The translations under genes and the position numbers were made by a program. Of a DNA stretch of 64,000 nt, positions 1 to 64,000 are shown one piece after another. The DNA is from Lysobacter enzymogenes (GTDB taxonomy: Bacteria; Pseudomonadota; Gammaproteobacteria; Xanthomonadales; Xanthomonadaceae). How positions within the stretch are numbered: the first letter of the stretch is position 1; each line of letters starts with the position of its first letter. Location: assembly GCF_017355525.1 (NCBI RefSeq), contig NZ_CP067395.1, positions 5,468,501 to 5,532,500 on the forward strand, written 5' to 3'. A model generated the notes under the pieces. The model was not told the origin of the DNA. It did not search any database and saw only the letters and a list, made by a program, of their open reading frames with translations.

Positions 1-1
1 C

Positions 2-1924
2 AACCACCACGTCGCGTTCGGGGTGATCCAGTACAACTCCAAGCCCGAGCGCGACCTGATCCGCGACGGCTACGTCGCCGCCGACCGCGCCGCCGAACTG
101 CCGGCGAACCCGGACTTCCGCGTGCTGGTGACCACCGGTTTCGACAAGGTCACCGAGCGCATCCTCAAGGACGCGCGCGGCAAGCGCGGCCGCGCCTACT
201 ACGACGCCGTGGACGGCGCGACCAAGACCCTGGTGGCCGAGTGCGAGCGCGAGGCGGGCTACCGTTGCAGCGTCGCCAACATGTACTACGGCAGCGATTT
301 CTATCTGATCCGCCAGCTGGAACTGCGCGACGTGCGTCTGGTGTACGCGCCGCCGGACAGCATCGGCAACTACGGCGAGGAGATCGACAACTTCGTCTGG
401 CCGCGCCACAGCGGCGATTTCACCTTGCTGCGCGCCTACGTCGGCAAGGACGGCAAGCCGGCCGACTATTCGCCCGACAACGTGCCCTATAAGCCGCCGG
501 GCCATTTGCAGATCGCCACCGAGCCGGTGCGCGAAGGCGATTACGCGATGCTCGCCGGCTATCCGGGCACGACCTACCGCCATCGCATGGCTTCGGAATT
601 CGCCCAGCAGGTGCAATGGCAACTGCCGTCGCGGGTGGCGCTGTTCGGCGACCTGATCAAGACCATCGACGCCGCCGCGGCCGGTTCGGCCGATGCGCAG
701 GTCAGCTACGCGGCCCAGGTCAAGGGCTTCAAGAACACGCTCAAGCGCGCCCAGGGCGAGCTCGACGGCCTGCGCCGCAGCGACGCGGTGCGGGTGCGCG
801 GCGAAGACGAGAAGGCGATGCTGGCGTGGCTCGACCGGCAGCCCGACGCGCGCGCGATCCGCGCCGACATCGACGCCGCGCAGAAGGTGCTCGACGCCGG
901 CGCGGCCACGCGCGAGCGCGACCAGCTGCTCGCCGCGATCCGCACCCAGACCCAGTTGCTCAACGCCGCGCTGACCGTGCAGCGCCTGGCGGTGGAGCGC
1001 GCCAAGCCCGACGCGCAGCGCGAATCGGGTTATCAGCAGCGCGACGAAGTGCTGATCGCCGGCCGGCTCAAGCAAGTGCAGCGGCGTTACCGCAGCGCGG
1101 TCGAGAAGGACGTGCTGCTGTACCTGCTGAAGCAATACAAGCAGGCGGCGAAGGGCGAGTTGCGCGTGGCCGAGATCGAACGCGTGTTCCCGGGCGAGGA
1201 CGAGGCCGCGCTCAAGCGCAGCATCGATGCGGTCTACGCGAACACCGGCCTCGGCGAAGAAGCCGCGCGCCTGCAGGCGATGCAGGCGGACGCGAAGGCG
1301 CTGCAGTCTTCGGACGATTCGCTGCTCAAGGCCGCCGCGGCGCTGAGCCCGGCGTTCGCGCGGATCGAGGAAGAAGGCAAGGCGCGCGAAGGCGAGCTGC
1401 TGCGCCTGCGCCCGGCCTACATGCGCGCGCTGATCGGCTTCCGCAAGTCGCAGGGCCGCGCGGTGTATCCCGACGCCAACTCGACCCTGCGGGTCAGCTT
1501 CGGCGCGGTCAGCTCGATGGATCCGCGCGACGGCGTGCGCTACCGCCCGCTGACCACGGTCCAGGGCATCGTCGAAAAGCACACCGGCGCCAAGCCGTTC
1601 GACGCGCCCAAGGCGCTGCGCGAGGCCATCGCCAAGGGCGATTTCGGCAGCACCGCCGATCCCGAGCTCAAGACCCAGACCGTCGATTTCCTGACCAACC
1701 TCGACACCACCGGCGGCAATTCCGGTTCGCCCGTGCTCGACGCCAACGGCCGCCTGATCGGCCTGAACTTCGACAGCAACTGGGAAGCGGTCAGCGCCAG
1801 CTGGATGTTCGATCCGCGCTACAAGCGCGCGATCCACGTCGACATGCGCTACCTGCGCTGGCTGTTGGCCAAGGTGTATCCGGCGCCGCATTTGCTGAAG
1901 GAAATGCAGCTGCCGGCGGAGTGA
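2..1924 (+). CDS. S46 family dipeptidyl peptidase, 5' end cut by window edge
   Basis: About 640 residues of an S46 (DPP7/DPP11-type) serine dipeptidyl peptidase, which removes dipeptides from free N-termini of peptides in the periplasm. The frame is open to the first base and begins inside the catalytic-His motif (NHHVAFG), so the signal peptide and about 85 residues lie upstream. The nucleophile is in GGNSGSPVLD (Ser codon 1731-1733). Eighteen residues later, where Gly marks DPP7 and Arg marks DPP11, there is Ser (NFDSNWE, codon 1785-1787). The Cys usual after the His pair (NHHC) is Val here. It is the first of three tandem S46 genes and is followed by its own terminator. The family call is secure; the substrate preference is not known. 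Confidence 0.95.
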   Translation, partial: NHHVAFGVIQYNSKPERDLIRDGYVAADRAAELPANPDFRVLVTTGFDKVTERILKDARGKRGRAYYDAVDGATKTLVAECEREAGYRCSVANMYYGSDFYLIRQLELRDVRLVYAPPDSIGNYGEEIDNFVWPRHSGDFTLLRAYVGKDGKPADYSPDNVPYKPPGHLQIATEPVREGDYAMLAGYPGTTYRHRMASEFAQQVQWQLPSRVALFGDLIKTIDAAAAGSADAQVSYAAQVKGFKNTLKRAQGELDGLRRSDAVRVRGEDEKAMLAWLDRQPDARAIRADIDAAQKVLDAGAATRERDQLLAAIRTQTQLLNAALTVQRLAVERAKPDAQRESGYQQRDEVLIAGRLKQVQRRYRSAVEKDVLLYLLKQYKQAAKGELRVAEIERVFPGEDEAALKRSIDAVYANTGLGEEAARLQAMQADAKALQSSDDSLLKAAAALSPAFARIEEEGKAREGELLRLRPAYMRALIGFRKSQGRAVYPDANSTLRVSFGAVSSMDPRDGVRYRPLTTVQGIVEKHTGAKPFDAPKALREAIAKGDFGSTADPELKTQTVDFLTNLDTTGGNSGSPVLDANGRLIGLNFDSNWEAVSASWMFDPRYKRAIHVDMRYLRWLLAKVYPAPHLLKEMQLPAE

Positions 1925-1937
1925 AGGCGAGGCGCGG

Positions 1938-1975
1938 GCGAAAGCCGCTCATCGGTGCGGCTTTCGCTTCTTCCT
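1938..1975 (+). terminator. Rho-independent terminator after first S46 gene
   Basis: Perfect 11-bp stem (GCGAAAGCCGC 1938-1948 with GCGGCTTTCGC 1957-1967), 8-nt loop, then a pyrimidine-rich TTCTTCCT run. It lies 14 nt after the stop, which suggests the second S46 gene is transcribed separately. Confidence 0.75.
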
Positions 1976-2050
1976 CACTCCGCTAGGCCCGTTCTCGCTT
2001 CAACCGTTAGACTCATCAGTCGTTTTTCTTTACGAATCAGGGGTATGCGC

Positions 2051-4222
2051 ATGCGTTACACGATTTTGGCCGCCGCGGTCGCGGCAGGGGCGCTGGGGCT
2101 GTCGGCTCCGGCCGCGGCGACGGAAGGCATGTGGGTGCCGCAGCAGTTGCCGGAGATCGCCGGGCCGCTGAAGAAGGCCGGGCTCAAGCTCGATCCCAAG
2201 CAACTGGCCAACCTCACCGGCGACCCGATGGCCGCGGTGGTCTCGCTCGGCGGCTGCACCGCCAGCTTCGTGTCCAATCAGGGCCTGGTGGTGACCAACC
2301 ACCACTGCGCCTACGGCGCGATCCAGCTCAATTCGACCGCGCAGAAGAACCTGATGCGCGACGGCTTCAACGCGCCGACCCGCGGCGAGGAAGTCTCGGC
2401 CGGCCCGTCCTCGCGCGTCTACGCGCTGGATTCGATCCAGGACGTGACCGCGCAGATCCAGGCCGCGATCGACGGCGTCGCCAGCCCGATCGAGCGCACC
2501 CAGGCCGCCGAAGCCGTGTCCAAGCGCCTGATCGCGCAGTGCGAGGCCGATCCGGGCTACAGCTGCGAAATCGCCAGCTTCTTCGGCGGCGTCACCTACC
2601 GCCTGTTCCGCAACATCGAGATCAAGGACGTGCGCCTGGTCTATGCGCCGCCGGGCAGCATCGGCAACTACGGCGGCGAAGTCGACAACTGGATGTGGCC
2701 GCGCCACACCGGCGATTTCTCGTTCTACCGCGCCTACGTCGGCAAGGACGGCAAGCCGGCCGAATACGCCAAGGACAACGTGCCCTACCAGCCCAAGCAC
2801 TGGCTGAAGATCGCCGACAAGCCGCTCGGCGAAGGCGATTTCGTCATGGTCGCCGGCTATCCGGGCCGCACCAACCGCTACGCCCTGGCCAGCGAGTTCG
2901 ACGCGACCCAGAGCTGGAACTATCCGACCATCGCCCAGCACTACAAGAACCTGGTCGCGCTGGTCGAACGCACCGCCAAGCAGGACCCGGAAATCGGGGT
3001 GAAGTACGCCAGCACCGTGCGCGGCTGGCAGAACGTGCTGAAGAACTACGACGGCCAGCTGGAAGGCTTCAAGCGCATCAATGCCGGCGCCAGGAAGCAC
3101 GCCGACGAAACCGCCGTGCTGGCGTGGCTGCGCAAGCGCGGCGATGCCGGCAAGACCGCGCTGGCCGCGCACGCCAAGCTCGAAGAGCTGCAGGCGCAGG
3201 TGGTCGAGCACCGCCAGCGCGACCTGGTCTACAACCAACTGCGCCGCGGCGGCGTCATCAGCGCCGCCGCGACCCTGTACCGCGTGTCGGTGGAACGCGC
3301 CAAGCCCGACGCCGAGCGCGAGCAGGGCTACCAGCAGCGCGATCTGCCCGAGATCAAGGCCGCGCTGGAGCAGATGGAGCGCCGCTACGATCCGCGCATG
3401 GACCGCGAGCTGCAGGCCTACTGGCTGCGCGAATACGTCAAGCTGCCGGCCGGCGAACGCATCGCCGAACTCGACCGCTGGCTCGGCGGCAACGACGAGA
3501 AGGCAGTCAAGCGCGCGCTCGACAAGCTGGCCAAGACCAAGCTCGGCTCGCTCAAGGAACGCCTGGCGCTGTTCAACGTCGACCGCGCGGCGCTGGACAA
3601 GAGCCGCGATCCGGCGATCCAGCTGGCGCAGGCGCTGCTGCCGGCGAACCTGCGCATGGAGCAGGAAACCAAGATCGCCGGCGGCGAGAACGCGGTCGCG
3701 CGTCCGGCCTACCTGCAGGGCGTGATCGATTACCGCAAGAGCCAGAAGCAGTCGGTGTACCCGGACGCCAACTCGACCCTGCGCATCACCTTCGGCAACG
3801 TCAAGCCGTACACCAAGCTCGACGGCAGCAAGCAGGCCGCGTTCACCAAGCTTGAGGAAGTCGCGGCCAAGGCCACCGGCGCCGAGCCGTTCGACGCGCC
3901 CGATTCGCTGCTGGAAGCCATCGCCGACAAGCGCTACGGCGGCCTGGAGGACAAGCGCCTGAAGACGGTGCCGGTGAACTTCCTGTCCGACCTGGACATC
4001 ACCGGCGGCAACTCCGGCTCGCCGGTGCTCGACGGCCAGGGCAAGCTGGTCGGCCTGGCCTTCGACGGCAACTGGGAATCGGTGAGCTCGAACTGGGTGT
4101 TCGATCCGGCGATGACCCGCATGATCGCGGTCGATCAGCGCTACATGCGCTGGATCATGCAGGAGGTCTACCCGGCGCCGCAGGTCCTCAGCGAGCTGGG
4201 CGTGGCGCCGAAGAAGAAGTAA
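2051..4222 (+). CDS. S46 family dipeptidyl peptidase, DPP7/DAP BII-like
   Basis: 723-residue periplasmic serine dipeptidyl peptidase. Start ATG 2051 is preferred over the in-frame ATG at 2045 because AGGGG (2039-2043) sits 7 nt upstream of it. A signal peptide (RYTILAAAVAAGALG...AAA) is followed by mature protein starting near TEGMWVPQQL. Visible catalytic features are TNHHCAYG (His84/85) and GGNSGSPVLD (Ser655). The residue 18 after the Ser is Gly673 (AFDGNWE), which in the family marks the DPP7 type with hydrophobic/broad P1 preference, as in Pseudoxanthomonas DAP BII. Length fits the family (about 720). Middle gene of the S46 triplet; a strong terminator follows. The exact P1 preference is inference from one residue. 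Confidence 0.95.
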   Translation: MRYTILAAAVAAGALGLSAPAAATEGMWVPQQLPEIAGPLKKAGLKLDPKQLANLTGDPMAAVVSLGGCTASFVSNQGLVVTNHHCAYGAIQLNSTAQKNLMRDGFNAPTRGEEVSAGPSSRVYALDSIQDVTAQIQAAIDGVASPIERTQAAEAVSKRLIAQCEADPGYSCEIASFFGGVTYRLFRNIEIKDVRLVYAPPGSIGNYGGEVDNWMWPRHTGDFSFYRAYVGKDGKPAEYAKDNVPYQPKHWLKIADKPLGEGDFVMVAGYPGRTNRYALASEFDATQSWNYPTIAQHYKNLVALVERTAKQDPEIGVKYASTVRGWQNVLKNYDGQLEGFKRINAGARKHADETAVLAWLRKRGDAGKTALAAHAKLEELQAQVVEHRQRDLVYNQLRRGGVISAAATLYRVSVERAKPDAEREQGYQQRDLPEIKAALEQMERRYDPRMDRELQAYWLREYVKLPAGERIAELDRWLGGNDEKAVKRALDKLAKTKLGSLKERLALFNVDRAALDKSRDPAIQLAQALLPANLRMEQETKIAGGENAVARPAYLQGVIDYRKSQKQSVYPDANSTLRITFGNVKPYTKLDGSKQAAFTKLEEVAAKATGAEPFDAPDSLLEAIADKRYGGLEDKRLKTVPVNFLSDLDITGGNSGSPVLDGQGKLVGLAFDGNWESVSSNWVFDPAMTRMIAVDQRYMRWIMQEVYPAPQVLSELGVAPKKK

Positions 4223-4245
4223 GCGGGCGGTTCGCCGCGATGGAA

Positions 4246-4275
4246 AACGCCAGCCTTCGGGCTGGCGTTTTTTTT
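4246..4275 (+). terminator. Rho-independent terminator after second S46 gene
   Basis: 10-bp perfect stem AACGCCAGCC (4246-4255) / GGCTGGCGTT (4260-4269) closed by a UUCG tetraloop and followed by T to 4275. The remaining gap to the third S46 gene (4276-4535) holds a degenerate copy of the palindromic sequence seen at 14384-14470 and 30339-30408, then an AT-rich stretch at 4393-4440. Confidence 0.9.
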
Positions 4276-4535
4276 GCGGCCGCTGTCGCCCGAGAGTTCT
4301 TGTCGGAGAGGCTGAAGCCGCGACGCTGAGGTCGCGCCTGTGCGAAACAAGAGCGCCGGGCCGAAGCCTTGCGCAAGCGGCGCCGCCGCGATAACGAAAA
4401 TTTTAGTTTTCACGTCGGGAAAAATTAGCGCAGCGTTAAATCGCGCGCCGATCGCAGCGATGTCGCTTTTGGCAATGGCCTTCACAGTTTTCTCCAGGCT
4501 AGACTCGTCCTCCCTCGAACCCCGGGACGTTCTTG

Positions 4536-6740
4536 ATGCGATACGCGGTGCTGGCCAGAGCGATGGCGATGACAGGGACGTTGCTCAGCGGCTTGGCCTG
4601 GCACGGCGCGGCGCGCGCGGTGGAAGGCCTGTGGATGCCGGCGCAATGGCCCGAGCTGGCGTCGGCGTTGAAGCAGTCCGGCCTGCGCGCGACGCCGAAG
4701 CAACTGGCGCAGTGGACCGATCCCAAGGGCGACCCGCTCGGCGCGGTGGTGCCGCTGGGCGGCTGCACCGCCAGCTTCGTCTCGTCCAAGGGACTGCTGC
4801 TGACCAACCACCACTGCGCGCTCGGCGCGATCGCGCTGAATTCCACCGGCCAGCGCAATCTGCTGCGCGACGGTTTCAAGACCGGCACCAACAACGAAGA
4901 AGTCTCGGCCGGGCCGAACGCGCGCATCTACGTGCTCGACTCGGTCCAGGACGTGACCCAGAAGGTGCAGTCGGCGCTGGCGTCCGCCGCCGATCCGGCC
5001 GCGCGCATGGCCGCGCTGGACGCGCTGGAAAAACAACTGGTGAGCGAGTGCGAGCGCACGCCGGGCTACGGGTGCCGCTTGTACAGCTATTTCGGCGGCA
5101 ACCGCTTCGAACTGCAGCGCAGCCTGGAAATCCGCGACCTGCGCCTGGTCTACGCGCCGCCGGAAGGCATCGCCAACTTCGGCGGCGAGAACGACAACTG
5201 GATGTGGCCGCGCCACACCGGCGATTTCGCCTTCTACCGCGCCTACGTCGGCAAGGACGGGCGGCCGGCGCCGTACGCGATCGACAACGTGCCGTACCAG
5301 CCCAAGCGCTGGCTCAAGATCGCCGACAAGCCGCTCGGCGCCGGCGATTTCGTCGCGCTCGCCGGCTTTCCCTCGCTGACCAACCGTTACGCGATGGCCG
5401 ACGATTTCCAGGCCAACGCCGAATGGACGTACCCGACCGTGGCCGCGCACTACAAGCGCCTGGCCGCCTTGGTCGAGGCCGAAAGCCGCAAGAATCCGCA
5501 GACCCAGGCCAAGTACGCCGCCACCGTGCGCGGCTGGCTCGGCGCGGCCAAGAACTACGAAAGCCAGATCGAAAGCTTCCGCCGCGCCGGCACCGCGCAG
5601 CTCAAGCGCAACGAGGAGAACGAGTTGCTGCAGTGGCTGCGCGGCAAGGGCGCGGCCGGCCAGCCGGCGCTGGACGCGCACGCGCGGCTGGTCGAGCTCG
5701 GAAATCAGGCGCGCGCCGAACGCGACCGCGACCTGATCCTCGGCCAGCTCGCCGCCACCGGCGCGCTGTGGAACGCGGCCCAGCTCTACCGCGGCGCGAT
5801 CGAGCGGGCCAAGCCCGACGCGCAGCGCGAGAACGGCTTCCACGACCGCGACCGCGGCGCGTTCGAGAACGGCTTCAAGCAGTTCGACCGCCGCAGCGAC
5901 GTGCGCGTGGACCGGCAGATCCTCAGTTACTGGCTGCACGAATACGTCAAGCTGAGCAAGGAACACCGGGTCGCGGCGATCGACCAATGGCTGGAAGGCG
6001 ACGACGAGAAGGCGATCAAGCGCGCGCTCGACAAGGTCGGCAAGTCGCGCATGCTCGGGGTGGAGCAGCGCGCCGGCTGGCTCAACGCCGAACGCGCCTC
6101 GTTCGAGAGCAAGGACGCGCTGAAGGACGCCGCGCTCGGCTTCGCGGTCGCGGCGATGCCGACGCTGACCCAGATGGAGCAGGAGATCCGCACCCGCGCC
6201 GGCGAAACCCTGGCCGCGCGGCCGCTGTACCTCAAGGCGCTGGCGGATTTCCGCAAGAGCGTCGGCCGCGCCGCGTATCCCGACGCCAACGGTTCGCTGC
6301 GCCTGAGCTACGGCACGGTCACCGCGTACACCAAGGACAACGGCGCGCGCCAGTTGCCGTTCACCCGGGTCGAGGAGATCGCCGCGCGCAACAGCGGCGC
6401 CGCGCCGTTCGCCGCGCCGCAGCCGCTGCTCGGCGCGATCTCGGCCAAGCGCTTCGGCGCGCTGGCGGACAAGCGGTTGGAATCGGTGCCGGTGAACTTC
6501 CTCGCCGACCTGGACATCACCGGCGGCAATTCCGGCTCGCCGGTGCTCGACGGGCAGGGCAAGCTGGTCGGCATCGCCTTCGACAGCAACTGGGAATCGG
6601 TCAGCGCGAGCTGGCTGTTCGATCCGGCCGCGACGCGCACGATTTCGGTCGATCAACGCTATATGCGCTGGGTCATGCAGGAAGCGTTCCCGGCGCCGCG
6701 CTTGCTCGCGGAGATGGGCGTGCCGGCTTCCGGCAAGTAG
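4536..6740 (+). CDS. S46 family dipeptidyl peptidase, Ser at specificity position
   Basis: 734-residue S46 serine dipeptidyl peptidase, closely related to its two upstream neighbours. ATG 4536 is chosen over TTG 4533; GGGA at 4524-4527 is a weak ribosome site. It has a signal-peptide-like N-terminus ending ARA, the His pair TNHHCALG (His92/93) and GGNSGSPVLD (Ser666). The specificity position carries Ser684 (AFDSNWE), as in the first gene and unlike Gly in the middle gene. TAGACTC occurs 36 nt upstream of the start (4500-4506) and also 43 nt upstream of the second gene (2008-2014), a possible shared -10 element. It probably arose by tandem duplication. Family assignment is secure; the P1 residue it accepts is unknown. 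Confidence 0.95.
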   Translation: MRYAVLARAMAMTGTLLSGLAWHGAARAVEGLWMPAQWPELASALKQSGLRATPKQLAQWTDPKGDPLGAVVPLGGCTASFVSSKGLLLTNHHCALGAIALNSTGQRNLLRDGFKTGTNNEEVSAGPNARIYVLDSVQDVTQKVQSALASAADPAARMAALDALEKQLVSECERTPGYGCRLYSYFGGNRFELQRSLEIRDLRLVYAPPEGIANFGGENDNWMWPRHTGDFAFYRAYVGKDGRPAPYAIDNVPYQPKRWLKIADKPLGAGDFVALAGFPSLTNRYAMADDFQANAEWTYPTVAAHYKRLAALVEAESRKNPQTQAKYAATVRGWLGAAKNYESQIESFRRAGTAQLKRNEENELLQWLRGKGAAGQPALDAHARLVELGNQARAERDRDLILGQLAATGALWNAAQLYRGAIERAKPDAQRENGFHDRDRGAFENGFKQFDRRSDVRVDRQILSYWLHEYVKLSKEHRVAAIDQWLEGDDEKAIKRALDKVGKSRMLGVEQRAGWLNAERASFESKDALKDAALGFAVAAMPTLTQMEQEIRTRAGETLAARPLYLKALADFRKSVGRAAYPDANGSLRLSYGTVTAYTKDNGARQLPFTRVEEIAARNSGAAPFAAPQPLLGAISAKRFGALADKRLESVPVNFLADLDITGGNSGSPVLDGQGKLVGIAFDSNWESVSASWLFDPAATRTISVDQRYMRWVMQEAFPAPRLLAEMGVPASGK

Positions 6741-6746
6741 CCGAGA

Positions 6747-6811
6747 GCAGCGGGCGCAGGGGAGCGAGCGAAAGCTCTTTCTCGCTGCTGATTTCTACGC
6801 GCCCGTTGCCG
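6747..6811. terminator. Large imperfect stem-loop between convergent genes
   Basis: Outer arms CGGGCGC (6751-6757) and GCGCCCG (6799-6805) enclose an inner stem AGCGAG (6763-6768) / CTCGCT (6781-6786). It lies between the third S46 gene and the convergent small gene ending at 6862, so a bidirectional terminator role is likely, although there is no long T-run. Confidence 0.45.
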
Positions 6812-6861
6812 CTCGAAAGCCGCGGCGCATGGCGCTGCGCCGCGGCCGGATCGCTACGGCA

Positions 6862-7095
6862 TCAATCGCGCGGCGGCGGGCAGCTCATGTGGCCGCTGCT
6901 GTACTTGGCGGTGCGCACGCCCGATTCGGTGTACACGCCGCTGCAGCTCAGCTCGGCCTGGCCGACCACGTTGCCGGCGGCGTCGAAGTAGAAATAGAAC
7001 TCGCCGATTTCGTCCGGACCCGGCGGGCGGGCGAGGGCGGCGGTGGCGACCAGGGCGGCGGTCAGGCCGAGGCCGAGGGCGAAAGACTTGCGCAT
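6862..7095 (-). CDS. Small exported protein, paralogue 1 of 3 (DUF6289-like)
   Basis: 77 residues with AGGAG 6 nt before the ATG. N-terminal signal peptide (RKSFALGLGLTAALVATAALA), then a mature part of about 54 residues. It shares a layout with the next two genes upstream: G-x-[FIY]-x(2)-[FY]-[FY], a DAAGNVVGQ turn, Cys51 about 10 residues on, a G-x-TA-x-Y segment and a final Cys near the C-terminus (SCPPPRD). The two Cys would form a disulfide in the periplasm or outside. It resembles small Lysobacter/Xanthomonas proteins annotated as DUF6289, a recollection I cannot check here. Function unknown. It is the most diverged of the three. Confidence 0.8.
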   Translation of the reverse strand: MRKSFALGLGLTAALVATAALARPPGPDEIGEFYFYFDAAGNVVGQAELSCSGVYTESGVRTAKYSSGHMSCPPPRD

Positions 7096-7316
7096 GACGA
7101 ACTCCTGTTGACTGTGCGGAAGATGGACGTCCGCGGCCTTGCGGCGCGGGCGGTGGCGGGATCTTCGACGCGCGGTGCGCGCTCGCATCGTGACGTCGCT
7201 CGCGTCGGAGCGGGGCGTGCGCTGCGTGGGTCGGTTCGATCGTGTGGTGCGGTGGTGCGGTGCGAACGATGGCGCCTTGTGATCGCAGCGATTGCGAACG
7301 TCGGGCGCGACGCCGA

Positions 7317-7544
7317 TTACGGTTCCGGATCGCAGAGGTAGTAGCCGACGCCGTAGTTCTTGGTCGGCTTGCCCCACGACTCGCGCGTGCCGTCGCAATG
7401 GATCGACGATTGGCCGACCAAGGCGCCGTTGTCGTCGTAATAGGTGTAGATCTGGCCGGGACCGGTCGGGCCGATCGCCGCGACCGCGGCGCCGACCGCG
7501 GCGAGCGCCGCCAGGCCGAGCCCCAGAGCGAGTTTCTTGCGCAT
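7317..7544 (-). CDS. Small exported protein, paralogue 2 of 3 (DUF6289-like)
   Basis: 75 residues: signal peptide RKKLALGLGLAALAAVGAAVAA, then about 50 residues with the repeated plan GQIYTYYDDNGALVG, Cys (IHCDG), SWG, and a terminal YYLC-DPEP. A GAGAG-rich stretch upstream of the ATG could serve as ribosome site. It is separated by 221 nt from paralogue 1 and 332 nt from paralogue 3, all on the same strand, so each may have its own promoter. It is most similar to paralogue 3 in the second half (SWGKPTKNYGVGYYLC against QWGEVTDQYEMGYWFC). No function is assignable; a secreted disulfide-stabilised mini-protein is the best physical description. Confidence 0.8.
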   Translation of the reverse strand: MRKKLALGLGLAALAAVGAAVAAIGPTGPGQIYTYYDDNGALVGQSSIHCDGTRESWGKPTKNYGVGYYLCDPEP

Positions 7545-7876
7545 GGTGATTTCTCTCGTAGTGCCGGCAGATCGCCGGCGCCACGAAGCTAGGCTGCGCG
7601 CACGGTTTACTCACGTGACATCTAACACCTGATCGTAGCTTTGTGACGATGGTCGTGCGGCGCGGGCGCGCGGCGCGCGCGGAATCGGGAATTGGTCGAG
7701 CGCATCGTGGCGAGCGGGCGGAGCCAATCCGTTGCGCGCATGCCGATGCAACGCAGCGACGGTCGCGGCCGCGCGCGATCGCACACGCGGCATTCGCCGT
7801 CGCCGGCGCGCAGCGGCGCAAACGAAAACGGCGGGGTCGCCCCCGCCGTCGCGTTCGCTGTCGGCGCGGGCTGCGG
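7545..7876. other. Intergenic region between small paralogues 2 and 3
   Basis: 332 nt. It holds the terminator of paralogue 3 (7820-7849) and a less GC-rich stretch at 7605-7650 containing the 8-bp palindrome TCACGTGA (7611-7618), the likeliest place for the promoter of paralogue 2. No further gene is supported. Confidence 0.4.
7820..7849 (-). terminator. Terminator of small paralogue 3
   Basis: Read on the minus strand: 9-bp perfect stem (plus-strand ACGGCGGGG 7828-7836 / CCCCGCCGT 7841-7849), 4-nt loop, followed by TTTTCGTTT. Confidence 0.75.
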
Positions 7877-8092
7877 TCAGAACTGGCAGAACCAGTAGCC
7901 CATCTCGTACTGGTCGGTCACCTCGCCCCACTGGCTGAGGTTGTTGTCGCAGTCGCGCGATTCCACGCCGACCAGTTCGCCGTTGCGGTAGTACGCCGCG
8001 TACTCGCCGCGGCTGACGAACGCCGCGGTCGCGGCGGTGGCGAACAGGGTCAGGCCGAGGCCGAGGGTCAGGACGAGTTTCTTCTTGCTCAT
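7877..8092 (-). CDS. Small exported protein, paralogue 3 of 3 (DUF6289-like)
   Basis: 71 residues with AGGAG at good spacing before ATG 8092. Signal peptide SKKKLVLTLGLGLTLFATAATA, then FVSRGEYAAYYRNGELVG, a Cys pair (RDCDNN and YWFCQF at the very C-terminus) and the shared QWGEVTDQY middle. Upstream-most of the three paralogues on the minus strand, with its own terminator downstream. Homology to the other two is visible by eye in the Y-Y-x(2)-G-x-[LV]-VG turn and the Cys spacing. Function unknown. Confidence 0.8.
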   Translation of the reverse strand: MSKKKLVLTLGLGLTLFATAATAAFVSRGEYAAYYRNGELVGVESRDCDNNLSQWGEVTDQYEMGYWFCQF

Positions 8093-8708
8093 GAGGCGCT
8101 CCTTGTCGTGATGAGGTCGCCGGGGCTCCGGCGCAGTGCGCTTGCGCAGACAGCGGAGAACGCGGCGACGGCGCGTGCGCGGCGCGATCCCGGACGCGGC
8201 GGACGCTGCGTGCGCTGCGCGCGAAGCCTCGCCGTGTTCGATCCCGTCCCTGGTCCTCCGGCGGCCGCGCCGGCGGCGGCGACCGCGCTGCGGCCGTTCG
8301 CCAGGCAGCTTAGGAACGCCGCGCGCGGGCGCACAAGGCGCCGCGCACTGGCAAATGCGACAGGTCGCGGGCGGCCGTCCGTTCGTGCGCCGGCGCCTTG
8401 GGGCGGAGCGCGACGTGAGCGCGGGCCGCTTCTCGGTTCCCGCTTCCGCGCGCGCACTCCTGCTTCAAGCCGCTTGCAATGCCCGCGCGGCCTGCCGTAG
8501 GCTGCGCGGGCAGTCGCGGATTCCCATGCCAGCCGGCCCCGTCTCCCGACCCGTGTCAGAACGCCGCTCCCCAGCGGCGCCGCCCCAGGCGGTCCCGGTT
8601 CCCGGCCCATCGTGGCTCAGCGGCGCCGGCGCACCCCAGGCGATCTTTCCCGCAGTGCCGGCTCGCAAGCGTTTCCTCGTCTGATCCCCTCACGACCTGG
8701 AGCTTGCG
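8093..8708. other. 616-nt intergenic region upstream of serA
   Basis: No convincing gene: the frames here have shadow-like composition and no ribosome site. It holds the divergent upstream regions of small paralogue 3 and serA, including the promoter and hairpin described at 8474-8512. Reason for its length is not evident; I see no riboswitch or RNA gene I can name. Confidence 0.5.
8474..8512 (+). promoter_or_regulatory. Candidate serA promoter overlapping an inverted repeat
   Basis: TTGCAA (8474-8479), 18-nt spacer, TAGGCT (8498-8503) reads as a sigma70-type promoter. The same bases form a 14-bp inverted repeat with one mismatch (8480-8493 with 8499-8512, 5-nt spacer), so a regulator site or a hairpin near the transcript start is possible. 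Predicted leader is about 200 nt. Confidence 0.45.
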
Positions 8709-10271
8709 ATGAAAGTACTGGCCTGCGATGGCATCCACGAAGACGGTTTGGCCCTGTTCCGCGAAGCGGGCTGGGACGTCGTCGTGTCCGACCCGATCAA
8801 GGACACCGCCGCGCTCGCCGCCGCGCTCAAGGGCGTGGACGCGATCCTGGTGCGTTCGGCGACCAAGGTGCCGGCCGAAGCGCTGGCGGATGCGAACCAA
8901 CTGCGCGTGATCGGCCGCGCCGGCGCCGGCGTCGACACCATCGACGTGGAAGCCGCGACCGAGCGCGGCATCGCGGTCATGAACGCGCCCGACGGCAACA
9001 CCCTGGCCGCGGCCGAACACGCGATCTCGCTGCTGTTCGCGCTGGCCCGCCACATCCCGCGCGCCGACGCCGGCATGAAGGCCGGCGAATGGCCGAAGAA
9101 CGGCCTCACCGGTTTCGAGCTCGAAGGCAAGAAGCTCGGCGTGATCGGCCTGGGCCGCATCGGCGGCACGGTCGCGCGCAAGGCCCAGGGCATCGGCATG
9201 GAAGTGGCCGCGCACGATCCGTTCCTGCCCGCGTCCGCCGCCGGCAAGGGCAGCGTGCCGCTGAAGACGCTCGAGGAGCTGCTGGCCTGGGCCGACGTCG
9301 TCACCCTGCACATCCCGCGCACCAAGGAAACGACCAACCTGCTGTCGGAAGCGAACATGCGCGCGATGAAGAAGGGCGCGTACCTGGTCAACGCCGCGCG
9401 CGGCGGCCTGGTCGACGAAGCCGCGCTGCTGGCGCTGATCGAAGAAGGCCACATCGCCGGCGCCGCGCTCGACACCTTCGTGACCGAACCGCTGCCGGCC
9501 GATTCGCCGCTGCGCGCGAACCCCAAACTGATCCTGACCCCGCACCTGGGGGCCTCGACCAGCGAAGCGCAGCAGGCGGTCAGCACGATCCTCGCCCGCC
9601 AGATCATCGACTTCGTCGCCACCGGCGCGGTCGCCGGCTGCGTCAACCTGCCGCCGCTGACCGCCGAAGCCGCGCGCGAAGTCGGCCCGTGGATGCCGCT
9701 GATGTCGGCGCTGGGCCGCCTCGCCGCGCGCCTGGTGCCGGCGCCTACGCGCCTGGAAATCACCTATGCCGGACGCACCGAAGCGCTGGATACGCGGCCG
9801 CTGTCGCGGCTGTTGGTGGCGGCGCTGCTCGGCACCGCATCGGGCCGGGTCACGCCGGTCAACGCGTTGCAGGAAGCCGCCGCGCGCGGGCTGGTCGTGT
9901 CGGAAACCCTCGGCGGCAACGGCGACGGTTTCGACCGCCTGCTCAAGCTGCGCGTGGTCGGCGAGAAGCGCACCCGCGAGATCGAGGCGACCTTGCACCG
10001 CGGCCCGCGCGTGGTCCGCCTGGACGGCGTCGAAATCGAATTCGATCCGCAGGCGCACGTGCTGCTGCTGCGCAACGAGGACCGTCCCGGCATGATCGGC
10101 GTGGTCGGCTCGACCCTCGGCGCGGCCGGCGTCAACATCGTCAACTTCGCCCTCGGCGCGGCCGGCGACGGCCAGGCGCGCGCGGCGATCACCGTCGACC
10201 GCCCGGTCAACGAGGAGCAACTGGCGGCGCTGCGCGCGACTCCGGGCATCCTCTCGCTGGCGCAGGTGTAA
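8709..10271 (+). CDS. serA: D-3-phosphoglycerate dehydrogenase, long form with ACT domain
   Basis: 520 residues; catalyses the first step of serine synthesis, oxidising 3-phosphoglycerate to 3-phosphohydroxypyruvate with NAD. GLGRIG (147-152) is the nucleotide-binding loop; Arg231 (AARGGLVDE), Glu260 (TEP) and His279 (TPHLGAST) form the D-2-hydroxyacid dehydrogenase active site. The C-terminus continues through an ASB-like domain (about 320-440) into an ACT domain (LLLRNEDRPGMIGVVGSTLG, ending LSLAQV), the serine-sensing arrangement of the 520-530 residue SerA class, longer than E. coli SerA (410). CTGGAG lies 6 nt before the ATG. The next gene starts 4 nt after its stop. Confidence 0.97.
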   Translation: MKVLACDGIHEDGLALFREAGWDVVVSDPIKDTAALAAALKGVDAILVRSATKVPAEALADANQLRVIGRAGAGVDTIDVEAATERGIAVMNAPDGNTLAAAEHAISLLFALARHIPRADAGMKAGEWPKNGLTGFELEGKKLGVIGLGRIGGTVARKAQGIGMEVAAHDPFLPASAAGKGSVPLKTLEELLAWADVVTLHIPRTKETTNLLSEANMRAMKKGAYLVNAARGGLVDEAALLALIEEGHIAGAALDTFVTEPLPADSPLRANPKLILTPHLGASTSEAQQAVSTILARQIIDFVATGAVAGCVNLPPLTAEAAREVGPWMPLMSALGRLAARLVPAPTRLEITYAGRTEALDTRPLSRLLVAALLGTASGRVTPVNALQEAAARGLVVSETLGGNGDGFDRLLKLRVVGEKRTREIEATLHRGPRVVRLDGVEIEFDPQAHVLLLRNEDRPGMIGVVGSTLGAAGVNIVNFALGAAGDGQARAAITVDRPVNEEQLAALRATPGILSLAQV

Positions 10272-10275
10272 GCGC

Positions 10276-10920
10276 ATGCGCATCCTGCTCGCCCGCCACG
10301 GAGAGACCCCCTGGAACGCCGAAGGCCGCTACCAGGGGCAGGAAGACATCGCGCTGTCGCCGGTCGGCGAAACCCAGGCGCGCGCGCTCGGCGCGCGCCT
10401 GCGCGAAGTGCCGGTGACGCGCGCGGTGGCCTCGCCGCTGTCGCGCGCGCGCCGCACCGCCGAGCTCGCGCTCGGCGAGGAGCGCGCGTCGATGCTGCAA
10501 CTCGACCCGGGCCTGATGGAGATCGCCCACGGCAGTTGGGAAGGCCTGCTCGCCAGCGAAATCCGCGAACGCGACGGCGACCGCCTGCGCGCCTGGCGCG
10601 ACACCCCGCACGAGGTGCTGATGCCCGGCGGCGAATCGATCGTGCACGTGCTCGACCGCGCCTGGCCCGCGTTCGCCAAGGCCTGCGAAGGGCTGAAGGA
10701 CGACGACACCTTGCTGGTGGTCGCCCACGACGCGGTCAACCGGGTGCTGCTGTGCAAGATCCTCGGCATCCCGTTGGCCAAGCTGTGGACGTTCCGGCAG
10801 GCGCCGACGACGTTGAACCTGCTCGAGGGCGACAGCGTCGAGCGGCTCGAGGTGGTGCGGTTGAACGATTGCAGCCATCACACGGCGTTGTTCGGGGAGG
10901 CGGTGCATCGGGCGTTGTGA
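10276..10920 (+). CDS. Histidine phosphatase family protein (possible phosphoserine phosphatase)
   Basis: 214-residue phosphoglycerate-mutase-like phosphatase. RHGET (Arg7-His8) supplies the phosphohistidine nucleophile, SPLSRARRTAE the second Arg, EIAHGSWEG the acid region and VVAHDA (His151) the second catalytic His; the usual HG is HD here. It starts 4 nt after serA with no terminator between, so the two are surely co-transcribed. Metal-independent phosphoserine phosphatases of this fold are known (Hydrogenobacter PspA), so a role completing or assisting serine synthesis is a reasonable inference from context. A general phosphatase or cobalamin-type CobC activity cannot be excluded from sequence alone. 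Confidence 0.9.
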   Translation: MRILLARHGETPWNAEGRYQGQEDIALSPVGETQARALGARLREVPVTRAVASPLSRARRTAELALGEERASMLQLDPGLMEIAHGSWEGLLASEIRERDGDRLRAWRDTPHEVLMPGGESIVHVLDRAWPAFAKACEGLKDDDTLLVVAHDAVNRVLLCKILGIPLAKLWTFRQAPTTLNLLEGDSVERLEVVRLNDCSHHTALFGEAVHRAL

Positions 10921-10930
10921 GCGCGCCGGA

Positions 10931-10954
10931 CCGGGGCGCCGAACGGCGCTCCGG
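10931..10954 (+). terminator. Hairpin after serA-phosphatase operon
   Basis: CCGGGGCGCC (10931-10940) pairs with GGCGCTCCGG (10945-10954) around GAAC with one G-U wobble. No T-run follows, so termination is only possible. Confidence 0.35.
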
Positions 10955-11018
10955 CCGCGTGCCGTTATGGTCCAATAGCCCCCGCGCGCCGCAGGACGCG
11001 GCGTCTTCAGGGGGCCAC

Positions 11019-12050
11019 ATGATCCGTTTCCGCGTTCTCGCGCACGCCTTGGCGGCGGCCGCGACGCTGGCCGTTTGCGCCGGCGCCGGCGCGCAGCCCG
11101 TTGCGCAAACCTTCGACCCGGGGGCCGGCGGCCCGATGCCGGCCGACTGTCCGCCGGGCGAGCCGCAGCGTTCGCCGCCGAAGTATCCGCGCGGCTACTT
11201 CACTGCCAGCGGCACCACGGTGTTGGTGCTGGACCTCGATCGCTGCGGCCTGATCGATCAGGTCTGGATCGAGCGCAACTCCGGCTACGCCGAGCTCGAC
11301 CGTGCGGCGGTGGAAGCGGCCAGGCAGTGGCGCTTTTCGCCGGAAATCCGCCAGGGCCGGGCGGTGCCGTCGCGGGTGCGGCTGCCGCTGGATTTCCAGC
11401 CGCTCGCGCCCGAGCAGGTCGCCAAGTCGCGCGAGCGCGTGCAGGCCGAATGGGATCGGGCCCGGGCGAACGCGCGCGACGCCCAGCGTCCGCTGCAGAA
11501 AGACGGCACCTTGCCGGGCTATTTGCCCGACCCCTATCCGATGCCGGCCGGCTCGGCGCAGGAACTGATCCGCATGGTGCGCAGCGAAGGGCAGCGGATC
11601 CCCGGAGACTCGCCGCAGGTGCCGGTGTACACCACCAGTTCCGATCGCGGCCTGCTGGTCTGGCTGGTGCTGGAGGAGGGCATGAGCTTCTCGCCCGCGA
11701 TCATCCGCCGGCGTCTGGTCGAGGACGGCGAGAAATCCTATTTCCTCAGCGCAGGCACGTGCAGCGCGGCGCGTGCGAGCGATTGCGACGATTTCCGGAA
11801 GTTCCTGGAGTTGATGATGGCGCAACACCCGCGGCCGCCGTTGCCGCGCGAGTTGCCGGCCGAACCGTCGCTGCCGCCGCGCGAGCCGATACGGACCTCG
11901 CCGGTCGGTCGCTCGCGCTTGCCGATGCCTGCGCTTGCGGATCCGCCGTCGCCGGCGCGCAAGGGCGCGGGCCCGTTGCCGCCGCCTCCGCCCCCGCCGC
12001 CGGAACCGCACGACGCCACGCCCCCGGTTCCGGCCTGGCAGCGGGACTGA
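11019..12050 (+). CDS. Exported TonB C-terminal-domain protein, paralogue A
   Basis: 343 residues with a GGGGG-rich ribosome site before ATG 11019. A signal peptide (RVLAHALAAAATLAVCAGAGA) is followed by a TonB_C fold at about 45-130: PPKYP, a central beta region, the DRCG turn, NSGYAELDRAAVEAARQWRF and a closing LPLDF. Unlike real TonB it has no membrane anchor or proline-rich spacer before this domain. A second region (about 160-270) has no name known to me: KDGTLPGYLPDP, EDGEKSYFLSAGTC, a further Cys and a FLEL segment. The tail is proline-rich (eight prolines in a row). Cys in CPP and DRCG are conserved in paralogue B and may pair. Function unknown; a periplasmic scaffold is only a guess. 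Confidence 0.85.
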   Translation: MIRFRVLAHALAAAATLAVCAGAGAQPVAQTFDPGAGGPMPADCPPGEPQRSPPKYPRGYFTASGTTVLVLDLDRCGLIDQVWIERNSGYAELDRAAVEAARQWRFSPEIRQGRAVPSRVRLPLDFQPLAPEQVAKSRERVQAEWDRARANARDAQRPLQKDGTLPGYLPDPYPMPAGSAQELIRMVRSEGQRIPGDSPQVPVYTTSSDRGLLVWLVLEEGMSFSPAIIRRRLVEDGEKSYFLSAGTCSAARASDCDDFRKFLELMMAQHPRPPLPRELPAEPSLPPREPIRTSPVGRSRLPMPALADPPSPARKGAGPLPPPPPPPPEPHDATPPVPAWQRD

Positions 12051-12160
12051 GGCGGTCCGCATGCCCGCGCCGTGCCGTAGGGGCCGCCGCTGAATCCTGA
12101 TTCGCCGCGTTCGGCCGTCGCTGCGCGCTTGTTTCGAATCCATCCAGATCCGATCGCGAT

Positions 12161-12976
12161 ATGAGAGCCGACAAAACTTTTTCCCCATTGGCGTCCTGGT
12201 TGCTTGCGCTGGCGTTGCTGCCGACGGCGGCATGGGCGGCGGATGCCTGTCCGCCGCGTCAGGGCGACAACGCGCCGCCCAAGTATCCCGACCCGGCCTT
12301 TCAACCCAACGCCGAAGTCACGCTGCTGATCGGCGTCGACCGTTGCGGCGCCGCGACGACGGTGGAGGCGCTGTGGACCTCCGGGTATCCGGCGCTCGAC
12401 GCCGCCGCGGTCGAGGCCGCGCGCGGCTGGCGATTCGATCAGGGCCGCGGCGGGCGGGTCCGCGTGCCGGTCGCGTTCGTCGGCAACGGCCCCAGCGCGC
12501 CGACGACGTTGCGCAAGCCGACGCCGGAGTTCCTGGCGATCCTGGCCGACTTCTGCGCCATGCGGGTGCCGCCGGTGGCCGCGAACGCCGACGGGACGCT
12601 GCCGGGCTTCATCGCGGATCCCGCGCCGTTCGGTTTCGACTCCATCGCGGCGGCCGAACAGACCATGGCGCGCGAGGGCGTGCGCGAAGTCACAGACCTC
12701 GACAAGGCGGAGGGCCGCGGCTACATCACCGGAAACACGTTCCGCTGGGAGCGATGGCGCGTGTTCAAGGGCAACTGGGAATTCGCGCCCTCGGTGATGA
12801 AGCAGCGCAAGGTGTTCGACGGCGAAAAAAGCTTCATCGTCACCGGCGGCCGCTGCGAAGCCGCCGACCCGGCCAAATGCGCGCGGTTCGAATCGTTCCT
12901 GCGCGACTTCAACAAAAAGCCGCAACCGGCCCAGGAAGGGCCGCCGCCGTTGCCCGCAGGTTCGCGCTGCCTGTGA
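12161..12976 (+). CDS. Exported TonB C-terminal-domain protein, paralogue B
   Basis: 271 residues, beginning with a signal peptide (PLASWLLALALLPTAAWAA). The TonB_C-like domain (about 30-105) matches its upstream neighbour: CPPRQGDNAPPKYP, VDRCG, TSGYPALDAAAVEAARGWRF, VPVAFVG. The second region also matches: ADGTLPGFIADPAP, FDGEKSFIVTGGRCEA, a further Cys and FESFLRDF. It lacks the proline tail of paralogue A. No membrane segment apart from the signal. The pair probably arose by duplication, with 110 nt between them. Automated annotation may call it an energy transducer, but nothing here would anchor it in the inner membrane. Confidence 0.85.
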   Translation: MRADKTFSPLASWLLALALLPTAAWAADACPPRQGDNAPPKYPDPAFQPNAEVTLLIGVDRCGAATTVEALWTSGYPALDAAAVEAARGWRFDQGRGGRVRVPVAFVGNGPSAPTTLRKPTPEFLAILADFCAMRVPPVAANADGTLPGFIADPAPFGFDSIAAAEQTMAREGVREVTDLDKAEGRGYITGNTFRWERWRVFKGNWEFAPSVMKQRKVFDGEKSFIVTGGRCEAADPAKCARFESFLRDFNKKPQPAQEGPPPLPAGSRCL

Positions 12977-13114
12977 ATCCGCCGCGCCGCGGCGGCGAGG
13001 GCGGGTGCCGGCGGCGGATCCGGACCGGATCCGTCGAACCGCAGCGGTCGGCGGGACGGCCGCGACGCGATTCCGCCGCTCCTGCGCGGCGACCGGATCG
13101 GCGACAATAGCCGC

Positions 13115-14380
13115 ATGCAAACCCGTACCCTCGCCGACTGGCTCGCCCACATCGAACGCATCCACCCCAAGTCCATCGACATGGGGCTCGACCGCATCCG
13201 CGAAGTCTCCAGGCGCCTCGGGCTGACCCGCCCGGGCCGCGAGGTGATCACCGTCGGCGGCACCAACGGCAAAGGTTCCACCGTCGCCTTCATCGAAGCC
13301 ATCGCCCGCGCCGACGGGCGCCGGGTCGGCGCCTACACCTCGCCGCATCTGCTGGCCTACAGCGAGCGCATCCGCATCGGCGGCGAAGACGCCGCCGACG
13401 CCGACATCGTCGCCGCGTTCGAAGCCATCGAGGCCGCGCGCGGCGAGGTCGCGCTGACCTATTTCGAATACGGCACCCTGGCCGCGCTGTGGCTGTTCGA
13501 ACGCGCGGGGCTGGATCTGGCGATCCTGGAAGTCGGCCTCGGCGGGCGCCTGGACGCGACCAATATCGTCGACGCCGACGTGGCGGCGATCACCACGGTC
13601 GATCTGGATCACCAGGACTACCTCGGCGACGACCGCGAGAGCATCGGCTTCGAGAAGGCCGGCATCGCCCGCGGCTTCAAGCCGCTGGTGCTCGGCGACG
13701 ACGATCCGCCGTCGAGCGTGCTGCGCCACGCTTACCTCATCGGCGCCTCGGCGGTGCGCGCGGGCTGCGATTTCTTCTTCGCTCCGCTCGACGACGATGC
13801 GGCGCGCTGGCACTGGCGCGAGGTCGGTTTCGAGGTCGAGCTGCCGCGCCCGGCGCTGATCGCGCCGGTGCAGATGCGCAACGCCGCGGTCGCGATCGCC
13901 GCGCTGCGCGCGCTGGACGTCGCGCCGAGCGAGCGCGCCCTGGCCGAAGGCGTGGCGCAGGCGCGCGTGGCCGGCCGCCTGCAGCGGTTCGAACGCGGCG
14001 GCGTCGAGATCCTGGTCGATGTCGGCCACAACCCGCAGGCCGCGCGCGAACTGGCCGCCTGGCTCGACGCGCAGCCGCCGCGGCCGACCCGCGCGGTGTT
14101 CGCCGCGCTCGGCGACAAGGATGCGGTCGGCGTGGTCGCGGCGTTGGGCGAACGCATCGCCGACTGGCATCTGGCCGGCCTCGGCGGCCCGCGCGGGACC
14201 ACGGTGGAGGCCTTCGCGCAACGCCTGCAAGGCAGCGTCGCCGAACGCGGGCAGCGCCACGCCGACGTCGCCGAAGCCCTGGCCGCCGCGCGCGCGGCGG
14301 CGGGCGAGGGCGAACGCATCCTGGTGTTCGGCTCGTTCCACACCGCGGCCGAAGCCCTGCAGGCGCTCGCCGGCGACTGA
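13115..14380 (+). CDS. folC: Bifunctional dihydrofolate/folylpolyglutamate synthase
   Basis: 421 residues; adds glutamate to dihydropteroate and then extends folates with more glutamates, using ATP. The P-loop GGTNGKGST is at 48-56; TSPHLLAYSERIRI and EVGLGGRLDATN are the conserved Mur-ligase-type signatures, and LVDVGHNPQAA starts the C-terminal domain. Length matches E. coli FolC (422). No ribosome site is visible, and GACAAT (13103-13108) sits exactly where a -10 box would place transcription start at the ATG, so a leaderless mRNA is possible. First gene of the folC-dedD-cvpA-purF order known from E. coli. Confidence 0.96.
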   Translation: MQTRTLADWLAHIERIHPKSIDMGLDRIREVSRRLGLTRPGREVITVGGTNGKGSTVAFIEAIARADGRRVGAYTSPHLLAYSERIRIGGEDAADADIVAAFEAIEAARGEVALTYFEYGTLAALWLFERAGLDLAILEVGLGGRLDATNIVDADVAAITTVDLDHQDYLGDDRESIGFEKAGIARGFKPLVLGDDDPPSSVLRHAYLIGASAVRAGCDFFFAPLDDDAARWHWREVGFEVELPRPALIAPVQMRNAAVAIAALRALDVAPSERALAEGVAQARVAGRLQRFERGGVEILVDVGHNPQAARELAAWLDAQPPRPTRAVFAALGDKDAVGVVAALGERIADWHLAGLGGPRGTTVEAFAQRLQGSVAERGQRHADVAEALAAARAAAGEGERILVFGSFHTAAEALQALAGD

Positions 14381-14383
14381 GTG

Positions 14384-14470
14384 CGGGAGGGCCTGCAGGC
14401 CCGGCGCTTTTCGGCCGGATGAGCCGGAACCGACAGCAACGCGTCGGGCCCGAAGGTCCTGCACAAACAG
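14384..14470. repeat. Palindromic repeat, type B (degenerate)
   Basis: GCGGGAGGGCCTGCAGGCCC ... GTCGGGCCCGAAGGTCCTGC pairs loosely with itself and matches the better copy at 30339-30408 (CCTTCAGGCCCGACGCCTTT core). It sits between folC and the SPOR gene. Confidence 0.5.
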
Positions 14471-14573
14471 CCCGCGGCAAAAAACCTTCGATACAACGCC
14501 TGTGCGCGGCGTGTTTTTCTGAACGCCTCATCGGCCCGCACCGCCCGTGCCCGGCCCTGTCCCCGCCCGGGGG

Positions 14574-14579
14574 TATAAT
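14574..14579 (+). promoter_or_regulatory. TATAAT -10 element upstream of the SPOR gene
   Basis: A perfect TATAAT in GC-rich DNA, 39 nt before ATG 14618. No good -35 hexamer is visible at 16-18 nt. It suggests a second promoter inside the folC-purF cluster. Confidence 0.45.
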
Positions 14580-14617
14580 TCGCGCCGCCCCCCGGCCAAG
14601 CGAGCGACTGAGTAGCG

Positions 14618-15715
14618 ATGGAACCTGCCCTGAAACAGCGATTGATCGGTGCGTTGGTGTTGATCGCACTGGCGGTGATCTTCCTGCCCATGCTGATCAA
14701 GGGCCCGGCGCCCGAAAGCGGCGCCTCCGACGTTCCGCTGACCCTGCCCGACCAGCCGCAGGGCGGCCAGATCGAAACCCGCGAGCTGCCCCTGGTGACG
14801 CCGGGCGACGCGCCTTCGAGCGGCATGGTCGGCATGGAGCGTCCGCAGCCGGAGCCCAATGCCGCCACGCCGGCCGGCGACGGCCAGACCCTGCCGACGG
14901 TGGACACCGCCGCCGGCCGCCCGGGCATGCGGCCCGCCGCCACCGCCGGCGGCGATTACGCGGTGAGCTTCGGCAGCTACGCCAGCGCCGGCGACGCCGA
15001 GCGGGTCATCGCCGCGCTGCAGGCCGCGCGCCTGCCGGGGTATCAGGAAACCGCGGCAGGCGCCAACGGCCGCACCGTCTACCGCGTGCGCATCGGTCCG
15101 TTCGCGACCCAGGCCGACGCCGAGGCCGCGCGCTTGAATTCGAGCAAGGTGCGCAACGACGTCAGCGCCAAGGTCGTCGTGCTCAATGCCGACGCCGCCG
15201 ATCTGGCGTCCGGCCCGGCGCCCAGCAAGCCTGCGGCGCTGCCGCCGGAAGCGAGCAAGCCTGCGCCGCTGCCGCCTGAACCTCTCAAGCCCGCGAAGCC
15301 CGAGCCGGCCAAGCCGGTCGCGGCCAAGCCCGCCGAAACCAAGCCCGTCAAGCCGGTGGAGCCGCCGAAGCCGGCCGAGACCAAGCCGGTCGCCGCGGCC
15401 AAGCCCGAACCCGCCAAGCCGGAACCGGCCAAGCCCGCGCCCGCCAAGCCCGAACCGGCCAAGCCCGCCGCCGCCGGCACCGGCTTCGCCGTGCAGCTCG
15501 GCGCCTTCGGCAACGCCGAGGAAGCCAACAAACTGCGCGACCGCGCCCGTGCGGCCGGTTTCAGCGCATTCGTCGAACAGGTCCGCACCGACAAGGGCAC
15601 GCTCAACCGCGTGCGCATCGGTCCGGTGGTCAATCGCGCCGACGCCGACAAGCTCAAGGGCCAGGTCGCGGCCAAGCTCGGCATCGGCGACGCGCTGGTC
15701 AAACCGCATCCGTGA
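14618..15715 (+). CDS. dedD: Inner-membrane protein with two SPOR domains (DedD-like)
   Basis: 365 residues. A short cytoplasmic N-terminus, one membrane segment (IGALVLIALAVIFLPMLI, about 11-28), then a periplasmic part with two SPOR repeats: about 109-190 (YAVSFGSYASAGDAERVI) and about 285-365 (FAVQLGAFGNAEEANKL). SPOR domains bind denuded septal glycan strands, so a cell-division role is likely. The linker between them (about 205-283) is a low-complexity run of KPEPAKP/KPAETKP units. E. coli DedD has one SPOR domain in 220 residues, so the duplication is distinctive. Its position between folC and cvpA supports the dedD call. Confidence 0.9.
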   Translation: MEPALKQRLIGALVLIALAVIFLPMLIKGPAPESGASDVPLTLPDQPQGGQIETRELPLVTPGDAPSSGMVGMERPQPEPNAATPAGDGQTLPTVDTAAGRPGMRPAATAGGDYAVSFGSYASAGDAERVIAALQAARLPGYQETAAGANGRTVYRVRIGPFATQADAEAARLNSSKVRNDVSAKVVVLNADAADLASGPAPSKPAALPPEASKPAPLPPEPLKPAKPEPAKPVAAKPAETKPVKPVEPPKPAETKPVAAAKPEPAKPEPAKPAPAKPEPAKPAAAGTGFAVQLGAFGNAEEANKLRDRARAAGFSAFVEQVRTDKGTLNRVRIGPVVNRADADKLKGQVAAKLGIGDALVKPHP

Positions 15716-15785
15716 CCGCGCGGGCGCGACGCGACCGCACCGGCTGCCAGCGAACGGCGGCCGCACACGCTAGGGAGTAAGGCGA

Positions 15786-16709
15786 ATGACGGCTCTGGAC
15801 TGGGGCTTGCTGGTGATCGTGGCGCTGTCGGCGCTGCTCGGCATGGCGCGCGGCCTGATCGGCGTGGCGGTGTCGCTGGCGGCGTGGCTGCTGGCCGGGC
15901 TCGGCGCGTTCCTGTTCGGCGGCGACGTCGCCCGCGGGCTCAGCGACAGCGGCGCCAGCTGGGGCGGCTACCTCGGCGGCTATACGCTGTGCTTCGCCGC
16001 GATCTGGGTCGGGGTCAGCATCCTCGGCTGGGTGATCCGCACCGTCGCCCATTCCTACGGCATGTCCGAGATGGACCGGCTGATGGGCCTGGGCCTGGGC
16101 ACCCTGCGCGGGCTGATCTTCGCCTGCGCGCTGCTGGTGGTGCTGGGCCTGACCACGCTGCCGCGCGGGCCGACCTGGCGCAATTCCAGCCTCGCCTCGG
16201 TGCTGATGCCGGGCGCCCAGCTCATGCGCAGCGCCTTGCCCGACACGATCGCGCACAAGGTCGATCTGGAAGGCCGCGGCGGCTCGCTGCAGGAAACCGT
16301 GCAGGCCGAAGCCGGGCATCTGGAAAAGAATCTCAAGGGCAAGGTCGGCGCGACCGGCGGCAGCCTGCCCGGCGGCTTCGGCGGCCTGCCCAATCCGCTC
16401 GACGCGCTGGCCGGCGCCAGCGCGGGCGGCGGCGGCGGCGACCAGGGCGTGGGCGCCGGCGGCGATCCGGCCCAGGTCCTGCCCGACGCCTTGCCCGAGC
16501 CGCAGGCGCAGTCGCGCGGCGGCGATCCCGCCGGCGGCCTCGGCGGCCTGACCGGCCTGCTGCCCGGCGCGATGCGCGACCTGCTGCCGAAACAGGCGCC
16601 GGCCGGCCGCGGCGACGCCGCGCCCGCGCCGCGCGGCGTAGAAGGCCGCCGGATCCGCGACGATGGCGGCGCGGTCGACGCCAGCCAAGACGACAAGCAC
16701 GTGCGCTGA
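15786..16709 (+). CDS. cvpA: CvpA family inner-membrane protein with long Gly-rich tail
   Basis: 307 residues; AGGGAG precedes ATG 15786. Four membrane segments in the first 130 residues (for example LGLLVIVALSALLGMARG-like start and GLIFACALLVVLGLTTL) and the MDRLMGLGLGTLRG motif fit CvpA, a small membrane protein needed for envelope homeostasis and colicin V production in E. coli. The family is usually about 160 residues; here a C-terminal extension of about 150 residues is rich in Gly, Ala and Pro and ends in charged residues. It lies between dedD and purF as in E. coli. The tail's function is unknown. Confidence 0.92.
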   Translation: MTALDWGLLVIVALSALLGMARGLIGVAVSLAAWLLAGLGAFLFGGDVARGLSDSGASWGGYLGGYTLCFAAIWVGVSILGWVIRTVAHSYGMSEMDRLMGLGLGTLRGLIFACALLVVLGLTTLPRGPTWRNSSLASVLMPGAQLMRSALPDTIAHKVDLEGRGGSLQETVQAEAGHLEKNLKGKVGATGGSLPGGFGGLPNPLDALAGASAGGGGGDQGVGAGGDPAQVLPDALPEPQAQSRGGDPAGGLGGLTGLLPGAMRDLLPKQAPAGRGDAAPAPRGVEGRRIRDDGGAVDASQDDKHVR

Positions 16710-16818
16710 CGCGCTTTGCGCTTGCAATACGGCGGCCGCGCCGCCACTTCGGGCTTACCGAACGCGCTGTTTCGCGCCCGCAGCGGCCGCGACGACTGCA
16801 TTCGCGGCCGCCACGGGC

Positions 16819-16824
16819 GATAAT
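16819..16824 (+). promoter_or_regulatory. GATAAT -10 element upstream of purF
   Basis: GCGATAAT context 96 nt before the purF ATG; the same GCGATAAT string occurs before hutU. The -35 element is unclear. Confidence 0.4.
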
Positions 16825-16919
16825 CCGCGCCGCACCGGCCACGCCGATCCCGCGGGCGCCGCGGCGGCTTCACGACTCACCACGCGTCCCCACGCGACAC
16901 GACAGGCAGGACCAGCGCT

Positions 16920-18389
16920 ATGTGCGGCATTCTCGGAATCGTCGGCAACACGGATGTCGCCGCCCAGCTCTACGACGGACTCACGGTGCTGCAGCATCGC
17001 GGCCAGGACGCGGCCGGCATCGCCACCGCCGACGGCGCGCGCCTGCGCGTGCACAAGGGCAACGGCCTGGTCAGCGACGTGTTCGACGAGTCGTCCATGC
17101 GCCTGCTCGAAGGCCGCGTCGGCATCGGCCACTGCCGCTATCCGACCGCGGGCAGCGAAGGCTCCGACGAAGCCCAGCCGTTCTACGTCAACTCGCCGTT
17201 CGGCATCGCCCTGGCGCACAACGGCAACCTGATCAACACCGACACGCTGCGCCGCGAAGTGTTCGAGCAGGACCGCCGCAACATCAACACCGAATCGGAT
17301 TCGGAAGTGCTGCTCAACGTGTTCGCGCACGAGCTCGACCGCCAGCGCGCGCTGACCCCGGACGCCGCGTTCGCCGCGATCGAAGGCGTGCACCGCCGCT
17401 GCATCGGCGGCTACGCCGTGGTCGCCACCGTGCTCGGCCTGGGCCTGGTCGCGTTCCGCGACCCGCACGGCATCCGCCCGCTGGTGCTCGGCAAGCGCCG
17501 CATCGGCAATCAGGACGAATACGCGGTCGCCTCCGAATCGGTGGCGCTGGACCTGCTCGGCTTCGAGCGCCTGCGCGACGTGCGCCCGGGCGAGGGCATC
17601 GTGGTCACCGCGCGCGGCGAGCTGTTCGCGCGCCAGTGCGCGGAAGTGCGCACGCATACGCCGTGCATCTTCGAATACGTCTACTTCGCCCGCCCCGACT
17701 CGATGATGGACGACGTCTCGGTGCACAAGGCGCGCATGCGCATGGGCCAGACCCTCGGCGAGAAGATCCTGCGCCTGCGTCCGGACCACGACATCGACGT
17801 GGTCATCCCGATTCCCGACACCTCGCGCGACTCGGCCCTGGAAATCGCCAACACCCTCGGCGTGAAGTACCGCGAAGGCTTCATCAAGAACCGCTACGTC
17901 GGCCGCACCTTCATCATGCCGGGGCAGGGCGAGCGGGCGAAGTCGGTGCGGCGCAAGCTCAATCCGATTCCGCTGGAATTCCGCAACCGCGTCGTGCTGC
18001 TGGTCGACGACTCGATCGTGCGCGGCACCACCTCGCGCCAGATCGTGCAGATGGCGCGCGACGCCGGCGCGCGCAAGGTCTACCTGGCCTCGGCGGCGCC
18101 GGCGGTGCGGCATCCCAACATCTACGGCATCGACATGCCGTCGGCCGAGGAACTGGTCGCGCACGGCCGCAGCGACGAGCAGGTGCAGGAACTGCTGGGC
18201 TGCGACTGGCTGATCTACCAGGACCTCGACGCGCTGGAGCAGGCGGTGTCCGGGCCGAAGCACCGCATCGACCACTTCGATTCGTCGTGCTTCAACGGCG
18301 AGTACGTGACCGGCGTGGAGCCGGGATATTTCGAGCGCATCCAGCAGATGCGTTCGGACGACGCCAAGAAGACCCGCCGCGCTTCGTGA
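16920..18389 (+). CDS. purF: Amidophosphoribosyltransferase
   Basis: 489 residues; catalyses the committed step of purine synthesis, moving the amide nitrogen of glutamine to PRPP to give phosphoribosylamine. [10 protein letters not shown] exposes Cys2, the glutaminase nucleophile, once Met is removed. [16 protein letters not shown] and the PRPP loop [15 protein letters not shown] (about 359-373) are all present. The start is fixed by the need for Cys at position 2. It is the last gene of the folC-dedD-cvpA-purF order, and its stop codon overlaps the next start (GTGA). Confidence 0.98.
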
Positions 18390-19225
18390 GCGCGGCGGCG
18401 CCTCATGCGCAGGCGTCGACGCTGTTCGACGCCGCGCGCGCCTGCCTCGATGCGGCCACGCCGCAGGCCAAGGTCGAACTGACCTTCGCTTACGCCGGCG
18501 CGTTCGCGCGCGGCGAGTTGGCGACGCCGGACGATGCGCCGGCGCCCGAACCGATCCGCATGCCCGGGCGCCCGCCGCGGCCGGCGCTGGTGCATCCGCG
18601 CGAGCTGCCCAAGCGCGGCTTCGGCACCGCCGAGGGCCGCGCCGCGTTCGTCCACGCCATCGCCCACATCGAATTCAACGCCATCGACCTGGGCTGGGAC
18701 GCGGTCTATCGTTTCCGCGGCCTGCCGGCGCAGTTCTACGCCGACTGGGTCGGCGTGGCCAACGACGAGGCGCGCCATTTCCAGCTGCTGCGCGACCGCC
18801 TGCGCGAGCTGGGCTACGACTACGGCGATTTCGACGCCCACAACGGGCTGTGGGAAATGGCCGAAAAAACCGCCCACGACGGCCTCGCGCGCATGGCCCT
18901 GGTGCCGCGCGTGCTGGAGGCGCGCGGGCTCGACGTGACCCCGGGCATGATCGTCAAGCTGCGCTCGCTCGGCGACCACGCCACCGTCGCCATCCTGGAA
19001 ACGATCCTGCGCGAAGAAGTCGGCCACGTCGCCGCGGGTTCGCGCTGGTTCCGCTGGTACTGCGAGCGCGCCGGCATCGATCCGAATCCGCGCTTCCGCG
19101 AATTGCTGGCCGAGTACGCGCGCGCGGTGCTGTACGGGCCGTTCAATTTCGAAGCGCGCAGCGCCGCCGGGTTCGACGACGAGGAACTGCGCATGCTCGA
19201 GACGTTCGCCCACCCGCGCGACTGA
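18386..19225 (+). CDS. DUF455 family ferritin-like protein
   Basis: 279 residues from GTG 18386, whose GTGA overlaps the purF stop, indicating translational coupling; there is no ATG at the N-terminus. The body is a four-helix ferritin-like (DUF455) domain with metal-ligand-like motifs: [42 protein letters not shown] and [15 protein letters not shown]. Family relatives include MiaE-type diiron proteins, so a diiron oxygenase is possible; substrate unknown. The coupling to purF suggests purine- or nucleic-acid-related chemistry, but that is inference only. Confidence 0.9.
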
Positions 19226-19385
19226 CCGTTCGCGCGGCGGCGCTCGCGCAAGAACGCACGGTTTCGAAGCCGCGGACCACAGAAAAACACATCTTCGGCC
19301 GCCGCTGCGCCGCAGCACCCCGGCGCCCGCGCCGGTAAAGCGCCGCCGCAGCGGATATGCCAAGGTCGCCGTTCCACAGGCAAGG

Positions 19386-21848
19386 ATGGGGGACGCTGTG
19401 AGACCGACGAGTCCGAACGTAACGATCGCGCTGTTCGCCGCGGCGCTGGCCTGCGCGCAGGCGCAGGCGCAGACGCCCGGCCCTGGCGCCGCCGAGTACG
19501 CGCGCGCCGAGAAAGTGCTGGACTACAACCTCAAGGGCAAGGTGCGCAACGCGCGGGTCGAGCCGAACTGGCTCGGCGACGGACGCTTCTGGTATCGCCG
19601 CGACGGCGCGGCCGGGGCCGAGTACGTGTTGGTCGATCCGGCCAAACGCAGCCGCGAACCCTTGTTCGATCCGGCGCGCCTGCGTCCGGCCTTGGCCGCG
19701 GTCGCGCCCGACGCGGCGCCGGCGCCGCGCTCGGTGCGGGCCGACAACGGCGTATTGCATGCGGATTTCGCCGCCGGCGCGGCCGCGCTGTCCTGCGATC
19801 TGTCGGCATATCGCTGCGAAAAGGCCGCCGTCGCCGTCGCCGACCCGCTGTGGCTGCCGTCGCCCGACGGCCGCCGCGCGCTGTTGGTGCGCGAGCACAA
19901 CCTGTGGCTGCGCGACCTGCGCAGCGGCGCCGAACGTCGATTGACCCGCGACGGCGTAGCGCACTACGGCTACGGCGTGCTGCCCGACTTCGCCCTGCAT
20001 GCGGTGCCGAACCAGCAGGGCAAGTGGAAATCGCCGCCGATGACGGTGAACTGGTCGCCCGACGGCAAGCGCGTGTTCGGCACCCGTTACGACGAGCGCC
20101 GGGTCGAGCCGTATCCGATGGTGGCGATGGCGCCGGAAGACGGCTGGAAGCCCAAGGTCTACGAGATCCGGCTCGGTCTGATGGGCGAGGCCGAAACCGC
20201 GCGCGACGAGTGGTATTCGATCGACGTCGACGCCGGCAAGGTGCGCCGCATCGCGATTCCCGCGGGCTGGAACCACGCGATCGAATCCGATCTGTTGGGC
20301 TGGTCGCCCGACGCAAGCCGCGCCTACGTGCCGATCGCGCGCTACGACCGGCCGGCGCGGATGCGGCTGATCGAGGTCGATCTCTCCAACGGCCAGTTGC
20401 GCACCCTGCTCGAAGAACGTTCCGACACCCGCATCCAGCTCAACGACTTCCTCTACAGCCGCCCGGCGGTCGCGGTGCTGCGCGAGCGCAATCAGATCGT
20501 GTGGTTTTCCGAGCGCGACGGCTGGGGCCATCTGTATCTTTACGACCTGCACGACGGACGCCTGGTCCGCCGGCTGACGTCCGGCGCGTGGCTGGTGCGC
20601 GACGTCATCGGCGTCGACGAAAAGCGCGGCGAGCTGTACTTCACCGCCGGCGGCCGCGAGCCCGGCGATCCGTACCAACGCCGCTTGTATCGGGTCGCGC
20701 TCGACGGCGGCGAGCCCACGCTGCTGACGCCGGAAGCGGCCGACCACGCCATCGAAGCCGGCGCCAGCGCGATTCTCGGCAGCGCCGCGCAGAACCTGCT
20801 GTCGCCGGACGGCGCTTACGTCGTCGACAGCTATTCGACCCTCGACACCGCGCCGCGCACGGTGCTGCGCTCGACCCGCGACGGCGCAGTCGTGCTGGAG
20901 CTGGAACGCGCCGACGACAGCGCGGTGCGCGCGGCCGGCTGGGTGCCGCCGCAGCGGCTCAAGTTCACCGCCGCCGACGGCCGCAGCGAGATCTACGCGA
21001 CCGCGTATTTCCCGCCGGAGTACTCCAGGGAAACGGCGCGGCCCAAGCAGTATCCGGTCATCGACGCCTACTACGGCGGCCCGCAGATCAACAACGCGCC
21101 GGTCGGGTTCGTCGACGCCACCGCCACGACCAATCCGATCTCGCGCTCGGCGCTGGCGCGCTTGGGTTTCGTGGTGATCACCATCGACGCGCGCGGCACA
21201 CCGGGCCGCTCGCAGGCCTTCCACGACGTCAGCTTCGGCGATTTCGCCGATCCGCAGATCGACGACCACGTCGCCGCGATCGAGCAACTGGCGCAGCGCT
21301 TCCCCGGCATCGACACCGGCCGCGTCGGCGTCTACGGCCATTCCTTCGGCGGCTACACCTCGACCCGGGCGATCCTGTACCGACCGGATTTCTACAAGGT
21401 CGCGGTGTCCTCGGCCGGCGCGCACAACTACCAGGGCATGTACGGCGGCGGCGTCAACGGCCTGGAGCGCCTGCTCGCCGGCCCGCCGGACTACGGCAAC
21501 GGCCGCCGCATCAAGCCCACCCCCGGCGCGGTGCCGGACAACTACCGCGCGCTCGACAACGCCGCCCTGGCCGACAAGCTGCAGGGCAAGCTGATGCTGG
21601 TGCTCGGCGATCTGGACGAGAACGCGCTGCCGGCGGTGACCCTGCAACTGTCCTCGGCGCTGATCCGCGCCAACAAGGACTTCGACCTGCTGTATCTGCC
21701 GAACCAGAACCACGAGCTGTTCCGCAACGATGCGTACTACACGCGGCGGATGTGGGATTACTTCGTCGAGCATCTGGGCGGGAGCAAGCCGCCGACGGGG
21801 TACAAGCTGGCGCCGCCGCCGGCCAAGCCGAGCGGGCAGGTGTTCTGA
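19386..21848 (+). CDS. S9 family peptidase, dipeptidyl-peptidase IV-like
   Basis: 820 residues. A signal peptide (VTIALFAAALACAQAQAQ) is followed by a DPP-IV-type beta-propeller domain (about 100-560) and a C-terminal alpha/beta-hydrolase domain. The triad is Ser653 in GHSFGGY, Asp744 in GDLDENA and His776 in NQNHEL. Such enzymes release dipeptides (often Xaa-Pro) from peptide N-termini in the periplasm. ATG 19386 follows AGGCAAGG; an in-frame GTG at 19398 preceded by GGGGGA is an alternative start that leaves the signal intact. It adds to the S46 enzymes at the window start. Exact specificity is not readable. Confidence 0.95.
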   Translation: MGDAVRPTSPNVTIALFAAALACAQAQAQTPGPGAAEYARAEKVLDYNLKGKVRNARVEPNWLGDGRFWYRRDGAAGAEYVLVDPAKRSREPLFDPARLRPALAAVAPDAAPAPRSVRADNGVLHADFAAGAAALSCDLSAYRCEKAAVAVADPLWLPSPDGRRALLVREHNLWLRDLRSGAERRLTRDGVAHYGYGVLPDFALHAVPNQQGKWKSPPMTVNWSPDGKRVFGTRYDERRVEPYPMVAMAPEDGWKPKVYEIRLGLMGEAETARDEWYSIDVDAGKVRRIAIPAGWNHAIESDLLGWSPDASRAYVPIARYDRPARMRLIEVDLSNGQLRTLLEERSDTRIQLNDFLYSRPAVAVLRERNQIVWFSERDGWGHLYLYDLHDGRLVRRLTSGAWLVRDVIGVDEKRGELYFTAGGREPGDPYQRRLYRVALDGGEPTLLTPEAADHAIEAGASAILGSAAQNLLSPDGAYVVDSYSTLDTAPRTVLRSTRDGAVVLELERADDSAVRAAGWVPPQRLKFTAADGRSEIYATAYFPPEYSRETARPKQYPVIDAYYGGPQINNAPVGFVDATATTNPISRSALARLGFVVITIDARGTPGRSQAFHDVSFGDFADPQIDDHVAAIEQLAQRFPGIDTGRVGVYGHSFGGYTSTRAILYRPDFYKVAVSSAGAHNYQGMYGGGVNGLERLLAGPPDYGNGRRIKPTPGAVPDNYRALDNAALADKLQGKLMLVLGDLDENALPAVTLQLSSALIRANKDFDLLYLPNQNHELFRNDAYYTRRMWDYFVEHLGGSKPPTGYKLAPPPAKPSGQVF

Positions 21849-21984
21849 AGCGCGGGCGCCGACGTTGTGTCCGGGCGAGCGCCCGGGCATGGCGGTCGCC
21901 GTGCCGGCGTACTTGCGCAATACTTGCGCGGAGCGGCGCCGCCGCATCGGCGGCGAGCGAGGCACGGACGGACGGGAGCGGCGA

Positions 21985-22605
21985 ATGGACACGCAACGAC
22001 GCGGATCGAGCAGCAGATTTTTCTTCGTGCGCGAACGCGCCTGGCGCGAGTTCGCGCAAGCGGCCGCGTTGACGCTGACCTTGGTGTGTTGCTTCGCCGG
22101 TGCGGCCGCTGCGCGGCCGCGTCAGTACGTGGTCGAGAGCTTCGCAAAGCGCGATTTCGTTCCCCATGTTTACGATCAAAGCGAACTCGTCCGCGCTTAT
22201 GGCCCGGGTTGGGTGTCGGCCGAAAATGGCGTCGAATACCGCTGGTATCGCGATGCCGGGTCGGATCGCTGGCTGCGCTTGGCCAGCGACACGGATCCGG
22301 CGCCGTCCTATCGCACCGTCGATGAAATGCTGGTGCTGTCCTTCGGCCCGTCGCGCGCGGCGAGCGGGCGGATCGAATCGCTGGCCGCGGTGGACTTGTT
22401 CGGCGTGAAACTGGGCAGTCCAGCCGCCGAAGCGGTGAAAGCAGCGAAAAGCCGGCATTTCTGGCGCCGCGGCCCGACGCGGCTGCTGGGGCGGCGGCTC
22501 GAGGAAATCGAATTCCTTCCACGCGGGCCGGATACCGGCCTGATTTACCGCTACTTCCTGCGCGAAGGAACCGTGGTCGGACTGTCGGTCGCGATAACCG
22601 AGTAA
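21985..22605 (+). CDS. Exported protein of unknown function
   Basis: 206 residues with GGGAG before ATG 21985. A basic N-terminus followed by a hydrophobic stretch (FAQAAALTLTLVCCFAGAAAA, about 23-43) is a late signal peptide or a single membrane anchor. The rest is soluble and aromatic-rich (VEYRWYRDAGSDRWL, LIYRYFLREG) with no Cys after the signal. I recognise no family. It lies 33 nt upstream of another unknown gene that has a much stronger ribosome site, so the two may be co-expressed. Coding is supported by length, start context and codon pattern. Confidence 0.75.
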   Translation: MDTQRRGSSSRFFFVRERAWREFAQAAALTLTLVCCFAGAAAARPRQYVVESFAKRDFVPHVYDQSELVRAYGPGWVSAENGVEYRWYRDAGSDRWLRLASDTDPAPSYRTVDEMLVLSFGPSRAASGRIESLAAVDLFGVKLGSPAAEAVKAAKSRHFWRRGPTRLLGRRLEEIEFLPRGPDTGLIYRYFLREGTVVGLSVAITE

Positions 22606-22638
22606 GCGCGTGCGCGCGCCGCCGCTGAAGGAGGCGAC

Positions 22639-23172
22639 ATGAGATATCGATCCATGATGTACGCCGATGCGATGGGCCTGGCGGCCTATCTGAATCAGGT
22701 CGACCTGTCGCTGGACCGCAGCTCGGGCGTCCTGCGCGGGGACGTCGCCGATTATTTCGCGCGCAACAGCGCACCGATCGGGCAGGTCATCGCCTATGTG
22801 GCTTCGTTGTCGCAGCCGCCGGCGGCTGCGCCGCCGCGCTGGTGGCTATGGCGGTTCTGGCGGCTGGTCAACGTCGTGCGCCGCAATCCGATCGTCGATC
22901 ATGCTTCGCTCGGCGAAATCGGCGCGGCCTTGCGCGAGGTGGCGGACTATCTCGCGGCGGCCGACGCACCCACCGACGGTGCCGTGTATCCGCTGCGTTA
23001 CCGCGTATGCCTGGCCTGCATGGCGTTCACCCGGACCTTCGCCGTGTCCGACGAATACAAGAGTCGCCTGGTCGAACATCTGCATCAGAACGACATCTTG
23101 CGCGGTCGGCTCAGGCCGTTTCGCGATCTTGCCGGTGAACGATGGCCCTATGCCGGTCCGGGCAACTCATAA
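22639..23172 (+). CDS. Protein of unknown function, probably cytoplasmic
   Basis: 177 residues with a near-ideal AAGGAGG ribosome site. No signal peptide. A Trp/Arg-rich patch (PRWWLWRFWRLVNVVRRNP, about 66-84) sits between two mostly helical parts: LGEIGAALREVADYLAAAD before and VCLACMAFTRTF...LVEHLHQND after. The patch is amphipathic and could touch a membrane surface. It follows the unknown exported protein by 33 nt. I know no family for it. Confidence 0.75.
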   Translation: MRYRSMMYADAMGLAAYLNQVDLSLDRSSGVLRGDVADYFARNSAPIGQVIAYVASLSQPPAAAPPRWWLWRFWRLVNVVRRNPIVDHASLGEIGAALREVADYLAAADAPTDGAVYPLRYRVCLACMAFTRTFAVSDEYKSRLVEHLHQNDILRGRLRPFRDLAGERWPYAGPGNS

Positions 23173-23486
23173 ACTTCAGGAATGGGCTGCGGCACGTCGA
23201 GGCGTTCTACCGGATCGGCTGTAACGACCCAGGCCATCGGGCGGGCCGCAACCGTATGCGCCGAAACGGCGCGCCATCGCGGTAGCGCCTGTCATCAGAC
23301 AACGCCGGTGCGTCGGCCGATAGCGACGCAGGCACAGTCCTGGCGCCGATTCCATCAAATGACGCCGATCTGACATACCCCTTTCACACGCCCCGAACAG
23401 ACTTCCGGCCTTCGCTCCCCGCCGCCCGGAGCGAATGACGCGAGGGATCGCGCCAGTGGCGGTCCCCCATACAAATCGGAAGTCCC
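23173..23486. other. 314-nt region upstream of TonB receptor
   Basis: No gene supported. The part nearest the receptor (23340-23400) is slightly AT-richer and probably carries its promoter. I looked for a cobalamin-type riboswitch core and did not find one. Confidence 0.4.
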
Positions 23487-25736
23487 ATGACGACGAAGAC
23501 GACGCTCCTCGCCGCCTCGATCCTGCTGTGCCTGCACGCAGGTTCCACCTTCGCCGCCGAAGCGCCCGCCGCCGATGCCGCGCCCGCCGCCGACGCCCAC
23601 CGCGACGCCACCACGCTCGATGCGGTCTCGGTGGTCGGCACCGGCCAGACCCGCCAGGTGCAGGTCCTGGGCCGCGCCGAACTGCAGCGCGAAGCCGCCG
23701 GCACCAATCCGCTGAAGGTCATGGCCAAGCTGCCGGGCGTGCACTTCCAGAGCTCCGATCCGTGGGGCAACTACGAGTGGTCGAGCAAGCTCAGCATCCG
23801 CGGCTTCTCGCAGCAGCAGCTCGGTTTCACCCTCGACGGCGTGCCGCTCGGCGACATGAGCTACGGCAACCACAACGGCCTGCACATCGGCCGCGCGATC
23901 ACCTCGGAGAACCTGTCCGGCGCCGAACTCTCGCAGGGCTCGGGCGCGATCGATACCGCCTCGTCGGGCAACCTCGGCGGCACCTTGCGCTTCTTCAGCT
24001 CCGACCCGTCGTCCGAATTCGGCGTGCGCCTGGCCCAGACCCTGGGCAGCGATTCCACCAGCCGCAGCTTCATGCGCATGGACACCGGCGACCACAACGG
24101 CTTCAGCGCCTACCTCAGCGGCGTGTTCCACACCACCGACAAGTGGAAGGGCGACGGTCCGCAGCGCAACACCCAGTTCAACGGCAAGTTCGTCTACGCC
24201 GGCGAAGACTTCAAGATCACCGGCTACGCCGACTCCTCGCGCCGCCGCGAAACCGACTACGCCGACCTGTCGCTGGAATCGGCCAAGCGCCTGGGCATGG
24301 ACTGGGACAACTACGCCAAGGACTGGCAGCGCGCCATCGATGCGGCCAACGGCAAGTTCAGCGGCGGCGTGACCAGCCTCGACGATGCGTACTACATCGC
24401 CCGCGGCGTGCGCGACGACGATCTGGCGTACCTGAGCGCGGAGTGGAACGCCAGCCCGGACGTGACCCTCGCGGCCACCGTCTACTACCACACCAACGAA
24501 GGCCAGGGCCATTGGGCCACGCCGTATTCGAAGTCGCCGACGGTGCCGCTGCGCATGCGCACCACCGAATACGACATCGAGCGCACCGGCTTCATGCCGA
24601 GCCTGAGCTGGCAGCTCGGCAACCACCGCCTGCAGGCCGGCCTGTGGCTGGAGAAGAACGACCACGGCGTGCAGCGCAACTTCTACGATCTCAAGGCGAC
24701 CGAGCCGCCGAACGACATCTTCTTCTACCGCAACCCGTCCGAGCGCGTGTTCCGCCAGCGCTTCGACACCGACACGCGCATGTACTACGTGCTCGACCAC
24801 ATGGAGTTCGCCGACGGCCGCCTGGCCGTGGACGCGGGCTTCAAGGGCCTGCGCGTGGAGACCGACGGCAAGACCCTGATCGGCGGCGCCAGCCGCGCCA
24901 GCGGCAAGCTGGTGTCGGAAGACAACTTCCTGCCGCAGCTCGGCGCGCGCTGGCAGCTCGGCGAACACGAGGAAATCTTCGGTTCGTACAGCGAGAACCT
25001 GTCGGCGTTCCGCACCGGCGTCAACGGCCCGCATTCGACCTCGCAGGCCGCGTTCGACGCCGCAGTCGGTTCGCTCGAGCCGGAAAGCTCCAAGACCCTG
25101 GAAGCCGGCCTGCGCACCAGCCGCGACCAGATCGAAGCCTCGGTGGCGGTGTACCGGGTCAACTTCGAGAACCGCCTGCTGGCGATCGCGCGTTGCGCCG
25201 GCATCGTCGGTTGCGCGTCGAGCTTCGCCAACGTCGGCGACGTCGAGAGCCGGGGCGCCGAGATCACCGTGCAGTGGAAGCCGATCGCCGGGCTGACCTG
25301 GTACCACTCGCTGGCGTTCAACGATTCGCAGTACGAGTCGGATTATCTCGACGGCACGACCCTGGTGCGGACCAAGGGCAAGCAGGTGGTCGACGCGCCC
25401 AAGCGCCTGTACGCGACCGAGCTGCGCTGGGAACGCGACGGCCTGGCGCTGCAACTGGGCGCCAAGTACACCGACAAGCGCTACCTGACCTATCTCAACG
25501 ACTCCAAGGTCGACGGGTTCTGGGTGGTCGACGCGTCGGCGTCGTACGAGTGGAAGGAATTGTCGTGGGCGGATGCGTTCAAGCTGCAGTTGAACGCGAC
25601 CAATCTGTTCGACAAGGAATACTTCGGCAGCATCGGCACCAACGGCTTCGTCGCGTCGGATCCGAAGGGGCTGAACTACACCTTGCAGTCGGGCGCGCCG
25701 CGGCAGGTGTTCGTGACGGCGGAAGTGCGGTTCTGA
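23487..25736 (+). CDS. TonB-dependent outer-membrane receptor 1
   Basis: 749 residues. A signal peptide (LLAASILLCLHAGSTFAAEA) is followed by a TonB-box-like segment (TTLDAVSVVGTG), a plug domain (LKVMAKLPGVHF, LSIRGFSQQQLGFTLDGVPLG, LGGTLRFFSSDP) and a 22-strand barrel ending in Phe (VFVTAEVRF). The closing motif LNATNLFDKEYF is typical of iron-siderophore-class receptors. It imports a ligand across the outer membrane using TonB energy; the ligand is not readable. No siderophore or transporter genes sit beside it. A strong terminator follows. Confidence 0.92.
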   Translation: MTTKTTLLAASILLCLHAGSTFAAEAPAADAAPAADAHRDATTLDAVSVVGTGQTRQVQVLGRAELQREAAGTNPLKVMAKLPGVHFQSSDPWGNYEWSSKLSIRGFSQQQLGFTLDGVPLGDMSYGNHNGLHIGRAITSENLSGAELSQGSGAIDTASSGNLGGTLRFFSSDPSSEFGVRLAQTLGSDSTSRSFMRMDTGDHNGFSAYLSGVFHTTDKWKGDGPQRNTQFNGKFVYAGEDFKITGYADSSRRRETDYADLSLESAKRLGMDWDNYAKDWQRAIDAANGKFSGGVTSLDDAYYIARGVRDDDLAYLSAEWNASPDVTLAATVYYHTNEGQGHWATPYSKSPTVPLRMRTTEYDIERTGFMPSLSWQLGNHRLQAGLWLEKNDHGVQRNFYDLKATEPPNDIFFYRNPSERVFRQRFDTDTRMYYVLDHMEFADGRLAVDAGFKGLRVETDGKTLIGGASRASGKLVSEDNFLPQLGARWQLGEHEEIFGSYSENLSAFRTGVNGPHSTSQAAFDAAVGSLEPESSKTLEAGLRTSRDQIEASVAVYRVNFENRLLAIARCAGIVGCASSFANVGDVESRGAEITVQWKPIAGLTWYHSLAFNDSQYESDYLDGTTLVRTKGKQVVDAPKRLYATELRWERDGLALQLGAKYTDKRYLTYLNDSKVDGFWVVDASASYEWKELSWADAFKLQLNATNLFDKEYFGSIGTNGFVASDPKGLNYTLQSGAPRQVFVTAEVRF

Positions 25737-25772
25737 TCGAAGCCGTCCGCGCCCGCGAGGGCGGCGGACAAG

Positions 25773-25805
25773 CGAACGCCCGCGTAATCGCGGGCGTTCG
25801 TTTTT
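25773..25805 (+). terminator. Terminator of TonB receptor 1
   Basis: Perfect 12-bp stem CGAACGCCCGCG / CGCGGGCGTTCG with TAAT loop and five T. Confidence 0.92.
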
Positions 25806-25817
25806 GCGGCGCAGCGA

Positions 25818-25905
25818 CTGTAGGGGCGGCGCGAGCCGCGACTGCGACGCCGCGCTTGCGACGCAACCTGCTGCCCCGCGGTCGCGGCTTGCGCCGCTCC
25901 TACAG
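25818..25905. repeat. CTGTAGGAGCGGCGC palindromic repeat pair (REP-like)
   Basis: Inverted arms CTGTAGGGGCGGCGCGAGCC and its near-complement ending CGCCGCTCCTACAG, with about 45 nt between. It lies between convergent genes (TonB receptor 1 and lpxH). Confidence 0.85.
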
Positions 25906-25919
25906 GGAGGCCATGCGGC

Positions 25920-26654
25920 TTAGTCCAAGGCTTGCAGGCGCATGCCGTCGAGGTCGACGCGCAGCACCGAGCCTTGTTCGTACCAATCGCCGAGCACCAC
26001 GCGCTTGCGCGCGCGGCCGCCGGCTTCGAGTTCGTGGATCGCCGGGCGGTGGGTATGGCCGTGGATCATCGTGTCCACGCCGTAACGCACGAAGGTTTCC
26101 GCGACCGTGGCGGGGGCGACGTCGGTGATGGTTTCCATGCGCCCGGCGTCCTTGAGCCCGGCCTGGTGCGCCTTGCTCGCCGCGCGCGCCTGTTGGGCGA
26201 AGGCCAGGCGCGCGGCCAGCGGCTGGGCCAGGAACTGCGCCTGCCACAGCGGGTGGCGGGTCTGGGCGCGGAACTGCTGGTAGGCGACGTCGTCGGTGCA
26301 CAGCAGGTCGCCGTGGCCGATCAGCACCGGTCGGCCGTACAGCACGATCACCGCCGGGTCCGGCAGGATGCGCATGCCGGCGCGCTCGGCGTAGTCGCGG
26401 CCGAGCAGGAAGTCGCGGTTGCCGCGGATGAAGAACACCGGCACGCCAGAATCGGCCAGCGCCTTGAGTTCGGCGGCGACGAAGGCGCCGGTCTCGGCCG
26501 GGTCGTCGTCGCCGACCCAGGCTTCGAACAGGTCGCCGAGGATGTACAGCGCGTCGGCGCCGCGGGCCTCGGCGCGGACGAAACGGCCGAACAGCTCGGT
26601 GATCTGCGGGCGTTCGGCGTCCAGGTGCAGGTCGGAAATGAAGAGCGTGGTCAT
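25920..26654 (-). CDS. lpxH: UDP-2,3-diacylglucosamine diphosphatase
   Basis: 244 residues; hydrolyses UDP-2,3-diacylglucosamine to lipid X and UMP in lipid A synthesis, at the cytoplasmic face of the inner membrane. All metallophosphatase motifs are present: [36 protein letters not shown] and [19 protein letters not shown] and the Cys in GDLLCTDD are characteristic of LpxH. Length fits (E. coli 240). ATG 26654 is followed at once by [11 protein letters not shown] as in the family. Convergent with TonB receptor 1. Confidence 0.95.
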
Positions 26655-26780
26655 GGCGCTAGTTTAGGGCGTTTGCCCGAGTCGGGCCGAGTCGGGCCGG
26701 GCCGGGGCAGGGCGCATCGGGCCGCGCAGGCCGGCCCGGGGCGGTTTCGCCGCGACGAAGCCCGCCGCGCCCGCATCCGT

Positions 26781-26786
26781 TAAAAT
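26781..26786 (+). promoter_or_regulatory. -10-like TAAAAT upstream of gltX
   Basis: CGTTAAAATCC within otherwise GC-rich DNA, 34 nt before the gltX ATG. -35 not clear. Confidence 0.4.
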
Positions 26787-26819
26787 CCCCGGTCTCCCTC
26801 CGATCCACCGAGCCCGCGC

Positions 26820-28217
26820 ATGACCCGCACCCGCTTCGCCCCCAGTCCCACCGGCTACCTGCACATCGGCGGCGCCCGCACCGCCCTGTACTGCTGGCTG
26901 GAAGCGCGCCGCGCGGGCGGGCAGTTCATCCTGCGGGTCGAGGACACCGACCGCGAGCGCAGCACCCAGGCGGCGATCGACGCGATCCTGGAGGCGATGG
27001 ACTGGCTCGGCCTGGGCTACGACGAAGGCCCGGTCTACCAGACCCAGCGCCTGGACCGCTATCGCGAGGTCGCCGAGCAGATGGTCGCCGCGGGCACCGC
27101 GTACTACGCCTACGAGACCAAGGACGAGCTCGAAGCCGCGCGCAACGCCGCGCTCGCGGCCAAGGAAAAGCCGCGCTACAACGGCGCCTATCGCGAGCGC
27201 AACGAGCCGTACCGCGACGATCCGAACCGGGTGATCCGCTTCAAGAACCCGCTCGACGGCACGGTCGTGTTCGAGGACAAGGTCAAGGGCCGGATCGAGA
27301 TCGCCAACAGCGAGCTCGACGATCTGGTGATCTTCCGCGCCGACGGCTACCCGACCTACAACTTCGCGGTCGTGGTCGACGACCTCGACATGCGCATCAC
27401 CGACGTGGTGCGCGGCGACGACCACGTCAACAACACCCCGCGCCAGATCAACATCTATCAGGCGCTGGGCGCGCCGGTGCCGCATTTCGCCCACCTGCCG
27501 ATGATCCTCGACCACGAGGGCGCCAAGCTGTCCAAGCGCACCGGCGCGGCCGACGTGATGCAGTACCGCGACGCCGGCTATCTGCCGCACGCGCTGCTGA
27601 ACTATCTGGTCCGGCTGGGCTGGTCGCACGGCGACCAGGAGATTTTCTCGATCGAGGAAATGACCCGGCTGTTCCAGCTGTCCGACGTCAACTCCAGCGC
27701 CTCGCGCCTGGACGCGGCCAAGCTCGGCTGGATGAACCAGCAGTACCTCAAGAGCGACGATCCGGCCGAGGTCGGCAAGCACCTGGAATGGCATCTGCGC
27801 CAGCAGGGCTTCGACCTCGCCGCCGGCCCGGCGCCGGCCGACATCGTGATCGCGCTGCGCGACCGCGTGCAGACGCTCAAGGACATGGCCGAGCGTGCCG
27901 CGGTGTGGTTCCAGCCGCTGACCCAGTACGACGAGGCGGCCGTGGCCAAGCACCTCAACGCCGCCGCCCAGGCGCCGCTGAGCGAGGCGCGCGCGCGTCT
28001 GGCGGCGTTGCCGGCGTGGACCGCCGACGCGGTCGGCGCGGCCCTGCACGAGGCCGCCGAGGCGCTCGGCATCGGCATGGGCAAGGTCGCCCAGCCGCTG
28101 CGCGTGGCGATCACCGGCACCCAGGTCAGCCCGGACATCTCGCATACGGTCTATCTGGCCGGCCAGGCCCAGGCCTTGCAACGCATCGACGCCGCCCTTA
28201 CTAAGATTCCGGCATAA
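26820..28217 (+). CDS. gltX: Glutamate-tRNA ligase
   Basis: 465 residues; charges tRNA-Glu with glutamate in the cytoplasm. [18 protein letters not shown] holds the HIGH-class signature near the N-terminus and KLSKRTGA the KMSKS equivalent at about 240; class I fold and length fit bacterial GltX (471 in E. coli). The anticodon-binding C-terminal domain ends [12 protein letters not shown]. No obvious ribosome site precedes the ATG, but the conserved N-terminus [11 protein letters not shown] fixes the start. Next downstream is zur. Confidence 0.97.
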
Positions 28218-28258
28218 CCCATCCAGCGAAGGCCGCCGCGCCGCCACCGGGAGCCCGC

Positions 28259-28756
28259 ATGAACGCGAACACCGCCTGCACCGATCCGCACCACCACGTC
28301 CACGACGGCGACGCCTTCGTGCACGAGGTCGAGCGGGCCTGCGAGCAGCGCGGGCTGCGGCTGACCCCGATCCGCGCCCACGCCTTGCGCCTGATCGCCG
28401 ACGCCGGCCGGCCGATGAAGGCCTACGACCTGCTCGACCAGATGAAGGCGACCCACGACGCCGCGGCGCCGCCGACGATCTACCGCGCGCTGGACTTCCT
28501 GCTCGAGCACGGCTTCATCCACAAGCTGGCCTCGATCAACGCCTTCGTCGGCTGCCACCACCCGGGCGGCGCCCAGCACGCGGTGCCGTTCCTGATCTGC
28601 GACAGCTGCCAGTCGGCGACCGAACTGGAAGACGAACGCATCGTCGACCTGCTCGAAGCCCGCGCCCGCGCGCTCGGCTTCGTGCCGCAGGCGCAGACGC
28701 TGGAAGTGCACGGCATGTGCGCCGATTGCGTCGAGGCCAAGGCCGCGAAGGCCTGA
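28259..28756 (+). CDS. zur: Zinc uptake regulator, Fur family
   Basis: 165 residues; GGGAG precedes the ATG. A winged-helix N-terminal domain (RGLRLTPIRAHALRLI, APPTIYRALDFLLEHG recognition helix) is followed by a dimerisation domain with Cys114/Cys117 (CDSC) and Cys154/Cys157 (CADC). The 3-37-3 Cys spacing and the sensor Cys99 fifteen residues before CDSC match E. coli Zur (88, 103, 106, 143, 146). It should repress zinc-import genes when zinc is sufficient. The His-rich N-terminus (DPHHHVHDGD) may bind metal. A good Zur box lies 4.4 kb away at 33138-33160. Confidence 0.93.
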   Translation: MNANTACTDPHHHVHDGDAFVHEVERACEQRGLRLTPIRAHALRLIADAGRPMKAYDLLDQMKATHDAAAPPTIYRALDFLLEHGFIHKLASINAFVGCHHPGGAQHAVPFLICDSCQSATELEDERIVDLLEARARALGFVPQAQTLEVHGMCADCVEAKAAKA

Positions 28757-28771
28757 CCGCCGAAGGCCCCC

Positions 28772-28898
28772 CTGTAGGAGCGGCGCAAGCCGCGACCGCG
28801 AACCCGCAACTACGACGTCTCTATCTGCGAGCTTTCGCTCGTTGGATGATTTCGTCGTGGTTGCGGATTCGCGGTCGCGGCTCGCGCCGCTCCTACAG
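28772..28898. repeat. CTGTAGGAGCGGCGC palindromic repeat pair
   Basis: Inverted arms CTGTAGGAGCGGCGCAAGCC (28772) and CGCGCCGCTCCTACAG (ending 28898) about 75 nt apart, between convergent zur and the MFS gene. Confidence 0.85.
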
Positions 28899-28918
28899 GG
28901 AGACAGCGCGGCTTTCGC

Positions 28919-30169
28919 TCAGGCCTTGGCGGGCACCAACCCGGGCGCGGTCGGCTTGGCCTCGCGAATCGGCAGGTTCGCCGCCGCCGCGAGCAGCGCC
29001 AGCACGATGTCGGCGTACCACATCCAGGTGTAAGCGCCGAAGTTCGCCATCGCCAAGCCGCCCAACCACGCGCCGAAGAAGCCGCCGACTTGGTGCGACA
29101 GCAGGGTCAAACCGAACAGCGTGCCCAGATAGCGCGGGCCGAACAATTTGCCGACCAGGCCCGCGGTCGGCGGCACCGTCGCCAGCCAGGTCACGCCGAG
29201 GCCGGCGGCGAACAGGTAGAAGGTCAGCGGCGTCGGCGGCGACAGCAGGTAGATCGCGATCAGCGCGGCGCGGCTGGCGTACATGCCGGCCAGCAGGTAC
29301 TTCATCCGCCAGCGCTGGCCGAGCCAGCCGGCGGCGAGGCTGCCGGCGACGTTGAACAGGCCGATCAGGCCCAGCGCCACCGCCGACACGTTGTCCGACA
29401 GCCCGCACAGCGCGATTTCGCCGGGCAGGTGGGTGACCAGGAAGGCGATGTGGAAGCCGCAGGTGAAAAAGCCGACATGCAGCATCCAGTAGCTGGGTTC
29501 GCGCAGCGCGATGCGCAGTTGCTCGCGCAAGCCGATGCCTGCGGGCGCGGCGTTCGCGGACGCGGCCGCCGCGTTTTCGCGACGGCGCCGCAGCGGCCAC
29601 GCCAGCGGCAGCGTCGCCAGCGCGGCCGCGGCCAGCGTCCACATCGCCGCCATCCAGCCGGCCGCGGCGATCACCGCCTGCACCAGCGGCGCGAACAGGA
29701 ACTGGCCCATCGAACCGCCGGCGTTGATGACGCCCGCGGCCATCGAGCGTTTTTCCGCCGGAATGCGTTGCGCGGTGGCGCCGATCAGGATCGAGAAACT
29801 GCCCGCGCCCGCGCCGGCCGCGCCGAGCACGCCGAGGGTCACCATCAAGCCCCACTGCGAGGATACGAATGGCGTCAGCGCCATGCCGGCGACCAGCAGC
29901 AGGCCGCCGAACACCAGCACCCGGCCCGGGCCGCGCTGGTCGGCGAGCGCGCCGAACAGCGGTTGCACCGCGCCCCACACGAACTGGCCGATGGCCAGGG
30001 CGAAACTGATTTCGGCGATGCCCAGGCCGGTGCTGTGGCCGATCGGCTTGACCAGCAGGCCTTGCGATTGGCGGATGCCCATCGTGATCAGCAGCATGGC
30101 GGTGGCGGCGAGCAGCAGCGGCCAGTAGGACGCGGGCTTGGGTGGAGCCGTGGGCGAGGTGGGGCTCAT
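28919..30169 (-). CDS. MFS transporter
   Basis: 416 residues, 12 predicted membrane segments. LLLAATAMLLITMGIRQS starts the first helix, FGALADQRGPGRVL is the MFS motif A between helices 2 and 3, and FAAGLGVTWLATVPPTAGLV lies in the C-terminal half. Probably a proton-driven exporter or a metabolite carrier of the OFA-like branch. It lies downstream of the marR gene on the same strand, with 256 nt of palindromic repeats between, so regulation by that MarR is likely. Substrate unknown. Confidence 0.9.
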   Translation of the reverse strand: MSPTSPTAPPKPASYWPLLLAATAMLLITMGIRQSQGLLVKPIGHSTGLGIAEISFALAIGQFVWGAVQPLFGALADQRGPGRVLVFGGLLLVAGMALTPFVSSQWGLMVTLGVLGAAGAGAGSFSILIGATAQRIPAEKRSMAAGVINAGGSMGQFLFAPLVQAVIAAAGWMAAMWTLAAAALATLPLAWPLRRRRENAAAASANAAPAGIGLREQLRIALREPSYWMLHVGFFTCGFHIAFLVTHLPGEIALCGLSDNVSAVALGLIGLFNVAGSLAAGWLGQRWRMKYLLAGMYASRAALIAIYLLSPPTPLTFYLFAAGLGVTWLATVPPTAGLVGKLFGPRYLGTLFGLTLLSHQVGGFFGAWLGGLAMANFGAYTWMWYADIVLALLAAAANLPIREAKPTAPGLVPAKA

Positions 30170-30338
30170 GGGAGCTCTGCGCAGTGGGGTGGGAGGGCCG
30201 TCGGGGCCGGAGCGCTTCGATCAGTCCGCAACGAAAACCGCGATGTTGCGGCGACGTGTGGGAGGGGTTTCAGGTCCGGCGTTTTCCGCGCGGATCGCAG
30301 CGAAAGCGGCGCCGCTGCGACAGCGGTCGGGCTTCTAT

Positions 30339-30408
30339 GGGAAGCCTTCAGGCCCGACGCCTTTCGATCGGATCGGAGCGAAAGGCGTCGGGCCTGAAGG
30401 CCTTCCCA
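30339..30408. repeat. Palindromic repeat, type B (well preserved)
   Basis: Long arms: GAAGCCTTCAGGCCCGACGC and its complement ending GGCCTGAAGGCCTTCCC, one base different in length, with about 12 nt between. A degenerate second copy lies just upstream (about 30256-30335). It fills the gap between marR and the MFS gene and could act as terminator or mRNA-stabilising element. Confidence 0.8.
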
Positions 30409-30425
30409 CAAGCGCCTTGCGCCGC

Positions 30426-30893
30426 TCATGACGCGTCGCCCTGCAACTGCGCGATCGCCCGGTCCAGCTGCGCATGCAGCGCCGCGATCCCGTCCGCGCC
30501 GAGCCCCTGGTCGATCTCGTCCTGCGCCCGCCGCCACAGCGGCATCGCGCGCTCGATCACCGCGCGGCCGGCCGCAGTGATCCGCAGCAAGCGCTGGCGC
30601 GCATCCTCGCCGGGCGCCGATTCGATCCAGCCGGCCTCGCTGAGCGGCTTGAGGTCGCGGCTGAGGGTGCTGCGGTCCATGCCGAGCTCGTGCGCGATCT
30701 CGCCGAGCGGCCGCCCGCGACCGCTGGTGCGGCGCAGGATCGAATACTGGTTGAGGTTGACCCCGGCCGGCGCCAGCGCCTGGTCGTAGCGCTGGCTCAT
30801 CAGCCGCGAGAGTTTGCGCATGCGGAAGCAGGTGCACACGCTCGGGGTCGGCGCGGCGGGCGGGGGCGAGGCGGGGGCGGGCGTTTCGATCAT
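30426..30893 (-). CDS. MarR family transcriptional regulator
   Basis: 155 residues from ATG 30893. A winged-helix DNA-binding domain (LGEIAHELGMDRSTLSRDLKPLSEAGWI, about 62-90) with a wing (EDARQRLLRITAAG) and terminal dimerisation helices. A CTC motif (VCTCFRMRKLSRLM) near the N-terminus could sense oxidants or electrophiles. A GTG five codons upstream (30908) is an alternative, but a promoter fit puts the transcript start at ATG 30893. A perfect 22-bp palindrome overlies the promoter and start codon, so it very likely represses itself. The MFS gene downstream is the natural target. Confidence 0.92.
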   Translation of the reverse strand: MIETPAPASPPPAAPTPSVCTCFRMRKLSRLMSQRYDQALAPAGVNLNQYSILRRTSGRGRPLGEIAHELGMDRSTLSRDLKPLSEAGWIESAPGEDARQRLLRITAAGRAVIERAMPLWRRAQDEIDQGLGADGIAALHAQLDRAIAQLQGDAS

Positions 30894-30913
30894 TAAGTGT
30901 ATATACACTTAAT
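30892..30913 (-). promoter_or_regulatory. Perfect 22-bp operator palindrome at marR start
   Basis: ATTAAGTGTAT/ATACACTTAAT, an uninterrupted perfect palindrome covering the last -10 bases, the transcript start and the A and T of the marR ATG. The size fits a MarR dimer site. Confidence 0.85.
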
Positions 30914-30929
30914 TCGTCCGCCACCGCAA
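30900..30929 (-). promoter_or_regulatory. marR promoter giving a leaderless transcript
   Basis: On the minus strand: TTGCGG (30924-30929), 18-nt spacer, TATATA (30900-30905). The start point about 7 nt on falls at the ATG (30893), consistent with absence of any ribosome site. Confidence 0.6.
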
Positions 30930-31079
30930 ACGCCGGCCGCAAAGGCCGGCGTTCGGGGCGCGCGGAGGCGGGGCCGTTGACCGCGGGCGGACCGCCCGAC
31001 GATCAGGAGAGAGGGCGGCCCCGTCTGCGCGCGCAAACCGGTGGCGCGCTGCGCATCGCGCGCAGCGGCGCCGCAGACA

Positions 31080-33104
31080 TCAGAAGAACACCCGCACGCC
31101 GAAGTCCACGCCGCGGCCGGGCAGCACCACGGTGTCCTTGAGGAAGGAGGTGTGCACCCGCGCTTCCTGGTTGGTCAGGTTGTTGCCGTCCAGGAACAGC
31201 TCGTAGCCGAGGTTGCCGGCATCCCAGTGATAGGCCAGATGCGCATCGACCAGGGTGTAGCCGTCGGTCGGGGTTTCGTTGACCGCGACCTTGTCCTGCT
31301 TCATGTAGCGGGTCGCGCCGAGCGAGGCGCGCCAGCTGTCGGCGTCCCAGCGCAGCTCGCCGCCGAAACGGCCCGGCGCGATCCGCGGCAGGTTGCCGCC
31401 GCGGTCGAGCTTGGCGCGCACGGTGTCGCCGAACACGCGCACATCGAACTTGCCGGCGTCGCCGTCGAACAGATGGGCGATGGCCTCGCCCTCGAAGCCG
31501 GTGAACTTGGCGTCGGCCTGGCTCCACTGGCGCACCGGGCTGTCTTCCTCGACTTCGCCGGTGTCGACCAGATAGATGAAGCCGTCGAAGCGGGTCTGGT
31601 ACGCCGCGACCTTGGCCTCGAACTTGGCGCCGTGGTAATGCAGGCCGACTTCGAACTGGTCGGCGCGCTCCTTGCGCAGGTTCGCGTCGCCGATTTCGAA
31701 CGAAGCGGTGGCCGCGTGCAGGCCGTGGGCGAACAGTTCTTCCTCGACCGGCGCGCGTTCGGCGCGGTCGAGGTTGACGCTCAGGCGCCAGGCTTCGTTG
31801 AACTTCCACAGCAGGCCGGCCGACAGGCTGACCGGCGTGAAATCGCGCTTGTCGCCGCCGTCCGGCGTGAGCTTGACCTTGTCCACGCGCGCGCCGAGCT
31901 CGAGCTTCAACGCATCCCACTCGCGCTGTTCGGTCAGGAACAGGCCGCCGGCGCGGGTCTTGGTGCGCGGCACGAACGCTTCCTCGCCGATCGCCTGGAA
32001 GGTGCGGTCGTAGCCCTGCACGCCGAGCGCGCCGGTCCAGCCGGCCAGCGGCTTGTGGGTCAGTTCGAAGCGGCCTTCGGTGGCGTCGTTGAGGAAGCGC
32101 GTGCCGACTTCCTGGCCTTCGAATTCGGTGTGCTCGTAGTTGGTGTGGGCCAGGCTCGCGCGCAGGCCGCTGAACACGCCGAATTCCTGGTTGACGCCGC
32201 CCTTGAGCTCGAACCGGCTCTGCTTCATGTCGATGTGCACGGGCGGCTCGCCTTCGGCGGGATTGCCCGGCTCGCCCGGATTGCCGTACTTGTCCTCGTA
32301 GCGCGAGGCGGCGAAGCCGAGGAAGCCCAGGTCGCCGACCAGCGACGCGCCGAGCGCGCCGGTCTTGGTGTCGATGCCGCTGTTGCGCTGGCGGCCCAGC
32401 GGGGTGTTGTAGTCGTCCTTGTTGCGGTACACGCCGTCGGCGTGCAGCACCAGCGCGCCGTCGGCGCCCGAAGCGTCGACGCGGGCCATGCCGGTGACGC
32501 CGTTGTCGACGGTGCTGCGACGGACCTCGGCGCGGCCGGACACGGTTTCGTCGAGCGGCTTCTCGGCGATGCGGCCGTCGACCACGTTGACCACGCCGCC
32601 GATCGCGCCGCTGCCGTAGAGCAGGGTCGCCGGGCCCTTGAGCACTTCGATCTGGTCGGCCAGGAACGGCTCGATCGCGACGTTGTGGTCCTGGCTGACG
32701 GTGGACACGTCCTGGGTCGCCAGGCCGCCGCTCATGACCGCGACGCGCGCGCCCTCCAGGCCGCGGATGATCGGCCGGCCGACGCCGGCGCCGAAGTTGG
32801 AGCTCTGCACGCCGGGCAGCTTGCCGACGGTTTCGCCGAGGGTGCTGCCGCGCGCTTCGTCGAGCTTGGCGCCGGCCAGCACTTCGACCGGCTGGGCCAG
32901 GTCTTCGGCGCTGCTCTTGAGCGGATTGGCGGTCACGACCACCGCGTCCAGGCTGGTAGCCTTGACGTGGCGCGTGTCGCTGGGATTGGGATTGGTGGCC
33001 GCCGCGTCCTGGGCAACGGCCTGGCCGAACGGCAGGGCCAGGGACAAAGCGAGAGCGAGCGCACTGCGGCGGGCGAGCGGGGAGACCACGATGGGGTTGG
33101 ACAT
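31080..33104 (-). CDS. TonB-dependent receptor 2, ZnuD-like, Zur-controlled
   Basis: 674 residues. Signal peptide (ALALALSLALPFGQAVAQ), TonB-box-like LDAVVVTANPL, then a plug with the ZnuD-type layout: VGRPIIRGLEGARVAVMSGG, QDHNVAIEPFLADQIEVLKG, PATLLYGSGAIGGVVNVVDG. The barrel ends in aromatic residues (GVDFGVRVFF). The plug resembles Neisseria ZnuD and a Zur box covers its promoter, so zinc uptake across the outer membrane is the best inference. The large His/Asp loop of Neisseria ZnuD is short here (YGNPGEPGNPAEGEPPVHID). Divergent from a MerC-domain gene that shares the same control region. Confidence 0.9.
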   Translation of the reverse strand: MSNPIVVSPLARRSALALALSLALPFGQAVAQDAAATNPNPSDTRHVKATSLDAVVVTANPLKSSAEDLAQPVEVLAGAKLDEARGSTLGETVGKLPGVQSSNFGAGVGRPIIRGLEGARVAVMSGGLATQDVSTVSQDHNVAIEPFLADQIEVLKGPATLLYGSGAIGGVVNVVDGRIAEKPLDETVSGRAEVRRSTVDNGVTGMARVDASGADGALVLHADGVYRNKDDYNTPLGRQRNSGIDTKTGALGASLVGDLGFLGFAASRYEDKYGNPGEPGNPAEGEPPVHIDMKQSRFELKGGVNQEFGVFSGLRASLAHTNYEHTEFEGQEVGTRFLNDATEGRFELTHKPLAGWTGALGVQGYDRTFQAIGEEAFVPRTKTRAGGLFLTEQREWDALKLELGARVDKVKLTPDGGDKRDFTPVSLSAGLLWKFNEAWRLSVNLDRAERAPVEEELFAHGLHAATASFEIGDANLRKERADQFEVGLHYHGAKFEAKVAAYQTRFDGFIYLVDTGEVEEDSPVRQWSQADAKFTGFEGEAIAHLFDGDAGKFDVRVFGDTVRAKLDRGGNLPRIAPGRFGGELRWDADSWRASLGATRYMKQDKVAVNETPTDGYTLVDAHLAYHWDAGNLGYELFLDGNNLTNQEARVHTSFLKDTVVLPGRGVDFGVRVFF

Positions 33105-33137
33105 GAAAGAGCCGATTCTGAACTGGCGGGGGAGGTT

Positions 33138-33160
33138 GAAATGTTATAAAGTAACGCTAC
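33138..33160. promoter_or_regulatory. Zur box
   Basis: GAAATGTTATA followed by AAGTAACGCTAC. The left half is identical to the classical proteobacterial Zur consensus (GAAATGTTATA-N-TATAACATTTC); the right half is degenerate but keeps TAAC. It lies midway in the 90-nt gap between the divergent ZnuD-like receptor and MerC-domain genes and overlaps the receptor's -10 box. The zur gene itself is 4.4 kb away. Confidence 0.82.
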
Positions 33161-33171
33161 CTGATTGACAA
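33143..33171 (-). promoter_or_regulatory. Promoter of the ZnuD-like receptor
   Basis: On the minus strand: TTGTCA (33166-33171), exactly 17 nt, TATAAC (33143-33148). Leader about 30 nt to ATG 33104. The -10 is inside the Zur box, so bound Zur would block it. Confidence 0.75.
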
Positions 33172-33194
33172 CCATCCCATAAGTCATCCCCCTC

Positions 33195-33602
33195 ATGACG
33201 GCATTCCTTCGCGGCCTGCTCGACCGGATCGGCGCCCTCGGCTCGCTGGCCTGCGCGGTGCATTGCGCCGCCCTTCCGCTGTTGATCGCGGTGCTGCCCT
33301 CGCTGGGGCTGGCCGCCTGGTTCGGCGACAGCTTCGAGCTGGCGTTCGTGATCTTCGCCACCGCGCTGGGCTGCTTCAGCGTGATTTCGGGCTATCGCCG
33401 CCACCACGCGCTGCGCGCCCTGAGCCTGCTCGTGCCGGGCCTGGGCCTGCTCTGGGTCGGCGTGCTGTACGCGCCGCTGCACCATTCCCTGGTCCCGCAC
33501 GCGGTCGCGATGACCATCGGCGGGGCCCTGGTCGGGCTGGCGCATCTGACCAATCTGCGCCTCAACCACGGCCACATCCACGACGCCAGCTGCGCCCACT
33601 GA
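33195..33602 (+). CDS. MerC-domain inner-membrane protein
   Basis: 135 residues, four membrane helices. GSLACAVHCAALPLL in helix 1 has the paired-Cys pattern of MerC (CAVHC), and the C-terminus is metal-ligand-rich (NHGHIHDASCAH). MerC proteins of mercury operons import Hg, but there are no other mer genes here and the gene shares a Zur box with a ZnuD-like receptor. I therefore infer a role in zinc homeostasis, possibly passage of zinc across the inner membrane or storage/sensing. ATG 33195 has only a pyrimidine-rich stretch upstream. The plus-strand promoter is not clear. Confidence 0.85.
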   Translation: MTAFLRGLLDRIGALGSLACAVHCAALPLLIAVLPSLGLAAWFGDSFELAFVIFATALGCFSVISGYRRHHALRALSLLVPGLGLLWVGVLYAPLHHSLVPHAVAMTIGGALVGLAHLTNLRLNHGHIHDASCAH

Positions 33603-33817
33603 GCGCCCCGGCCTACGCCGGAAACCGCTGCCGCACACCCGCGTCGCCGTCCCGGCGGCGCGCCGAACCCGCGTCACAGGCGCTTGTGCTAGGCTTCGCA
33701 GCCTCGCGCGCGAGCCTTCCGCGCCGAACACCGGGCTTCGCGACCCGGCCGCGGCGTTCGCGGCCTGCGCGGACCATCATTTCGAAACACCGAAACTCTC
33801 GATACAGGAGCACGACC

Positions 33818-34003
33818 ATGGGTAAGGGCGACCGCAAGACCGCCAAGGGCAAGCGCTACAACTCCAGCTACGGCAACGCCCGCAAGGCCGTGACCAAGGC
33901 CACCGGCAGCGCCGCCGCGCCGGCCGCCAAGAAGACCGCCAAGTCCGCCGCCGCCAAGGCGCCGGCCAAGAAGGTCGTGGCGAAGAAGGCCGCCAAGGAG
34001 TAA
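33818..34003 (+). CDS. 30S ribosomal protein THX with a Lys/Ala-rich tail
   Basis: 61 residues; AGGAG 7 nt before ATG 33818. The first 23 residues (GKGDRKTAKGKRYNSSYGNA) match THX, the tiny 30S subunit protein first seen in Thermus, which is about 26 residues long there. The remaining 38 residues are an Ala/Lys repeat (PAAKKTAK, APAKKVVAKK) like the tails of bacterial histone-H1-like proteins such as AlgP. The tail should bind rRNA or DNA non-specifically. A strong terminator follows. The THX call is confident; what the tail does is unknown. Confidence 0.88.
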   Translation: MGKGDRKTAKGKRYNSSYGNARKAVTKATGSAAAPAAKKTAKSAAAKAPAKKVVAKKAAKE

Positions 34004-34040
34004 GCCGCGCCGCGGCCCCACGGCCGCCCGTGCGACGACG

Positions 34041-34070
34041 AAGCCCCGCTCCGGCGGGGCTTTTGTTTTT
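34041..34070 (+). terminator. Terminator of THX gene
   Basis: 9-bp stem AAGCCCCGC / GCGGGGCTT with TCCG loop, then TTTTGTTTTT style run. Confidence 0.9.
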
Positions 34071-34245
34071 TCCGGGGACGGGTTCGCGGTGCCGTTTGCA
34101 CGGCATCAGGCGGACAAACCTCACTTGCGTCGCGCACGAAGCGTGTCGCCCCGCAAAAATCCGAGACGGCTTGTAATTTTTTCATTAACATCCCCGCCGT
34201 TCCCGAGGAACGGGACGCTTACCACATCAAGGATCAAGGGGATTT

Positions 34246-34896
34246 ATGAAGAAGCAACTCGCGCTGGCCGTCGCGCTGGCCGCCGCCTCCACTTCCGCCG
34301 CCGCCTACGACAAGCTGAGCCACAGCTACGTCGAGGCCGGCTTCGCCCACCACCAGTCCGAACTGCCGGTGGTCGCGCCGAGCAACATCTCGGTCGAGGA
34401 CATGAAGGCCAACGGCGGCTTCATCAACGGCTCGTTCGCGGTCGGCGAGAAGTTCTACGTGTTCGGCGGCTACAGCAAGGCCAAGGACGACAGCGTCGGC
34501 ATCCGCGTGACCGGCCTGGGCCAGGTCGGCGAATTCGAAGTCGACGCCCAGCAGGGCCATGCCGGTATCGGCTACAACCACAAGCTCAGCGACCGGGTCG
34601 AATGGACCGGCGAGGTGAGCTACCTGCGCACCAAGATGGAAGTCGAAACCCGCGGCTTCCGCGACAGCGCCGAGGGCGACGATTTCCGCGCCTCGATCGG
34701 CCTGCGCGGCAACCTGGCCGCCAACTTCGAAGGTTGGATCAAGGCCAACTACACCGACGGCGACATGTACGACAAGGAGTTCAGCGGCACGCTGGGCGGC
34801 CTGATCAAGTTCAACGACAGCTGGGGCGTGGTCGCCGAAGCCGACATGGGCAGCGATCAGAAGCAGTACCGCGTGGGCGTGCGCTGGAGCTTCTGA
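34246..34896 (+). CDS. Ax21-family outer-membrane beta-barrel protein
   Basis: 216 residues with an AAGGGG ribosome site. Signal peptide KKQLALAVALAAASTSAAA, then eight or so amphipathic strands: HSYVEAGFAHHQ, GGFINGSFAVGEKFYVFGGYSK, AGIGYNHKLSDRVEWTGEVSY, and a C-terminal QYRVGVRWSF ending in Phe. This plan (Y-V-E-G, FGGYSK, GVGYNH, final W-x-F) is that of the Xanthomonas Ax21 family, small outer-membrane barrels carried in vesicles. Upstream DNA at 34170-34192 is AT-rich (CTTGTAATTTTTTCATTAAC) and likely holds the promoter. Function in Lysobacter unknown. Confidence 0.85.
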   Translation: MKKQLALAVALAAASTSAAAYDKLSHSYVEAGFAHHQSELPVVAPSNISVEDMKANGGFINGSFAVGEKFYVFGGYSKAKDDSVGIRVTGLGQVGEFEVDAQQGHAGIGYNHKLSDRVEWTGEVSYLRTKMEVETRGFRDSAEGDDFRASIGLRGNLAANFEGWIKANYTDGDMYDKEFSGTLGGLIKFNDSWGVVAEADMGSDQKQYRVGVRWSF

Positions 34897-34929
34897 GCCC
34901 GGCACCGCAACCAACGCTGCGACAACGAA

Positions 34930-34959
34930 GAAGCCCGGCTCGCGCCGGGCTTCTTTTTT
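34930..34959. terminator. Terminator between convergent genes
   Basis: 10-bp perfect stem GAAGCCCGGC / GCCGGGCTTC with TCGC loop and six T on the plus strand. Confidence 0.92.
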
Positions 34960-34983
34960 GGGTTTCCTTCGGCGCCGCGCGCT

Positions 34984-35829
34984 TCAGTCCGCCGCGTCCT
35001 GCACCACCACGTACTGCTTGCGGAACTCCATCGACTGCCCCGGCGCGGTCGGCCAGGTCGCGGCGTAGGCGCGCAGCCCGTCCAGGCCCTGCGGCCAGTC
35101 TTCGCCGTTGACCCGGCAATCGGCGTTGCATTCGCCGTCGTCGTGGTCGCGCGAGGCGAACAGGCGCAGGGCGAAGAAGCCGTCGGCGTCGAGCAGCGGC
35201 CGGAACGCTTCGAGCGAGTTGGTCAGCAGGCAGCACGGGCAGAAATCGTGGCCGTCCGCTTCCTCGCCGTCTTGCGCGCATGCGGCTTCGGTCTGGGCGC
35301 GGCCGAAATGCGCGACCGGGCCGAACACGATCCGACGCCGGCGCAGCGGCGCGCCGTCCTCGCCGCCGAACTCCATGCGCATGCTGGTGCAGGTTTCCGG
35401 TTCCTCGCGCGCGGCGTCGAGCAGGGCCATCAGGTCGGTGCGCGCCCACTGGTCGAAACCGCGCTTGATCGAGGCGTCGAAGTTCTCGCCGGTGGCGTGC
35501 TGGTATTCGAACAGGCCCTGCGGGAACAGACGCAGGTGATTGCACTGGATGGTGCAGGCGGTGCGGATGGTCTCGCCGTCCAGCTCGGTGAACTCGACCA
35601 GTTGCGGATACGCGAACAGGCCGCCGTCGCCGATCTCGATCCAGCCGTTGTCGTAGGCGTGGACGCGATGGCCGTGCCCGCGCAGGATCTCGGTCAGCGT
35701 TTCGACCAGGTCGAACGGCTCCAGGTAGGTCTCGCCGTCTTCGTCGTCGAAACGCAGGTGGCCGGCCGGCGAACCGCCGGGGTTGGCGTCGACCAGGGCG
35801 AACTCGGGACCGGCCGCGGATGCGCTCAC
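34984..35829 (-). CDS. DUF6348-like protein of unknown function
   Basis: 281 residues from GTG 35829; the GTGA overlaps the stop of the upstream dipeptidase gene, so the pair is translationally coupled. Soluble, acidic, no signal peptide. Features: DDEDGETYLEPFDLVETLTEIL near the N-terminus, a TACTIQCNHLRLFPQGLFEYQHA middle, CPCC (about 220) and a terminal CNADCRVNGEDW with two more Cys, which could form a metal site with CPCC. I believe proteins of this form are listed as DUF6348; this is from memory. The coupling to an M19 dipeptidase is the only functional clue. Confidence 0.8.
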   Translation of the reverse strand: MSASAAGPEFALVDANPGGSPAGHLRFDDEDGETYLEPFDLVETLTEILRGHGHRVHAYDNGWIEIGDGGLFAYPQLVEFTELDGETIRTACTIQCNHLRLFPQGLFEYQHATGENFDASIKRGFDQWARTDLMALLDAAREEPETCTSMRMEFGGEDGAPLRRRRIVFGPVAHFGRAQTEAACAQDGEEADGHDFCPCCLLTNSLEAFRPLLDADGFFALRLFASRDHDDGECNADCRVNGEDWPQGLDGLRAYAATWPTAPGQSMEFRKQYVVVQDAAD

Positions 35830-37043
35830 GGCCGCACCGCCTTGGCCTCGACCTCGCTCCACACCCGCAACAGGTTGGCGCCGAGCACCTTGCGGAGGGT
35901 CTCGTCGGACAGGCCGCGCGCCTTCAGGCCGTCGATCAGGTTGGGATAGTCGGCGACCGACTTGAGCCCGTCCGGCAGCGCGCCGCTGACGCCGTCGAAG
36001 TCCGAGCCGATGCCGACGTGGTCGGCGCCGAGCAGCTTGACCGCGTACTCGATCTGGTCGAGCACCGCGTCGATCTTGACCGCGCGCGGCGGATGCGCGG
36101 CTTCCCATTCCTTGTCGAAGGCTTCCGACGATTTCGGCGTCTCGCCGCGCTTGCGCGCCGCGGCCTGTTCCTGCTCGAACTTCGCGCTGGCGACGAAATA
36201 GGCCTGTGTGTCGGCGGCCGAGGCCGGATCGACGAAGGGATTGCCGAACACCACCTGGACCACGCCGCCCTTGGCCGCGACCGCCTTGGCCAGTTCGTCG
36301 CTGAGGTTGCGTTCGAAGCCCGGGGTGAAGTGGCGCAGGCCCGAATGGCTGGCGATCACCGGCGCCTTGCTGCGCGCGAGCACGTCGCGCACGGCGTCGT
36401 CGGACAGGTGCGAGACGTCGACCATGATGCCGAGCCGGTTCATCTCGTCGACGACCTTCTCGCCGAACGGGCTCAGCCCTTTCCAGGTGCGCTTGCGGCT
36501 GTACGAGGAATCGCTGATGCGGTTGTCCTCGCTGTGGGCGAGGGTGATGTAGCGCACGCCGCGGTCGTAGAACAGCTTGAGCTTCGACAGGTCGTCGCCG
36601 ATCGGCGCGCCGTTCTCCATGCCCAGCGCCAGCAGCACGCGCTGGTTGTGCGCGTTCAAGCGTTCGAAATCCTTCGGCGAGCGCAGCACCGCGAACTGCT
36701 CGGGGCGGCGCCCGACCATCGCCTCGACCGCGTCGATCTGGGTGTGCGCGGTCTGGGTGGCGGTGCCGGCGGCGTCTTCGCCGGGCGAGGTGTAGATCGA
36801 CATGAAGGCGATGTCGAGCCCGCCCTGGCGCGCGCGCGGGTAGTCGAATTCGACCTTGGGCGTGTCCAGGCCGAGGTCGGCCCAGTGGCGCAGCAAGCCG
36901 GTCGGCGCGTCGATGTGGGTATCGACGACGATCGCGTCCTGGGCGAAGCGCTGTCCCGCGCTCAGAGGTTGGTCGGCCTGCGCCGCGGTCGAATACAGCA
37001 GCGGCGCGAAGGCGAGGGCTAAGGCGAGAGCGGCGATCCGCAC
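35826..37043 (-). CDS. Membrane-type dipeptidase, peptidase family M19
   Basis: 405 residues. Signal peptide RIAALALALAFAPLLYSTAAQA, then the renal-dipeptidase fold with binuclear zinc ligands: VVDTHIDAP (His-x-Asp), ALGMENGAPI (bridging Glu), VDVSHLSD, ASHSGLRHFTPGFERNLSD and GIGSDFDGV. It cleaves dipeptides, sometimes with D-residues, in the periplasm, and would complete the breakdown begun by the S46/S9 dipeptidyl peptidases in this window. Its stop overlaps the start of the DUF6348-like gene. A REP repeat pair lies upstream. Confidence 0.93.
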   Translation of the reverse strand: MRIAALALALAFAPLLYSTAAQADQPLSAGQRFAQDAIVVDTHIDAPTGLLRHWADLGLDTPKVEFDYPRARQGGLDIAFMSIYTSPGEDAAGTATQTAHTQIDAVEAMVGRRPEQFAVLRSPKDFERLNAHNQRVLLALGMENGAPIGDDLSKLKLFYDRGVRYITLAHSEDNRISDSSYSRKRTWKGLSPFGEKVVDEMNRLGIMVDVSHLSDDAVRDVLARSKAPVIASHSGLRHFTPGFERNLSDELAKAVAAKGGVVQVVFGNPFVDPASAADTQAYFVASAKFEQEQAAARKRGETPKSSEAFDKEWEAAHPPRAVKIDAVLDQIEYAVKLLGADHVGIGSDFDGVSGALPDGLKSVADYPNLIDGLKARGLSDETLRKVLGANLLRVWSEVEAKAVRP

Positions 37044-37132
37044 GGGTCCTCCGGTTTGGGCGCGTGCGCGCCGGCGGCGCGCGGGGGCTCAGCGTACAAC
37101 GATATCGGCGGGTGCGGATCGGGCTGGGCCTC

Positions 37133-37231
37133 CTGTAGGAGCGGCGCGAGCCGCGACCGCGGCAACGCGCCTACGATGAAAATAACGACGCAGTTGCGTT
37201 GTCGCGGGCGCGGCCTGCGCCGCTCCTGCAA
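37133..37231. repeat. CTGTAGGAGCGGCGC palindromic repeat pair
   Basis: Inverted arms CTGTAGGAGCGGCGCGAGCC and a slightly diverged CCTGCGCCGCTCCTGCA, in the 195-nt gap between hutI and the M19 gene. Confidence 0.8.
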
Positions 37232-37238
37232 GGGGACA

Positions 37239-38480
37239 TCAGGCGATCTGGCGACCTTGGCAGAACACGCGCTGGGCCAGACGGCCGCCGAGCCAGTAAC
37301 AAAGCTCGGCCGGATGACGGATGTCCCACAACACGAAGTCCGCGCTCGTCCCGACCTTGAGCGCGCCGGCGTCGTCCAGGCCGAGCGCCTTGGCCGCATG
37401 CACCGTCGCCCCGCGCAACGCTTCTTCCGGGGTCAGGCGGAAATGCGTGCACGACAGCTGCATCGCCTGGCGCAGCGACAGCAGCGGCGAGGTGCCGGGA
37501 TTGCAGTCGGTCGCGACCGCCATCGCCACACCATGCTCGCGGAAGGCGTCCAGCGGCGGCAGCTTGGTTTCGCGCAGGACATGGAACGCACCCGGCAGCA
37601 GCACCGCGACGGTGCCGTGCGCGGCCATCGCGCGCACGCTGTCCAGCGAAGTGTGTTCGACATGGTCGGCGGACAGGCCGTCGAACGCCGCGGCCAGCGC
37701 GCCGCCGCCGAGGTCGCTGAGCTGGTCGGCGTGCAGCTTCACCGGCAGGCCGAGCGCGCGCGCGGCTTCGAACATGCGCGTGGTCTGGGCCGGACTGAAG
37801 CCGATGCCTTCGCAGAACGCGTCGACCGCGTCGACCAGCCCTTCGGCATGCAACTGCGGCAGCCAGGCGCAGGCGGCGTCGATGTAGTCGTCGGCGCGGC
37901 CCTGGTACTCCGGCGGCAGCGCGTGCGCGGCCAGATAAGTCGTGCGCACGCGCACGCCGAGCCGGTCGCCGAGGCGCCGCGCGACCCGCAGCATCTTGCG
38001 TTCGTTGTCGAAGTCCAGGCCGTAGCCGGACTTGATCTCGAGGGTGGTGGCGCCGTCGGCAATCAGCGCGCGGGCGCGCGGCAGCGACTGGCGCAGCAGC
38101 TCGTCCTCGTCGGCTTCGCGCACCGCGCGCACGCTGGAGACGATGCCGCCGCCGGCGCGGGCGATCTCCTCGTAGCTGGCGCCCTGCAGGCGCAGCTCGA
38201 ACTCGCGCGCGCGGTCGCCGGCGAAGACCAGATGGGTGTGGCAATCGATCAGGCCCGGGGTGATCCAGCCGCTGGCCTGGATCACTTGCGCGGCCAGGGC
38301 CTCGGGCGCGTCGGGCAGCTGCGCGCGCGGGCCGATCCAGGCGATGCGGCCGTCGCGCCAGGCCAGGGCGGCGTCGGCGATCTCGCCGTAGCCGGCGGCG
38401 CCGTCGAGGGCGGCGAGCGAGGCGCCGAGGATCAGGCCGTCGTAAGGCCGGCGGTCGGTGGAAGGCGATGAAGACGTCAT
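37239..38480 (-). CDS. hutI: Imidazolonepropionase
   Basis: 413 residues; opens the imidazolone ring to give N-formimidoyl-glutamate, the third step of histidine breakdown. Amidohydrolase fold with metal motif [36 protein letters not shown] and [11 protein letters not shown], all characteristic of HutI. Length is typical (about 405). It is divergent from hutF with 143 nt between starts, so a shared control region is likely; no HutC operator that I can recognise is present. Confidence 0.96.
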
Positions 38481-38623
38481 GGGGAGCGATTCTAGTGGCT
38501 GCGCCGGCGCGCGGCTGTGTACGCCGGCGCATCGTGGCGCGGCCGGGCCCGCGGCCGGCCGGTTTCGGCAAAGCGCCGCGGCAGCGGTTTTCCTCGGCCG
38601 CCGCGCAGGCGAGAATGGCGGCC

Positions 38624-39910
38624 ATGAACGCAGACGCCTCCGATTCCGTGTGGACCCCGCAAGGCTGGCGCGGCGACGCCGCCGGCGAACGCATCGTGCC
38701 GGGCATCGCCAACCTGCATTCGCACGCGTTCCAGCGCGCGATGGCGGGCATGGCCGAACGCCAGACGAATCCCGCCGACAGCTTCTGGACCTGGCGCGAG
38801 ACGATGTACCGCTTCGCCGCCCGCTTCACTCCCGAAGCGCTGTACGCGGTGGCCGCGCAGCTGTACGCCGAGATGCTCGAAGCCGGCTACACCAGCGTCT
38901 GCGAATTCCACTACCTGCACCACGCGCCGGACGGGCGGCCCTATGCCGATCCCGCGGCGATGTCGCGCGCGCTGATCGCCGCGGCGCGCGACACCGGCAT
39001 CCGCATGACCCTGCTGCCGGTGCTGTACATGACCGGCGGCTTCGACGAGCGTCCGCTCGGCGAGCGCCAACGCCGCTTCGGCCACGAGGTCGACGCGTAT
39101 CTGCGGCTGCTGGAGACCTTGCGCGCCGAGCAGAGCCCACTGCTGCGCGTCGGTTGCTGCTTGCACAGCCTGCGCGCGGTGCCGCCGGCGCCGATGCGCG
39201 AGGTGCTGGCGGCGCTGCCGGCCGACAGCCGCGTGCACGTGCACATCGCCGAGCAGACCGCCGAAGTCGAGGACTGCCTCGCCGTGCGCGGCGCGCGGCC
39301 GGTGCGCTGGCTGCTCGACAACGCCGAGGTCGACGAACGCTGGACGCTGGTGCATGCGACCCATCTCGACGAAGGCGAAGTGCGCGACAGCGCGCGCAGC
39401 GGCGCCACGGTCGCGATCTGCACCACCACCGAAGCCAATCTCGGCGACGGCCTGTTCCCGCTGCGCGATTACCTGGACGCGGGCGGCTACTGGGGCGTGG
39501 GCTCGGACTCGCACATTTCGGTGTCGCCGGTGGAAGAACTGCGCTGGCTCGAATACGGTCAGCGCCTGGTCACCCGCCGCCGCAACATCGCGGTCGGCGT
39601 CGGCGCGGACGGGTCCGACAGCGTCGGCGAGACCTTGCTGCGCGGCGTCGCCGCGAGCGCGCCGCGCTCGACCGGCTTCGATGCCGCAGCGCTGGCCGGC
39701 GATACCTTGGTGCTCGACCGCGACGCCCCGGCGTTCGCCGGCGCGACCGACGCCGACTGCGTCGACCGCTGGCTGTTCAGCGGCAACCGCAACCTGGTGC
39801 GCGAAGCGTTCGTCGGCGGCGAGCGGGTCGTGGCCGAGGGGCGGCATCGCGATCGCGAGGCGATCGCGCGGCGTTATGGCGAGACCTTGCGCGCGCTGCT
39901 GGCCGATTAA
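38624..39910 (+). CDS. hutF: Formimidoylglutamate deiminase
   Basis: 428 residues from ATG 38624 (an in-frame ATG at 38615 is an alternative). Converts N-formimidoyl-glutamate to N-formyl-glutamate and ammonia. Motifs: [17 protein letters not shown] (metal His-x-His), [28 protein letters not shown] and [10 protein letters not shown]. The N-terminus is short: WTPQGWRGD runs directly into [14 protein letters not shown], whereas most HutF have 20-25 more residues here forming part of the small beta domain. The deletion is in frame, so the gene is probably intact. The deiminase route needs HutG downstream, which is outside the window. Confidence 0.95.
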
Positions 39911-39923
39911 GCCGGCGATCTAC

Positions 39924-40022
39924 CTGTAGGAGCGGCGCGAGCCGCGACTGCGACAACCCAACCATGACGAAAGTTACGGCGTAGTTGCGTTGTCGCAGTC
40001 GCGGCTCGCGCCGCTCCTACAG
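39924..40022. repeat. CTGTAGGAGCGGCGC palindromic repeat pair, overlapping the ogt stop
   Basis: Perfectly matching inverted arms (CTGTAGGAGCGGCGCGAGCC and GGCTCGCGCCGCTCCTACAG). The right arm overlaps the ogt gene: its CTGTAG gives ogt its last Leu codon and TAG stop (40017-40019). Confidence 0.9.
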
Positions 40023-40562
40023 GGCGCCGAAAAGGTCTTGGGACTGCGGCGCTTCCTGCAACGCGCCCTCCAGCATCAGCAGATGCTTCTTCACCGGCAG
40101 CCCGCCGCCGAAGCCGGTCAGGCTGCCGTCGGAACCGATCACGCGATGGCACGGCAGCACGATCGGCAGCGGATTGCGGCCGTTGGCGGCGCCGACCGCG
40201 CGGGTCGCGGTCGGTTGGCCGAGATGCCGCGCCATCTGCCCGTAGCTCCAGGTTTCGCCGTACGGAATCAGTGCCAGCGTGCGCCAGCACTGCAGCTGGA
40301 ACGCGGTGCCGTGCGGCGCCAGCGGCAGTTCGAAATCGCGGCGCTCGCCGTCGAAGTATTCGCGCAACTGGCGGCGCGTGCTGGCGAGCACCGCGTCGTC
40401 GCCTTCCTGCCAGTGCTCGTCCATCGCCGCCGGATGCCAGGGTTCGGCGAACTCGATCAGGCGCAGGCCGTCGTCGCCGCTGGCCAGCAGCAGGCGGCCG
40501 ACCGGGCTGTCGATGTGCTGATAGCGCACCAGGCCGCGCTTGAGCCGGATCGGCGAACTCAT
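40017..40562 (-). CDS. ogt: Methylated-DNA-protein-cysteine methyltransferase
   Basis: 181 residues; removes the methyl group from O6-methylguanine onto its own cysteine, once per molecule. [20 protein letters not shown] holds the acceptor Cys138; [15 protein letters not shown] is the DNA-binding helix-turn-helix. Its ATG overlaps the stop of the Ada-AlkA gene (ATGA, 40559-40562), so the two are made together. The end of the reading frame runs into a REP repeat, which provides the stop codon, so the last residues (about [13 protein letters not shown]) may not be ancestral. Confidence 0.95.
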
Positions 40563-42154
40563 GCGGCCTGCTTCGCGCGTTTGCGCTTAGCGGCGACCGC
40601 CGTCGGCGCCGCCGCGCGGATCGGCGTCGGCGCGGCCATCGAGGAGCGCCAGATGTGGATCACGCCGTAGGCGCGCCACGGCCGCCACGCTTCGGCGCGC
40701 GCGCCCAGCGCCTTGGCGCTCAGGCGCACGCCGTCTTCGGGCAGGGCTTTTTGCAGGACCAGATCGTCGGCCGGAAACGCATCGGGATGGCCGAGCGCGC
40801 GCATGGCGATGTAGTGCGCGGTCCACGGGCCGATGCCGGGCAGGGCGACCCAGCGCGCGACGAAATCGTCGAGGGTGCGTTCGGCGCGAAAGTCCACGCG
40901 TCCGTCGAGCAGGGCGCGGGCGACGGTGCGCACGGTGTCGGCGCGGGCGCGGGTCAGCCCGAGCGGCGCGAGGTCGGCGTCGGCGAGTTCGGCCGGAGTC
41001 GGAAACAGATGGGTCAGGCCGGGGCCGAACGGCTGCGGCAAGGCATGGCCGTAACGCTGCGCCACGCGCGCCGCCAGGGTGCGCGCGGCGGCGACGCTGA
41101 CCTGCTGGCCAAGAATCGCGCGCACCGAAATCTCGAAGCCGTCCCAGCCGCTGGGCAGGCGCAGCCCGGGCTGGCGCGCGACCAGCGCGCGCAGGCGCGG
41201 ATCCACCGACAGCGCCGCGCCGATCGCGTTCGGATCGGCGTCGAGGTCGAACATGCGGCGCAGGCGGTTGGTGATGTCGAGCAGGCGCGACGGCGCGGTG
41301 CCGTGCAGTTCCAGCTTCAGCGCGTGCTGGCGGCCGTGCTTGTCGGACGGCCACGCGCTGACCCGCAGCCAGCCGGGCGCGTCGGCCGGGCCGCCGGCGT
41401 GCGCGGGGCCGATCGCGCGGGTGTAGCTGTGTTCGTCGACGTGTTCGACCCCGGGCAGCGCACGGCCGCGCAGGAAATCCAGCATCGCGCTCAGGTCGTA
41501 CGGCGGGCGGTAGCCCAGCCGCAGCACCAGCGCGTCGCCGCCGCCCTGGTCGGGCGGTTCGTTCGGCCGCCGGCGCAGATCGCGCGGCGCCATCCGGTAG
41601 GCCTCGGCGAATGCGGCGTTGAACCGGCGCAGGCTGCCGAAGCCGGCGGCGAGCGCGACTTCGGTGATCGGCAAGCGGGTTTCGGTCAACAGCTGTTTGG
41701 CGAACAGCAAACGGCGGGTGCCGTGCACGCCGATCGGCGGCGCGCCGAGGCGTTCGACGAACAGGCGCCGCAGCTGCCGTTCGCCGAGGCCGACGCGCTC
41801 GGCCAGCGCCGACAGCGGCTGTTCGGCCAGCGCGCCTTCGTCGATCAGCTTGAGCGCGCGCGCCACCGCCGCGTCGCCGCGCCGCCACGCGCCCTCGGCC
41901 GGCGACAGCTCCGGGCGGCAGCGCAGGCACGGGCGGAAGCCGGCGGCTTCGCAGGCCGCGGCGTGGCCGAAGTATTTGACGTTCCGGCTTTGGGCGGCCG
42001 GCGCCGGGCACACCGGCCGGCAGTAGATGCCGGTGCTGGTCACGGCGACGAAGAACAGGCCGTCGAAGCGCGGATCGCGGCTGATGCGGGCCTGCTCGCA
42101 CACCTGCGGCGGCGGCAGCGAAGCGGTGGGAGCGGGCAGAGCGATGACGTCCAT
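40559..42154 (-). CDS. Ada-AlkA fusion: regulator and 3-methyladenine glycosylase
   Basis: 531 residues in three parts. An Ada N-terminal zinc domain at about 20-85 has Cys45, 49, 76, 79; the 4-27-3 spacing equals that of E. coli Ada (38, 42, 69, 72), so methylphosphotriester sensing by Cys45 is expected. An AraC-type helix-turn-helix follows ([40 protein letters not shown]; about 90-200). Then comes an AlkA domain (about 215-500) with the HhH motif [17 protein letters not shown] and the catalytic Asp in AFPADDLVL. One protein can sense methylation, switch genes on and excise alkylated bases; ogt is coupled behind it. Confidence 0.95.
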
Positions 42155-42503
42155 GCGCTCAGCCTAGCACCGGGCCGGGGGGCGGACTCGCCGGATTCGG
42201 ACATGAACGTGGCGGCGGCATCGGCGGGCCGTTGCGTCGCGTTTCGCGGCCGGGCTTCGACCTTGGTCTTAGCCAGCAAACGTATACGCGTGCGATCAAC
42301 GCGATCGCGTCCGCATCGCCGCAGGCGCGATCGCGACGCGGTCCGCACCGCTGAATGCGCGAGATCGATTGCATTAAGAACGCCAAGCGTGAAAGCCGGC
42401 AGATTCGATTGTTGAACTCGCTCCAGGCGCAGCGCACGCCGGGCTTTCGTCCGCGGTTTGGTCACGTTATGTATCTGCCACACATCCGACACGAGGAGGC
42501 AAC
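42155..42503. other. 349-nt intergenic region, divergent
   Basis: Between the divergent Ada-AlkA and BSP genes. It should contain both promoters and the operator bound by methylated Ada-AlkA, but I could not pick out an Ada box with confidence. Several GATCGCG/CGCGATC words occur at 42298-42330. Confidence 0.35.
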
Positions 42504-43199
42504 ATGAGTCGCGCTGCGATGCGATGTCATGCGTTGGCATATCTGTTCGGCGCGGCCGCGCTCGGCCCGGCGCTGATGCCGGCGCAGGCGGCCGAGAGCC
42601 GCGTGTATACGCGTTCCGGATACGCCCTGGACTTGCGCGACCTCAACGGCGCGACCGCGCAAGCCACCGCCGACCGTCTGGTCGAGCGTTATTTCGCGGT
42701 GTACCCGCGGCTGGCCGCCGATTTCAATCCGGGCGCGGTCAAGCGCGTGCAGTTCAGGCTCGATCCCGCTTACACCGGCGTGGCTTACGCGGACGACGGC
42801 AAGATCACCTACAACCCGCAGTGGTTCGTGTCGCATCCGAACGACATCGATGTGGTCACGCACGAGGTCATGCATCTGGTGCAGGCCTACGGTCCGTCCG
42901 GGCAGCCGGGCTGGCTGGTGGAAGGCGTCGCCGATTACGTGCGTCAGGTTTACGGCATCGACAACGCGGCCGCGGGTTGGGCGCTGCCGGCGTATGCCGC
43001 GAGCCAGAAGGTCACCGACGGGTATCGCATTACCGCGCGCTTCCTGCTTTGGCTGGAACGGCATGGCCACGCCGGCATCGTCGCGACGCTCGACCAGCGG
43101 ATGCGCGCGGGCCGGTACAACGACGGCGTGTGGCGGGAACTCACCGGCAACAGCGTCGAGCAGTTGTGGGCGTCGTATGCGGCGGATCCGGGGCTGTAG
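42504..43199 (+). CDS. Basic secretory protein family metallopeptidase
   Basis: 231 residues with an ideal GAGGAGG ribosome site. Signal peptide ends at about PAQAAE. The catalytic motif HEVMHLVQAY (His120, Glu121, His124) followed by GWLVEGVADYVR is the hallmark of the basic secretory protein family (plant PRp27/NtPRp27-like, Pfam BSP), zinc proteases of the gluzincin-like sort with Asp/His as third ligand. An exported protease of Lysobacter would serve predation or nutrition; the plant homologues are defence proteins. TonB receptor 3 follows 229 nt downstream. Confidence 0.88.
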   Translation: MSRAAMRCHALAYLFGAAALGPALMPAQAAESRVYTRSGYALDLRDLNGATAQATADRLVERYFAVYPRLAADFNPGAVKRVQFRLDPAYTGVAYADDGKITYNPQWFVSHPNDIDVVTHEVMHLVQAYGPSGQPGWLVEGVADYVRQVYGIDNAAAGWALPAYAASQKVTDGYRITARFLLWLERHGHAGIVATLDQRMRAGRYNDGVWRELTGNSVEQLWASYAADPGL

Positions 43200-43276
43200 T
43201 TCTCGGCGCCGTGTTGGATCGGTTCAAGGTTTTTCCAGGCAGCGTCATCGATGGCTGCACCGTGCTGCGCCGTGCC

Positions 43277-43318
43277 CGTTTTTTTTTAAAAACCGAAATT
43301 TAGATCGATTTAAATCAA
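43277..43318. other. AT-rich tract upstream of TonB receptor 3
   Basis: A T9/A5 run followed by ACCGAAATTTAGATCGATTT and AAATCAATG. The most AT-rich patch in the window. It probably combines the end of the BSP transcript with the receptor promoter; I could not fit a full -35/-10 pair. Confidence 0.4.
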
Positions 43319-43428
43319 TGATTCCGGCCGTCGCCCAATACGGCGCGGCCGCCGGCCGCGCACGCACATCGTCCGAAGCACCCGGCTGCGCCGAGCGCAG
43401 CCGGGATCCAACTCTGGGGAGAGAGCGA

Positions 43429-46233
43429 ATGAAACGACGAGCGTATGGATGGATGTTCGCGGCGCTGGCGGCCGGTACCGCGCACGCGCAGCAGGCCAAC
43501 GGCGGCGATGCGGCCGCACCGGCAACGGACGCAGCGGCGCAGTCGACCGCACCGACGCAAGCGACCGATCACCGCGACGCCAAGCAACTCGACGCGGTCA
43601 AGGTCACCGGTTCGCTGATTCCGCGCGCGCAGATCGAGGGGCCGTCGCCGGTGGTGACGTTGACCCAGCAGCAGATCGACGCGAAAGGCTTCGGCAGCGT
43701 GTTCGACGCCCTGCGCGCGCTGCCGCAGGCCAACGGCTCGGTGCAGGACCCGCAATTCACCGGCGGCTACACGCCCGGCGCCAAGACCATCAGCCTGTTC
43801 GGGTTGCCGCCGGGCTACACCCTGACCTTGCTCAACGGCCGGCCGATGGCCAGCTATCCGCTGGCCTACGACGGCGGCAGCAACATCACCGACATCGCCA
43901 ACATCCCGCTGAGCATGATCGACCGGATCGACGTGCTGACCGGCGGGCAATCGTCGATCTACGGTTCGGCGGCGATCGCCGGCGTGGTCAACATCGTGCT
44001 CAAGGATCGGGTCGAAGGGACCCACCTGCGCCTGCGCGCCGGCGGCTACAGCGACGGAGGCGGGCGCAACGAGCGCCTGCAATTCAGCAGCGGCTTCAAC
44101 CGCGGCAAGCTCGATGTCAGCTACGGCTTCGAACTCGGCCGCGAACGGCCGGTGTGGGCGCGCCAGCGCGACTACATCGATTCGTATTACGACGATCCGA
44201 CCGGCCGCGGCGCGGTGCCCTCGCGGACCTTCCTGCGCCAGAAAGTCGGCGCCGGCCAGACCTACATCGACCCCGGCGCGGCGGCCTGCGCGCCGTTGAG
44301 CCATCTGTACGGCGGCACCACCGGCTACAGCTTCCGCGACGCGGCCGGCACCGGCTATTACTGCGGCAGCGCCTACAACGTCGGCTACGCGACCTTGTCC
44401 AACGAAAGCACCAACGCCAACGGCTCGTTGTTCCTGCGTTACGCGCTCGACGGCGGCGCCGAGCTGTACGCCGACGCGCTGTACAGCTACAGCAATCCGA
44501 CCTACAGCGGCGGCAGCCCGTTCTGGAGCCAGACCTTCTACAACCGCGACAGCGGCCAGTACGAACTGTGGCAGCGCATCTTCGCGCCCGAGGAGGTCGG
44601 GCTGCAGGCCAAGGACCAGCACGTCTATACCCGCAGCTACAACGTCACCGCCGGCGCGCGCGGCGCGCTCGGCGACAGTCGCTTCGATTACGACGTCTAC
44701 TACAACCGCTCGCAGTCCGAAGCGATACGCAAGTCGACCGACTTCCTCGCCCGCGACGGCATCGACGACTATTTCCTCGGCCCGCAGCTGGGCACCGACG
44801 CCGCCGGCTACAAGATCTTCGCGCCGAACTTCGACCGCCTGTACCGGCCGCTCGACAAGGCCGTGTACGACCGTTCCAGCGCGGTCAACCGCGCCTACTC
44901 GATGGCCTGGACCCAGAACCTCACCGCCACCGTGACCTCGACCGAGCTGTTCAAGCTGGCCGAACGGCCGGTCGGTTTCGCCGCGATCCTCAAGGCCGGC
45001 AACGAGGAATTCGAGAACAACTCGGCCAGCGAACTGGCCAAGACCGGCTATTTCCGTGGGGTCATCGCCGGCACCCGCGCGGCCGGCAAGCGCAGCCAGT
45101 ACGCGGCCGGCGCGGAAATGCAGCTGCCGCTGCTGGAGCGCTTCACCGCCAACCTGTCGGCGCGCTACGACAAGTACAGCTACGCCGGCGAGGGCAACGG
45201 CAAGCTGACCTACAAGGTCGGGCTCGAGTTCCGCCCGACCGACACCTTGCTGCTGCGCGGCAGCTACGCCACCGCGTTCCGCGCGCCGGACATGTTCAGC
45301 CTGTTTTCCAGCGAGCGCAGCGCGTACGGCAGCGGCACCGACTACTACCGCTGCCGCGCGGCCGGTTTCGATGCCAGCAGCTACAGCCGCTGCCCGCATT
45401 CGGGCCAGTCGATGCTGGCGTATTCCAGCGGCAATACCGCGCTCAAGGACATCACCGCCAAGTCCTACACCTACGGCTTCGTGTGGTCGTCGCCGGGCAA
45501 CGCATTGAGCTGGTCGGTCGACTACAACTCGATCGTGATCGAGAACGAAGTGCAGACGCTCGGCAACGACGACATCCTGCGCAGCGAGGCCGATTGCCGG
45601 CTCGGCGTGTCGGAGAACGGCGGCGTGCGCTACGACATCGACTCGCCGACCTGCCGCGAGGTGCTGGCGGAAGTGCGCCGGTTGCCGGCGACCGATCCGG
45701 TCAATCCCAACGGCATCGATGCGATCTTCACCTATCCGATCAACGTCGCCGAACAGCGCCAGTCCGGCATCCAGTCGACCCTGGACTACCGCGTGCGCAG
45801 CGAGCGCTTCGGCGATTTCGCGTTCAACGCCAATTACTACACCGTACTCAAGCACAGCGCGCGGCAAAAGGACGGCGAAGACAACCGCGATCTACTGTGC
45901 TGCGCCAACTCCAACGAGTTGCGCAGCCGCTTCAGCGCCAGCGCGACCTGGACCCGCGGCGACTGGAGCGCGACCGTGTACGGCCTGCGCAACGGCAAGA
46001 CCTGGAACTCGATCGGCACGGCCCGCAACGTCGGCCCGCTGACCACCTACAACGCCAGCGCGCGCTACCAGCTCAACCCGACGCTGTGGCTGTCGGCGGC
46101 GGTCAACAACCTCAGCGACAAGCGTCCGCCGCGCGACCGCACCGACGGCAACTGGCCGTACTTCGACCGCGGCAACTACAGCGCGCTGGGCCGTTCGTTC
46201 TGGGTCGAACTGGGGCTGGATTTCGGTTCCTGA
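43429..46233 (+). CDS. TonB-dependent outer-membrane receptor 3
   Basis: 934 residues from ATG 43429, with GGGGAGAG upstream. Signal peptide (WMFAALAAGTAHAQ), low-complexity linker, TonB box region KQLDAVKVTGSLIPR, plug with FDALRALPQANGS, LLNGRPMASYPLAY and GGQSSIYGSAAIAGVVNIV, then a large barrel. RLGV...CRE and CCANS are Cys pairs in extracellular loops. The VTGS-R-IPR start and 900+ length belong to the receptor class expanded in Xanthomonadaceae for polymers and peptides rather than to siderophore receptors, but the ligand is not readable. It follows a secreted protease gene, so uptake of peptides is a guess. Confidence 0.92.
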   Translation: MKRRAYGWMFAALAAGTAHAQQANGGDAAAPATDAAAQSTAPTQATDHRDAKQLDAVKVTGSLIPRAQIEGPSPVVTLTQQQIDAKGFGSVFDALRALPQANGSVQDPQFTGGYTPGAKTISLFGLPPGYTLTLLNGRPMASYPLAYDGGSNITDIANIPLSMIDRIDVLTGGQSSIYGSAAIAGVVNIVLKDRVEGTHLRLRAGGYSDGGGRNERLQFSSGFNRGKLDVSYGFELGRERPVWARQRDYIDSYYDDPTGRGAVPSRTFLRQKVGAGQTYIDPGAAACAPLSHLYGGTTGYSFRDAAGTGYYCGSAYNVGYATLSNESTNANGSLFLRYALDGGAELYADALYSYSNPTYSGGSPFWSQTFYNRDSGQYELWQRIFAPEEVGLQAKDQHVYTRSYNVTAGARGALGDSRFDYDVYYNRSQSEAIRKSTDFLARDGIDDYFLGPQLGTDAAGYKIFAPNFDRLYRPLDKAVYDRSSAVNRAYSMAWTQNLTATVTSTELFKLAERPVGFAAILKAGNEEFENNSASELAKTGYFRGVIAGTRAAGKRSQYAAGAEMQLPLLERFTANLSARYDKYSYAGEGNGKLTYKVGLEFRPTDTLLLRGSYATAFRAPDMFSLFSSERSAYGSGTDYYRCRAAGFDASSYSRCPHSGQSMLAYSSGNTALKDITAKSYTYGFVWSSPGNALSWSVDYNSIVIENEVQTLGNDDILRSEADCRLGVSENGGVRYDIDSPTCREVLAEVRRLPATDPVNPNGIDAIFTYPINVAEQRQSGIQSTLDYRVRSERFGDFAFNANYYTVLKHSARQKDGEDNRDLLCCANSNELRSRFSASATWTRGDWSATVYGLRNGKTWNSIGTARNVGPLTTYNASARYQLNPTLWLSAAVNNLSDKRPPRDRTDGNWPYFDRGNYSALGRSFWVELGLDFGS

Positions 46234-46248
46234 GCGCGGCGTTTGGCG

Positions 46249-46283
46249 AAAAACTCCGGAGCCCGGCCGCGGGCTCCGGAGTT
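46249..46283 (-). terminator. Terminator of the beta-helix gene
   Basis: 14-bp perfect stem (46252-46265 with 46270-46283, GCCG loop). T-run TTTTT follows on the minus strand only. It sits between convergent genes; the plus-strand TonB receptor 3 may also stop here. Confidence 0.88.
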
Positions 46284-46296
46284 CGCGTCGTCGCGC

Positions 46297-48549
46297 TTAC
46301 TGGCAGTTCGGCAACGGCGTGCCGTCGTCCCAGGCGTTGCGCAGCCACTTGATCCCCTCGCTGCCGTTGTAGGGCACGGTCGGCGAATGGTTGGCCGGGT
46401 TGTTGCCGCCGACGTAGCAGGCGCTGCCCCATTGCGAACCGCGCACGAAGCGGGTGTCGCTGACTTCGACGGTCACGCCCGAGCCCAGGCCGGAGTCGTA
46501 CGGCGCGAGCGTGTAGCCGCCGCCGGCGAGCCGGCTTTCGCGGATGGTCAGGCTGGAACCCGCGCCCGGGCGGTCGGCCCAGAACACCGCGGCGTTGCCG
46601 TAGCCTTCGCTGTTGACCGGGCGCGCATCGATGTCGCTGTGCACGATGCTGAGGTGGCCGACCTGGCCCGGCGAATAGAACTGCACCGCGTCGAGGTGGT
46701 CGCCGGGATAGAAGCAGGTCTGGTGGATCAGGCTGTCCTGGATCAGCACCGGCTCGCCGCCGCCGACGATCAGCAGGTCGTCGCCGTTGTGGTGCAGGTG
46801 GGCGCGGATCAGGGTGTAGCCGTTGTCGCCGACGATCAGCCGGCGGCCGCCGTTGTTGCTGGCCGGGCAAGCGTCGGGGCCGAGGTCGACGTCCTTGAGC
46901 ACCAGGTTGCGATGGGTGCGGTGATCGACATAGCCCTTGATCCGGCTGTTGCTGACGGTGACGTTGTGGTGGCGGACGATCAGCGCGCCGGTGATCAGCA
47001 TCCCGTCGATGGTCTGGCCGTCGCGGCTGGTGCTGTAGTCGCCGTTGATCGTGGTCAGCGGCCGGCCCGCAGGCACGCCGGTGCAGTTGCGGTCCGGCAA
47101 CGCCGGGAACGGCGCGCAGCTGCGCGCGCTGCCGAGCGGCGGCGTGGTCGCCGACGCCGGCGCCGAGCGCGCCGATTCGTTGCCTGCGGCGTCGACCGCG
47201 CTGACCCGGTACTCATAACGCGTCTGCGGCTGCGCGGTGTCGTGGACGAAGCTCGTCGTCTCGGTTTCGCCGAGCGCGACCGCGCTGCCGTCGGCATAGA
47301 CGCGATAGCGCAGCTGCGCGCTGGTGTCGTCGCTGCTCGCGCTCCAGCTCAGGCGCACGCTGCCGGCATCGACGGCGACCGCGCTGAGATCGGCCGGAAC
47401 GCTCGGCGCGACGGTGTCGCCGCTCAACGGCGCGAACACGGCGTCGACCCAGTAGTTGGCCGAACGCCAGCTCGCATCCGGGAACGCGCTCTGCGCGCCG
47501 TAGCGGTAGTTGCCGTTGCCGCCGTCGCTGCCGTCGCGCAGCGCGCGCAGCGGGCCGCTGGCGTAGTCGGCGTTGGCGAAGTAGTCCAGGTCGGCCGAGT
47601 AATGTCCGTTCGGCGCGTAGTAGGACACGACGTAGGTGGTGTCGGCGGCGATCCGCACCGGCGCGGCGAAGCGCACGCTCTGCCAGCCAGAGGCGGTTTC
47701 GTCGGCGAACGTGGCGCGGGCCAGCTGGGCGCCGTCCTTGCTCCACAGGTTGCCGACGTGCGCGCCGGTGTTGGCCGCGGACTTGTAGAAGCGCACGCCG
47801 GTGATCCAGCCCGGCTGGGTGCTGCGGAAACGCAGGCCGAGTTCGACGCCGTCGGGATCCGGCGCGTCGATCAGGGTCGGCGTGGCCGCGTCGTTCCACA
47901 GGCTCTGCCCACCGGCGGCGAAGGCGCGGAATTCGCGGAGGTTGGTCCAGTAGGAACTGTTCTGGGTGCAATGCAGGCGGCCGACGATGCGCGCGGCGCG
48001 CACTTCCTGCGGCGCGCCGCGGAAGCTGTAGACGACGCCAGCGGTTTGCGAGGAGTCGTAGGCGTACGCCGGTTCTACGCTCCAGCCGCTGTCGCGCCAG
48101 TCGCCGCGGAAGCTGTTGGAGAACTGCAGGCGCAGGTCGGCGCAGAACGCACCGTCGCCGCTGCTGTTCCAACTGCCGTGCACGATCTCGACCCGGTCGA
48201 TGGTGCGGGTCGCATCGCTCCACAGCACGCCGGCGCCGGAGTAATGGTCGGTCGGCTCGCTTTCGCCGCCGCTCAGATGCACGTCGACCGCGTCGTCGCC
48301 GTCGTTGAGCAGCGGCGCGGCGACGCGCAGGCTGTTGGGTTCGGTTTCGCTGCGGCCGTCGGCGCCCGGGGTGAGCCCGTGCTGCCAACGATAGGCGGTG
48401 CCGGCCGGGGCGACGTTCTGGCCTTGCGCGGCGGCCAGGCCGGGCAGGGCGGCGCAACTCAACAGCAGGTACAGCAGTGGGGCGCGCAAAAGCGCGGGCG
48501 CATGCGGACGCAGCGCGCACGCGGCGGCGAAGCCGGAGTGGCTGGACAT
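46297..48549 (-). CDS. Exported FnIII / right-handed beta-helix protein
   Basis: 750 residues from ATG 48549; earlier in-frame starts add an unlikely Arg-rich leader. Signal peptide LLRAPLLYLLLSCAALPGLAAAQ. Domains: an F5/8-like discoidin region (about 45-230: DRVEIVHGSWNSSGDGAFCADLR), a DUF4082-type module (about 240-385: WITGVRFYKSAANTGAHVG, YVVSYYAPNGHYS), a fibronectin type III domain (about 390-480) and a C-terminal parallel beta-helix (about 520-745: NVTVSNSRIKGYVDHRTHRN, HHNGDDLLIVGGG). This architecture binds or cleaves surface polysaccharide; no catalytic residues are assignable. A 13-bp hairpin lies in its 5' leader. Confidence 0.85.
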   Translation of the reverse strand: MSSHSGFAAACALRPHAPALLRAPLLYLLLSCAALPGLAAAQGQNVAPAGTAYRWQHGLTPGADGRSETEPNSLRVAAPLLNDGDDAVDVHLSGGESEPTDHYSGAGVLWSDATRTIDRVEIVHGSWNSSGDGAFCADLRLQFSNSFRGDWRDSGWSVEPAYAYDSSQTAGVVYSFRGAPQEVRAARIVGRLHCTQNSSYWTNLREFRAFAAGGQSLWNDAATPTLIDAPDPDGVELGLRFRSTQPGWITGVRFYKSAANTGAHVGNLWSKDGAQLARATFADETASGWQSVRFAAPVRIAADTTYVVSYYAPNGHYSADLDYFANADYASGPLRALRDGSDGGNGNYRYGAQSAFPDASWRSANYWVDAVFAPLSGDTVAPSVPADLSAVAVDAGSVRLSWSASSDDTSAQLRYRVYADGSAVALGETETTSFVHDTAQPQTRYEYRVSAVDAAGNESARSAPASATTPPLGSARSCAPFPALPDRNCTGVPAGRPLTTINGDYSTSRDGQTIDGMLITGALIVRHHNVTVSNSRIKGYVDHRTHRNLVLKDVDLGPDACPASNNGGRRLIVGDNGYTLIRAHLHHNGDDLLIVGGGEPVLIQDSLIHQTCFYPGDHLDAVQFYSPGQVGHLSIVHSDIDARPVNSEGYGNAAVFWADRPGAGSSLTIRESRLAGGGYTLAPYDSGLGSGVTVEVSDTRFVRGSQWGSACYVGGNNPANHSPTVPYNGSEGIKWLRNAWDDGTPLPNCQ

Positions 48550-48593
48550 GGTCGGGTCTCGGGTGATGAGCGCGGACAGCGCTCGGGAGAAAG

Positions 48594-48625
48594 ACACGGC
48601 ACGCCGCTTCCTCGGCGTGCCGTGT
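48594..48625 (-). repeat. 13-bp hairpin in the leader of the beta-helix gene
   Basis: ACACGGCACGCCG (48594-48606) pairs perfectly with CGGCGTGCCGTGT (48613-48625), 6-nt loop reading AGGAAG on the minus strand. 45 nt upstream of ATG 48549. It could act as attenuator or RNA-stabilising hairpin. Confidence 0.65.
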
Positions 48626-48767
48626 GGACGGGAAGCGGAGGTCCCTGGATTCCCGGAGCCAACGCTAACGCCGCTTAGATCGATAAAAAACTGGCGCTTG
48701 TCACCGATTCCGCGTGCGATGACAAACGTCAACGCGCGCGGCTGTCATTGAGGTCCGGAGTTGGCGA

Positions 48768-48794
48768 CGTTGTCACGCGCGAAGGGTGACAACG
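48768..48794. promoter_or_regulatory. Inverted repeat CGTTGTCAC-N9-GTGACAACG
   Basis: Perfect 9-bp arms, 9-nt spacer. Three further TGTCA/TGACA words lie within 70 nt (48699, 48720, 48743). Likely a transcription-factor site, though a hairpin at the end of the NPP gene is possible. Confidence 0.55.
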
Positions 48795-48882
48795 CATCGC
48801 TTGTGCGCGGCACGGTTGCAGCGGAAACTTTTCGTCGTCGTCGCCGACGGCGCCGCGCGCATTGCGCGAACGGCGCGCGGCC

Positions 48883-50148
48883 TCAGGGCGCGTTCGGATC
48901 GCGCAGCGCCGGCAGCAGCGGCGCGATGTCGCCGTCGTTCTTCGCCGGCGCGATGCCGACCAGACGCGCCAACAGCGGGTACACGTCGACGTTGTCGAAC
49001 GCCGGAATCGTCGCGCCGCGGCGGAACGCCGGGCCGCGGGCGATGAAGATCGCGCGCATCGACGCCAGCGCCGGGTCGTAGCCGTGCGAGCCGCGGGTCT
49101 GGTTCTTCGGCGAGGTCTTGAGCTTCTCGCCTTCGATCGCGTCCCAGCCCTCGTCCATCTGGCAGACGATCGGCGGCACCCGCGGATGGGTGCCGTAGTG
49201 CCAGCGCGCCGGCAGTTCGCTCTTGTGCCAGCATTGATAGTGCTCGCGCTTGCCGAGCAGGCGCTGTTCCACTTCGGCTTCGTAGCCCTTGTTCGGGGCG
49301 ATGCCGATGGACTGGCCGACCGAGGTCACCACCGCCTGCTGCGGCGTGACCATGTCTTCCACCGCCATGCGCTGGCCCGGCGCGACTTCGGCCATGCCGT
49401 GGTCGGACACCACGATCAGGTTGACCCGCTCGAGTTCGCCGCGCGCGGCGAGGCCGTCGACGAGACGGCCGAGCGCGGCGTCGATGCGCTGCATGGCCTC
49501 GCGCGCTTCGGCCGAATTCGGGCCGTGGTCGTGGCCTTCGTGGTCGAGCGCATCGAAGTACAGGGTCGCCACGTGCGGACGGGTCGAGGCGGGTTCGCCG
49601 AGCCAGCCCAGCACTTCGTCGACGCGCGCGTTCTCCGAGACCTTGGCGTCGAACGGCTTCCAGCGGTTCGGGCGCAGGCCGCGGATCGGCGCTTCGCTGC
49701 CGGGCCAGAACAAGGTCGCGCTGCGCAGGCCGGCGTTCTGCGCGCCGATCCAGATCGGTTCGCCGCCGTTCCACCAGCGCGTGTCGCCGACCGCGTCGCG
49801 GTCGGAGACCTTGAACTTGCCGAGGTCGGCGTCGCTCATGCTGTTGTGGATCACGCCGTGGTGGTCCGGGCGCAGGCCGGTGACCAGGGTGTAGTGGTTC
49901 GGGAAGGTCAGCGATGGGTAGGACGGATTCATCCACTGCGCGCGCACGCCCTGGTCGGCGATGCGTTGCAGGTTCGGGGTCAGGCCGAGGTCGAGATAAC
50001 TGGCGCGGAAACCGTCGATGGAGATCAGCAGCAGCGGCGTGTCGGCCGGCGGCGGCGCGTGGGCGACGCGCGCTTGCGGGGCGCAGGCGGCCAGGGAAAC
50101 GAGGGTGGCGAGCAGGGCGGCGCGGGCCGCGGAGGCGATCGAAGGCAT
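48883..50148 (-). CDS. Nucleotide pyrophosphatase/phosphodiesterase (NPP), lipoprotein
   Basis: 421 residues from ATG 50148, chosen because it begins a lipoprotein signal with lipobox LAAC (SLAACAPQ). Alkaline-phosphatase superfamily fold: ISIDGFR (zinc Asp), FPNHYTLVTG (catalytic Thr), DALDHEGHDHG, VVSDHGMAEV and GTHPR/GSHGYDP metal ligands. The MNPSYPSLTFPNHYTLVTG segment is the signature of Xanthomonas NPP, which splits nucleoside triphosphates and phosphodiesters. Being membrane-anchored in the periplasm it would salvage nucleotides. No obvious operon partner. Confidence 0.94.
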   Translation of the reverse strand: MPSIASAARAALLATLVSLAACAPQARVAHAPPPADTPLLLISIDGFRASYLDLGLTPNLQRIADQGVRAQWMNPSYPSLTFPNHYTLVTGLRPDHHGVIHNSMSDADLGKFKVSDRDAVGDTRWWNGGEPIWIGAQNAGLRSATLFWPGSEAPIRGLRPNRWKPFDAKVSENARVDEVLGWLGEPASTRPHVATLYFDALDHEGHDHGPNSAEAREAMQRIDAALGRLVDGLAARGELERVNLIVVSDHGMAEVAPGQRMAVEDMVTPQQAVVTSVGQSIGIAPNKGYEAEVEQRLLGKREHYQCWHKSELPARWHYGTHPRVPPIVCQMDEGWDAIEGEKLKTSPKNQTRGSHGYDPALASMRAIFIARGPAFRRGATIPAFDNVDVYPLLARLVGIAPAKNDGDIAPLLPALRDPNAP

Positions 50149-50315
50149 CGCGGCATGATAGCGGCGGCGCGTGTCGGGCCGGTGTCGATGGTCGCGCGCG
50201 CCGGCCGCGCGGCGGGCCGCCAAGGTCGGCACGGCGCGCGGGCATGACTTCAGTCGCTGGCGCGCGCCGCGCCGCGGGCCGATAGTGGCGGCGGGGTTCT
50301 GCCGCGAGGTCCGCC

Positions 50316-50879
50316 ATGCGCCGTGTCGTTGCCGTCGTCGCCGCCTGTCTGGCGGTCTTGCCTGCGTCCGCGTTCGCCGAGGAGGCCGCCGCGCCCGCGC
50401 CGAAGCCGGCGCCGCCGCCGTTGCAGCTCGGCGCCGAGGAATGCGCGGTGTGGGCGCGCGAACTCAGCTTCGCCGGTTCGGTCGCCGCGCACGACGCCGC
50501 CGCGTTCGCCGCGCACCTGCATCCGCAGGCCGCATTCGGCGCCGGCCGGCCGCAGCCCACGCGCGGGCGCGACGCGGTCGCCGCGGAATGGGCCGAGCTG
50601 ATCGCCGGCAAGCGCCTGCGCCTGCGCTGGTATCCGCAGCGGGTCACGCTCGGCGGGACCGGCGACGTGGCCTGGTCGACCGGGCCGGCGCTGTACCAGC
50701 GGCTGGAGCCGGGCGCGCAGCCGCGCTATCTGATCGGCCAGTACCAATCGGTCTGGCATCGCGACGCCGACGGGGTGTGGCGGATCCTGTTCGACGACGG
50801 CATCGCGCCGCGGCCGGCCACCGAAGCCGAAGCGATGGCGTTCGAACACGGCCGCCGCGAGCAGTGCCCGCGACGCTGA
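50316..50879 (+). CDS. Exported DUF4440/NTF2-like protein
   Basis: 187 residues. Signal peptide RRVVAVVAACLAVLPASAFA, a proline-rich linker, then an NTF2-like cone fold (about 45-165): ELSFAGSVAAHDAAAFAAHLHPQAAFG, LRWYPQRVTL, WSTGPALYQRL, GQYQSVWHRDADGVWRILFDDG. Such DUF4440 domains bind small ligands or catalyse isomerase-like reactions; this one is periplasmic and its ligand is unknown. Ribosome site GAGGT before the ATG. It is divergent from the NPP gene. Confidence 0.83.
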   Translation: MRRVVAVVAACLAVLPASAFAEEAAAPAPKPAPPPLQLGAEECAVWARELSFAGSVAAHDAAAFAAHLHPQAAFGAGRPQPTRGRDAVAAEWAELIAGKRLRLRWYPQRVTLGGTGDVAWSTGPALYQRLEPGAQPRYLIGQYQSVWHRDADGVWRILFDDGIAPRPATEAEAMAFEHGRREQCPRR

Positions 50880-50982
50880 CGAGCGCTTAAACGGCGCGCC
50901 TGCGGCGGCCGCCGCGGCGTCGGGGCGGGCGTATGGTGACCGGGTCCATCGAGGCTGCATTCAGCCCTGCCGGAGGTGTCCC

Positions 50983-51303
50983 ATGCGAAAGATCCTGCAA
51001 GCCGCCATGTTGACGACCGCGTTCTTCGCGGCTGCGGCCTCGGCGCAAACCGCGCCGACCGGAGCGCGCAGCGCGGACGAGCCCGCCGCCCAGGTCGACG
51101 CGCCGGCCGCGGCCCAGGCCGACCCGGCCGCCGCGCAACGCAACGACCCGCGCTGCCTGACCCAGACCGGCTCGCGCGTGCAGGCGCGCGGCAAGAACGC
51201 CTGCGCCGGCTATGGCCGCAGCTACGACCGCAAGGACCTGGAGCGCACCGGCGAGACCGATGTCGGCCAGGCCCTGCGCAAGCTCGATCCGCGCCTGCGC
51301 TGA
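50983..51303 (+). CDS. Small exported protein with two cysteines
   Basis: 106 residues with a CGGAGGT ribosome site. Signal peptide RKILQAAMLTTAFFAAAASA, an Ala/Pro/Asp-rich linker (about 22-50), then a compact basic domain: RCLTQTGSRVQARGKNACAG, YGRSYDRKDLERTGETDVGQALRKL. The Cys pair (about 16 residues apart) probably forms a disulfide. I recognise it only as a form common in Xanthomonadaceae; function unknown. A strong terminator follows. Confidence 0.8.
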   Translation: MRKILQAAMLTTAFFAAAASAQTAPTGARSADEPAAQVDAPAAAQADPAAAQRNDPRCLTQTGSRVQARGKNACAGYGRSYDRKDLERTGETDVGQALRKLDPRLR

Positions 51304-51352
51304 GCGGCCGCAACCCATCCCTTCCGGCGCGGGCTCTGTCCGCGCCGTCCTC

Positions 51353-51380
51353 GCGCCCGGCTTCGGCCGGGCGCTTTTTT
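51353..51380 (+). terminator. Terminator after small two-Cys protein
   Basis: 9-bp stem GCGCCCGGC / GCCGGGCGC with UUCG loop and six T. Confidence 0.93.
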
Positions 51381-51420
51381 GTCGCCGCGCGAGGCGGGCG
51401 TTGAGGCCGAGGCCGCGCGA

Positions 51421-52002
51421 TCAGGCCAGCAAGCCGTCCAGCAAACGGTCCAGCGAGGCCTCGTAAAACGCGCGGAACTGGCGTTCGTCGAAACTGAAGC
51501 GGCCGGCGCGGTACAGCGCGATCAGGCCGTGGGTGTGCGCCCACAAGGTCATGGCGATGTCCCAGGCGTCGCCCGCGCCCAGGCGCCCGGCCTGCTGCGC
51601 TTCCAGCACCACGTCGGCGACCACGTTCAAGGTCGGCGAGCGGCGCGCGCGGAAATCCTCGGGATAGCGGCGCGCGCGTTCGCGCCGCAGCGAAAACGCG
51701 TGGTCGAACAGATGCGGCCAGGCCAGCGCGTAATCCAGATAGATGCGCTGGGTGGCGCGCAGCCGCGCGATCACGTCGCCGCCGTGCTGGCGCGCGGTCC
51801 AGTGGCGGGCGATCTCGTCGAAGCTGTCGTCGGCCACGCGTTGCAGCAGCGCTTCGCGATTCGGGAAGTGGCGGTAGATCGCCATCGGCGTCAGCCCGAC
51901 CGCCTCGCCGACCCGGCGCATGCTGACCGCCTGCGCGCCGCCGCGGGCGAGCAGGGCGCGCGCGGCCTGGAGGATGCGTTCGGCGCTGGCGGACGGGTTC
52001 AT
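51421..52002 (-). CDS. TetR family transcriptional regulator
   Basis: 193 residues from ATG 52002. N-terminal helix-turn-helix (AERILQAARALLARGGAQAVSM, VGLTPMAIYRHFPNREALLQRV) and a helical ligand domain of the WHG/TetR_C type (WAHTHGLIALYRAGRF). An imperfect palindrome overlaps the start codon, which suggests self-repression and possibly a leaderless transcript, since no ribosome site is visible. It is divergent from hutU (145 nt), so control of hutU is possible but unproven; histidine genes are usually under HutC. Confidence 0.9.
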   Translation of the reverse strand: MNPSASAERILQAARALLARGGAQAVSMRRVGEAVGLTPMAIYRHFPNREALLQRVADDSFDEIARHWTARQHGGDVIARLRATQRIYLDYALAWPHLFDHAFSLRRERARRYPEDFRARRSPTLNVVADVVLEAQQAGRLGAGDAWDIAMTLWAHTHGLIALYRAGRFSFDERQFRAFYEASLDRLLDGLLA

Positions 52003-52019
52003 GTGTACAGCGTAAACAT
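52001..52019 (-). promoter_or_regulatory. Candidate TetR operator at start codon
   Basis: ATGTGTAC-AGC-GTAAACAT: 8-bp arms with one mismatch around a 3-nt centre, covering bases +1 and upstream of the tetR ATG. Confidence 0.7.
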
Positions 52020-52111
52020 TTCGCTCCCGAGGCGACAGTTTCGTGCGCCGCGACGCCCCGCAGCGGCTCCGCGCGGGCCCGCGACCCTGGCAGGGCGCGG
52101 AAACCCGGCGC

Positions 52112-52117
52112 GATAAT
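52112..52117 (+). promoter_or_regulatory. GATAAT -10 element of hutU
   Basis: GCGATAATTT 31-36 nt before the hutU ATG; possible -35 TGGCAG at 52088-52093 with an 18-nt spacer. Confidence 0.5.
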
Positions 52118-52147
52118 TTCCGTCTTGCCCGCCTCACGGAAACCGCC

Positions 52148-53821
52148 ATGTCCGCAGCGAACAACCGCAAAGATCCGTCCCGCGTCGTCCGCGCCCCGCG
52201 CGGCAGCGACAAGAGCTGCAAGTCCTGGCTCAGCGAAGCCGCCTACCGCATGATCCAGAACAATCTGGATCCGGACGTGGCCGAAAATCCGGCCGAACTG
52301 GTGGTCTACGGCGGCATCGGCCGCGCCGCGCGCGACTGGGACTGCTTCGACGCGATCCTGAAGTCGCTGCGCGAGCTCGAGGACAACGAAACCCTGCTGA
52401 TCCAGTCGGGCAAGCCGGTCGGCGTGTTCCCGACCCACGCCGACGCGCCGCGCGTGCTGCTGGCCAATTCCAACCTGGTGCCGCACTGGGCCACCTGGGA
52501 ACACTTCAACGAGCTCGATAAGAAGGGCTTGATGATGTACGGGCAGATGACCGCGGGCAGCTGGATCTACATCGGCTCGCAGGGCATCGTCCAGGGCACC
52601 TACGAAACCTTCGTCGAGATGGGCCGCCAGCACTACGGCGGCAGCCTCAAGGGCAAGTGGATCCTGACCGCGGGCCTCGGCGGCATGGGCGGCGCGCAGC
52701 CGCTGGCGGCATCGCTGGCCGGCGCGTGTTCGCTCACCATCGAATGCAAGCAGAGCAGCATCGACATGCGCCTGCGCACCCGCTACGTCGACGAGCAGGC
52801 CAGCGACCTGGACGACGCGCTGGCGCGCATCGCCAAGTACACCGCGTCCGGCGAAGCCAAGTCGGTGGCGCTGCTCGGCAACGCCGCCGAGATCCTGCCG
52901 GAGCTGGTCAAGCGCGGCGTGCGTCCGGACTGCGTGACCGACCAGACCTCGGCGCACGATCCGGTGCACGGCTACCTGCCGATCGGCTGGACCGTGGAGC
53001 GCTGGCTGGACGAGCAGAAGAACAACCCCGAGGGCGTGCGCGACGCGGCCAAGAAGTCGATGCGCGTGCACGTCGAGGCGATGCTGGCGTTCCATGCGCA
53101 GGGCATCCCGACCGTCGACTACGGCAACAACATCCGCCAGATGGCGTTCGACGAAGGCCTCAAGAACGCCTTCGATTTCCCCGGTTTCGTGCCGGCCTAC
53201 GTGCGCCCGCTGTTCTGCCGCGGGGTCGGCCCGTTCCGCTGGGTCGCGCTCAGCGGCGATCCGGAAGACATCTACAAGACCGACGCCAAGGTCAAGGAAC
53301 TCATCGCCGACGACGAGCACCTGCACCGCTGGCTCGACATGGCCAAGGAGCGCATCAGCTTCCAGGGCCTGCCGGCGCGCATCTGCTGGGTCGGCCTGGG
53401 CCTGCGCCACAAGCTCGGCCTGGCGTTCAACGAGATGGTGCGCAACGGCGAACTCAAGGCGCCGGTGGTGATCGGCCGCGATCATCTCGACAGCGGCTCG
53501 GTGGCTTCGCCGAACCGCGAGACCGAAGCGATGAAGGACGGCAGCGACGCGGTCAGCGACTGGCCGCTGCTCAACGCCATGCTCAACGTCGCCGGCGGCG
53601 CGACCTGGGTGTCGCTGCACCACGGCGGCGGCGTCGGCATGGGCTATTCGCAGCACTCCGGCGTGGTCATCGTGTGCGACGGCAGCGAGGAAGCGGACCG
53701 GCGCATCGCGCGGGTGCTGTGGAACGATCCGGGCACCGGTGTGATGCGGCATGCCGATGCCGGTTATGAGATCGCGCAGCAGTGCGCGAAGGAGCAGGGG
53801 TTGAAGCTGCCGATGCTGTGA
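52148..53821 (+). CDS. hutU: Urocanate hydratase
   Basis: 557 residues; converts urocanate to imidazolonepropionate with tightly bound NAD, second step of histidine breakdown. [12 protein letters not shown] is the NAD-binding loop and Cys413 ([14 protein letters not shown]) the catalytic-site Cys; [10 protein letters not shown] and [16 protein letters not shown] are family signatures. Length equals the family's usual 555-560. It stands 12 kb from hutI/hutF and is separate from hutH and hutG. Own terminator downstream. Confidence 0.98.
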
Positions 53822-53836
53822 TGCTTCGGTGGGGCC

Positions 53837-53940
53837 CTGTAGGAGCGGCGCGAGCCGCGACTGCGGGGTAACCGCTTGCGGCGTTGGCTGCGTCGTAGCT
53901 GCATTGTCGCGGTCGCAGCTTGCGCAGCTCCTACAGTCGG
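53837..53940. repeat. CTGTAGGAGCGGCGC repeat pair, copy 1 of a tandem dimer
   Basis: Inverted arms starting CTGTAGGAGCGGCGCGAGCC and ending GCAGCTCCTACAG. The same unit recurs 171 nt downstream. Confidence 0.85.
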
Positions 53941-53947
53941 ACTTCGG

Positions 53948-53980
53948 ACGGCGGCCTCGGCAGGGGCCGCCGTTTTGTTT
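53948..53980 (+). terminator. Terminator inside the repeat dimer (hutU)
   Basis: 9-bp stem ACGGCGGCC / GGCCGCCGT, 8-nt loop, TTTTGTTT. Confidence 0.8.
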
Positions 53981-54007
53981 CCGCTCGCTGCGCGAATGGG
54001 TGGCCCC

Positions 54008-54115
54008 CTGTAGGAGCGGCGCGAGCCGCGACCGCGGAGTCGCCGCTCGCGGCGGAAGTCGCGCCGTAGCCGCGTTGTCGCGGTCGCAGCTCGCGCAGCT
54101 CCTACAGTCGGGCTT
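54008..54115. repeat. CTGTAGGAGCGGCGC repeat pair, copy 2 of a tandem dimer
   Basis: Same layout and flank (CTACAGTCGG-CTTCGGAC) as copy 1, offset 171 nt. With copy 1 and the terminator it fills the 305-nt gap between convergent hutU and the SRPBCC gene. Confidence 0.85.
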
Positions 54116-54126
54116 CGGACGCCGGC

Positions 54127-54570
54127 CTATTCCGGAATCGTCGGCTCCACCAACCGCTCCAGCAGGGTCAGCGATTCCTGCCAGCCGAGATGGCATTGCT
54201 CGACCGGGATCACCTCCGGAATCCCCTCCTGCACCACGTGCACCTCGGTGCCGCACGACACCGCGCGGAAGGTGATGGTGGTGATCATGGTGCCGGGCAG
54301 GTTCGGGTCGTCGAAGCGGTCGTCGTGGACGATGCGCTCGTTCGGCACCAGTTCCAGATAGGTGCCGCCGAAGCTGTGGCCGTTGCCGGTGCTGAAGTTG
54401 GTGAAGGTCATGCGGTAGCGGCCGCCGACGCGGGCGTCGAGCTCGTGCACGGCGCAGGTGAAGCCGTCCGGCGGCAGCCACTTGCTCAGGGCGGCCGGGT
54501 CGAGGAAGGCGCGGTAGACGCGTTCGGGCGGGCAGGTGAAGACGCGGGACAGGCGTACGGTGCCGGACAT
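54127..54570 (-). CDS. SRPBCC family protein (AHSA1/CalC-type)
   Basis: 147 residues from ATG 54570, with GGAG upstream. A START-like helix-grip fold of the activator-of-Hsp90-homologue type: RVFTCPPERVYRAFLDPAALSKWLPPDGFTC, GGRYRMTFTN, GGTYLELVPNERIV, GWQESLTLLERLVE. Such proteins bind hydrophobic ligands; no enzyme activity can be read. Its stop lies 11 nt from the repeat pair between it and hutU. Confidence 0.92.
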   Translation of the reverse strand: MSGTVRLSRVFTCPPERVYRAFLDPAALSKWLPPDGFTCAVHELDARVGGRYRMTFTNFSTGNGHSFGGTYLELVPNERIVHDDRFDDPNLPGTMITTITFRAVSCGTEVHVVQEGIPEVIPVEQCHLGWQESLTLLERLVEPTIPE

Positions 54571-54840
54571 GATGATTCTCCGAGTGGGTGGCGAGGCGTG
54601 GTCCTCACTGGATCGACGAACGGGGCGCGGCGGAATCGACAAACCCCGCTCGCCGTTCGACGAATGCGTCAGGACGCTGGCGCACGGTCCATAGGGATGC
54701 GGCGGGCGCCGCGCCGGTTGCGCCGGTCTCACAGGCTGAGATGTCGATCCACGATCCTGCCGCTCGTCGTACTGTTGTCACTGGCGGGTCGGGCATGGGG
54801 CCCTATCATGCGTCGGTGCGATCCACGCATGGAGCTCGCG

Positions 54841-56286
54841 ATGACCCACGACTCTCCGGCGGCCGAACCGGTCGCCGCCCACGCCGCCGCCGGACATCCG
54901 CCGCAATCGCTTTGGCGCGAGCTGCGCGACGCGATCCGCGGCACCGACGCCGACTACACCAAGATCCCGCTGCGCCGCGCGGTGTTCCTGCTGGCCGTGC
55001 CGATGGTGCTCGAGCTGGTGCTGGAATCGACCTTCGCCGTGGTCGACATCTTCTTCGTCTCCAAGCTCGGCCCCTCGGCGGTGGCGACGGTCGGCCTGAC
55101 CGAAAGCTATCTGTTCCTGCTCTACGCGGTAGCGATGGGCCTGGCGATGGCGGTCACCGCGGTGGTCGCGCGACGCATCGGCGAAGGCAAGCCCGAGGAG
55201 GCCGCGTTCACCGCGGTGCAGGCGATCGCGATCGCGCTGCTGGCCTCGGTGATCCCGGCGCTGGCCGGCATCTTCTACGCCCAGGACCTGCTGCGGCTGA
55301 TGGGCGCCGACGCCTGGAGCATCGAGCACGGCTACCGCTACACCCAATGGATGCTCGGCGGCAACGCGGTCATCCTGTTGCTGTTCGTCATCAACGCGAT
55401 CTTCCGCGGCGCCGGCGACGCGGCCATTTCCATGCGCGTGCTGTGGCTGTCCAACGGCATCAACATCGTGCTGTGCCCGCTGCTGATCTTCGGGCCGGGG
55501 CCGTTCCCGGAATGGGGCATCGAAGGCGCGGCCATCGCCACCTGCATCGGCCGCGGCACCGGCGTGCTGTACCAGCTGTGGATGCTGTTCCGCGGCGGCA
55601 AGCACATCCGGGTGACGGTGGCGCAGTTGGTCTGGCGCGGGGCGATGCTGTGGAACATCGTGCGCACCTCGCTCGGCGGCATCGGCCAGATGATCGTGGC
55701 GATGACCGCGTGGATCTTCCTGATGCGCATCCTCGCCGCGATTGGCAGCGAAGCGGTGGCCGGCGCGACCATCGCCATCCGCATCATGATGTTCACGATG
55801 ATGCCGGCCTGGGGCATGTCCAACGCCGCCGCGACCCTGGTCGGACAGAACCTCGGCGCCGGCCACGCCGACCGCGCCGAAGCCTCGGTGTGGCATATCG
55901 GCTGGTACAACATGGCGTATCTGGTGCTGGTGTCGGTGCTGTTCTTCGCCTTCCCGCAGCAGTTGGTCGGCATCTTCACCACCGATCCGGAAGTGGTGAA
56001 GGTCGGCGCCGAGTGGCTGCGGATCCTGTCGTACTCGTTCTTCATCTACGGCTGGTGGATGGTGACGGTGCAGGCCTTCAACGGCGCCGGCGACACCGTG
56101 ACCCCGACCAAGATCAACGTGGTGTTCTTCTGGCTGATCCAGATCCCGCTGTCGTACTGGCTGGCGATCCACCTGGACTGGAAGGAACTCGGCGTGTTCT
56201 GGGGCGTGTTCGTCTCGGAGACCTCGGTCGGCCTGTTCACGCTATGGCTGTTCACGCGCGGGCGCTGGAAGAACGCGAAGGTGTAG
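54841..56286 (+). CDS. MATE family efflux transporter
   Basis: 481 residues from ATG 54841, supported by GGAG 6 nt upstream; in-frame ATGs upstream are weaker. Twelve membrane segments in two halves, with family motifs in the first (VPMVLELVLESTFAVVDIFFV) and second (LGGIGQMIVAMTAWIFLMRI) half and the QNLGAG segment near GMSNAAATLVGQNLGAGHADRAEA. MATE proteins export cationic drugs or metabolites using Na+ or H+. The first about 45 residues are cytoplasmic. Substrate unknown; no regulator beside it. Confidence 0.94.
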   Translation: MTHDSPAAEPVAAHAAAGHPPQSLWRELRDAIRGTDADYTKIPLRRAVFLLAVPMVLELVLESTFAVVDIFFVSKLGPSAVATVGLTESYLFLLYAVAMGLAMAVTAVVARRIGEGKPEEAAFTAVQAIAIALLASVIPALAGIFYAQDLLRLMGADAWSIEHGYRYTQWMLGGNAVILLLFVINAIFRGAGDAAISMRVLWLSNGINIVLCPLLIFGPGPFPEWGIEGAAIATCIGRGTGVLYQLWMLFRGGKHIRVTVAQLVWRGAMLWNIVRTSLGGIGQMIVAMTAWIFLMRILAAIGSEAVAGATIAIRIMMFTMMPAWGMSNAAATLVGQNLGAGHADRAEASVWHIGWYNMAYLVLVSVLFFAFPQQLVGIFTTDPEVVKVGAEWLRILSYSFFIYGWWMVTVQAFNGAGDTVTPTKINVVFFWLIQIPLSYWLAIHLDWKELGVFWGVFVSETSVGLFTLWLFTRGRWKNAKV

Positions 56287-56335
56287 GCGCTGTCGCTGGG
56301 TCCGCGTTGCGCTGGCCGCCCGCTTGCCGACAGGA

Positions 56336-56353
56336 CAGGGACTTCGGTCCCTG
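56336..56353. terminator. Hairpin with UUCG loop between convergent genes
   Basis: CAGGGAC-TTCG-GTCCCTG, perfect 7-bp stem. No T-run. Confidence 0.5.
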
Positions 56354-56369
56354 CGATCCTCTTGCCGAT

Positions 56370-56394
56370 GCGGCGCTGTCGGGTACAGCGCCGC
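56370..56394. terminator. Second hairpin between convergent genes
   Basis: GCGGCGCTGT-CGGGT-ACAGCGCCGC, perfect 10-bp stem, no T-run. With the hairpin at 56336 it fills the gap between the MATE gene and the next minus-strand gene. Confidence 0.5.
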
Positions 56395-56424
56395 CAGCAT
56401 GCGAAACTCCGGCCGCAGCGACGC

Positions 56425-56898
56425 TCATTGCGCGCGCTTGGCGATGCCGCAGCCGGCCCAGGCCGGCTCGTCGCGGCGCAGGTCGCGGTAGACGTAATGC
56501 AGGCGCAAGCCGTCGTAGACGTCCGCGAGTCTGACGTCGTCGCGGCGGCCGCCGGGCGCGAGCGCGACCTCCAGCGTTTGCGGATCGATCCAGCGCAGGC
56601 CGATGCCGGCGCGCAGCGACGGGACCGCGACGATGTTGCCGCCGAAGGTGCCGTTGCCGCTCGTGCATTCGACCATGGCCTGGGTCACCGCGCGGTCGCC
56701 GAAATCGGTCTGGTAGTAACGCGCCCGGCAGCGGCCGTCGGCAGCGGCGACCGGCTCGCCGGCGCAACCGGCCGGCTCGGCGCAGGACGCGGCCAGCAGC
56801 GGCACCAGCGCGCCGAGCAGGGCGAGGCGGCCGCGGGACGGCCAAGCCGTTTCGCCGGCGCTCGCGCCTGGCGGTTGCGGTTCGTGCAAAGCGATCAT
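56425..56898 (-). CDS. Probable exported protein or lipoprotein, unknown function
   Basis: 157 residues from ATG 56898, with AAGGAA upstream. A 25-residue polar N-terminus precedes a hydrophobic stretch LALLGALVPLLAASCAE that ends in a lipobox-like LAASC. The mature part has several Cys (AGCAGEP, GRCRARYY, ECTSGNG, AGCGIAK) and reads RARYYQTDFGDRAVTQAM, VAVPSLRAGIGLRWIDPQTL. No family recognised. The long N-terminus before the lipobox is unusual for a lipoprotein; a start inside the gene would remove it but none is evident. Confidence 0.65.
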   Translation of the reverse strand: MIALHEPQPPGASAGETAWPSRGRLALLGALVPLLAASCAEPAGCAGEPVAAADGRCRARYYQTDFGDRAVTQAMVECTSGNGTFGGNIVAVPSLRAGIGLRWIDPQTLEVALAPGGRRDDVRLADVYDGLRLHYVYRDLRRDEPAWAGCGIAKRAQ

Positions 56899-56960
56899 CT
56901 GCGGTTCCTTCGCTGATCTTCGGCCGGCCCGTCGCCGCGCCTTCGCCCGATATTGCGGTT

Positions 56961-57407
56961 TTACCGCAACGCGTCCTCGTCCAACGGCTCCGACCACTCG
57001 ATCTCGTAACGGTTCCACTGCCCCGGAAACAGCTCGCCCTCGACCGCGCGCCGGCGCAAGGCGCCGCGCCGGTGCGCGCGCTGCGCGGCGTTGCGGTCGA
57101 TGCCGGCGTCGATCAGCGCTTCGAGTTCGTTGTAGCGCGGATCGTAGCGGCCGTGCTTGGGGTGGCTCTCGGGCGTCAGCCGGCCGGCGTTGACCTCGGC
57201 TTCCCAACGCTGCCAGATCGCCCAATGCTCCTGCGCCCAGGCGTAGGTTTCCGCGTCGACCGGCGTCAGCGCGAACAGGTCGCGGTATTCCTCCTGCTGC
57301 GGATCGAACAGGCAGGAGAAGTAATGCGGCCGGCCGTCGCAATCGGCGATGCCGGTGCGCGGGCCGTCCCAGTAGTCCCAGGTCATGTGGATCGGTTCGT
57401 AGGCCAT
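56961..57407 (-). CDS. Conserved-looking protein of unknown function
   Basis: 148 residues from ATG 57407 (a start further up is possible). Soluble, Trp-, Tyr- and Glu-rich: MTWDYWDGPRTGIADCDGRPHYF, EEYRDLFALTPVDAETYAWAQEHWAIWQRWE, then GRYDPRYNELEALIDAGI. No signal or membrane segment. I recognise no named family. It has no visible ribosome site. It lies 62 nt upstream of the probable lipoprotein gene on the same strand. Confidence 0.7.
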   Translation of the reverse strand: MAYEPIHMTWDYWDGPRTGIADCDGRPHYFSCLFDPQQEEYRDLFALTPVDAETYAWAQEHWAIWQRWEAEVNAGRLTPESHPKHGRYDPRYNELEALIDAGIDRNAAQRAHRRGALRRRAVEGELFPGQWNRYEIEWSEPLDEDALR

Positions 57408-57471
57408 GCGCGCGGTCGGGCTGGGGGACGAGTGCGGCCACAGTATCAAGCGAGACGCGCAGGCCGGAAGT

Positions 57472-57563
57472 CCGACTGCAGGCGCTGCGCGAGCTGCGGC
57501 CGCGGCAACAGGTTTACGGCGCGACTTGCCGCAACGCGGTCGCGGCTTGCGCCGCTCCTACAG
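57472..57563. repeat. CTGTAGGAGCGGCGC repeat pair, left arm diverged
   Basis: Left arm CCGACTGCAGGCGCTGCGCG is degenerate; right arm GGCTTGCGCCGCTCCTACAG is intact. Confidence 0.75.
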
Positions 57564-57580
57564 GGCGAGCCCGAGGCGGA

Positions 57581-57931
57581 TCAGGCCTCGGTCCACACCG
57601 CCAGCTCGTACCCGTCCGGATCGGTGAAGTGGAAACGCCGACCGCCCGGAAATTCGTGCTCGGCGACGATCGCGCCGCCGGCGGCTTCGACCTTGGCGCG
57701 CGCGTCGGCGAGGTCGTCGGCGTAGATCACCACCAGCATGCCGCCCGGCCGCGGCGCGGCGTGGGCGTTGAAGCCGCCCTTCATGCGGCCGTCGTCGAAT
57801 TCGCAGTAGCCGGGGCCGTAGTCGGTGAAGCGCCAGCCGAACGCGGCGCCGTAGAAGGCCTTGGATGCGGCGATGTCGGCGACGTTGAATTCGAGGTAGT
57901 CCAGGCGCAGGTTGCGGTCGGAAGCGGTCAT
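57581..57931 (-). CDS. VOC family (glyoxalase/bleomycin-resistance fold) protein
   Basis: 116 residues from ATG 57931. Two beta-alpha-beta-beta-beta modules: LRLDYLEFNVADIAASKAFYGAAFGWRFTDYG and GMLVVIYADDLADARAKVEAAGGAIV, ending RRFHFTDPDGYELAVWTE. Metal-ligand positions include the Glu in YLEFNV and the final Glu in YELAVW. Members bind or modify small molecules; this one has no partner genes. Function unassigned. Confidence 0.9.
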   Translation of the reverse strand: MTASDRNLRLDYLEFNVADIAASKAFYGAAFGWRFTDYGPGYCEFDDGRMKGGFNAHAAPRPGGMLVVIYADDLADARAKVEAAGGAIVAEHEFPGGRRFHFTDPDGYELAVWTEA

Positions 57932-57990
57932 GGCGCGGGTCCTGTGTGCGGCAAGGCGGGGTGTGGTTGCGGCGGCCGAGGCCGGCAACG

Positions 57991-58017
57991 AAAAAGGCCG
58001 CCGGTCGCCCGGCGGCC
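57991..58017 (-). terminator. Terminator of the CsgG-like gene
   Basis: 9-bp perfect stem (57996-58004 with 58009-58017, TCGC loop) followed on the minus strand by TTTTT. Confidence 0.9.
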
Positions 58018-58097
58018 CGAGCGGGCGCGAACGCCCGCAGCTTACTTCGACTCGGCCCGCGCTTCGCCGCGATGCGGGCAGCGCGCGCGTCGCCGGC

Positions 58098-59063
58098 TTA
58101 CTTGGACAATTCCAGCGCCAGCGAAGTCACCCAGCCCTTGTTGCCGAGCTCGTCCTCGACTTCCCACATCGCGCCCTGCTTGTTGCCGGTCGGGTAAAGC
58201 ATCATGCCCGGGTCGAGCGGACGCACCACCTTGCCGCTGCCGCTGGCGTTGGCGAACAGACGCGCGGACTTGACCACGCTGACCGCCTGCTGCGCGTTCG
58301 ACGCCGAGGCGTTGCCCGACAGGCCGCCGAGTTCGGCGACGAGATTGGTGTAGGCCTGCAGATAGGCCATGGTGATGACCTGGCCGATCTCGGTGTTGGC
58401 GTAACCCGACACGCCGGCGCCGCCGAGGCCGCTGCTGCCCCACAGCGCGCCGCTGGCGCCGAAGCCGATGTCGGTCTTCTTGGCGCTGCCTTCGGCCATC
58501 GCCACCTGCTCGGAGGAGCGCACGTCGGTGACGGTCAGCACGACGTCGGCGGTCTTCTTGTTGAAGTTGAGGTTGCTGGCCACGCGCCCGGCGTTGCCGC
58601 CGATCAGCCCGCCGAGCATGCCGCCGATGGCGTTGCCGCCGGCGTTGGAGTTCTTGGCGATCAGGTCCGGCACCAGCACGTAGTCGGCCGCGCGGATCTG
58701 GCCCTTGCCGATATTGGACTTGTTGCGCAGCTGGCCGCTGGAGGCCAGGTCGCGCTCGCGCATGGCCGAGTCCATGCCGGCGCCGCGGTCGACCAGGGTG
58801 AAGCAGCGCGACTTCTGCACGAACACCTTGATCAGCTTGCTCGGCGCGGGCAGCTGCTGGCCGCTCCACCAGTTGGTGCCGTCTTCCGGCTCGATCACCG
58901 AGATCGCGCCGAGGTTCTTGGCGCAGGTCGGAATCTCGGCGGTCTTTTCCGCGCGCAGCTCCTGCGCGCTCTTGCGTTGCGCCCAGCCCGGCGCGGCCGA
59001 CAGGGCCATGCCCAGGCCGACCACGCAGGCCACGGCCTGGATTCCCCGATTAGCGGTCTTCAT
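58098..59063 (-). CDS. CsgG/HfaB family protein with C-terminal SH3-like domain
   Basis: 321 residues from ATG 59063, with AAGGAA upstream. Signal peptide QAVACVVGLGMALSAAPGWA without a lipobox Cys at the cleavage site. CsgG-like core (about 40-255): LIKVFVQKSRCFTLVDRG, IRAADYVLVPDLI, TADVVLTVTDVRSSEQVAMAEG and EIGQVITMAYLQAYTNLV. A final about 60 residues read SARLFANASGSGKVVRPLDP, GNKGWVTSLALELSK, resembling a bacterial SH3 domain. CsgG forms the outer-membrane curli secretion pore, but no curli genes lie nearby and the lipid anchor is missing, so the role must differ. Confidence 0.88.
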   Translation of the reverse strand: MKTANRGIQAVACVVGLGMALSAAPGWAQRKSAQELRAEKTAEIPTCAKNLGAISVIEPEDGTNWWSGQQLPAPSKLIKVFVQKSRCFTLVDRGAGMDSAMRERDLASSGQLRNKSNIGKGQIRAADYVLVPDLIAKNSNAGGNAIGGMLGGLIGGNAGRVASNLNFNKKTADVVLTVTDVRSSEQVAMAEGSAKKTDIGFGASGALWGSSGLGGAGVSGYANTEIGQVITMAYLQAYTNLVAELGGLSGNASASNAQQAVSVVKSARLFANASGSGKVVRPLDPGMMLYPTGNKQGAMWEVEDELGNKGWVTSLALELSK

Positions 59064-59392
59064 CGTTTCGTTCCTTAAAACTGAGTTCTGTCTCGAAACA
59101 GCATCCTGCCGCGGCCGTTGCGGCCGCGACTCCCGGCGGAGCGCGAACGTCGTCCTTCGGCCACGCGGCCTGCAGGGGCAGCGGGAGGTCGGCAGAAGGT
59201 CCCCAGACGCATCCAGGCCGGGCGTTCCACGGCCTGTACGACGACTCACGTCCACATCATAACGTGATCCATTGCGAAAAAAGGACGCCCGTGCGGCGCT
59301 GCGGACCGACGCTCGCCGGGCGGCCGCGGCGCAGCCGCTGCGACGCGGCCCAGGCAAGCTGGCCGACGTTTTTCGACGACCGGACCGCGCCG

Positions 59393-60559
59393 ATGCTGCA
59401 CACCCTGGCGATCGCCAACTACCGCTCGCTGCACAAGCTCGAACTCGGCCTGGGCCGGCTCAACCTGGTCACCGGCGCCAACGGCAGCGGCAAGTCCAAT
59501 CTCTACCGCGCGCTGCGGCTGCTGGCGGAAACCGCGCAGGGCGGGGTGGTGCCGGCGCTGGCGCGCGAAGGCGGGCTGCCGTCGACGCTGTGGGCCGGGC
59601 CGGAGACGATCTCGGCGCGGATGAAGCGCGGCGAGGTGCCGGTGCAGGGCACCCAGCGGCAGGCGCCGGTGGCGCTGCGGCTCGGCTTCGCCGGCGAGGA
59701 GTACGGCTACGCGATCGACCTCGGCCTGCCGCCGCCGCGCGAGCAGGGCTCGCTGTTCTCGCTCGACCCCCAGATCAAGCGCGAAGCGATCTGGGCCGGG
59801 CCGTTCCTGCGCAGCGCCAACCTGCTGGTCGACCGCCGCGCCGCGCTGGCGCGGGTGCGCGACGGCCGCGGCTGGCGCATCGCCGCCGAACACCTGAGCC
59901 CGTTCGAAAGCCTGTTCGCGCAGATCGCCGACCCGCGCGCGGCGCCGGAAGTGCTGACGCTGCGCGAGACCATCCGCGGCTGGCGCTTCTACGACCATTT
60001 CCGCAGCGACGCGCAGGCGCCGGCGCGGCAGCCGCAGCTGGGCACGCTGACCCCGGTGCTGAGCCACGACGGCCGCGACCTGGCCGCGGCCTGGCAGACC
60101 ATCGTCGAAATCGGCGACGCGCCGGCGCTGGCCGCGGCGGTCGACGACGCGTTCCCCGGCGCGCGGGTGTCGGTGCGCGACGCCGGCGGCCGGCTCGTGC
60201 TCGAGTTCGCCCAGCCCGGCCTGCTGCGGCCGTTGACCGCGGCCGAGCTGTCCGACGGCACCTTGCGTTATCTGCTGTGGATCGCGGCCTTGCACACGCC
60301 GCGGCCGCCGCCGCTGATGGTGCTCAACGAACCCGAAACCAGCCTGCATCCGGATCTGCTGCCGGCGCTGGGGCGCTTGATCGCGCGCGCGGCCAGGCGC
60401 AGCCAGGTGTGGGTGGTGTCGCATGCGACGCGGCTGGTGGCGGCGTTGGAGGAAGACGCGGGCTGCAATTCGATCCGGCTGCACAAGGCGTTCGGGCAGA
60501 CCGAGGTCGAAGGGCAGGGGATGCTGGATGCGCCGGCGTGGTATTGGCCGGAACGGTGA
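59393..60559 (+). CDS. AAA family ATPase (AAA_21 / COG4637-like)
   Basis: 388 residues from ATG 59393; a longer in-frame start at 59264 adds an Arg/Cys-rich leader I consider unlikely. MLHTLAIANYRSLHKLELG, Walker A TGANGSGKSNL (about 26-36), an ABC-type signature region ELSDGTLRYLLW and Walker B VLNEPETSLHPDLLPAL, then a His switch (VVSHATRLV). SMC/RecF-like fold with a short middle instead of a long coiled coil. Related ATPases occur alone or in defence systems beside nucleases; here it stands alone between the CsgG-like and LysR genes. Confidence 0.9.
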   Translation: MLHTLAIANYRSLHKLELGLGRLNLVTGANGSGKSNLYRALRLLAETAQGGVVPALAREGGLPSTLWAGPETISARMKRGEVPVQGTQRQAPVALRLGFAGEEYGYAIDLGLPPPREQGSLFSLDPQIKREAIWAGPFLRSANLLVDRRAALARVRDGRGWRIAAEHLSPFESLFAQIADPRAAPEVLTLRETIRGWRFYDHFRSDAQAPARQPQLGTLTPVLSHDGRDLAAAWQTIVEIGDAPALAAAVDDAFPGARVSVRDAGGRLVLEFAQPGLLRPLTAAELSDGTLRYLLWIAALHTPRPPPLMVLNEPETSLHPDLLPALGRLIARAARRSQVWVVSHATRLVAALEEDAGCNSIRLHKAFGQTEVEGQGMLDAPAWYWPER

Positions 60560-60579
60560 TGGGGGCGCGGTCAGCGTAG

Positions 60580-60652
60580 TGTCGCGGTCGCGGCTCGCGC
60601 CGCTCCTACATGGGCTCCCTGTAGGAGCGGCGCGAGCCGCGACCGCGACAAC
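60580..60652. repeat. CTGTAGGAGCGGCGC repeat pair, back-to-back arms
   Basis: Arms face outward here: GGCTCGCGCCGCTCCTACA then CTGTAGGAGCGGCGCGAGCC separated by only about 7 nt, between convergent AAA ATPase and LysR genes. Confidence 0.85.
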
Positions 60653-60684
60653 GCAACTGCGCCGCAACGCTCACCACCCGCGCC

Positions 60685-61626
60685 TCACGCCACCGCCGCC
60701 AACCGCTGCGCCAGGCCCTCGCCGACCATCTGCGGAATCCGCTCGACCAACAAATCGATCGCCACCCGCGTACGCAGCGGCAGGTAGTGCGTGTGCGGCC
60801 ACACCGCGCTGATGCGGCTGCCGACCACGCGGTCGGCGTGCATCACCATCTGCAATTCGCCGCTGCGCAGATAACGGCTCAGCAGCCAGCACGGCAACTG
60901 CGCCAGGCCCGCGCCGGCGACCGCGGCGTCGGCGATGGCCTGCAGGTCGTCGAAGCGCAGCCGCGCGTTGACCTGCGGTTCGCGCACCTCGCCGGCGCCG
61001 TCGCGCAGGCGCCACGGCACGATCTGGCCGTGGCGGCCGTAGATCACCGCGTCGTGCCCGGCGAAGTCGTCGATCTCGCGCGGCAGCCCGCGCTTGGCCA
61101 GATACGCCGGCGCCGCGCAGATGCCCAGGTGTTCCTCGGTCAGCCGGCGCGCGGCCAAGGTGGCGCTGTCGCGCAGGCGGCCGACGCGGATGCCGAGGTC
61201 GTAACCCTCCTCGACCAGATCGACCATGCGGTCGTTGAACGACAGATCGATCTCCAGCTTCGGGTGCCGCCGCGACAGCTCCAGCACCACCGGCGCCACG
61301 CAATGGCGGCCGAACATCACCGGCGCGCTGATCCGTAGCCGCCCGCTCGGCTCGCGCCGGCCGCTGTCGAGCGCGGCCTCGGCGGCGTCGAGTTCGGCCA
61401 GGGCTTTGACGCAGCGTTCGTAATAGGCCTGGCCGTCCTCGCTGAGGCTCTGGCGGCGGGTGCTGCGGTGGAACAGGCGCACGCCGAGCTGTTGTTCGAG
61501 CCGGGCGATGCGCTTGCCGATCGCCGAACGGGTGACCCCGAGGCGGTCGGCGGCGACCGCGAAGCTGCCGGCCTCGGCCGACTGGACGAAGGCGACGATG
61601 CCGAGCAGGCGGTCGTTGACGGCCAT
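60685..61626 (-). CDS. LysR family transcriptional regulator
   Basis: 313 residues. N-terminal helix-turn-helix (SFAVAADRLGVTRSAIGKRIARLEQQLGVRLFHRSTRR) and a substrate-binding domain (about 90-300) of the CrgA/DsdC-like group (GRLRISAPVMFGRHCVAPVV). It diverges from an alcohol-dehydrogenase-like gene over 135 nt, the usual arrangement in which the regulator controls its neighbour. A 10-bp palindrome ACGATATCGT (61688-61697) in that gap is a candidate site. Effector unknown. Confidence 0.94.
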   Translation of the reverse strand: MAVNDRLLGIVAFVQSAEAGSFAVAADRLGVTRSAIGKRIARLEQQLGVRLFHRSTRRQSLSEDGQAYYERCVKALAELDAAEAALDSGRREPSGRLRISAPVMFGRHCVAPVVLELSRRHPKLEIDLSFNDRMVDLVEEGYDLGIRVGRLRDSATLAARRLTEEHLGICAAPAYLAKRGLPREIDDFAGHDAVIYGRHGQIVPWRLRDGAGEVREPQVNARLRFDDLQAIADAAVAGAGLAQLPCWLLSRYLRSGELQMVMHADRVVGSRISAVWPHTHYLPLRTRVAIDLLVERIPQMVGEGLAQRLAAVA

Positions 61627-61687
61627 GGGATTGGTTCCAGTGAGGATACGGAGAGTGGAAGGAATCTAACCACTAAAGCGCGTGGGG

Positions 61688-61697
61688 CGACGATATC
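61688..61697. promoter_or_regulatory. Palindrome in LysR/oxidoreductase gap
   Basis: ACGATATCGT, perfect 10-bp palindrome about 65 nt from both starts. It may be part of a LysR site, but does not show the classical T-N11-A spacing clearly. Confidence 0.4.
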
Positions 61698-61761
61698 GTA
61701 GCGCCTCCCGGTCGCAGCGTCGTCCCGACGCGCCCGGTTCCCCCTGTATCCGGAGTATTTC

Positions 61762-62778
61762 ATGAAGGCTTACCGCATCCGCGCCGGCGCCGGCATCGAC
61801 TCGCTGACCCTCGCCGACGAGGCCGCCGCGCCGCTGCGCGCCGGGCAGATCCGCCTGCGCGTGCGCGCGGTGTCGCTGAACTTCCGCGACCTGATGATCG
61901 CCGACGGCCGCTACCTGGCCGGCGGCGAGCGCCCGGTGATTCCTGGGTCCGACGCGGTCGCCGAGGTGATCGAGCTCGGCCCCGAGGTCGGCGCCTGGAA
62001 GCTCGGCGACCGCGTCGCGACCAGCTTCTTCCCGTATTGGCACGGCGGCGCGGCGACCCCGCACAACACCCGCGCGCCGTTCGGCGCCGACGCCGACGGC
62101 GTGCTGGCGCAGCAGATCGTGGTCGACCAGGGCTCGGTGTTCGCAGTGCCCGCGCATCTCGACGATGCCCAGGCCGCGACCCTGACCTGCGCCGGCGTCA
62201 CCGCCTGGAACGCGCTGTTCGTCGAAGGACGCCTGCGCCCGGGCCAGAGCGTGCTGCTGCTCGGCACCGGCGGCGTCTCGATCTGGGGCCTGCAACTGGC
62301 CAAGGCGGCGGGGCTGCGCGCCATCGTCACCTCGTCCAGCGACGAAAAACTCGAACGCGCGCGCGCGCTCGGCGCCGACGCCACGATCAACTACCGCACC
62401 CATCCCGAGTGGCAGGACGAAGTGCTGCGCCTGACCGGCGGCGCCGGCGTCGATGCGGTGCTGGAAGTCGGCGGCAGCGGCACTCTGGCGCGCTCGGTGC
62501 GCGCGGCGGCGATGAACGGCACCGTCGCGATCATCGGCGGCGTCAGCGGCTTCGGCGGCGAGCTCGACGCGATCGCGCTGATCATGGGCGCCAAGCGCCT
62601 GGCCGGCATCTTCGTCGGCAGCCGCGCGATGGGCGAGGATCTGTCGCGTTTCGTCGAGGTCAACCGGATCGTGCCGGTGGTCGACCGCACGTTCGGGTTC
62701 GAGCAGGCGCGCGAGGCTTACCGGTATCTCGAAAGCGGGTCGCACTTCGGCAAGGTGACGATTCGGGTCGCGGAGTAG
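61762..62778 (+). CDS. Zinc-independent MDR oxidoreductase (quinone reductase/alcohol dehydrogenase-like)
   Basis: 338 residues with GGAG 8 nt before the ATG. Medium-chain dehydrogenase/reductase fold: LRVRAVSLNFRDLMIADGRY, IPGSDAVAEVIELG and GVTAWNALFV, then the NADPH Rossmann loop LLLGTGGVSIWGLQLAKAAG. The structural and catalytic zinc Cys of true alcohol dehydrogenases are missing, placing it with quinone oxidoreductase-like enzymes. Divergent from a LysR regulator. The last 20 bases of the gene are duplicated 132 nt downstream together with a repeat arm. Confidence 0.93.
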   Translation: MKAYRIRAGAGIDSLTLADEAAAPLRAGQIRLRVRAVSLNFRDLMIADGRYLAGGERPVIPGSDAVAEVIELGPEVGAWKLGDRVATSFFPYWHGGAATPHNTRAPFGADADGVLAQQIVVDQGSVFAVPAHLDDAQAATLTCAGVTAWNALFVEGRLRPGQSVLLLGTGGVSIWGLQLAKAAGLRAIVTSSSDEKLERARALGADATINYRTHPEWQDEVLRLTGGAGVDAVLEVGGSGTLARSVRAAAMNGTVAIIGGVSGFGGELDAIALIMGAKRLAGIFVGSRAMGEDLSRFVEVNRIVPVVDRTFGFEQAREAYRYLESGSHFGKVTIRVAE

Positions 62779-62888
62779 GGCGGCTCGGTGCGGTAGTCGC
62801 CCGGCTGCGGCGGGTTGCGCCGTAGCCGGGGTGGCGCGGTCGCGACTTGCGTCGCTCCTACAGTCGGGCGCGCGCGCGTCGGCCTCGC
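62757..62888. repeat. 132-bp tandem duplication, copy 1
   Basis: Starts in the last codons of the MDR gene (GACGATTCGGGTCGCGGAGT) and ends GTCGGCCTCGC, including a TTGCGTCGCTCCTACAGTCG repeat arm. It has diverged from copy 2 mainly in the middle. Confidence 0.85.
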
Positions 62889-63154
62889 GACGATTCGGGT
62901 CGCGGAGTGAGGCGTGCCGGTGAGGCAGTGCCCCGGCTGCGTTGGGTTGCGCCGTAGCCGGGGTTTCGCGGTCGCGACTTGCGTCGCTCCTACAGTCGGG
63001 GTGCATGCATCGGCCTCGCCCTGTAGGAACGGCGCGAGCCGCGACCGCGTCGCGACAGATCGCGCCGCAGCCATGCGACCATCCGCCGATGCCGCAACCG
63101 CCCCGCGCATGCGATCTTGACGGCCCCGCCCACGGACCCGCCTGCGCCGCCGCC
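62779..63154. other. 376-nt intergenic region, duplicated repeats
   Basis: Filled by the tandem duplication and an inverted CTGTAGGA arm. No gene is supported; the longer open frames through it are repeat sequence. Confidence 0.6.
62889..63019. repeat. 131-bp tandem duplication, copy 2
   Basis: GACGATTCGGGTCGCGGAGT recurs exactly 132 nt after copy 1, now as non-coding DNA, followed by the same repeat arm and ATCGGCCTCGC. A third, inverted repeat arm (CTGTAGGAACGGCGCGAGCC) follows at 63021-63051. Confidence 0.85.
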
Positions 63155-63697
63155 ATGACCGACACCGCCGATCTTCCCGCGATCCGCCGCGCCCACGCCG
63201 GCGACGCCGACGCGCTCGCCCTGGCCGGCGCGGCGACGTTCCTGGAAACCTTCGCCGGCATCCTCGCCGGCGCCGACATCGTCGCCCACTGCCGCAAGCA
63301 GCACGCGCCCGAGCTGTACGCGCGCAGCCTGGCCGACCCGGCCAACGCGCTGTGGCTCGCCGAAACCGCGGCCGGCGCGGCGCCGGTCGGCTTCGCCATG
63401 CTCACGCCGCCGCATCTGCCGTTGGCCGACCTGCGCGCGGACGACCTCGAGCTCAAGCGCATCTACCTGCTGTCGCGCTTCCACGGCGGCGGCACCGGCC
63501 GGCGCCTGATGCAGCACGCGGTCGACGAAGCCCGCGCGCGCGGCGCCGGGCGGCTGCTGCTCGGCGTGTACGCCGGCAACGCGCGCGCGCTGGCGTTCTA
63601 TGCGCGCTGCGGTTATGCGCAGGTCGGCGAGCGCGAGTTCCAGGTCGGCGCCAACACCTACCACGACGCGATCCTGGCGCTGGAGCTGCGCGCATGA
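63155..63697 (+). CDS. GNAT family N-acetyltransferase
   Basis: 180 residues from ATG 63155. GNAT fold with the acetyl-CoA loop in LSRFHGGGTGRRLMQHAVDEA (R/Q-x-x-G-x-G/A type) and the C-terminal NARALAFYARCGYAQVGEREFQVG typical of the family. It acetylates an amine on a small molecule or protein N-terminus; substrate unknown. Its stop overlaps the next gene's start (ATGA), and the next gene is another GNAT, so they form a pair. Confidence 0.92.
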   Translation: MTDTADLPAIRRAHAGDADALALAGAATFLETFAGILAGADIVAHCRKQHAPELYARSLADPANALWLAETAAGAAPVGFAMLTPPHLPLADLRADDLELKRIYLLSRFHGGGTGRRLMQHAVDEARARGAGRLLLGVYAGNARALAFYARCGYAQVGEREFQVGANTYHDAILALELRA

Positions 63698-64000
63698 GCG
63701 ATGCCGGCGGCCTCAGCATCGAAGCCTTGACCGAAGCCGACCTGCACGCCGCGGCCGGGTTCGACGCCAGCTTCGTCGTCCACCAGCGCGTGCGCCTGTC
63801 GATGCGCGAGGACGGCGGCTTGAGCTACATCTCCGAACCGCTGCGCCCGCCGTACCGCAAACACTACCGCGACGACGCCGATGCCGAAGCGCTGCGCGAA
63901 TACCTCGGCGACGGCGCCGACTTCGCCGCGTACCTCGCGCGCAAGGACGGCCAGGTCGTCGGCCGCGTGCTGCTGTCGCGCACCTGGAACGGCTACGCCG
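63694..64000 (+). CDS. GNAT family N-acetyltransferase, 3' end outside window
   Basis: First 102 residues only. The start ATG 63694 overlaps the previous stop (ATGA). The visible part reads FDASFVVHQRVRLSMREDGG, SYISEPLRPPYRKHYRDD and GQVVGRVLLSRTWNGYA, a layout like streptothricin-type acetyltransferases (Sat), in which the central strand RxxxxRxWNGYA leads to the CoA loop. Whether it confers drug resistance cannot be told from the N-terminal half. Coupled to the upstream GNAT. Confidence 0.82.
   Translation, partial: MSDAGGLSIEALTEADLHAAAGFDASFVVHQRVRLSMREDGGLSYISEPLRPPYRKHYRDDADAEALREYLGDGADFAAYLARKDGQVVGRVLLSRTWNGYA

What the first reader, a model, noticed from the sequence alone, without database searches (positions are those of the whole stretch)
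33104..33602. Zur-controlled divergent ZnuD-like receptor and MerC-domain gene
A 23-bp site at 33138-33160 has a left half identical to the Zur consensus and sits in the 90-nt gap between a ZnuD-type TonB receptor (minus) and a MerC-domain gene (plus). It overlaps the -10 of a clear minus-strand promoter (TTGTCA-N17-TATAAC). The zur gene is 4.4 kb away. MerC is normally a mercury importer, yet no mer genes are present and its C-terminus is His-rich (NHGHIHDASCAH). This looks like a two-gene zinc-import unit in which MerC does an inner-membrane job not usually assigned to it.
Basis: partly seen in the sequence, partly recalled or inferred. Interest (0 to 1): 0.72.

Follow-up and report, generated by a model that had tools for sequence, protein, structure and literature searches.

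The report
Zur-controlled zinc-type MerC beside ZnuD-like receptor
A small membrane protein labelled a mercury transporter looks, from its control site, its neighbours and its sequence, like part of the zinc-starvation response, and may be how bacteria without the usual zinc importers bring zinc through their inner membrane.

Summary
A Zur-like box (33137-33160) lies in the 90-nt gap between a ZnuD-like TonB receptor (minus) and a MerC-domain gene (plus). It matches 16 of 18 fixed positions of the published E. coli Zur motif and is the only such place in the window. All 18 related loci fetched keep the divergent pair and a box. In 40 genomes of the family this kind of MerC is in 40, divergent from a receptor in 33.

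Two kinds of MerC separate. Genes with an intramembrane C-x2-H-C (or Q) motif, as here, have a Zur box upstream in 87 of 118. MerC-domain genes without it, true mercury MerCs included, have none at that score (0 of 29). Elsewhere the first kind sits beside zur, znuA-permease, COG0523, folE2 or zrgA.

ZnuA, ABC-3 permease, ZIP and NRAMP searches found nothing in this genome. Best reading: a Zur-regulated two-membrane zinc uptake pair with MerC at the inner membrane. Zur control and a zinc role are well supported; transport, direction and metal are inferred. No paper found in my searches makes the link.

The parts
33137..33160 (.). Zur-like box between the two divergent genes
   Evidence: 16 of 18 fixed positions of the printed E. 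coli Zur motif; 17 of 22 of the recalled consensus; a site scoring 13-19 in 18 of 18 relatives
33195..33602 (+). merC-domain gene, zinc-type: 135 aa, C20-x2-H23-C24, H117, N120, His-rich tail
   Evidence: PF03203 84.3 bits, cut-off 27.6; no NCBIfam match; alignments
31080..33104 (-). ZnuD-like TonB-dependent receptor, 674 aa
   Evidence: PF00593, PF07715; best NCBIfam model ZnuD 421 bits, under its 950 cut-off; closest solved chain ZnuD 4rdr 254.8 bits
28259..28756 (+). zur, Fur-family zinc regulator, 165 aa
   Evidence: best NCBIfam model Zur 143.3 bits, under its 167 cut-off; closest solved chains 7dh7/7dh8 236.2 bits, then 4mtd zinc uptake regulation protein 120.6
33143..33171 (-). possible receptor promoter TTGTCA-N17-TATAAC; its -10 lies inside the box
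   Evidence: sequence by eye; not reported by the stricter scan

Best explanation
This is a zinc-starvation unit. With zinc plentiful, Zn-loaded Zur sits on the 33137-33160 box and blocks the receptor promoter, and presumably the merC promoter on the other strand. When zinc falls Zur leaves and both genes are made. The ZnuD-like receptor brings zinc, or a zinc carrier, across the outer membrane with TonB energy. The small four-helix MerC protein takes Zn2+ at the inner membrane through an intramembrane C20-x2-H23-C24 site, perhaps completed by H117 and N120 of the last helix, and passes it to the cytoplasm; where the tail is His-rich it may hold zinc on the way. It is a zinc-type branch of the MerC superfamily, distinct from the mercury transporters. 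Shown: the box, its conservation, the gene pairing, the split of MerC into kinds that do and do not carry boxes, and no match to four usual importer families in this genome at the sensitivity of these searches. Inferred: Zur binding, transport, direction, metal, topology. My odds: Zur control 0.93, zinc homeostasis 0.92, inner-membrane zinc import 0.6.
For: Box against an outside motif. 18 of 18 relatives keep pair and box. 40 of 40 family genomes have C-x2-H-C MerC: divergent receptor 33, adjacent zur 2, adjacent ABC-3 permease 5, any of these 39; box at 13 of 22 or better in 37, 14 or better in 34. Box upstream in 87 of 118 motif-bearing genes against 2 of 459 random stretches and 0 of 29 genes without the motif. 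MerC beside znuA-permease in 5 family genomes, beside folE2, PRA-CH, zur, DUF1826, COG0523 in L178, zur and ZrgA in L183, COG0523 in L184. ABC-3 7, ZnuA 7, ZIP 14, NRAMP 10 of 40 genomes, none in the window's own; 19 of 40 match none of the four. Mercury MerC is described as an inner-membrane importer (passage of PMC8911655).
Against: Nothing was measured. 31 of 118 motif-bearing genes do not reach the box threshold. Some genomes hold both MerC and known importers, so it is not simply a replacement. A review table lists znuABC and two TonB receptors, and not MerC, for X. campestris Zur (passage). Other importer classes (Zrg, ZevAB, P-type ATPases) were not searched in this genome. No energy source is evident. 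The fold search gave no informative relative.
Confidence: 0.6

Rival explanations
1. MerC belongs to the zinc-starvation response but is not itself the importer: a membrane zinc chaperone, store or sensor, or a helper of the receptor or of an importer not identified here.
For: In some loci it accompanies a complete-looking znuA-permease or ZrgA-ABC set. About 135 aa and four helices is small for a transporter. Co-regulation does not give function.
Against: 19 of 40 family genomes match none of ABC-3, ZnuA, ZIP, NRAMP but have this MerC; its mercury relative is described as an importer.
Confidence: 0.22
2. MerC carries another cargo induced under zinc starvation, such as another divalent metal or a metal complex.
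For: Co-regulation does not give cargo; a title in the reference list of PMC6416403 says that MerC expression raises cadmium accumulation in a plant.
Against: The neighbours seen (zur, znuA-permease, ZrgA, COG0523, folE2) are zinc-starvation genes.
Confidence: 0.07
3. The box serves the receptor only and merC is a bystander next door.
For: The -10 inside the box is on the receptor strand; no merC promoter was recognised.
Against: Boxes lie upstream of merC where no receptor was seen, including the second merC copies L044, L114, L150, L163, L164 and the zur-box-merC loci.
Confidence: 0.05
4. It is an ordinary mercury transporter.
For: PF03203 match and database names such as 'MerC domain-containing protein'.
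Against: No match to the two mercury-MerC models that three mercury-type proteins pass; no MerA over the cut-off in the genome; motif differs; box present.
Confidence: 0.02
5. It exports zinc or another metal.
For: Direction was not tested; Zur can also activate an exporter in X. campestris, through an unlike sequence (passage).
Against: A starvation-type repressor box and importer-type neighbours.
Confidence: 0.03

Closest known systems
Mercury transporter MerC of mer operons (NCBIfam NF010318, NF033784)
   Same: Pfam domain PF03203, size, four helices in the model, C24, G82, H70 and G109 shared with the three mercury-type proteins compared
   Different: C20, H23, H117, N120 where those three have S, G, S, D, and no second Cys after C24; fails the mercury models; Zur box instead of mer neighbours
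ZnuD zinc receptor of Neisseria (NF038289, PDB 4rdr)
   Same: Best model and closest solved chain for the receptor; predicted Zur control
   Different: 421 bits against a 950 cut-off; paired with MerC
ZnuABC and ZupT/ZIP zinc importers
   Same: Proposed to do the same step, inner-membrane zinc entry, under zinc starvation
   Different: Unrelated families; no ABC-3, ZnuA or ZIP match in this genome
Gammaproteobacterial Zur-regulon clusters with COG0523, FolE2 and HisI paralogues (PMC2770081, passages)
   Same: Zinc-type merC lies in such a cluster in L178
   Different: MerC was not named in the 12 of 21 passages shown; 'mercur' does not occur

Membership tests
MerC domain family (PF03203) | Score over the gathering cut-off (27.6 bits) | tested here: met
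   84.3 bits over the whole profile
Mercury transporter MerC (NF010318, NF033784) | Score over the equivalog cut-offs (170 and 140 bits) | tested here: not met
   no NCBIfam family at E 0.001; three mercury-type proteins pass both
Mercury transporter MerC (NF010318, NF033784) | Intramembrane C-x2-C pair (role recalled) | tested here: not met
   C-x2-H-C instead, no Cys after C24 in helix 1
Mercury transporter MerC (NF010318, NF033784) | mer operon with mercuric reductase | tested here: not met
   no MerA over the cut-off in the genome; neighbours are receptor and a Thx/S31e-like gene
Mercury transporter MerC (NF010318, NF033784) | Hg2+ transport | not testable with these tools
   needs an uptake or sensitivity assay
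ZnuD (NF038289) | Score over the model cut-off (950 bits) | tested here: not met
   421.4 bits, but the best of 26 models; closest solved chain is ZnuD
Zur (NF008646) | Score over the equivalog cut-off (167 bits) | tested here: not met
   143.3 bits, the best model; solved relatives 7dh7 and zinc uptake regulator 4mtd
Zur regulon | Zur box upstream of the gene | tested here: met
   2 mismatches to the printed E. coli motif, conserved in relatives
Zur regulon | Zinc- and Zur-dependent expression and binding | not testable with these tools
   needs gel shift and transcript data

The most novel reading that the evidence does not exclude
The C-x2-H-C branch of the MerC superfamily is an unrecognised, widespread family of single-component Zur-regulated zinc importers of the inner membrane. 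It stands in for ZnuABC and ZupT in much of this family and probably in other groups, and forms with ZnuD-like receptors a minimal two-protein zinc uptake route.
Probability: 0.5. Interest if true: 0.85.

Novelty: new variant of a known kind. Interest (0 to 1): 0.74.

Why it matters
Many genes now called 'MerC domain' or 'MerC mercury resistance' would be re-read as zinc-starvation genes; the two protein searches returned 1256 and 1670 relatives. It would also answer how bacteria with TonB zinc receptors but no ZnuABC, ZIP or NRAMP match take zinc through the inner membrane: 19 of 40 sampled genomes match none of those families, yet 40 of 40 have this MerC. The motif (C-x2-H-C against GC-x2-C) gives a simple sequence test, and a laboratory E. 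coli zinc-uptake mutant can test the claim directly.

Tried and rejected

Other Zur boxes in the genome: the looser pattern gave 8 places, equal to its control; of the 7 others, 6 lie inside mechanical ORFs and one (L144) outside the ORFs listed; none was accepted.

The His-rich tail as defining feature was rejected: 0 to 6 H+C residues.

Rows dropped: one search left 22 of 149 MerC hits out of the box/null count as repeats of other loci. 125 distinct proteins were kept and 124 in the tree. 22 loci that my own profile did not reach were left out and looked at; only the matched stretch was read there, some are fragments (L069, L075, L098, L099), and L075 looks like the tail of a zinc-type protein. 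L165 and L167, second copies in G467 and G456, were fetched but not reached by my profile and not examined. Of the 29 genes without the motif, five score 14 of 18 (two, three); none reaches 15. Genome searches give loci for at most 30 matches, mostly the best, so these are not random samples of all matches.

Tree: the three mercury-type proteins form a clade (0.998); the zinc type separates with 0.72 to 0.94 depending on rooting. Moderate, so not leaned on.

Literature: ten searches listed no paper that I recognised as linking MerC with Zur or zinc uptake. Several listings were partial (15 of 93, 30 of 117). Only open-licence PMC text was searched. The X. campestris Zur paper (PMC2490734) is not held and RegPrecise could not be consulted, so earlier notice there is possible. 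PMC6103462, PMC4176598, PMC2770081, PMC8000910, PMC11277574, PMC8911655, PMC7698356, PMC8082905 and PMC6416403 were seen as search passages only.

Full report
What is there. The window holds a 674-aa TonB-dependent receptor (31080-33104, minus), a 90-nt gap, and a 135-aa MerC-domain gene (33195-33602, plus), with zur at 28259-28756. The receptor's best NCBIfam model is ZnuD (421 bits, under the 950 cut-off) and its closest solved relative is ZnuD 4rdr. The regulator's best model is Zur (143 bits, cut-off 167); its closest solved chains are 7dh7/7dh8, then the zinc uptake regulation protein 4mtd.

The box. GAAATGTTATAAAGTAACGCTAC at 33138-33160 scores 17 of 22 against the recalled consensus; the next best place in the 64 kb scores 13. 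Against the E. coli motif printed in PMC6103462 (passage), 33137-33156 has two mismatches and no other place in the window has three or fewer; shuffles give 0.13 on average. In the 5.95-Mb genome the core with up to one mismatch occurs here and once where two convergent ORFs meet; a looser version finds no more than its control.

Near relatives. All 18 loci from the search for related loci (57-96% identity in MerC) have the receptor divergent from merC, and the best Zur-like site upstream of merC scores 13-19 of 22 in each.

The family. In 40 genomes of the same family (39 genera, drawn by the tool, the window's own included) PF03203 is found in 40, and each has at least one C-x2-H-C MerC. That gene has a divergent receptor in 33, an adjacent zur in 2, an adjacent ABC-3 permease on the same strand in 5, and at least one of these in 39; a box at 13 of 22 or better in 37 and 14 or better in 34. 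ABC-3 permease was found in 7 of 40, ZnuA in 7, ZIP in 14, NRAMP in 10, eight of them over the cut-off. The window's genome matches none of the four, and by my tally 19 of the 40 match none. The same searches rang in 13, 11, 8 and 7 of 14 control genomes, E. coli among them each time. In wider samples PF03203 occurs in 102 of 121 genomes (order), 23 of 143 (class) and 33 of 200 (phylum); the samples overlap.

Two kinds of MerC. Of 125 distinct MerC proteins collected, 115 carry C-x2-H-C, 3 C-x2-Q-C, 3 GC-x2-C, 4 neither. In an alignment of 26 diverse members of the first kinds C20, C24, G82 and H117 are invariant and H23 nearly so. In the three GC-x2-C proteins columns 20, 23, 117 and 120 read S, G, S, D. 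These three pass both NCBIfam mercury-MerC models; two lie next to a gene whose best model is MerT, over the cut-off in one. The window protein has no NCBIfam match.

The box follows the motif. With the printed E. coli motif at 15 of 18 or better, 87 of 118 motif-bearing genes have a box within 200 nt upstream of the domain, against 2 of 459 random stretches of the same loci. MerC-domain genes without the motif have none: 0 of 7 and 0 of 22, though five of the 29 reach 14 and some of the 22 are partial matches. With the recalled consensus at 14 of 22 the figures are 84 of 115 C-x2-H-C genes against 5 of 394 random stretches. Genome G454 is a natural control: a mercury-type merC followed by merA, without a box, and elsewhere a zinc-type merC with a box at 14 of 22.

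Company kept elsewhere. In five family genomes merC directly follows znuA and an ABC-3 permease gene. Several loci of another family of the order have zur, a box and merC in a row (L021, L024, L025, L027). L178 has folE2, a PRA-CH paralogue, merC, a Zur-like gene, DUF1826, COG0523 and a second merC; L183 has a Zur-like gene, merC, ZrgA and an ABC system; L184 has merC and COG0523. COG0523, FolE2 and HisI paralogues are described together in Zur regulons (passages of PMC2770081).

Mechanism. Repression through a box over the receptor's -10 is inferred from position; the merC promoter is not known. The receptor step follows from its family. The MerC step is inferred: mercury MerC is described as an inner-membrane importer (passage of PMC8911655), the model has four long helices, and the conserved Cys/His set suits zinc. 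No energy source is evident; membrane potential and tight cytoplasmic zinc buffering could drive uptake.

Against it. Nothing was measured. 31 of 118 motif-bearing genes do not reach the box threshold. Some genomes have both MerC and known importers. The review table for X. campestris lists znuABC and two receptors, not MerC (passage). Other importer classes were not searched in this genome. I could not see the X. campestris Zur paper or RegPrecise.

Verdict. Observation confirmed; interpretation supported and extended. A zinc-type branch of MerC, distinct from the mercury transporter, is a recurring part of the predicted Zur response and the leading candidate for the missing inner-membrane step.

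Noticed in passing
window 33818-34003 (+); L001-L018: A short basic gene starting MGKGDRKTAKGKRYN follows merC in 18 of 19 loci. Pfam's S31e and Thx ribosomal models match it below their cut-offs.
   Followed up: partly
window 33181-33187 and relatives: A short element AAGTCAT, often running into the merC ATG, is conserved downstream of the box: [AG]A[AC]GTCAT in 33 of 73 upstream stretches against 1 of 700 random ones. The window's own copy has T in the first place and is not among the 33. Role unknown.
   Followed up: partly
L044, L114, L119, L148, L150, L163, L164, L166: Some family genomes carry a second, more divergent C-x2-H-C MerC without a receptor seen nearby; boxes score 19, 16, 9, 13, 17, 17, 16 and 12 of 22.
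   Followed up: no
L158, L168, L169, L170, L171: znuA and ABC-3 permease genes lie directly before merC; I did not look for their ATPase gene. Most of these merC copies (not L158) have a GTTACAATGTAAC palindrome upstream that the consensus scores low.
   Followed up: no
L014, L015: Records titled Bacillus subtilis and Tolypothrix carry this Xanthomonadaceae-type locus; probably contaminated assemblies.
   Followed up: no
L064, L065, L066, L067, L073, L074, L090, L092, L096, L097: Further PF03203-matching groups with other Cys motifs (CC, CPACW) and no strong Zur-like box; the Pfam family holds more than two kinds.
   Followed up: no
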